This document shows positions 1 through 24,566 of a DNA stretch of 24,566 nucleotides, one piece after another. The stretch's first letter is position 1. Each line of letters opens with the position of its first letter. Below the pieces are notes generated by a model that was not told where the DNA came from, searched no databases, and saw only the letters and a list, made by a program, of their open reading frames with translations. The stretch spans positions 1 to 24,566 of the IMG/VR virus record IMGVR_UViG_3300020436_000093; one strand, 5' to 3'. Made by a program: the position numbers and the translations under genes. The stretch is from a virus.

Positions 1-597
1 AGGAACAATAATAGTTAATTCATCTTTTTTATCTTTTTCTGATTTCTTCTTGTGATAACCAGAAATCTCAATTGCAAGTTTAATTACATCATCTGGTGTT
101 TTACATTTTGCAACTTTATCAGCAAGTTTTTTTTCTTGAGTAGTAAATCCTACATCAAGACCAGTCTTGAAGTAAATATTAATTTTGTCTATAACATTAA
201 GTTTAGATAAATCTTTGTTTTTAATACCAAAGAAATCTTTATCTAATAATTCTTTGTAACCAGTTTGAAAGTTTTTTCTAGAACCAGGATATCTGTTTTG
301 TATCATCGCCTCTATTCTAGCATCCTCGATAACGTTAACTACAGAATGATCAATACCTTCTTTGTGAACTTTTTCTAACATATCTAAAGGAGTCCAAAGT
401 GAATGACCAACTTCATGACATACAAACATGTCATATAAGTCATTAGATATTTGATCTTTGAATATTGGTAAAACTAACTCTCTTTTTTTAACGTCAAAAG
501 AAGCAGTCCTAGTTTTTTTGTGAACTATTGAAATGTCCTCTTCGGCAAGTAATTTTGCAATAGTTGATTTTTTATTCTGTATATTAACCTCTCTCAT
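1..597 (-). CDS. HEXXH metallopeptidase-like phage protein, 3' end cut by window
   Basis: An open frame runs 199 codons from an ATG at 597 to the window edge with no stop. I translated it by hand. It carries HEVGH at residues 61-65, followed by SLWTPLD, and NVIEDARIE at 88-96, where Glu91 or Asp92 could be the third zinc ligand. This is the layout of the zinc-metallopeptidase-like proteins of marine T4-like phages, which in known members continue into a VWA-like C-terminal part; that part would lie outside this window. Residues 183-192 are very lysine-rich. No other ATG lies between the start and Met57, so the start is probably right, although there is no clear Shine-Dalgarno and the promoter lies only 7 bases upstream. 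The role is unknown; a virion or host-modifying peptidase is possible. Confidence 0.75.
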   Translation of the reverse strand, partial: MREVNIQNKKSTIAKLLAEEDISIVHKKTRTASFDVKKRELVLPIFKDQISNDLYDMFVCHEVGHSLWTPLDMLEKVHKEGIDHSVVNVIEDARIEAMIQNRYPGSRKNFQTGYKELLDKDFFGIKNKDLSKLNVIDKINIYFKTGLDVGFTTQEKKLADKVAKCKTPDDVIKLAIEISGYHKKKSEKDKKDELTIIVP

Positions 598-633
598 ACT
601 AGCTAATCTATCAGGTGAGGGGTATATTGTCAA
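598..633 (-). promoter_or_regulatory. sigma70-like promoter for the metallopeptidase gene
   Basis: On the minus strand TTGACA (633-628) is followed after 17 bases by TAGATT (610-605), four of six matches to TATAAT. Only 7 bases separate the -10 box from the ATG at 597, so the transcript would start at or next to the start codon. The perfect -35 box and ideal spacing support a host-RNA-polymerase (early) promoter. Confidence 0.6.
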
Positions 634-649
634 GGCGATAAAAAGCAAG

Positions 650-725
650 TAAAATCAACGATTTTAGGGGGTAGTAGGGGTAGGGGTACCCCCCAAAATA
701 CCCGCTCAGCACGTGCTCAGCGCCT
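650..725. other. GC-rich noncoding island with inverted repeats and G-runs
   Basis: This intergenic stretch contains several ordered structures. A perfect hairpin has arms TAAAATC and GATTTTA with loop AAC (650-666). Three G-runs follow (667-671, 677-680, 683-686) spaced by TAGTA and TA. The palindrome GGGGTACCCC lies at 683-692, with more C-runs to 703. An inverted repeat GCTCAGCAC/GTGCTCAGC (704-721, one mismatch) also reads as two direct GCTCAGC copies. On the plus strand the last repeat is followed by a T-tract (727-733). It sits directly after the glycosyltransferase-like gene stop, so it may terminate that operon, but the dense G/C runs in an AT-rich genome suggest more than a terminator. 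Confidence 0.6.
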
Positions 726-731
726 CTTTTT

Positions 732-1853
732 TTAAGGATTCGATGTTGATTCGTGGGTTATATCATTAAACCACCTCTCTATGTCTTTTTTTAAATCTTT
801 TAATTTTGATTTTCTACTAATAAAATTATTGTAATTGTGTTCTAATATATCTAAATTATCTAACACCAACTTTTTTAAATTTTTTGTTCTTAGTTCTTTT
901 ACTAATTCTACAACAGCATTTATTCTATCGTCAAAGTTGTAAATATTATCATATGACTCATCCCATAAATTATTAAATGTTTTATATCCTTGCTGTTTTA
1001 AAACTTTTAATGAGTATTGTGTTCCTACTAAAATAAATGGCATTTTTAACATTATTGCTTTATAAGTTTTTTCAGTTATGTTAATACCATTATTAGTATT
1101 ATCAATACTGTGACAAGCACTTTCTGTTACAATATTAATACAGTTTTCTCTTGACCAATATGATAAGTCATTGTCTTTAGATGCAAACCCATTATCAATT
1201 CTTTGTTTAAATTTTACATCATAGACTAAATCATAAACTCCATTATTAATACTAGCATTAAAATCCTCTATCATTGGCATTACCTTATACATAAACATAC
1301 TTTTAGATTTTGCAATAGTATTTGAATGTGATCTATTAAGACATAAAAATTTTTTAGGATTATCATCTAATACTTTTACTATTTCTGGTTGATCATGATT
1401 TTGTACATACTTTTCAAATATATCCCAATGGTAAGTTTTAATAACATTACTTTTATATGGTTCACATAAAATATTGTACTTTGAGGTAAGTATTTTACAT
1501 TTATTAGGTTTTATCCCAGCTTCCTTTAATAAAAGAGGATATGTATCAATCCAATTACCACCTGATAAATCAATTTCAGAATCATTAATTATATAAAAAC
1601 ATTTATCATTATTAATATCATCTTTTACTTTATCTGGTAATAATTTAAATTCATTGTTTTTTATAATATCATGACTATACTTTCTTACATTATCATAGTA
1701 AATATATTTTCCTTTAACTTTATCTAAAGTTGTTACAGGATAACCTAATTCTTTATGTAAAGGAATCCAATGGTCGCTTACATCACTAAAAAGTCTGTTT
1801 TCTTTTTTTGAATAAAAATTACGTAAAGATTTATTTTTGAATGCTATAATCAT
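732..1853 (-). CDS. Putative glycosyltransferase-like phage protein (373 aa)
   Basis: The C-terminal third carries ITEKTYKAIMLKMPFILVG, then SLKVLKQQGYKTF and LWDESYDNI. This EKTYK...PFI.VG...GYKTF...DESYD signature is common in marine phage proteins found among glycosyltransferase genes and resembles the nucleotide-sugar-binding half of GT10/exostosin-like enzymes. The N-terminal two-thirds are not recognised. The ATG at 1853 overlaps the SGNH-like gene by 23 bases, so it is the last gene of the accessory cassette. No signal peptide or membrane segment is visible. The likely role is sugar transfer or sugar binding in glycan modification. The family assignment rests on motif memory, not on a search. 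Confidence 0.5.
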   Translation of the reverse strand: MIIAFKNKSLRNFYSKKENRLFSDVSDHWIPLHKELGYPVTTLDKVKGKYIYYDNVRKYSHDIIKNNEFKLLPDKVKDDINNDKCFYIINDSEIDLSGGNWIDTYPLLLKEAGIKPNKCKILTSKYNILCEPYKSNVIKTYHWDIFEKYVQNHDQPEIVKVLDDNPKKFLCLNRSHSNTIAKSKSMFMYKVMPMIEDFNASINNGVYDLVYDVKFKQRIDNGFASKDNDLSYWSRENCINIVTESACHSIDNTNNGINITEKTYKAIMLKMPFILVGTQYSLKVLKQQGYKTFNNLWDESYDNIYNFDDRINAVVELVKELRTKNLKKLVLDNLDILEHNYNNFISRKSKLKDLKKDIERWFNDITHESTSNP

Positions 1854-2628
1854 AAAGTTCTTTTGCTATCAACCTGTGTGCCTTTTCATTAGGGTGAGTA
1901 TCTTTGAATGATACTTTATAACCTGTTTCACCCATTGCTCTTTTTAAGAAACTTAAAACATTAAATCCACCAATCTCTGGTACTATAGGCCATCCCCAAA
2001 AATTACTCTCTTTAATTAAATTGCTAGTATTATGTTCTATTAATTTTATTGCAATTGCATTATCTCTTTCATGATTATCATTTGTAAAATGAAATGCTGG
2101 TATTGGTTTGATCGCTTGTGCAAATGTATATGGTATGTTAAGATTTTCACATATAGATTGCATTGAATATATGTAATTTAAATTAGTATCTATAAGATTA
2201 TCTAATTTTGGGTATGCGTGTTTGAAAGACCTTTTATACCATAATTGTGTTTTGTCATATTCATCATTCTCAGCTCTAGGTACCATGGTTTCAAATCTTT
2301 TTGTTATTTTTGTTTTACTGCCATTTGCTTGAGTTATATCATACGAGTAATCGTTAATTAAAAAATCTTGCCTTGCCCATTCTGACCACATTACATATAT
2401 GTGTTTTATATTGTCTTTGTGTTTTATGATTGCATCTAAAGTTTCATGATAGATTGCCATATTACCAAATCCACATTTAGCAGTATTGATAACTTCACAA
2501 CCATATAGTTCACCTATAATCTCTGGCCACATTTTAAAGTTTAAAGGTTTTGGTTTTGCCCTACTAGGATAGTTTTTATCTGTAAAACTACAACCACCTA
2601 CTATTATTTTATCGGAATACTTTGACAT
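1831..2628 (-). CDS. SGNH/GDSL hydrolase-like protein (265 aa)
   Basis: The N-terminus reads KIIVGGCSFT, placing a serine (Ser14) in a GDS-like block I context. AKCGFGN (residues 50-56) fits the Gly and Asn oxyanion-hole blocks. Near the C-terminus KDTHPNEKAH (Asp243, His245) fits the catalytic Asp-His block in its phage DxHP form. SGNH enzymes remove or transfer acyl groups, often on glycans. I place the start at the ATG at 2628, preceded by GAAAAGAAA; an in-frame ATG at 2655 has no ribosome-binding site. The gene overlaps the carbamoyltransferase by 20 bases and the glycosyltransferase-like gene by 23. A cytosolic O-acetyl esterase or transferase acting on the cassette product is plausible. 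Confidence 0.6.
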   Translation of the reverse strand: MSKYSDKIIVGGCSFTDKNYPSRAKPKPLNFKMWPEIIGELYGCEVINTAKCGFGNMAIYHETLDAIIKHKDNIKHIYVMWSEWARQDFLINDYSYDITQANGSKTKITKRFETMVPRAENDEYDKTQLWYKRSFKHAYPKLDNLIDTNLNYIYSMQSICENLNIPYTFAQAIKPIPAFHFTNDNHERDNAIAIKLIEHNTSNLIKESNFWGWPIVPEIGGFNVLSFLKRAMGETGYKVSFKDTHPNEKAHRLIAKELYDYSIQK

Positions 2629-3940
2629 TATATTTCTTTTCAAAATTTTCTGCATGAGTAATATTATTAACCATAGGTTTTCCTCTTATGTTTAAAGATG
2701 TATTCAATAACATTGGACAACCTGTTTGACTATACCACTCTTCTAGTATAGGTCTTAATATACTTATATTATCTTTCTCAACACATTGAACTCTAGCGGT
2801 ACCATCAACGTGTGTGACTGATTTATAATCGTGTCTTGCTTTAGATACAAACTGCATATACTTATTCTTTCTACCAACAAAGTAATCATCAAAATGTTCT
2901 TCCAATATTGCTGGTGCGAAAGGTCTAAACTTTTGTCTTTGTTTAACTTCATTTACTGTATCTTTAATATCTAGTCTAGGGTCTGCTAATAAACTTCTAT
3001 TACCTAATGCTCTTGGTCCAAACTCTGCTCTTCCATTTGCAACACCACAAAGTTTATGTTCTAGTAAATGTTTTACAATTTCTTTAGGGTTTAATTCTTT
3101 TATTATATTGTGACCCAAATATGGGTGTCGCCATCTTATTTTTTTCTTTTCTATCAAAGCAGCTGCACCTAGACTTGAACCTGCATCACCAGGTGATGGC
3201 ATAATCCAAACATTAAAACGATTTGGTATCTTACTATTTGCAACACAATTTAAAGCACAACCACCCATGATTACTATGTTACTATAGTCACAATATTTTA
3301 ATAATTCTAAAAACTTTGTTTCATATAAATTTTGGACACTAGCTGCTAAATCATTAGGGTGTGCTCGTGGAAATATCTTACCAACACCTCTATGATTATT
3401 TTTATGTAATAGATATTCTAAATCATATTTTGGTTCTCCAAATGCAGCCATGCCCATTGTGATATATTCATCTTCGTTTGGTTTTAATCCTATTCTTCTT
3501 GTAATTGCTGAATACAATAATCCTAGTGAATATGGATAGTTCCATGTTTTTAATTTTGTTAACTTATCATCTTTACCTTCCCATATTGATATTGTATTCC
3601 ATTCACCTATTGCGTCTATGACCAAAACATTACATTCGTTAAATGGTGAAGTATAATAACCTGCAGCTGCATGAGTTTCATGATGACCAAAGTAATAATC
3701 ATATTTTCTATCAGGCCATTTCATTCTTTGACCTGCAAACAATCTTCTTGTATTTTTTAAAAATGGTTTCTCATAAAACGCAGTATTATCATAATGTAAA
3801 GGTAAAAGGTTAGGATTAAAGTTAGGGTCTCCTTTGATTTTTGAGTATCTTTCACAATGATTAGCATAAAGTATTTCTCTTCCATTTAATACTGAAATGG
3901 CCGCATCGTGAAACCCTGCTGATACTCCTACATTAATCAT
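2609..3940 (-). CDS. O-carbamoyltransferase, NodU/CmcH/TobZ family (443 aa)
   Basis: Family motifs appear in order: GVSAGFHDAA (5-14), HHETHAAAGYYTSPF (86-100) with the metal-binding histidines, LVIDAIGEW (106-114), GMAAFGEPKY (163-172), GGCALNCVAN (226-235), PSPGDAGSSLGAA (248-260), GRAEFGPRALGNRS (303-316) and FRPFAPAILEE (338-348). Near the C-terminus LLNTSLNIRGKPMV marks the Carbam_trans_C domain. Known members move a carbamoyl group from carbamoyl phosphate through carbamoyl-AMP onto a hydroxyl of a sugar, antibiotic or modified base. It is shorter than NodU or TobZ (about 550-570 residues), mainly in interdomain loops and the C-terminal end. The ATG at 3940 overlaps the upstream stop as ATGA. 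The substrate cannot be read from sequence. Confidence 0.88.
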   Translation of the reverse strand: MINVGVSAGFHDAAISVLNGREILYANHCERYSKIKGDPNFNPNLLPLHYDNTAFYEKPFLKNTRRLFAGQRMKWPDRKYDYYFGHHETHAAAGYYTSPFNECNVLVIDAIGEWNTISIWEGKDDKLTKLKTWNYPYSLGLLYSAITRRIGLKPNEDEYITMGMAAFGEPKYDLEYLLHKNNHRGVGKIFPRAHPNDLAASVQNLYETKFLELLKYCDYSNIVIMGGCALNCVANSKIPNRFNVWIMPSPGDAGSSLGAAALIEKKKIRWRHPYLGHNIIKELNPKEIVKHLLEHKLCGVANGRAEFGPRALGNRSLLADPRLDIKDTVNEVKQRQKFRPFAPAILEEHFDDYFVGRKNKYMQFVSKARHDYKSVTHVDGTARVQCVEKDNISILRPILEEWYSQTGCPMLLNTSLNIRGKPMVNNITHAENFEKKYNVKVFR

Positions 3941-4215
3941 TTGTTTACCTTACAATTAAACTGACATATATCTATTGGGTCTTCAAAACTTTTTGGTAAA
4001 TCTTTTTGAAACCAATCTTTGTGTGTAATATTTTTTATACTATCATTTTCTAAATTATATCTATCTTTGTTATCATGATACTTTGTCAATAGTTGATGTT
4101 CTGCTTTATTTGGTTTACCATATTGATCACTAGCAAGATAACAACAAGGCCAAACTTGACCATCTGGGTTTATCATAGTTTTAGTTGTGCCTTCCAAAAA
4201 TTTACACTTTATCAT
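3937..4215 (-). CDS. SPASM/twitch-like Fe-S domain as a separate 92-aa ORF
   Basis: This small protein contains INPDGQVWPCCYLA (residues 15-28) and ICQFNCK (83-89), with cysteines 4, 24, 25, 84 and 88. NPxGxVxPCC followed by a late CxxxC is the pattern of the auxiliary iron-sulfur (SPASM or twitch) domain normally fused to the C-terminus of radical SAM enzymes. The radical SAM core is the gene immediately upstream, in a different frame, overlapping by 14 bases. The two therefore look like one enzyme split between ORFs, by an old frameshift, a programmed frameshift or a true two-subunit arrangement. Its TGA overlaps the carbamoyltransferase start as ATGA. Confidence 0.65.
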   Translation of the reverse strand: MIKCKFLEGTTKTMINPDGQVWPCCYLASDQYGKPNKAEHQLLTKYHDNKDRYNLENDSIKNITHKDWFQKDLPKSFEDPIDICQFNCKVNK

Positions 4216-4948
4216 CTGCAGCCTCTAGATATTCCTCTTCACCCTTTTCATTAATAAAATAAAATCTATTAGATTTATTATGATTAAATATATGAGTAGG
4301 ATTTGAATTAGGGATAGAATTTTCAAATCTATCACTAGGGTAAAACTCATGATTTTCTGAACCATATTTTTTTACTAAATCTAATATATCTTTTTTATAT
4401 TCTTGATTATGTTTAAATAATATTGTTTGAGATAATGCTTTTCCTTTAGTTTGTGAAAACACGTACATATGATCTAAAGATTTTTTTAATGATGTACCTC
4501 TTCTATACTTTTGATGCATTTCCTCTGTGGTGCCATCTATGTCAAATACAATAGTAAGTCTTTTGCCACAATAAACACCTAAGTTCCAATAAAACTCTTC
4601 ATTACGTAAACTACCATTTGTTGTTATTAGCACGTTTGCTTTTGAATTATCAATAATATAATGACATATTTTTTCTATATCTTTAGCCATCATTGAGTCT
4701 CCCCAAGTGCTAGTAAACCCATACTCTTCTATATCATCTAAAGTTTCTTTTGGAAAATATTTTATAAATTTTTCTACTGGCCACGATATGATCGGTAACC
4801 AATCAACAGCACCTAAACCATTTGGGTCAGTTCTATCGCATTGAGGACATCTAGCATTACAACGATTAGTTATTGCAATATCAATTCTTTTTGATAAACT
4901 GTAACCTAAGTCTATCATCTCTTGAGGATGTTGTAAAAAGTTTGGCAT
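4202..4948 (-). CDS. Radical SAM enzyme core (248 aa)
   Basis: ITNRCNARCPQCDR places the CX3CX2C cluster at Cys30, Cys34 and Cys37, which would bind the [4Fe-4S] cluster that cleaves S-adenosylmethionine. Downstream FTSTWGDSMM stands where the family usually has a G.GEP motif, and VLITTNGSLRNEE and IVFDIDGTTEEMHQKYR fit the strands and the DG...H.Y.R signature typical of SPASM-type radical SAM proteins. The protein ends just after the core, and the expected auxiliary cluster domain is encoded separately downstream. I chose the ATG at 4948, which overlaps the preceding small ORF stop as TGATG; a GTG at 4951 directly precedes it. The reaction is unknown; peptide or sugar modification are both known for the family. 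Confidence 0.8.
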   Translation of the reverse strand: MPNFLQHPQEMIDLGYSLSKRIDIAITNRCNARCPQCDRTDPNGLGAVDWLPIISWPVEKFIKYFPKETLDDIEEYGFTSTWGDSMMAKDIEKICHYIIDNSKANVLITTNGSLRNEEFYWNLGVYCGKRLTIVFDIDGTTEEMHQKYRRGTSLKKSLDHMYVFSQTKGKALSQTILFKHNQEYKKDILDLVKKYGSENHEFYPSDRFENSIPNSNPTHIFNHNKSNRFYFINEKGEEEYLEAADDKV

Positions 4949-5085
4949 CACTCATCTTTGTTTATATCGATCTCGTCATTCTCATAAATGAAAACATCTT
5001 GATCTTTTTCTTTCTTTTTGAAATAAGATAAAAATGTTGACCAATACAATCTTAAATATAACTTCCATTGTTTCATTGTTCTCAT
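4948..5085 (-). CDS. 45-residue micro-ORF between gp46 and radical SAM
   Basis: Translation gives 45 residues: an aromatic and basic N-terminal half (W7, Y10, Y14, W15, F18, Y21, F22), a lysine cluster at 23-27 and an acidic tail ending in NKDE. Support for coding is positional. The ATG overlaps the gp46 stop as TAATG, AAGGA lies 7 bases upstream of the ATG, and the TGA overlaps the radical SAM ATG as TGATG. The frame therefore fills the gap between its neighbours exactly. I recognise no family. It could be a small partner protein of the radical SAM enzyme or an unrelated phage peptide. Confidence 0.65.
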   Translation of the reverse strand: MRTMKQWKLYLRLYWSTFLSYFKKKEKDQDVFIYENDEIDINKDE

Positions 5086-6791
5086 TATGCTATCCTTGAA
5101 AAGTTTTGTTGTTTAACAAATCTAATACTGTTTCTAAACTTATCTACTAATTGATCTCCTTTATGAGATATAACAAAAGTATTTTCATCGCCAAGTGTAT
5201 TTAATATTCTTAAAAACTCATCTGTTCCTTGACCATCTAAACTACTATCAAATATCTCGTCTAGTATAAGTAAGTTTGTGTTAGTACTATTTTTCATTTT
5301 TGCTATCGCTCTCCATGTAAAAAGTAGTGCTAAATCTATACGCATCTTTTCACCTTCACTAAACGAAGCATAGTTAAATGTGTCTCTAAATCTAGACTTA
5401 ATTGTTTCATTAAAGTTTTCATCTAGATTAAAGTTGACGTAAAAGTCCATTGACATTAGATACTTATTAATCAATTGATTCATGATAGGTAAATATTGTT
5501 TTATAATTTTAGTTTTGATACCAGTATCATTTAACATATCTCTTGCAGCCATGATGTAAGTCTTTTCATCTTTTAAGTTACTTCTTTGATGTTCTATTTT
5601 TTTACAGTCTGTTTTCATTTGATTTAGTTTATCAATATCTTTTTCAGATACAGAACCGCTTTCAAAGTTCTCTATGTCTTCTTTTAATTTTCTATTATAT
5701 TTTTGTAATTCAGATATCGAACTATACAATTCTGCTTGTCTTACTTCATTGTCTCTAATTTGTTTTGTTATACCAGTAATTTCTTCTAAACGTTTATTTA
5801 CTATTGTTAATTCCTCTTTTAGTTTAATCGCACCATCAAGTATTTCTTTTGTTTTAATCTCTCTGTCAGATATCATTTTCTCTTTGTGTGATTGTTGTAT
5901 ATCTTGTTCACATGTAGGACACGAATCATTGTTCTTAAAAAACTCCATATCTTTTGCTAGTTGTTTGTGTTTTTCTGTTAACGTAGCACGTATATTGTTA
6001 AGTTTAGATAATTTGTTCTCTGTATGTGTCTTATCATTGATTTCACCTGTCAGATCATCGCTAGCAGTCTCTAAAAGGGCTTTTTCTTTCTCTCTATCTG
6101 TTAGTATAGTTTGATTAGATTGAAATAAGTCTTGTTTCTCTTTTATGATTTTGTCTTTGTTCTTTTTCATATCATCAATATAGTTTGTTTGCATGGCGAT
6201 TTTTTCTACTGCCATTTCAAACTGATAATCCATATCTTTGATATCGTCTTGTATGTCTTTCAATTGATTTTTCAATACCATATTCATCAATGAGAATATT
6301 TTTATGTCAAGTATCTCTTCGACAACTTCTCTTCTATGAACTGCCTTTAGTTGCATAAAAGGTATGAATGTTGATGAACCTAATATAACAACTTGAGTAA
6401 ATGACCTAAAGTTTAATCTTAATACATTTTGTTCTAAATATTTTTGATAGTCTCTTTGATTAGCTTCTTGATTGATCATGATATCATCACACCATATTTC
6501 AAACTTGTTTGGTTTGATGCCTCTTACTATCTTCCACTCTTTAGTACCAATCTTAAACTCTACTTCAACAACTGTTTCTCTGTCGTTAATTGTATTGACT
6601 AATTGTGATTTACTAATTATCCTAAATGGTTTACCAAACAGACTAAAACATAATGCATCAAGTATTGTTGACTTACCTGCACCATTCTCACCTATTATCA
6701 AAGTTGTTTTTTGTCTATCTAATTCTATCTCTGTAAAATTATTACCTGTAGATAAAAAGTTTTTCCAACGTACTTTTGTAAAGTGTATCAT
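5085..6791 (-). CDS. 46: gp46, recombination endonuclease subunit (SbcC/Rad50-like ATPase)
   Basis: This is a 568-residue SMC/Rad50-type protein. Walker A GENGAGKS is at 34-41, a zinc-hook CPTC at 291-294 sits inside long charged coiled-coil segments (about 170-420), the ABC signature FSEGEKMR is at 477-484, Walker B LLILDEIFD at 507-515 and the switch histidine in ISHKGD at 543. In T4 gp46 pairs with gp47 to resect DNA ends for recombination-dependent replication and to degrade host DNA. The start is the ATG at 6791, overlapping the membrane-protein stop as ATGA; an in-frame TTG at 6806 is less likely. Length matches T4 gp46 (560). Unusually, two genes separate it from gp47. Confidence 0.95.
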   Translation of the reverse strand: MIHFTKVRWKNFLSTGNNFTEIELDRQKTTLIIGENGAGKSTILDALCFSLFGKPFRIISKSQLVNTINDRETVVEVEFKIGTKEWKIVRGIKPNKFEIWCDDIMINQEANQRDYQKYLEQNVLRLNFRSFTQVVILGSSTFIPFMQLKAVHRREVVEEILDIKIFSLMNMVLKNQLKDIQDDIKDMDYQFEMAVEKIAMQTNYIDDMKKNKDKIIKEKQDLFQSNQTILTDREKEKALLETASDDLTGEINDKTHTENKLSKLNNIRATLTEKHKQLAKDMEFFKNNDSCPTCEQDIQQSHKEKMISDREIKTKEILDGAIKLKEELTIVNKRLEEITGITKQIRDNEVRQAELYSSISELQKYNRKLKEDIENFESGSVSEKDIDKLNQMKTDCKKIEHQRSNLKDEKTYIMAARDMLNDTGIKTKIIKQYLPIMNQLINKYLMSMDFYVNFNLDENFNETIKSRFRDTFNYASFSEGEKMRIDLALLFTWRAIAKMKNSTNTNLLILDEIFDSSLDGQGTDEFLRILNTLGDENTFVISHKGDQLVDKFRNSIRFVKQQNFSRIA

Positions 6792-7033
6792 ACTAACCAA
6801 TTCCAAACTGCTCTAATTGATAAGAGCAAATACATACCTTCCATTAACGCTCTAGGTATGTCTTTATCTTTTATTGCAAATCTTATCCACATGCTACAAG
6901 ATATACATGCTATTGCCCAACCCATCCATTGAGTATCCACATCAGCATTAGATAAAACAAAACAACCAGTCATTGCTATTAGAAATCCTATCCAACGTCC
7001 AGCGTCTAATTTTTGATAGTATCTAATTTTCAT
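6788..7033 (-). CDS. Small membrane protein, three predicted transmembrane helices (81 aa)
   Basis: Three hydrophobic stretches are visible: about residues 13-29 (RWIGFLIAMTGCFVLSN), 34-52 (including MGWAIACISCSMWIRF) and 62-80 (ALMEGMYLLLSIRAVWNWLV). The loops are short and charged (KDKDIPR). It overlaps the MT-A70 gene and gp46 by ATGA on both sides, so it is co-translated with them. I do not recognise the family; small multi-helix proteins of this kind occur in marine T4-like phages without assigned function. Confidence 0.7.
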   Translation of the reverse strand: MKIRYYQKLDAGRWIGFLIAMTGCFVLSNADVDTQWMGWAIACISCSMWIRFAIKDKDIPRALMEGMYLLLSIRAVWNWLV

Positions 7034-7569
7034 AATTCATTACCCCAACTATCCCAACCTTTTCGTTCTCTTCGAGCAAAAAGTTCAACGTAAGGACCTT
7101 CTAATAGTTGTTCTATTCTATCATATACTTCATCTGGTTTTCTACTATGTTCTTGTCTTGGTGCCACTATCAATTGTCTAACTGCTTTAGATAACCTTTT
7201 AGGTTTTCCTTTTGTTGCAAGTAAGCACATCTCTGGGTTTGCTCTAGTCCAATAACCTAACCCCGTAAACATTCCCATATTTTTTTTATTTTGTTTTGCC
7301 CAAGTAAAGCCAACTGTTTTGTACGTGAAACCCCAAGACTTAATAACTCTGAGCGCCTCTGGTAACATTGGGTCAACGCACCACATAAGTAAGACGCAAT
7401 CATCATCACAAATTGTCCTAACAGGTAAATTACAAATATCATCAACATGCATACAATTATAGTGCTGTGTAGCATTACGTCCGTCACCTTTAGGACTGTA
7501 GCTTTTAAAGTGCCATGGTGGGTCTGCATATATTACCTTATACTTAGAGTTCCAAGTCTTGAGCTTCAT
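7030..7569 (-). CDS. MT-A70-type N6-adenine DNA methyltransferase (179 aa)
   Basis: VIYADPPWHF carries the DPPW catalytic motif at residues 16-19, the MT-A70 version of the amino-methyltransferase DPPY. It is followed by the MT-A70 motifs LLMWCVDPMLPEAL, WGFTYKT.GFTWAK, GLGYWTRANPE.CLLATKG, HSRKPDEVYDRIE and YVELFARRERKGWDSWGNE, the last closing the SAM pocket. It probably methylates adenine in phage DNA and may protect against host nucleases or mark it. The ATG at 7569 overlaps gp47 by 26 bases and has AGGA 7 bases upstream. There is no cognate restriction gene in view, so it is probably a solitary methyltransferase. The target sequence is unknown. Confidence 0.9.
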   Translation of the reverse strand: MKLKTWNSKYKVIYADPPWHFKSYSPKGDGRNATQHYNCMHVDDICNLPVRTICDDDCVLLMWCVDPMLPEALRVIKSWGFTYKTVGFTWAKQNKKNMGMFTGLGYWTRANPEMCLLATKGKPKRLSKAVRQLIVAPRQEHSRKPDEVYDRIEQLLEGPYVELFARRERKGWDSWGNEL

Positions 7570-8605
7570 TATATAATCCTCGCATAATACCTTTTAATCT
7601 ATCTTTGTCTAATTCTATATCTAGCTCATCGATATATTTGTTTAGTAAAGTTGTTGTATCTTCAGCATATTGTACTATATCATCTGATACTGTATCTGCT
7701 TGCATATCAGAAAAGTCCTCAACAATTTTTACTTCGTATGCGTTTGCTTTCATTAGTCTATCAACAAACCTATCATACTGATACAAATCTTTTTTATTTA
7801 CTACGATTAACTTAACAAATTTTCTAGCATACTTTGATACATCCTCGTTTGCATAACTTTTATTTGTGTCATCGTAATATACTTTTTCATACATTCTCAA
7901 AGGGTTTACAATTCTTTCTAACTCCAAAGTTTCAGTATCAAATACATGAAAACCTTTTGTGTCATTATAATCGTTCCAATAAATCTCGTATGGTGCCCCT
8001 AGATAATATATTTGACCATCATCATTTTTTGTATGAAAGTGACCAGAGAATACTGTATCAAACTTTCTAAATATTTCTTTTTCATGACCACCCTCGTTTA
8101 CTTGACCTTTGTGCATTTGAAAACCTTTTATCTCTAAATGCCCCATGGCAATCTTTGCTTTTGTTTCCTCAATCATTCCCATAGAGTAAATCTCGTTTTG
8201 TGGATTAATCCATGGTAAGAATAAAATATCTAATCCACCAATGTTAACTTCGGTTGCATCTTCATATAGATGAAACTTATCTGTACGTCCACCGATTAGT
8301 TCTTGTAGTGAGTTTACATCATTAGTATTTTTGAAATATATGTCATGATTACCAACTAGACAATGAAAGTCTATTTTTAGATGTTGTAATGGAAATACAA
8401 ATCTTTCTCTAAATTCTTTTGCAGTTTTGAATGAAACATATTTACGTCTATCCATTAAGTCACCTAAATGAAATACTGTTTTGATATTGTGTTGTTGTAA
8501 GTATGGAAAGAACTGACCTTCGTAAAAGTCAAAGAAGTAATCACTAAAAAATTGACTATCGTTTCTAGCACCGAAGTGTGTATCCGTTATGATCGCTACT
8601 TTCAT
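7544..8605 (-). CDS. 47: gp47, recombination endonuclease subunit (SbcD/Mre11-like nuclease)
   Basis: The calcineurin-type phosphoesterase signature is complete: ITDTHFG (Asp8, His10), HLGDLMDRR (Asp49), VGNHDIY (Asn86, His87), MGHLEIKG and the closing SGHFHTKN. These residues bind two metal ions in Mre11-family nucleases. The length of 353 residues is close to T4 gp47 (339). It is the nuclease partner of gp46. The ATG at 8605 overlaps the deformylase stop as TAATG, and its own stop lies inside the methyltransferase gene. Confidence 0.95.
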   Translation of the reverse strand: MKVAIITDTHFGARNDSQFFSDYFFDFYEGQFFPYLQQHNIKTVFHLGDLMDRRKYVSFKTAKEFRERFVFPLQHLKIDFHCLVGNHDIYFKNTNDVNSLQELIGGRTDKFHLYEDATEVNIGGLDILFLPWINPQNEIYSMGMIEETKAKIAMGHLEIKGFQMHKGQVNEGGHEKEIFRKFDTVFSGHFHTKNDDGQIYYLGAPYEIYWNDYNDTKGFHVFDTETLELERIVNPLRMYEKVYYDDTNKSYANEDVSKYARKFVKLIVVNKKDLYQYDRFVDRLMKANAYEVKIVEDFSDMQADTVSDDIVQYAEDTTTLLNKYIDELDIELDKDRLKGIMRGLYNEAQDLEL

Positions 8606-9240
8606 TATGTAATAATATCTGTATTTGGTTTAATTAGACCTGTCTTCTTTTGCTCTATGTCTCGTTTTATTTTTTTAGCAAGTTGAACTGTTTTAGGTGC
8701 AAGTTTTTTTTCTTGCTCATATATCTTTCTTACTTTTTCTTTTGCTCTATCTAATTTAAATTTAGATACAAGTTTAGTAAAATCTGTTCCGTTCATATGA
8801 TCAAACTCATGTTGAAAAACTCTTGATGGCATATGATCTAAATCTTCGATATGTTCTTTACCATCATTGTCTGTATATTTTACTTTACAAGTTTTAGGTC
8901 TTGATACTTGTAAAAATAATAATGGATAAGTTAAACAACCTTCACTTAACATTATTACCTCTTCAGAAAATTCTAGTATCTCTGGGTTCCAACATGCTCT
9001 TGCTTTACCATCTTCCATATCTTTATGTCCACCCATGACAAACATTCTATATGGTAATCCTACTTGATTTGCTGATAATCCAATACCGCCAAATTGTTTC
9101 ATTGCAACAAATAAATCTTCAGCAACTTTAGTTCTTGTAAATCCCTCTGGTAATATTTTATCCTCAAATATTGGTAAGGGTTTGTTTAGTATTTCTGCTT
9201 CGGGTGATATAAGTTTAAAGTCTGCTGTTAAGTTAGTCAT
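8605..9240 (-). CDS. def: Peptide deformylase with C-terminal extension (211 aa)
   Basis: All three deformylase motifs are present: GIGLSANQ (52-59), EGCLTYP (100-106) and QHEFDHMNG (143-151). Cys102, His144 and His148 would bind the metal and Glu145 acts as base. The enzyme removes the formyl group from new proteins and is a frequent auxiliary gene in marine T4-like phages. Residues 165-211 form a lysine-rich helical extension, unlike the short cyanophage deformylases. I place the start at the ATG at 9240, 8 bases inside gp55, because GGAAG lies 6 bases upstream. The frame is open up to 9312, but the extra residues encoded there would lie inside gp55 and look like low-complexity read-through. 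Confidence 0.92.
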   Translation of the reverse strand: MTNLTADFKLISPEAEILNKPLPIFEDKILPEGFTRTKVAEDLFVAMKQFGGIGLSANQVGLPYRMFVMGGHKDMEDGKARACWNPEILEFSEEVIMLSEGCLTYPLLFLQVSRPKTCKVKYTDNDGKEHIEDLDHMPSRVFQHEFDHMNGTDFTKLVSKFKLDRAKEKVRKIYEQEKKLAPKTVQLAKKIKRDIEQKKTGLIKPNTDIIT

Positions 9241-9772
9241 TTTCATCTTCCATAAATTTTTCAAGTCCTTTATTGTTTTTCTTTTTTTCTTTTGTTTTAT
9301 ACACAGGTTCATCTGGTACCATAACTAAAGGATTGAATTGACCATTAAACGTATATGTGTTTGGGTCGCCTGGCATTTGTTCATGCGTTTTATATTCGCC
9401 ACCGTCAATCATTTTGTGTTTAATGTGTTGTTGTTTTTTTTCTTTTTGTATTCTACGTATGAACGCATAATATATTATTTGTGTAAAATAAGCAAATGGA
9501 TTTTTTGATTTTTTTGGATTGAAATTATAGATATATTGTAAACAGTTTTCTATGCCATCAGATATCATCTCATCTTTATATGTGTAATTAATAAAGTTTG
9601 GTCTATTAGATAATCCGTTTGCAATTTTTAAAATGCACTCACCAATATATTCTGGTACTTTAGGTTTGTCTTCGCCTGACTCTTCAGCTTCTTTACAGTC
9701 ATCCCTAAATTTTTCCATTGCAACTAATAGGTCTTTATTACTTACGTAATGGGCAGGTTTTTTCTTTGGCAT
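9233..9772 (-). CDS. 55: gp55, late-transcription sigma factor
   Basis: This 179-residue protein matches T4 gp55 (185 residues). The core YKDEMISDGIENCLQYIYNF and KNPFAYFTQIIYYAFIRRIQ corresponds to sigma region 2, which recognises the late -10 box and binds the polymerase clamp helices. The C-terminus (GLEKFMEDEND) has the hydrophobic and acidic character of the sliding-clamp-binding tail of T4 gp55; that comparison is inference. It would direct host RNA polymerase to the TATAAATA-type boxes found before gp18, gp20, gp22, gp23 and others here. The ATG at 9772 follows a short leader with a stable hairpin. Confidence 0.93.
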   Translation of the reverse strand: MPKKKPAHYVSNKDLLVAMEKFRDDCKEAEESGEDKPKVPEYIGECILKIANGLSNRPNFINYTYKDEMISDGIENCLQYIYNFNPKKSKNPFAYFTQIIYYAFIRRIQKEKKQQHIKHKMIDGGEYKTHEQMPGDPNTYTFNGQFNPLVMVPDEPVYKTKEKKKNNKGLEKFMEDEND

Positions 9773-9791
9773 ATTATATCTTTCAAAGGTA

Positions 9792-9809
9792 TGGGGGATT
9801 GCTCCCCCA
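9792..9809 (-). other. GNRA-loop hairpin upstream of gp55
   Basis: On the minus strand a 7-bp stem, TGGGGGA paired with TCCCCCA, closes a GCAA tetraloop, a very stable GNRA hairpin. It lies between the 81-residue gene and gp55, 20 bases before the gp55 ATG. No U-tract follows on the minus strand, so it looks less like a strong terminator than an mRNA-stabilising, processing or attenuating element. Confidence 0.55.
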
Positions 9810-9830
9810 CACTACTAAATTAAAAAATTA

Positions 9831-10076
9831 TTAATCTTTGTCTTCATCTTCCTCATCGTCCTCGTCTTCCTCATCTTCTGGTTCTATTTCTAACACGTCT
9901 TCAATTGCAATAAGTCTTTCGTCAATCTTCTCAAGTTTCTTTTCAAATTCTTCATGATCTGATTCATGGTCGTCATCACCCTCTGGCATTTTCTCTTCAA
10001 GTTTTTCAAGTCTTTCTTCAATTTCTTCAATCTTATTTTTCTTAACATCATTATCTTCGTCTTTATTACCGAACAT
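9831..10076 (-). CDS. Acidic coiled-coil protein of unknown function (81 aa)
   Basis: The protein is mostly heptad-like charged helix (KIEEIEERLEKLEEK, EFEKKLEKIDERLIAIEDV), followed by an almost purely Asp/Glu tail from about residue 66. The start is well supported by TAGGAGA upstream and by the sigma70-like promoter just before it. It is the first gene of the transcription unit that leads to gp55. I recognise no family. A small oligomeric DNA-mimic or a polymerase- or histone-like-protein-binding factor is conceivable from the acidity alone. Confidence 0.7.
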   Translation of the reverse strand: MFGNKDEDNDVKKNKIEEIEERLEKLEEKMPEGDDDHESDHEEFEKKLEKIDERLIAIEDVLEIEPEDEEDEDDEEDEDKD

Positions 10077-10095
10077 AAGAGTCTCCTATATTTTT

Positions 10096-10119
10096 AAATG
10101 GTTATGGCGAAATTGTCAA
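10096..10119 (-). promoter_or_regulatory. sigma70-like promoter before the gp55 transcription unit
   Basis: On the minus strand TTGACA (10119-10114) is followed after 17 bases by TAAAAA, four of six matches to TATAAT, just before the ribosome-binding site TAGGAGA of the 81-residue gene. The -35 box overlaps an inverted repeat CAAGAAA/TTTCTTG (10117-10139) that could be an operator or the end structure of the upstream operon. Confidence 0.5.
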
Positions 10120-10149
10120 GAAAAAAGTAGGCTTTCTTGATGGTCAAAT

Positions 10150-10566
10150 CTAGTGTATCGTTTTATCACCATAATCTTCATCGTCAATATAGTCGTCCAA
10201 ATGTTCTTTCAACTTATCATACTTTTCTTGGTGGTAACTATCGACAAGTCTTTGGTGAGACTCGCTAGTCATGAAACCACCACGTTCTTCAGCAATGTCT
10301 AATTGCTTTTCATAAAACGTACTTAAGCCTGTTGATGTTTTTGCAGAATATAGTATATGATTATTTTTTACTGCTACTGTATCTTCCTCTGTATATGGTC
10401 TTACCCATCTTATTAATGCTAATGACTCTACAATACCTGTTTCAACAAATCTTGGTATTGTGTGAATACGTAAAGGGTTCTTTACCGAAGTATGAGTTTC
10501 GGTTTCTTTTGTTATCTGACAAACTATTTCCTCGCCAGTCGTTAGCTTTAATAAGTGATATTTCAT
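10150..10566 (-). CDS. Putative LSm/Sm-fold protein (138 aa)
   Basis: The first half (LLKLTTGEEIVCQITKE, then SVKNPLRIHTIP) resembles the Sm-fold pattern LxxGEE(I/V)xxxI...(V/L)xNP(L/M)xI seen in a group of marine phage proteins. The second half is helical and ends in an acidic segment (LDDYIDDEDYGDK). No enzyme motif is visible. It overlaps uvsW as ATGA and ends the recombination operon. If the Sm assignment holds, it would be an RNA- or nucleic-acid-binding ring protein. The assignment is tentative. Confidence 0.5.
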   Translation of the reverse strand: MKYHLLKLTTGEEIVCQITKETETHTSVKNPLRIHTIPRFVETGIVESLALIRWVRPYTEEDTVAVKNNHILYSAKTSTGLSTFYEKQLDIAEERGGFMTSESHQRLVDSYHQEKYDKLKEHLDDYIDDEDYGDKTIH

Positions 10567-11996
10567 ATGTTTAGTGTATCTACTTTGTATGTAAACTCCT
10601 CTTCATTGTATATATTTATTCGTTCTTGAAAATGCAATAGTGTAAAGTTTTTTTTATTGCCGTGTGATAAGTCGTCTGATATGTCGTATAATCTAACTGC
10701 GTCCTTTTGTTCAGACTTTCTTAGACCACGACCTATTGATTGTAAAACTTTTATACGAGATTTATATGGGCTTGCAAAAACAACATTGTGTAGATTACGA
10801 ATATTAATGCCTGTGGAAAATACTCCGTAAGAAGCAAGAATGAGAATGTTATCTTTTTTCTCAGCCAACGCTCTAATCTGTTCTCTCTCATTTGTTCCTA
10901 CTCCGCCATGTACAAAGTGAACTTCTTTGTCAAGGTCTTGCATCATATCATTTAAAACTTCGCCATGTTTCTCTACAAGTTGGTAAAGAACAAGTGTATT
11001 ACCTTTTAAATTTTTACAAAGATTGTAAATGAATTGATTACGTTTTTTGTTTTGCACCAGGAAGTTAATTTCATCGATATAATTAAAATCCTTACATTGC
11101 TTACTTATATCGGCTGGATGCTTTAGGACAATACAATCGATCGCCAACTTGGCAATTGTCTCAGCATCCATTAAAGCTTTAGTTGTTGTTACTTGTTCTA
11201 CTTCACCAAACAATCCCTCTAATACTAGTCTATGAGTTTGTGTTCCGTCTAGTGTGCCTGTAAAACCAAAACGATAAGGACAGTCTTCTAGTTTAGTCAT
11301 GATGCTTGTTAAAGATTTTGCTTTAAATAAATGTGCCTCATCACCTATCACACATTGAAATCTATCAAAGAATTTTTTACGTTCTTTATAGATTGATTGC
11401 CATGTGGATATTGTTATAGGTTTTTTGCTAGCCTTATCGTGGCCAGAATATATTTTATGAATATGCGAATCATCCCAACCATAAGATATAAAATCACTTG
11501 CCATTTGTTCTACTAAAGAAGTTGTTGGTACTATTATCAAAACATTAACACTTGATAATTGTAAGTATCTCACTATCGCATAAATTATCGCAGACTTACC
11601 AGACGCAGTAGGTGAGACAAATAATTTTCTTTTGTTTTCTAATGCTTTGATAAAAGAGTCATATTGATAATCATACAATTCAAATGGCATCTTTAGACTG
11701 TCAATAAATCCTTTGGCGTCATCGTCATTAATCCAACGCAAAACTTCGCCATCTGATATTGTAAACTCTATGCCATTTCTTTGACAAAACTGTTTGATGT
11801 ATGGCAACAATCCGACATAAATTAGACGAGTGTTTTTTGAAAATAATCTTATCTTACCATCCCACATCCTATTACGAACAGTCGGCATAAACTTTGCACC
11901 TGGCACTTCAAAAGTAAAGTAGTCAGATAACTCTTGGGCGATTGCGTCTGTTGTGTCTATATGTAAATAGACATCGTTCTTTTTATTAATTAACAT
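10563..11996 (-). CDS. uvsW: UvsW, superfamily 2 DNA/RNA helicase
   Basis: The helicase motifs run in order: Walker A SPTASGKS (128-135), TTSLVEQM (motif Ia), IGDEAHLF (217-224), FGFTGTLDG (motif III), NTLVLYQLVEKHG (IV), GVFSTGINI (V) and QSIGRGLRKS (VI). The length of 477 residues is near T4 UvsW (503). UvsW unwinds branched recombination intermediates and R-loops, switching T4 from origin-dependent to recombination-dependent replication. The N-terminal 110 residues correspond to the UvsW substrate-binding domain. The ATG at 11996 overlaps the methyltransferase stop by 7 bases. Confidence 0.95.
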   Translation of the reverse strand: MLINKKNDVYLHIDTTDAIAQELSDYFTFEVPGAKFMPTVRNRMWDGKIRLFSKNTRLIYVGLLPYIKQFCQRNGIEFTISDGEVLRWINDDDAKGFIDSLKMPFELYDYQYDSFIKALENKRKLFVSPTASGKSAIIYAIVRYLQLSSVNVLIIVPTTSLVEQMASDFISYGWDDSHIHKIYSGHDKASKKPITISTWQSIYKERKKFFDRFQCVIGDEAHLFKAKSLTSIMTKLEDCPYRFGFTGTLDGTQTHRLVLEGLFGEVEQVTTTKALMDAETIAKLAIDCIVLKHPADISKQCKDFNYIDEINFLVQNKKRNQFIYNLCKNLKGNTLVLYQLVEKHGEVLNDMMQDLDKEVHFVHGGVGTNEREQIRALAEKKDNILILASYGVFSTGINIRNLHNVVFASPYKSRIKVLQSIGRGLRKSEQKDAVRLYDISDDLSHGNKKNFTLLHFQERINIYNEEEFTYKVDTLNI

Positions 11997-12511
11997 TTTT
12001 GTAATATGACAAGATTGTTGACAGTTAATATTTTTCTTGCTTGTTTATATAAGTTAACCCAATCGTCCACAAACTTTGTAACATCCTCTGATAATTTGTA
12101 ATCGTGAAATATCGCATAACCATTTTCCTCTAGATTATCCCAATAATTCATCGTGTCTTTTCTAACACTTGTAAAACTATGTTCGCCATCAATAAGTAAT
12201 GTGCCAAACATTTTTTTTGTTGACCACTTATGTGAGTCCTCTTGAACATGCATAAATCTTTCTATATAAGACAATGGTAAATATTTCATAACGTCTTTTA
12301 ATTTAAATTTCATATCAATTGACACGACTTTTCTATCTGTATCTTTTGTTGCATCCAACAATATAACTGTAGAACCACCTTGACCTATTTCAAGGATATC
12401 GCCATAAGTTTTTGTTAATATGAAGTTATCGAGGAAAGTGTATTCCTCGTCACACATTTGTTTAATTGGATTAAACCATTCCAGCTTCGAATTTTCGCCA
12501 TTCAATCGCAT
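11990..12511 (-). CDS. Class I SAM-dependent methyltransferase (Methyltransf_24-like, 173 aa)
   Basis: DILEIGQGGST (38-48) is motif I. VVSIDMK (62-68) gives the acidic residue that binds the SAM ribose. LLIDGEHSFTSVRKD (105-119) and GYAIFHDYKL (131-140) match the D-G-x-H-x(Y/F)...V..D and (I/F)xHD pattern of the Methyltransf_24 group, which often methylates sugars or small molecules. It lies between uvsY and uvsW. The ATG at 12511 overlaps uvsY by 41 bases, with AGGGTGGG upstream. The substrate is unknown and a direct role in recombination is not evident. Confidence 0.75.
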   Translation of the reverse strand: MRLNGENSKLEWFNPIKQMCDEEYTFLDNFILTKTYGDILEIGQGGSTVILLDATKDTDRKVVSIDMKFKLKDVMKYLPLSYIERFMHVQEDSHKWSTKKMFGTLLIDGEHSFTSVRKDTMNYWDNLEENGYAIFHDYKLSEDVTKFVDDWVNLYKQARKILTVNNLVILQKC

Positions 12512-12899
12512 TTTTTATATCCCACCCTCTAGATTGAATTGACCTTTGAACACCTTCTAAAAATTTAACAGTTGTTTCTAGATACACTATTTTATTTTTT
12601 GCGTCAATAACTTCTTGGTCAGATTCAATATAAATGTTTAAATCTGTTTTTAAAACTTTTAAATCAAATGGTTTTGATGCATAAACTTTAGCATCTGATT
12701 TACCACCATAGTATTCCCATTTGTCTCGGTACATTTTTGTATATTCACCTTTTGCTTTCGCAAGCAAAAATTCAAAGTTAGTTTTGTAATCAAGATACTT
12801 TGCATACAGGTCTTGATTACGTAAACTTTCTGTATCTAAATGTTCTTTATCTACAGGTAAGTCTTTATATGTTTCTTTTTTTAAATCATCTAACGTCAT
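12471..12899 (-). CDS. uvsY: UvsY, recombination mediator
   Basis: The 142-residue protein matches T4 UvsY (137) in length, in its MTLDDLKKE start, in a central YTKMYRDKWEYYGGKSD segment parallel to the T4 ARLDYYSGRGD segment, and in its C-terminus IQSRGWDIKNAIEWRKFEAG (T4 ends IKSRGFAIKHIQDMRAFEAG). UvsY loads the UvsX recombinase onto ssDNA coated with gp32. uvsX and gene 32 are not in this window. The gene overlaps its upstream neighbour by 14 bases. Confidence 0.92.
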   Translation of the reverse strand: MTLDDLKKETYKDLPVDKEHLDTESLRNQDLYAKYLDYKTNFEFLLAKAKGEYTKMYRDKWEYYGGKSDAKVYASKPFDLKVLKTDLNIYIESDQEVIDAKNKIVYLETTVKFLEGVQRSIQSRGWDIKNAIEWRKFEAGMV

Positions 12900-13503
12900 T
12901 TGATATTTTTTGTATAACAGGTACTATTCTATTATTCACTTTCATTGTTTTTCTATTAATAGGAAAAACTTCGTTTATTGGTTCCACAAAATCAAAACTG
13001 TAAACACAACTATGTCTAGTTGCAAATTGCATTGGCATAACTTTGTCAAATTCCATACACCAATTCCAAAGTTCGATATGTCTATAATGATTGATTATAT
13101 AGATTTTTGGTGGATTTGTCAAGGAATAATCTAGGTTATACTCTGGCCCAACATTGTCCATAATGACATCATAAGGTTTATCAAATACAAGTGTCTCTGT
13201 GGCATCTTGTAATTTAAATTCATACTTACCCTTGTAAGAAAATAAATCTTTATACTTGTCTTGTAATGCTATTGAGTTATGCTGTCTATAATAGAAACTG
13301 TTGTCTATGTTTAAACATTCTTTAACGTTATTACCGTATTGTGCTATGAAAAAATCTAAATTAGGACCACCACCGATACACTTAACAGTCTCAACATTTT
13401 TAAATAGATTGTTAAGTATCTCGTATTGTTCTAATTCAAAATCCCAAAAGTTATTTTTATTATCTTTGTATAGATTATATATTTCTGTCCACTTGACATT
13501 CAC
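12886..13503 (-). CDS. Rossmann-fold, methyltransferase-like protein (205 aa)
   Basis: VKCIGGGPNLDFFIAQYG (40-57) resembles SAM-binding motif I. CLNIDNS (63-69) offers an acidic ribose-binding residue, LQDATETL (98-105) the usual D-(A/V) motif and YDVIMDNVGPEY (111-122) the strand-4 motif. The Gly-rich loop is atypical, so loss of activity or another ligand is possible. The start is GTG at 13503, with an in-frame stop just upstream and no clear Shine-Dalgarno. It is the first gene after the sigma70-like promoter and is coupled to uvsY by overlap. The function is unknown. Confidence 0.55.
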   Translation of the reverse strand: MNVKWTEIYNLYKDNKNNFWDFELEQYEILNNLFKNVETVKCIGGGPNLDFFIAQYGNNVKECLNIDNSFYYRQHNSIALQDKYKDLFSYKGKYEFKLQDATETLVFDKPYDVIMDNVGPEYNLDYSLTNPPKIYIINHYRHIELWNWCMEFDKVMPMQFATRHSCVYSFDFVEPINEVFPINRKTMKVNNRIVPVIQKISNDVR

Positions 13504-13544
13504 AATTCACACACTCGCATACTTTTATTTTTAATAATTTTATT

Positions 13545-13574
13545 ATTATACCTCTTAACCAGTTCATTTGTCAA
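13545..13574 (-). promoter_or_regulatory. sigma70-type promoter for the uvsY-uvsW operon
   Basis: On the minus strand a perfect TTGACA (13574-13569) and a perfect TATAAT (13550-13545) are separated by 18 bases. The promoter lies in the gap between the tail-tube-like gene and the Rossmann protein gene. No late box accompanies it, so the recombination operon is probably read early by unmodified host polymerase. Confidence 0.75.
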
Positions 13575-13577
13575 CTC

Positions 13578-14153
13578 CTATAATTTGACTATTGTATATA
13601 ATTTGTAAGAGAAGTCTGCCGTTGTCTTGATGTACTGAGTATCAGCAGCTTCTTGATCAAAACTTAACGCACCTATTGTTGTAGGATATACGTCTTCAAA
13701 CCTTATCTCTGCCACAGGGTTATTTTTATTTGAAAGTATGGTTAGTGTTGCATCTGAAAACATTGGATTAGCAGGTGTGGATTGTTGAACATCACCTATA
13801 TCTAAAGAGTTTCCTTGAGTTGCACCAGTAGTGACAGACGTTTGACTTCTAAAAGTTTTAAATTGTTGTCTTGATTGTGGAAATCCTATAGCAGTTAACC
13901 AATCATGTAATTCTTTATAGTTTTCTAGATTTTCATCTACTAGAAAAGATATTGATAAAGGTTCAAAAGTAACTTCATCGCCTTGTACAGGTATTTGTTT
14001 TAGTGGTGTAGGAAATATTGCATCTCCTAGATTTATACCTGGTAGATTACATGCAGTCACAAAAAACTCAACTTTAGGTAATTGGTTTATCACTAGTCTA
14101 AATTGAGTTGGTGACAGATAATCTAGTGTCGTTGGTTGTCTTCTTATTGCCAT
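13578..14153 (-). CDS. Tail-tube-like structural protein in the gp3 position (191 aa)
   Basis: The segment LSPTQFRLVIN...FFVTACNLPGINLGDAIFPT...IPVQGDEVTFEPLSISFLVDENL...ELHDWLTAIG parallels the gp19 tail tube encoded at 20197-20727 (PNQFRVTI...FLAKASNLPGQTLGEIPVPF...IYIAGDREFETWSTTFINDTD...AIERWMNGI). That makes it a probable tail-tube-superfamily paralog. In T4-like cyanophages the gene between gp23 and uvsY is annotated gp3 (tail completion), so gp3 is the positional alternative. It has its own late promoter and the ribosome-binding site AAAGGA. A tube initiator, terminator or cap role is likely. Confidence 0.65.
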   Translation of the reverse strand: MAIRRQPTTLDYLSPTQFRLVINQLPKVEFFVTACNLPGINLGDAIFPTPLKQIPVQGDEVTFEPLSISFLVDENLENYKELHDWLTAIGFPQSRQQFKTFRSQTSVTTGATQGNSLDIGDVQQSTPANPMFSDATLTILSNKNNPVAEIRFEDVYPTTIGALSFDQEAADTQYIKTTADFSYKLYTIVKL

Positions 14154-14170
14154 GGATATCCTTTACATAG

Positions 14171-14178
14171 TATTTATA
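14171..14178 (-). promoter_or_regulatory. Late promoter TATAAATA for the tail-tube-like gene
   Basis: A perfect T4-type late -10 box on the minus strand, 17 bases before the ATG at 14153 and just past the gp23 terminator. Confidence 0.75.
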
Positions 14179-14187
14179 TGCTTAAAT

Positions 14188-14215
14188 AAAAAAGGGCGCC
14201 GAAGCGCCCTTTTTT
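14188..14215 (-). terminator. Rho-independent terminator after gp23
   Basis: On the minus strand AAAAAA-GGGCGC-TTCG-GCGCCC-TTTTTT forms a perfect 6-bp GC stem with the exceptionally stable C(UUCG)G tetraloop and a six-U tail. The flanking A/T runs extend the stem and make it formally bidirectional. It lies 23 bases after the gp23 stop. Confidence 0.92.
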
Positions 14216-14237
14216 GAATTTGGTATTGTAACCAAGA

Positions 14238-15557
14238 TTACATCAAGTTTGTAACTTGTACTCTTCTGTAGTACTTGTTAGTGTTCGCAGAAAGTGTAAT
14301 TGCACCTTCAGCAGAAGCAGCAACAGTACCAGTATGGAATGGGTTAGCAGCCATACCGTATCTTGTTTTGAAACCAATTTTTGGTTGGAATGAGTTCTCA
14401 CCTACCGCTCTAACCATTTGTAGAGGTACATAAGGACAATAGAATACACCAGCATCGTACGGTGAAGTTCCTTTGTATCCTACTACGTAGTATTGTTTAG
14501 CAGCTACGTTTGCAGCGAATGGGTCGATGTAAACTCTGTATCTTCCATTTAATACACCAGCAAAAGTAGTTGTTGTGTCATCTACGTTTAGGTTAGTTGA
14601 TAAAGCAGGTGTGTAGTCTAATACGCCAGCCATTTGAAGAGCAGATGCAACGTCAGCACTTGTTATGATGATGTTACCTTTTCCTCTTCTTGTTTCTTGA
14701 CCGATAGCATTTGCATCTCTTTCGATTGCAAATAATAGACCTTTAAACTTCTCAACAGACCATCTTCCGTTTGAGTCTGTGTCTAAGTCAAAGATACCTG
14801 CAGTTGTTGTGTTAACTTGAGCACCTTTTACAGCTGTGTTGTAAATTGTTCTTACAACTTCTCTGTTGATTTCCATTAAGATTTCGCTTGATAAGATGTT
14901 AGCAAGTTCTGTCTCAGCATCTAAACCATGGATTGCTTTTAAGTCTTGAGCTAATTCCATAGTGTATTCTGCTTTAAGAGCTCTTGTTACCGCAGTAACA
15001 GTATGTTTCTCGATTGAGAAAGCCATTTCTGCGAATTCATCTGAACCATCACCTAAAGTCTCACCTTGTGCAGTTGTCATACCAGTTACGAAACTGTATG
15101 TACCAGCAGATGGCGAATCGTTAAGTACAGCTGGGTTAGTACCTGATTGGTCTCCACCACCTGTGTCACCTGCAGCATCCTGGTTGGATAGATCAGGTAT
15201 TAATGGATCAGCTAAAGCTTCTTTACCATCTTGCGATGTTGCTCTTGCTCTCATTGCGAAGATAAGACCTGTTGGACCGCTCATAGGTTGAACGCCACAG
15301 ATATCGTAAGCGATTAGGTTTGGCATACTTCTTCTTACTAGTGAAATTAGGATTGGGTCCCAATTGTCAATAGCAGCACCTGTTGCGTTGATTGGTGCAG
15401 CCTCACCCAAGAATGCTCTATCTTCTTTCATAGATTTTTCTTGGTTTTCCAAGATTAAAGTAGTAACAGCTCGTCTGTACGCATCACCGATTTTTGGTAA
15501 TTCGGGATGTTCTAGGACTGGCTGCCACTTTTCTTGTAGATGTTGTGTTTGAAACAT
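14238..15557 (-). CDS. 23: gp23, major capsid protein
   Basis: This 439-residue HK97-fold capsid protein has the T4-family landmarks: an N-terminal WQPVLEHPELPKI segment, NWDPILISLVRRSMPNLIAYDICGVQPM..PTGLIFAMR, FEMA-like DEFAEMAFSIEKHTVTAVTRALKAEYTMELAQDLKA, and a C-terminal GENSFQPKIGFKTRYGMAANPF. A likely prohead-protease cleavage site is LGE|A after Glu52, fitting the gp21 L/I-x-E rule. It is shorter than T4 gp23 (521), as is usual in marine relatives. Its GC content looks higher than that of the surrounding accessory genes. It has its own late promoter, the ribosome-binding site AAAAAGGAG and a strong terminator, consistent with very high late expression. Confidence 0.97.
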   Translation of the reverse strand: MFQTQHLQEKWQPVLEHPELPKIGDAYRRAVTTLILENQEKSMKEDRAFLGEAAPINATGAAIDNWDPILISLVRRSMPNLIAYDICGVQPMSGPTGLIFAMRARATSQDGKEALADPLIPDLSNQDAAGDTGGGDQSGTNPAVLNDSPSAGTYSFVTGMTTAQGETLGDGSDEFAEMAFSIEKHTVTAVTRALKAEYTMELAQDLKAIHGLDAETELANILSSEILMEINREVVRTIYNTAVKGAQVNTTTAGIFDLDTDSNGRWSVEKFKGLLFAIERDANAIGQETRRGKGNIIITSADVASALQMAGVLDYTPALSTNLNVDDTTTTFAGVLNGRYRVYIDPFAANVAAKQYYVVGYKGTSPYDAGVFYCPYVPLQMVRAVGENSFQPKIGFKTRYGMAANPFHTGTVAASAEGAITLSANTNKYYRRVQVTNLM

Positions 15558-15581
15558 TAGTTTCTCCTTTTTATATTCTAC

Positions 15582-15589
15582 TATTTATT
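15582..15589 (-). promoter_or_regulatory. Late promoter AATAAATA for gp23
   Basis: The minus-strand box AATAAATA, one base from the TATAAATA consensus, overlaps the gp22 stop codon and lies 24 bases before the gp23 ATG. AAAAAGGAG follows as the ribosome-binding site. Confidence 0.6.
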
Positions 15590-16994
15590 AGTTTGCACTC
15601 TTTACAGCTTTTCCGATAGCGGACATATATCTGCTCATCGGTCCGTCAGTAACGTCCTGTACAGCGGTGCCAGTTTCTACTTCATCATTATTTGTTTCAG
15701 TCAATGGCTTTTGTCTAGGGAAGTAGTTTTCTTTGATAGTGTTTAACTTTTCAGTATAAGCATCTTTATCAGTATATTCTACTTCTTTTGCCAATGAATC
15801 AAACTTTTCAATTTCTGTTTCAGTTAAGTCAGATGTAATTTCAGACTTTACTGATTCCTTAATTAGATTACCTTCAGATCGTCTTGACTCAACAACTTGT
15901 TGAGTAGTTTCTTCAAGTTTTTTCTCTAATTTAGAAATTTTATCAGCTTGTGCTTCTAGTACGTCATATTTCTCAGCAGGTACATCGATGTAGTGATCTT
16001 CAAACAATTGTTTTAGACCTGATATGAAGTCTTCAGCGATCTCGCCTTTTAAGCCTCTTTCGATTGCTAATTCATTTTCTTTCATCCACTCAGTTACAAC
16101 GTAATCTAGATAACCATCAACTTTTTCTGTTAATGATTTTTTAGTCTCTACGATTTCGTCTCTAACTTCGTTTTGATACTCTTCTTCAAGTCTTTTGATC
16201 TCTGCTCTGATTTTAGACTTGACAGCAGTTTCGAAAATTGTTGCAGCTTTTGTTTTGAATTCTTCAGATAAAGAGTCGTCAGCATTCATAAGAGCTTGAA
16301 CATCTTCTTGAACGTTGATGTCTTTCATTCTTGCTTCTACTGCTTCATCTTTTTGAACTTCTTCTTTTTTCATACCATGAGCCATGTCTGACATGTATGC
16401 CGCATGAAGTTTTTCCATTTTGTCTTTCTTCATTTTGTCCATACCATGCATCATTTCTTGGTACATTTCGTCTTTAGTTTTGTCAGCAGCTGCAGAATGA
16501 TAAGAGTTGTACATCTTCATCATGTCTTCTTTTTTCATGCTTTTCATTGCTTTAAGCATTTCTTTTTTCATATCATCATGAGACATCTCTTTTTGCTCTT
16601 CGTCTTCTTTGTCAGAATGTGCGTCTTCAGATTTTTCGTCTTCTTTATCTTCTTTATCTTTTGACTCGTCTTCTTTATCTTCTTCGTCTTCTTCTTTGAT
16701 TTTCTGCATTGCGTCTGGTTTGCCTTCACCCTTTTGTTGAGCGTCACCAGAAACTTCTTTTGCTTTTTTAGAAGCCTCTTTACCTGGGTCAGTAGCATCT
16801 TTAGGGTCTGTTACTGCTTTACCTAGGTCTTCTGGTTTGTCTTCTCCACCGAGTGCTGGCTTGATTTTGTCCATAGGTTCTGCTTTGACAGCAGATTTTT
16901 TTGGGGCATCAGGAGCAGTACCGTTGGCTTCTTCTAATTCAGCCAAAACTTCCGCTTCTAATTCCTCTATGGTTTTGTCTATTTCTGTAGCCAT
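15588..16994 (-). CDS. 22: gp22, prohead scaffold (core) protein, expanded
   Basis: The C-terminal half (about 220-468) has the charged helical character of T4-like scaffolds, including FISGLKQLFEDHYIDVPAEKYDV and EADKISKLEKKLEE-type coiled coil, and ends in SRYMSAIGKAVKSAN. At 468 residues it is much longer than T4 gp22 (269). The extra N-terminal part holds a Pro/Ala/Lys-rich linker (30-100), an Asp/Glu/Lys low-complexity stretch (101-136) and a Met-rich segment with two similar units (about 143-170 and 178-201). The scaffold fills the prohead and is then degraded by gp21. The gene lies between protease and capsid, with its own late promoter and GGGAGA site. Confidence 0.92.
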   Translation of the reverse strand: MATEIDKTIEELEAEVLAELEEANGTAPDAPKKSAVKAEPMDKIKPALGGEDKPEDLGKAVTDPKDATDPGKEASKKAKEVSGDAQQKGEGKPDAMQKIKEEDEEDKEDESKDKEDKEDEKSEDAHSDKEDEEQKEMSHDDMKKEMLKAMKSMKKEDMMKMYNSYHSAAADKTKDEMYQEMMHGMDKMKKDKMEKLHAAYMSDMAHGMKKEEVQKDEAVEARMKDINVQEDVQALMNADDSLSEEFKTKAATIFETAVKSKIRAEIKRLEEEYQNEVRDEIVETKKSLTEKVDGYLDYVVTEWMKENELAIERGLKGEIAEDFISGLKQLFEDHYIDVPAEKYDVLEAQADKISKLEKKLEETTQQVVESRRSEGNLIKESVKSEITSDLTETEIEKFDSLAKEVEYTDKDAYTEKLNTIKENYFPRQKPLTETNNDEVETGTAVQDVTDGPMSRYMSAIGKAVKSAN

Positions 16995-17031
16995 TGGAAT
17001 GTTCTCCCTTTTATTTTTTATTTAGTACTAT

Positions 17032-17039
17032 TATTTATA
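17032..17039 (-). promoter_or_regulatory. Late promoter TATAAATA for gp22
   Basis: A perfect T4-type late -10 box on the minus strand in the gp21-gp22 gap, 37 bases before the gp22 ATG. Confidence 0.75.
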
Positions 17040-17052
17040 AAACTTGGCACTT

Positions 17053-17715
17053 TTAACTCAACATTTTTAAGAATTTTGCGAATTCTAATGCCTTCATTTT
17101 ATCTTCTCTTAATCGAGTTCTCTTCTCAATCCTTTGTTTCATCTCAAAAACTTCCGCCTCGACTAAATTACCATGGTCCCACACCCACTCTTTACCTTCC
17201 ATAATTCCTTCTACGAAAGCGTTTGGAGCAGATGGGTCTGCCACGATATCCCCTGCTGTTGCAAGTTTGAAGTCGCTTCTCACATAGTTAGCACCGCCTC
17301 TTTGGTCTAAACTTCCCATACCCCTTGATGATACACCGAGAGTTGCACCCTCGTCCATAAGGTTTTTTACGATTTCACCCATCGGAGTCGACATGATTTT
17401 CGCTTCTCCTACAAAATTATCGCCCTCTGGTTTTAGTTCAGTTATCATATGTGATACTCTGTCTAAATTAACCGTTGGACCTTCTGGGTGACCTAATTCA
17501 CCAAAGGCTCTATTCTTTTTAATATAATCTCTGTTATAGTTTGCAACCTCTTTCATCAAAACTTCTTTCGGATATACTCTTCCGTTTCTGTTTTTGATGT
17601 TAGATTGCATGAAGATGCCTTTGATCTTATACTCTTTCTTACCATTTTTCTCTTCAATTAAGTAATTGTTTTGAGAAAAATCAGTTGCTTCTGTTATTAG
17701 TTTTACTTTACTCAT
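17053..17715 (-). CDS. 21: gp21, prohead core protease
   Basis: The 220-residue protein matches T4 gp21 (212). FGELGHPEGPTVNLDRVSHMI (71-91) carries the catalytic histidine (His76), and GATLGVSSRGMGSL (123-136) carries the catalytic serine (Ser129 or Ser130). The N-terminal segment IFMQSNIKNRNGRVYPKEVL is also typical. The enzyme is made as an inactive precursor inside the prohead and then cleaves scaffold and capsid proteins after L/I-x-E sites. The ATG at 17715 lies 4 bases beyond the stop of the preceding gene. Confidence 0.95.
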   Translation of the reverse strand: MSKVKLITEATDFSQNNYLIEEKNGKKEYKIKGIFMQSNIKNRNGRVYPKEVLMKEVANYNRDYIKKNRAFGELGHPEGPTVNLDRVSHMITELKPEGDNFVGEAKIMSTPMGEIVKNLMDEGATLGVSSRGMGSLDQRGGANYVRSDFKLATAGDIVADPSAPNAFVEGIMEGKEWVWDHGNLVEAEVFEMKQRIEKRTRLREDKMKALEFAKFLKMLS

Positions 17716-17719
17716 AATC

Positions 17720-18100
17720 CTAATCTAAGTTATCGTATCCGTCTGTTTTCTTTAATTTTAAAATTATGAAACCAACAGATGCACTTGAATTTGTTAATAG
17801 AACATCGCCAGTTACACCTGAACCAGCATTGTTTTTGATTGTCGGTAATGATTGTGATGTATTAAACGCTCCATTACCATTTAAAGATAACGCAACAACA
17901 TTTGAAGTTGCATCAAATAGAATATCTGTTTGTGAACCTACTGACCATTGACACGCAACAATCGATAGTTTTGGGCCTGAGTCATGTCCAGCTAGAGCTG
18001 ACGCATCAACAACCGTTGCAGCTGAGTTTGTGCCAGTAGTTGTTATTTTAACAACGTGTTCGAAATCTGAATCTACCAATGTTTGTAATACTACTGCCAT
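17720..18100 (-). CDS. Beta-rich probable virion protein (126 aa)
   Basis: The sequence is small-residue-rich, beta-like and lacks charged clusters: VVKITTTGTNSAATVVDASALAG, ...DILFDATSNVVALSLNG..., ...NNAGSGVTGDVLLTNS..., FIILKLKK. The 'FDAT...NNAGSGxTGDxLxT' pattern is one I associate with a group of small marine-phage proteins labelled structural or hypothetical. It is not part of the T4 gene order at this position. AAGGAA lies 6 bases upstream of the ATG. A capsid decoration or head-associated role is inferred from its place among head genes. Confidence 0.6.
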   Translation of the reverse strand: MAVVLQTLVDSDFEHVVKITTTGTNSAATVVDASALAGHDSGPKLSIVACQWSVGSQTDILFDATSNVVALSLNGNGAFNTSQSLPTIKNNAGSGVTGDVLLTNSSASVGFIILKLKKTDGYDNLD

Positions 18101-18109
18101 TTTTATTCC

Positions 18110-18358
18110 TTATTTCATAAATCCGATGGCCTCTTTTTCGAAGTATCCTAGCAAGTCTTTTTCACTCACTCTGAACCTCTTTGAGACATCCGATATAGTC
18201 TTTTCAAAAGTATTTAGGAAATTTTGAGGTTTGGCGTCCATTTTTTTAAAGATTTCATCAACTGCCCTCTTCATTTTTGGCGACAGTTTTCTATATTCTT
18301 TAGTCTTTTTGAAGTCGTCTGCCTCGAAAACTTGACTGTAAACCTCTCCAAACTTCAT
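18110..18358 (-). CDS. Small protein in the gp68 (prohead core) position (82 aa)
   Basis: A mostly helical, basic protein (KLSPKMKRAVDEIFKKMD, FLNTFEKTISDVSKRFRVSEKDLLGYFEKEAIGF) encoded right after gp67 and before the head protease. In T4 this place holds gp68, a minor prohead core protein. Similarity to gp68 itself is not clear, so the match is positional. It is separated from gp67 by only 4 bases. Confidence 0.55.
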   Translation of the reverse strand: MKFGEVYSQVFEADDFKKTKEYRKLSPKMKRAVDEIFKKMDAKPQNFLNTFEKTISDVSKRFRVSEKDLLGYFEKEAIGFMK

Positions 18359-18362
18359 TGTT

Positions 18363-18581
18363 TTACTCTTTTTCTGTAACTTCAGGTTCTACCGCATCTT
18401 GCGCTACTGGTGCTTCAGGTTCTACCTCTGTAATATGATCTCTTACAAAACCTTTTGCTACTTCTTGTTTTTTGTTATCGATAGCCATTGCTATTTTATC
18501 TTTCATAGCATCCTTGAAAGCATCCTCAGCATCTAAGTTGCTACCTGTGTGTAACGCATCTATAATTTTATCACTAGACAT
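18363..18581 (-). CDS. 67: gp67-like prohead core protein (72 aa)
   Basis: The segment AEDAFKDAMKDKIAMAIDNKKQEVAKGFV parallels T4 gp67 (LFAEAMAARTIDLIKEEKIAIARNFL), and the C-terminus is acidic as in gp67. It follows the portal gene as in T4. I prefer the ATG at 18581, 9 bases after GGAG, over the ATG at 18590, which would sit directly against that site. It overlaps the portal stop by 8 bases. Confidence 0.78.
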   Translation of the reverse strand: MSSDKIIDALHTGSNLDAEDAFKDAMKDKIAMAIDNKKQEVAKGFVRDHITEVEPEAPVAQDAVEPEVTEKE

Positions 18582-20160
18582 CTTGTTCATCTCCTATATC
18601 ATCTTCTGGTGGTTCTTGATTATCGGCAGGTTGACCTGTTGGTCTGTTTGTGACACCAGAGTTAGGTGGTAAATCTACTCCACCATCTTCCACGTCAAGA
18701 CCTGCTTCTTTGTTCATTTGTGTTTTCATCTCATCAATTTCGTGTTCAGTAAATTTAAGTACATTTTGTTGTACCCATTTCTTACTAAAGAATGTTCCTA
18801 CAAAACTTTCTATAGCTCCTAATTGATCTATCTTCTCTCTTAATAATTCTGCATTTTTTAATTCTGCAAAGTTATTGTCTTGTAAGAAATCATAACTAAT
18901 TCTTTCTTTAATATTATCCCACTCTTCTACATTAATAACACCTTTTAAAACTAATTGTGATTTTAGTATGTCATTAAATAGCGGTGTAAATTTTTTTCTA
19001 ATCTTTTGTACAAACTTTGTAAACTTTAACTCATCTCTAGTAATCTCTGTTGATCTTCCTAAAGAAAAGTTTTGTTCAGCTTCTAATCTAGAGATTGGCA
19101 CGTTCAACGCACGATATAATTTTCTTTGGAAGTAAACTATATCTTCTATCTCACCTAAGTTATTTCCACCAGGTAGGGTAGTGATCTCTGTTCCTCTGCC
19201 ACCTTCTCTTCTTGGTAACCAAAAGTCCTCAAGCATAGACATGTGATTTCTATCATCTCTGATCTCACCTGTTTTTGCATCGTAAACTAATTTGTTTCTG
19301 TATCTTTGCATTACATCTTTTAGGTATTGCTCTGCTTTTGCTTTTGGTAAATTACCTACATCAATGTAAAAGATTCTTCTTTCTGGTGCTCTTGATATTC
19401 TGTAAATAACAAGACTGTCTTCAATCATTCGTAATTGGTTGACAGGTTTAATTGCTTTGTGCAAGTAAGATAAAACCATATTTCTGTTTGCATCTATTAA
19501 ACCAGATGGGCAGTACGCTACTGAGTCTGGTGATAATCTAGCACCTATCAAAGTATTGCTGCCTGATCCACCATACATCATACCTTTTGGATTGTAAACG
19601 TAATAGTCTTCAGATTTTTTAATTAAGTCTGGTCCAACTGCTTTAGGTTGTTTCTTAACTTCTTTAACTTTTTTGATTTGTCTTGGGTCGATATATCTAA
19701 CTTCTTGAATACCTAATTTAGGATTTTTACTATCAATAACTTTATGGTAATATAATCTACCATCGATATACCATCGTCTGAATATATCTGGTCCCTTTGT
19801 ATCAAAATCTAATAATCTTAATACGTGATCAAACTCTTCTCTGATTTTGTTTTTGATTTTTGATGAGTAAACTAAATTATCAGTTATTATTTCTACAGAC
19901 TGATCTCGTTCGTTCGCAACAATAGCTTCGTTAACAATATCTTCAATTGCACTATCACACTCTGGTTGATTTGCAATATCTCTATATCTACGAACAAGGT
20001 CTTGTTCGTTTCTATCTCTACCGTCTTGATCTAGAACTTGAGCAAAGTGCCCACCGCCTGCGATTTCAACTGTGCCATCGTCAGGCGATTTTTGGGTAAA
20101 CTTTTCTTGACTGTCTGTATCTTTTATTCTTTCGAATTTAAATCCGAATAGCTCTGCCAT
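18574..20160 (-). CDS. 20: gp20, portal protein
   Basis: The length of 528 residues matches T4 gp20 (524). Diagnostic segments include YRDIANQPECDSAIEDIVNEAIV, WYIDGRLYYHKVID, IQEVRYIDPR, APERRIFYIDVGNLPKAKAEQY, MSMLEDFWLPRREGGRGTEI, TLPGGNNLGEIEDI.YF and LNVPISRLE. These include the region used for g20 marker surveys. The dodecameric portal initiates head assembly and is the channel for DNA packaging by gp17. The gene has TAGGAG and a late-type box upstream. The Pro/Asp/Glu-rich C-terminus overlaps gp67. Confidence 0.96.
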   Translation of the reverse strand: MAELFGFKFERIKDTDSQEKFTQKSPDDGTVEIAGGGHFAQVLDQDGRDRNEQDLVRRYRDIANQPECDSAIEDIVNEAIVANERDQSVEIITDNLVYSSKIKNKIREEFDHVLRLLDFDTKGPDIFRRWYIDGRLYYHKVIDSKNPKLGIQEVRYIDPRQIKKVKEVKKQPKAVGPDLIKKSEDYYVYNPKGMMYGGSGSNTLIGARLSPDSVAYCPSGLIDANRNMVLSYLHKAIKPVNQLRMIEDSLVIYRISRAPERRIFYIDVGNLPKAKAEQYLKDVMQRYRNKLVYDAKTGEIRDDRNHMSMLEDFWLPRREGGRGTEITTLPGGNNLGEIEDIVYFQRKLYRALNVPISRLEAEQNFSLGRSTEITRDELKFTKFVQKIRKKFTPLFNDILKSQLVLKGVINVEEWDNIKERISYDFLQDNNFAELKNAELLREKIDQLGAIESFVGTFFSKKWVQQNVLKFTEHEIDEMKTQMNKEAGLDVEDGGVDLPPNSGVTNRPTGQPADNQEPPEDDIGDEQDV

Positions 20161-20180
20161 AATGTACTCCTACTTTTATG

Positions 20181-20188
20181 TATTTATG
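20181..20188 (-). promoter_or_regulatory. Late promoter variant CATAAATA for gp20
   Basis: The minus-strand CATAAATA, one base from TATAAATA, lies in the 36-base gap between gp19 and gp20, 20 bases before the portal ATG. TAGGAG follows as the ribosome-binding site. Confidence 0.55.
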
Positions 20189-20196
20189 TAGGTAAA

Positions 20197-20727
20197 TTAG
20201 AAGTTAACGCCACTTGCTTCGAAGTGTTGATATCTCCATGTCACCTCAAACTCTTCCAATGCATTTGTTGATTCATAAGCTACATCAACTTGTGCTAATG
20301 TTAATGGATGAGCATTTCTAAAAATGTATGTTTTCAATACCGTGTCATCTCTATCAAGTTGTTCAACGAACAAATCAGCAGAGTATTCTGCTGGTGTAGA
20401 AACACCAGTATTCTCTACTAGATCATTGATACCGTTCATCCAACGCTCTATTGCGTTTCTTACCATAAAGTCTGTATCATTGATAAATGTTGTTGACCAA
20501 GTTTCGAACTCTCTGTCACCTGCGATGTAGATATTTCTACCTCTGAATGGTACAGGTATTTCTCCTAGAGTTTGACCTGGTAAATTTGAAGCTTTTGCTA
20601 AAAAAGAACTTCGTCTTACATCTATTCCTATTGCAATACCTGGTGGTGGTGTGATTGTGACTCTAAACTGATTGGGTCTAGCGCCTCCACCGATTAGGTT
20701 TGCTTTAAAGTCGTCTATTCTAGCCAT
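20197..20727 (-). CDS. 19: gp19, tail tube protein
   Basis: The 176-residue protein (T4: 163) begins MARIDDFKANLIGGGARPNQF and contains FLAKASNLPGQTLGEIPVPFRGR, IAGDREFETWSTTFINDTD and RNAIERWMNGIN, all characteristic of T4-family tube proteins. Hexameric rings stack to form the inner tail tube. It follows the sheath gene with one base between stop and start, as in T4, and has no separate late box. Confidence 0.95.
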   Translation of the reverse strand: MARIDDFKANLIGGGARPNQFRVTITPPPGIAIGIDVRRSSFLAKASNLPGQTLGEIPVPFRGRNIYIAGDREFETWSTTFINDTDFMVRNAIERWMNGINDLVENTGVSTPAEYSADLFVEQLDRDDTVLKTYIFRNAHPLTLAQVDVAYESTNALEEFEVTWRYQHFEASGVNF

Positions 20728-20728
20728 C

Positions 20729-22738
20729 TTACGCTCCTCCTACTTCGGTAAACGCAACACCTGTTCTAGTAGCAATGAAAGATAAAGTTATGAAGTTAAT
20801 GCTTCTTGCAGGTTTTACAAAAATGTCTGCAACAAACTCGTTTCTATCAATTACTTCACCAGTATTATTACTTGCGTCTGCTATAACTCTGAAGTCGCTT
20901 ATTCCTCTTCGACCTTGTAAGTCTCTCAAGAATGGCTCAACTAGATTTCTAAATTGTGCTCTAGTAAACTCGTCATTGAACTCAAACAATTGGAATTTAG
21001 CAGCTGTTGCTATTGCTTTTTCCATTAATAAGAACAATCGTCTTACGTTTATTCTGTCAAAAGCACTTGGTTTAGTTAATGCAGTTTTATCACCAAATAG
21101 TACAACACCTTGACCTGGGAAGTTAACCACTGGGTTAATTCTTGCTCTGTAAAGTATATCTCTTTGAGCTTGGTTAGGGTTGTATGCTAATTTGATTGCA
21201 CCTCTAATATTACCTCTGTTAAATCCAGCAGGTGAAAAGAAGCTGTCTGCTACTCTGTCTGTATTAGCACATAATCCAGCAATGTCACCATTTAATGGTA
21301 CAAATCTAAACACGTCATTGTATTTGTCATACATGTATTTGTATCCACTATCGAATACTACGTATGATGAACTAGGACATAGATCAAATGCTGTTTTTAC
21401 GTTTTCAGTTTGTGTTGTATCGTTAGCAACGTTAACAACTGCACCTCTGTGTGGTGATACGAATGCTACACAGTCTCTTCTTTTTTCAACTAAATCAGTA
21501 ATCATAGTTACGTGTGTGTCTTGACCACTTGAAGTATCTGCTACGATAGAAGATGGTCCACCGATAACTAAGTTAATATCAATTGACTCTGTATCGCTGA
21601 ACTTGTCATATGCTTTTTCTATCTCTCCAGCAGTTACAGCGTAATCGTCTGTACCAGATGCTAAATTTGTAGCAGTTGGTGTGTCTACCGCTGTGTATGC
21701 TGATGTTGTATCAGTTCCCCAATTCGAACCGCCTGAATTGTGGTCCATCCAATATACAAATTCTGATTGATTGTAAATTACATTTGGATAGTAGTTTGTA
21801 TTACCTTGAGCAGTTTTTGCATTAGGGTTTTTTGACATGTTTGCAAAAGTTTCAATGATTGCATTTTGTCTGTTTCCGTTTGAATCAACGTCAAAACCTG
21901 TGATGTCACCAGTAGTGTCATAAACTACTACATGGATTTCGTCACCTGAACCTCTGCCGTTTTGAGTTGACCATGCAGATGTGCCTGGAGCTCCGTCAAA
22001 TCTGTCATAAAATCTCCAACGTCTTTTGATAAAAGAGTTATCAGGTATGATGTTATGAACTCCACCGCCGTTAGGGTCGTCAAATCTTTTGATTGTTGCA
22101 ACGTTAGTTGAAGTATCGATAGCTGTTACTTCATATTGTTTTCCGTCTTCACCAGTTACAGGTGTTGTACCCGCTGAGTCTGTAAAGAAAGATATAATAT
22201 CTCCAACGTGTATTTCATCGTCTGCTAAATCTATGTTATCTACTGCGATTGATGTTGAACCTACTGCATCCTCACCAACTGTTTGGTTAGATGATGTTAA
22301 CATTTCTTCGTATGCTGTTGCTGTTGCACAAATAGAAACTCCTATTGAGTTACCGTGTGTTCCAGCTGTTCTTGCAGCCCACTCACCAACACTTGCTTCT
22401 CCGTTTGAGAATGAGTTTAGATAGTGATCTGTATCTCTAATTAGTATTGCTGTACCTGATGCAACTGCGTTAACTATTCCACTTTCTGCTCTTACTACTC
22501 TCAAAGAGTTTGTGTATTGTAGGAAGTTTGCAGCTGAAAAGAATGTCTCAAAGTTTGAGCTATTCGGTTTTCCAAAATTTTTAATAAGGTCTTCTTCAGA
22601 CGTTATAGTTGTTACAGATGAAACAGGGCCTTTTTCAAATGCTCCAGCGATTGCACCGATTGATGTTGCTACTGCTGGTACCACATTTGTTAAGTCAACT
22701 TCTTTTACCTGAACGCCAGGTGAGACTAAAAATGCCAT
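20729..22738 (-). CDS. 18: gp18, contractile tail sheath protein
   Basis: The length of 669 residues is close to T4 gp18 (659). The N-terminus MAFLVSPGVQVKEVDLTNVVP and GAFEKGPVSSVTTITSEEDL are the conserved sheath start. The C-terminal domain has FPGQGVVLFGDKTAL, AFDRINVRRLFLLMEKAI, FEFNDEFTRAQFRNLVEPFL and RNEFVADIFVKPARSINFI, the part that forms the sheath mesh. The central region (about 130-350) is the variable, surface-exposed insertion. AAAAGGAG precedes the ATG and a late promoter lies further upstream. Confidence 0.97.
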   Translation of the reverse strand: MAFLVSPGVQVKEVDLTNVVPAVATSIGAIAGAFEKGPVSSVTTITSEEDLIKNFGKPNSSNFETFFSAANFLQYTNSLRVVRAESGIVNAVASGTAILIRDTDHYLNSFSNGEASVGEWAARTAGTHGNSIGVSICATATAYEEMLTSSNQTVGEDAVGSTSIAVDNIDLADDEIHVGDIISFFTDSAGTTPVTGEDGKQYEVTAIDTSTNVATIKRFDDPNGGGVHNIIPDNSFIKRRWRFYDRFDGAPGTSAWSTQNGRGSGDEIHVVVYDTTGDITGFDVDSNGNRQNAIIETFANMSKNPNAKTAQGNTNYYPNVIYNQSEFVYWMDHNSGGSNWGTDTTSAYTAVDTPTATNLASGTDDYAVTAGEIEKAYDKFSDTESIDINLVIGGPSSIVADTSSGQDTHVTMITDLVEKRRDCVAFVSPHRGAVVNVANDTTQTENVKTAFDLCPSSSYVVFDSGYKYMYDKYNDVFRFVPLNGDIAGLCANTDRVADSFFSPAGFNRGNIRGAIKLAYNPNQAQRDILYRARINPVVNFPGQGVVLFGDKTALTKPSAFDRINVRRLFLLMEKAIATAAKFQLFEFNDEFTRAQFRNLVEPFLRDLQGRRGISDFRVIADASNNTGEVIDRNEFVADIFVKPARSINFITLSFIATRTGVAFTEVGGA

Positions 22739-22786
22739 TTGTTTTCTCCTTTTAAAGTATAGCTATTACTTTTAATTTTATATCTG

Positions 22787-22794
22787 TATTTATA
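22787..22794 (-). promoter_or_regulatory. Late promoter TATAAATA for gp18
   Basis: A perfect T4-type late -10 box on the minus strand, 48 bases before the sheath ATG. It lies in the divergent gap shared with the plus-strand gene. Confidence 0.75.
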
Positions 22795-22837
22795 GATATT
22801 TAATTTTTAAAACCTTATTTTTTATAGACCCACCAGA

Positions 22838-22845
22838 TATAAATA
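22838..22845 (+). promoter_or_regulatory. Late promoter TATAAATA for the plus-strand gene
   Basis: A perfect late box on the plus strand, 7 bases before the ATG at 22853. With T4-like spacing the transcript would begin about 1-3 bases before the start codon, giving an almost leaderless mRNA. Confidence 0.6.
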
Positions 22846-22852
22846 CTACATT

Positions 22853-23152
22853 ATGCAATCCCACTATGAGAAATACAAAGAGACTATCAAGAAAGTTGCC
22901 CGAAGACACTATAATAAGAGGGTCTCTTGGTTAAATCAACACCTTTCTAACAAATCTTGTCAAAACTGTGGTGAGAGTGAAACTATATGTCTTAAATTCT
23001 ATCCTCATGACTCTCAAATACGTAAAATATCAAAAACAAATGGTATCAATGGTTCTGGTAGACAAGAGATACTAAATTTAATCGATAGTTCAAAAATAAT
23101 ATGTCATAATTGTTGGATTAAATTAGATAATGATCTAATCGAGCTTATCTAA
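22853..23152 (+). CDS. Zinc-binding, HNH-endonuclease-like protein (99 aa)
   Basis: Two cysteine pairs, CQNC (36-39) and CHNC (84-87), frame LKFYPHDSQIRKIS and GSGRQEILNLIDSSKIIC. This is the layout of small phage HNH proteins (CxxC...LxFHHxxPxxK...S...EIxKCxLLCxNCHxxxH). Here the first histidine is shifted (FYPHD) and the final His after the second CxxC is absent (CWIKLDND), so nuclease activity is doubtful. The N-terminal 35 residues are basic and helical. It is the only plus-strand gene and lies between terminase and sheath, a place that suits a homing-type insertion. Its 3' end overlaps the converging gene by 18 bases. A pure zinc-ribbon DNA-binding protein is the alternative. Confidence 0.65.
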   Translation: MQSHYEKYKETIKKVARRHYNKRVSWLNQHLSNKSCQNCGESETICLKFYPHDSQIRKISKTNGINGSGRQEILNLIDSSKIICHNCWIKLDNDLIELI

Positions 23153-23473
23153 CATCGGATAATTAAACAATTCACTTAAATATCTCAAGTAATACTTACC
23201 ATAAGTCTTAATTAAGTGTGATGATATAAAATGTATTTTAGGACATGTTGATATATCATCTATTGACTCTGATATCTTACCACTTACTACAACTTGAACA
23301 TCAAACAGATATCTTACAACTTGATAAAACTCTATGTTCCATTTCTCTAAATGTATTACATTATATTTTTTAGATAAATCTATTTGATCTGTAGTATTAT
23401 TAAAAACTCTTACCATTTTTGGAAAGTAATCTAATATTTTCTTATCGCCTATTACAATTAAAAGTTTATTCAT
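23135..23473 (-). CDS. Unknown 112-aa protein between gp17 and gp18
   Basis: The protein starts MNKLLIVIGDKKILDYFP and continues with alternating beta/helix-like segments (YNVIHLEKWN, VQVVVSGKI, KIHFISSHLI). This suggests a small alpha/beta fold that might bind a nucleotide, but no family is recognised. The ATG at 23473 overlaps the terminase stop as TAATG, which favours it over an in-frame TTG at 23479. No late box is visible, so it is probably read with gp17. Confidence 0.6.
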   Translation of the reverse strand: MNKLLIVIGDKKILDYFPKMVRVFNNTTDQIDLSKKYNVIHLEKWNIEFYQVVRYLFDVQVVVSGKISESIDDISTCPKIHFISSHLIKTYGKYYLRYLSELFNYPMLDKLD

Positions 23474-24566
23474 TACCAATCTGTGTCCTTATCTCTAACA
23501 ACTGGTGACCATCTTGTGCCATAATCATCTACCATTTCTCCTATATTTTCATCTTCTAGTCCGTCTATTTTAAAACCAAAAGGAGTCATATCTTGCTCTA
23601 TTCTATCTTGGTTATCTGCATACATTCTTTTACGAATATCTTGATCTGTTAATTCTTTGAAGTATCTTTGATCTGTTGCCCATGAAAATAATACTAAGCA
23701 CATTACCAAATCATCATTACTACCTTCCTCTGCCTGAAAAGAATTACCATGTACTATGTAAGTTGATAATTCATTGATAATATCAAAGTCATCTACAAGT
23801 AATTTATCTGACTCAATAAGTTGTTTCATGTTAGAACAACCAACTTTTTTAACTGCCTTTGTTGTCCTTACACCTAGTTGAGCTTTACCGCCAGAGAATC
23901 CACTACCCATTATCTGACCAGCTCGTCCACGCATATAACACATAATTATATTATCATATTCTAAATCAAAATGCAAGTTATTTGATACTTGTTCTCCTAC
24001 ATCATTTGTTTCTACTAATACATATGCATGGTTATATCCTCTGGCAACGTGATGTATTTTGTGTGGAAACAGTAAGGGTTTTATCTCATTGTCCTTAAAA
24101 CACGCAACTACTTTATATGGTATATTAGTTACATCAACTACTACAAATGCTGAGGAGTCGTTCTTTGTTCCACGTGCAACATCAGCTGTTATAATATACG
24201 TGTGATCTTTCTTAGGATTTTCATATACTTTCAATCCCTCATGTTTTACTATGGGTTCTTTGAATGACATCATTCTTAGTTTAGATGCATTGACAAGTGT
24301 ATTTGTAGAACCTAAAAACTCACACTCAAACTCTGTGGCAAACTGTTGTTCACTAGTATTAGCAATAGTTTCTTTCTTCCACTTTTCATCTCTACCTGGT
24401 ACCTCTGTCCAATGTACCTCAATTGGTACGTAACTATTTCTTTTGTATTGTGCATCATTCCATATTTTATAGAACATATTCATACCATGTGGTGTGGATA
24501 CTATTATAACTTTTGTTGATTTACCAGATGATATTGTAGGATATACTGAACTAAAAAATTGCTCTG
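23473..24566 (-). CDS. 17: gp17, terminase large subunit, 5' part cut by window
   Basis: The frame is open to the right edge. The first visible codons read EQFFSSVYPTISSG and KVIIVSTPHGMNMFYKIW, the end of the ATPase domain with the coupling motif (T4: STPNGMNHFY). The nuclease domain follows: ITADVARGTKNDSSAFVVVD (first catalytic Asp), YVLVETNDVGE (catalytic Glu) and SNDDLVMCLVLFSW (last Asp). The C-terminal tail PFGFKIDGLEDENIGE is like that of marine T4 relatives. About 364 residues are visible of an expected 550-610. The enzyme powers DNA packaging through the portal and cuts the concatemer. Confidence 0.96.
   Translation of the reverse strand, partial: EQFFSSVYPTISSGKSTKVIIVSTPHGMNMFYKIWNDAQYKRNSYVPIEVHWTEVPGRDEKWKKETIANTSEQQFATEFECEFLGSTNTLVNASKLRMMSFKEPIVKHEGLKVYENPKKDHTYIITADVARGTKNDSSAFVVVDVTNIPYKVVACFKDNEIKPLLFPHKIHHVARGYNHAYVLVETNDVGEQVSNNLHFDLEYDNIIMCYMRGRAGQIMGSGFSGGKAQLGVRTTKAVKKVGCSNMKQLIESDKLLVDDFDIINELSTYIVHGNSFQAEEGSNDDLVMCLVLFSWATDQRYFKELTDQDIRKRMYADNQDRIEQDMTPFGFKIDGLEDENIGEMVDDYGTRWSPVVRDKDTDW

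Follow-up and report, generated by a model that had tools for sequence, protein, structure and literature searches.

A chain of six minus-strand genes lies behind gp46 in the phage DNA analyzed here (the window, a whole stretch of 24,566 nt), and its core is a three-gene module encoding an O-carbamoyltransferase (CT), an SGNH-fold protein and a previously unannotated microprotein. A split radical-SAM/SPASM pair and a GT-B-like glycosyltransferase are add-ons to this core. The module is mobile and moves between two genomic sites, and on balance the likeliest product of the cassette is a carbamoylated sugar carried by a surface glycan. CTs of the NodU/CmcH/TobZ family are common in marine phages: they occur in 144 phage records, and a single query gave more than 250 matches in IMG/VR. 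Annotations often treat them as isolated metabolic genes. The tight three-gene unit provides a concrete, testable system, in which the microprotein may recruit, activate or be modified by the enzymes.

The cassette behind gp46

The first-pass annotation, made from the sequence alone, described a gapless chain of five genes directly after gp46. The five genes stand as called (Table 1), with successive overlaps of 14, 4, 47 and 23 nt (the third falling to 20 nt if an internal ATG is used), but the count is now six. The end of gp46 is separated from the radical-SAM gene by 133 nt, which are filled by an overlooked 45-codon gene whose overlaps are 1 nt with gp46 and 4 nt with the radical-SAM gene; only with this gene included is the chain without gaps. 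The annotation had thereby missed the most unusual part of the cassette. Of the families it had named, radical SAM, SPASM and carbamoyltransferase were recovered with Pfam, whereas the SGNH and glycosyltransferase proteins have no significant family match and are backed by predicted structures. Single-protein scans with either of the latter two matched only a sister contig.

Based on gp23, the phage is T4-like and belongs to the pelagimyophage group; the source record is the 24.6-kb window itself. The insertion at the gp46 site is common to contigs L006–L024, L076, L079, L090 and L091. One of these, L006 (93% identical), has a further SGNH gene (706 bp) after the glycosyltransferase gene. Precisely this segment is missing from the window, where the C-terminus of the last cassette gene is a deletion scar. 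Marginal DegT matches of approximately 200 aa were also noted near the gp46 site.

Table 1. Positions of the cassette genes, the deletion junction and gp46 in the window.
Feature	Position (nt)	Strand	Basis or remark
GT-B-like glycosyltransferase, 373 aa	732..1853	-	AlphaFold2 pLDDT 74.8; deletion scar at the final ~11 codons
Junction of missing second SGNH gene	764..765	.	706-bp SGNH gene present in L006
SGNH-fold hydrolase/esterase-like protein, 274 aa (S23, D252, H254)	1831..2655	-	AlphaFold2 pLDDT 91.5 and Foldseek
O-carbamoyltransferase, NodU/CmcH/TobZ family, compact, 443 aa	2609..3940	-	PF02543 and PF16861, active-site motifs, tree
Stand-alone SPASM/twitch-type iron-sulfur domain protein, 92 aa (C4, C24, C25, C84, C88)	3937..4215	-	PF13186 1.2e-06
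Radical SAM core protein, 249 aa, CxxxCxxC (C31, C35, C38)	4202..4951	-	PF04055 2.7e-07
Microprotein, 45 aa (MRTMKQWKLYLRLYWSTFLSYFKKKEKDQDVFIYENDEIDINKDE)	4948..5085	-	Basic hydrophobic N-terminus, C-terminal FIYE and acidic tail
gp46 (Rad50/SbcC-like)	5085..6806	-	AAA_23 1.7e-13, SMC_N 2.2e-14; cassette sits behind it

Linkage, neighbors and two genomic sites

Linkage was counted over 45 viral CTs less than 90% identical to one another. The SGNH gene directly follows the CT in 36 of the 45, and the microprotein adjoins the CT in 31 of these nonredundant loci, with divergent forms in four others and none in controls. The order of the window recurs in other viral contigs, radical SAM-SPASM-CT-SGNH being found exactly in 7/45 CT loci and with an extra radical-SAM gene before the CT in two or three more. 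The genes are thus repeatedly linked in independent contigs rather than scattered, and their order is not due to chance. The dedicated pathway proposed in the first-pass annotation is supported by this linkage, by its occurrence at two genomic sites and by testable active-site residues that are intact.

Besides the position behind gp46, the module occurs downstream of VrlC-like and tail-fiber-like genes (L026–L063), with CT-SGNH following on the same strand in many contigs. The recombination operon, which had been taken as a functional clue, is one of two or more locations of the module, and its choice tells little about what the genes do. The general setting is not new: pelagimyophages have been reported to carry O-chain genes and radical-SAM cassettes (Zaragoza-Solas 2020, PMC7029224), and their host recognition cluster reportedly contains GT8/LPS genes and radical-SAM cassettes. 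In many contigs CT-SGNH modules lie in this region, whereas the window cassette is not between VrlC and gp14, the location of the cluster, but behind gp46. The available part of PMC7029224 describes neither the CT-SGNH-microprotein unit nor the split radical-SAM/SPASM pair. The cultured Pelagibacter phage Mosig EXVC030M (L005) has an island of radical SAM-SPASM-SGNH-DegT aminotransferase-radical SAM-CT-methyltransferase-GT8, which combines the radical SAM-SPASM-SGNH order with a CT as in the window, but the CT belongs to another subfamily, the DegT aminotransferase and methyltransferases are interposed, and the microprotein was not found.

Sugar-type genes recur beside the module. A UDP-sugar dehydrogenase is the next gene in sister cassettes L015–L024, L076 and L079, and PF00984 was identified in 9/48 CT records; the GT-B-like gene is widespread in viral contigs. 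Many CT-SGNH loci lack glycosyltransferase or dehydrogenase genes, and the window contains no sugar-nucleotide gene. Among cellular loci with a CT of the same subfamily, Geodermatophilus (L186) has an SGNH gene with GT4/GT2, Nonomuraea (L190) an SGNH gene and an epimerase, and a further locus (L189) an aminotransferase, radical SAM/SPASM, SGNH and epimerase.

The microprotein and the enzymes

Members of the microprotein family have a basic N-terminus and a C-terminal FIYE or FIYD followed by acidic residues, Y34 and E35 being invariant in an alignment of 35 sequences, and the family is under purifying selection (pooled pN/pS 0.29). The full 35-row alignment was too short and divergent to serve as a query, so two sub-alignments were used; reciprocal scans with these led to CT loci alone, apart from contigs that end at the neighboring SGNH gene. 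Chance occurrence of the motif was ruled out, with 2/135 hits in shuffles and no genuine match in 857 kb of other viral loci. The microprotein had no match in PHROGs and no significant match in 50,697 phage records, and was not found in Mosig, C48C1 or the cellular loci. An amphipathic-helix test did not exceed shuffled sequences (mean z 0.34), leaving charge and hydrophobicity as the positive support for a membrane tether.

The CT comprises a Kae1-like N domain (Carbam_trans_N, PF02543, 2.2e-37) and a YrdC-like C domain (Carbam_trans_C, PF16861, 4.1e-47) and is matched by TobZ, GdmN and NovN chains. In alignment with NovN, GdmN and 7xb6, the metal and carbamoyl-adenylate site proved intact rather than degraded: HHxxHA, D109, D252, GPRALGxRS, K333, R339 of RPFAP, and NTS are invariant in 20 sequences, and HxxxH, D109, D252, R310, K333 and R339 are invariant in A3. 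Both domains and these motifs are shared with TobZ, GdmN, NovN and NodU, but the window-type CTs are compact (437–456 aa), are paired with SGNH and form their own subfamily, common to actinomycete and marine-bacterial CTs, within a 100/100 clade of 29.

The three CxxxCxxC cysteines of the radical-SAM protein are conserved in 44/44 sequences. Its SPASM partner has the auxiliary-cluster pattern CX9-15GX4C plus downstream cysteines (C4-x14-G19-x4-C24, C25, C84, C88), and all five cysteines, a twitch-like single-cluster number, are conserved in 31/31. The two domains are encoded by overlapping genes in 36 locus pairs, the fused form being seen in L189. An assembly frameshift was ruled out as the cause of the split, the 36 pairs having overlaps of 4–52 nt in both frame offsets. 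The split is a natural experiment in which a radical enzyme is parted from its auxiliary cluster domain.

The SGNH model matched TesA, acetyl xylan esterase, carbohydrate esterases, ChoE and CgnD. The catalytic Ser of block I and a DxxH-type block V are present (S23 in 53/53, H254 in 52/53, D252 in 44/53), and W90-S/T91-E92-xx-R95 stands in place of the canonical block III GxND. Top PDB matches of the glycosyltransferase model were SdgB, a GT10 fucosyltransferase, TarM, T4 BGT and EXT, most of them GT-B enzymes, but at TM 0.3–0.4 and with a medium-confidence model (pLDDT 75).

Possible products of the cassette

Of the two roles put forward in the first-pass annotation, the favored one is decoration of a virion glycoprotein or a surface glycan. 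It is supported by the GT-B-like gene, the UDP-sugar dehydrogenase of sister cassettes, the second site in a tail-fiber/glycan island, and cellular relatives that have glycosyltransferases and sugar epimerases as neighbors. The cassette would be expressed with the gp47-gp46 operon in T4-like marine phages. Judging from its family and intact site, the CT would use carbamoyl phosphate, with carbamoyl-AMP as the intermediate, to carbamoylate a sugar hydroxyl, while the radical-SAM/SPASM pair may alter the sugar ring or a substituent and the SGNH enzyme may remove or move an acyl or carbamoyl ester. The GT-B-like enzyme would then attach this sugar to a glycan, the likeliest acceptor being the host cell-surface O-chain and the next a virion glycan. 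In these viruses the microprotein appears to be an obligate partner of CT and SGNH. Its simplest role would be that of an adaptor, gathering the soluble enzymes or carrying them to the membrane through the basic N-terminus, and FIYE is a putative docking motif. If the product is indeed a glycan, O-carbamoylation may give phages of abundant ocean bacteria a chemical means of altering surface glycans, which could serve to keep out rivals. Against a glycan product are the glycosyltransferase assignment from a medium-confidence model and the lack of a sugar-nucleotide gene in the window.

A small peptide beside radical-SAM, CT and SGNH-fold genes would also be expected of a peptide pathway. It is doubtful that the microprotein is a substrate, the split pair and CT modifying the invariant Tyr-Glu region of a 35–80 aa phage peptide and the SGNH-fold hydrolase releasing a bioactive or modified membrane peptide, and unlikely that it is a RiPP-like precursor that these enzymes modify in the FIYE region and the SGNH-fold hydrolase then frees, in the manner of crocagin biosynthesis. 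Such a pathway would fit a small, apparently obligate neighbor of CT and SGNH with invariant Tyr and Glu, and SPASM enzymes also act on small peptides that contain Tyr, such as the PqqA and mycofactocin precursors. The neighbors are mostly of sugar type, however, no exporter or peptide-binding partner was seen, and the conserved part is a C-terminal motif, not a leader. Moreover, the microprotein was not found in cellular loci of the same CT subfamily that do have SGNH, and persists where radical SAM/SPASM are lacking (L007–L011). The crocagin pathway has a precursor CgnA, a carbamoyltransferase CgnI and a hydrolase CgnD liberating the core (PMC10070186), resembling the cassette in its small peptide gene, carbamoyltransferase and esterase/SGNH-fold hydrolase, and CgnD gave the highest query-normalised TM (0.51) among the SGNH matches listed. 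In contrast, neither a CgnB/CgnE-type peptide-binding protein nor CgnC is apparent in the window, which has radical SAM/SPASM and a glycosyltransferase instead. The crocagin precursor has a modified core; the cassette has a linked small gene under selection whose product may or may not be modified likewise.

Direct or glycan-mediated decoration of tail fibers or other virion proteins is suggested by the fiber-gene site and by Asp/Arg hydroxylase-like genes nearby, but the window module is far from fiber genes and the island also contains host-directed LPS genes (PMC7029224), which makes this role rather improbable. We give little credence to an aminoglycoside- or guanidinium-alkaloid-like small molecule that infected cells would produce without linking it to any glycan. 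TobZ, GdmN and NovN act on antibiotics, the Nonomuraea CT has an adenylation enzyme and a PLP decarboxylase nearby, and amidinotransferase-like and 2OG-oxygenase genes lie beside some viral cassettes (L090, L077); viral cassettes, though, are short and variable without a scaffold-building enzyme, and the amidinotransferase call is weak (PF02274 0.0089, below cut-off).

The other role proposed at first pass, carbamoylation of a hydroxymethylated base in phage DNA, is very improbable compared with a carbamoylated surface glycan. A phage CT does carbamoylate 5hmC (PMC8670742), the window CT is of the same superfamily, T4 BGT is among the GT-B matches, and the cassette adjoins gp46 in a DNA-metabolism operon, but the same module is also found in the tail-fiber island. 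The published signature of DNA-acting carbamoyltransferases is a thymidylate synthase-family gene with PRA-PH (PMC8670742), and the look-alike CT of Acinetobacter phage HHU4 sits beside both (PF00303 and PF01503). The window CT is 26% identical to the HHU4 CT, which is the sole DNA-type proxy in the tree and falls on a long branch outside the 100/100 clade, and has no thymidylate synthase-family partner. As noted at first pass for hydroxymethylase, genes of this family number zero in the window; thymidylate synthase/dCMP hydroxymethylase was found in 1/48 CT records, most of which are fragments, and the family in 0/3 long phage records (C48C1, HTVC008M and Mosig). CTs of unmodified contigs, according to the same eLife paper (PMC8670742), lie beside glycosyltransferases. 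In the 146-kb record L082, a ThyA-like gene lies about 60 kb from the CT.

The cassette and its core module

The window derives from a T4-like phage (24,566-base virus record), whose major capsid protein has its closest cultured relatives in phages of Methylophilales and Pelagibacter (69–73% identity). All five overlapping genes that the first-pass annotation had placed directly after the Rad50/SbcC-like gene gp46 were found on the minus strand, and Pfam agrees with its radical SAM, SPASM, and O-carbamoyltransferase (CT; both carbamoyltransferase domains) calls. The SGNH and glycosyltransferase (GT) genes had no family match in Pfam and family searches. That description was partly confirmed and is extended here, as a sixth gene, encoding a microprotein, sits between gp46 and the radical SAM gene.

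Features of the window and of related loci
Locus	Position	Strand	Feature	Remarks
Window	605–633	-	Promoter-like TTGACA-N17-TAGATT, extended TG	Just past cassette, ahead of next gene
Window	732–1853	-	GT	
Window	1831–2655	-	SGNH	
Window	2609–3940	-	CT	
Window	3937–4215	-	SPASM	
Window	4202–4951	-	Radical SAM	
Window	4948–5085	-	Microprotein, 45 codons	Overlaps gp46 by 1 base, radical SAM gene by 4
Window	6788–7569		MT-A70 adenine methyltransferase; 81-aa probable membrane protein	Between gp47 and gp46; slot filled by other small genes in relatives, in L010 even SGNH
Window	11990–13503		Methyltransf_24 protein; 142-aa and 205-aa proteins without family match	Between UvsW and capsid genes
Window	22853–23152	+	Single plus-strand ORF; CxxC pairs, HNH-like look	Between sheath and terminase genes
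L077	11366–12466		Amidinotransferase-like protein (by eye; PF02274, 0.0089)	Beside CT–SGNH
L090	12873–14093		Amidinotransferase-like protein (by eye)	Beside CT–SGNH; 2OG oxygenase also near
L099 (cyanophage S-RIM44)	7370–9625		CT annotated as two adjoining ORFs	Right after ThyX
L100 (Acinetobacter phage HHU4)	7710–11623		CT, annotated hypothetical	Near PRA-PH (PF01503) and thymidylate synthase-family (PF00303) genes, the published DNA-carbamoylation signature

A CT-seeded IMG/VR scan returned 254 related stretches, of which the best 80 were retained. Among 45 nonredundant CTs, SGNH is the gene right after CT in 36 and radical SAM plus SPASM lie directly ahead of CT in 7, further loci having an extra radical SAM gene. 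Loci L007–L011 keep the microprotein, CT, and SGNH genes and are missing the radical SAM/SPASM pair. Because of these adjacencies and this retention, CT–SGNH–microprotein is the core module and the remaining genes are optional. In L006, a near-identical contig, GT is followed by a second SGNH gene, exactly the gene absent from the window, and turnover is therefore gene by gene. Split radical SAM/SPASM pairs also occur without CT, downstream of a 420-aa gene (L092–L097).

The CT motifs HHxxHA, D109, D252, GPRALGNRS, K333, RPFAP, and NTS are invariant in 20 sequences and agree with NovN/GdmN/TobZ-type structures. CxxxCxxC is present in radical SAM proteins without exception (44/44), as are five cysteines in the SPASM proteins (31/31). 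The two are separate genes throughout the family, and an assembly error is ruled out because overlap lengths and frame offsets differ among loci. The SGNH protein, modeled with confidence, has predicted esterase/thioesterase structural neighbors; S23 and H254 are conserved and block III is swapped for WS/TE..R. The medium-confidence GT model matches mostly GT-B enzymes, at low TM.

A small gene accompanying CT

Scanning every retrieved locus for the motif turned up small ORFs related to the microprotein (35–82 aa) in dozens of contigs, beside CT and on the same strand; an alignment of 35 has invariant Tyr34 and Glu35 and a basic N-terminal part. When a match had to combine the motif with 5 or more Lys/Arg in the preceding 25 residues, a stricter criterion, 31 of 45 CT loci (CTs <90% identical) have a match within 6 kb of CT on the same strand. 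Four of the other 14 have divergent forms (FIYD, HIYED, FIY) directly after or beside SGNH, and several more lie on contigs ending close to the cassette. Shuffled CT regions matched in 2 of 135 cases, and cellular CT loci totaling 1.3 Mb contained no match. Other viral loci, 857 kb in all, contained a single match (L109), which is on the contig of CT locus L079. IMG/VR scans from two sub-alignments gave 9 and 18 matches, fewer than 27 of them new since several are known CT-locus contigs; every match has CT on the same contig or, in L281, L290, and L291, a contig end inside the SGNH gene directly upstream. The family had no significant match in PHROGs or 50,697 phage records. Selection strongly disfavors amino acid changes (dN/dS 0.06–0.4 in most pairs; pooled pN/pS 0.29; pairs overlap, so tests are not independent). 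We infer from these sequence patterns that the microprotein gene is real and an obligate partner.

In crocagin biosynthesis, a carbamoyltransferase works alongside a short precursor peptide and the hydrolase CgnD, which frees the core (PMC10070186). By analogy, a peptide pathway would fit the cassette, as the conserved small gene adjoins radical SAM/SPASM, CT, and SGNH; CgnD is among the structural matches of the predicted SGNH model. However, the microprotein is absent from the cellular CT loci scanned and retained where radical SAM is missing, which argues for a putative adaptor, a peptide substrate being the less probable role.

Genomic sites and candidate substrates

The cassette occupies two sites, one behind gp46 (about 20 contigs) and one after large structural genes (L026–L063). 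At the latter, a 2159-aa protein of L027 with DUF4815 is a homologue of VrlC from Pelagibacter phage Mosig EXVC030M (39% over 556 aa), and a 1029-aa protein of L032 weakly matches a tail-fibre family. This region is the pelagimyophage host recognition cluster, for which glycosyltransferases, LPS genes, and radical SAM cassettes are reported (PMC7029224).

The data show the genes, their motifs, the linkage, the selection on the microprotein, and the two sites; from these we infer the substrate, the order of steps, and what the microprotein does. Carbamoylation of a phage DNA base, one of two proposals in the first-pass annotation, is very improbable. The 5hmC carbamoyltransferase described earlier is accompanied by genes of the thymidylate synthase family, whereas CTs on unmodified contigs have glycosyltransferase neighbors (PMC8670742). 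Phage HHU4 has this gene signature, but its CT is 26% identical to the window CT and, on a long branch, falls outside a 100/100-supported clade joining marine viral and cellular CTs. PF00303 was found in 1 of 48 CT records, most viral ones being fragments in which absence is weak evidence per record, and a search of C48C1, HTVC008M, and Mosig found none. The other proposal, decoration of a surface glycan or virion glycoprotein, is favored at somewhat better than even probability: UDP-sugar dehydrogenase genes come after GT or SGNH in sister cassettes (PF00984 in 9 of 48 CT records), and cellular CTs of the same subfamily neighbor GDSL and GT4/GT2 genes (Geodermatophilus), SGNH (DUF6071) and an epimerase (Nonomuraea), or an aminotransferase, fused radical SAM/SPASM, SGNH, and epimerase (L189). 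The cultured phage Mosig carries an analogous cassette in the order rSAM–SPASM–SGNH–DegT–rSAM–CT.
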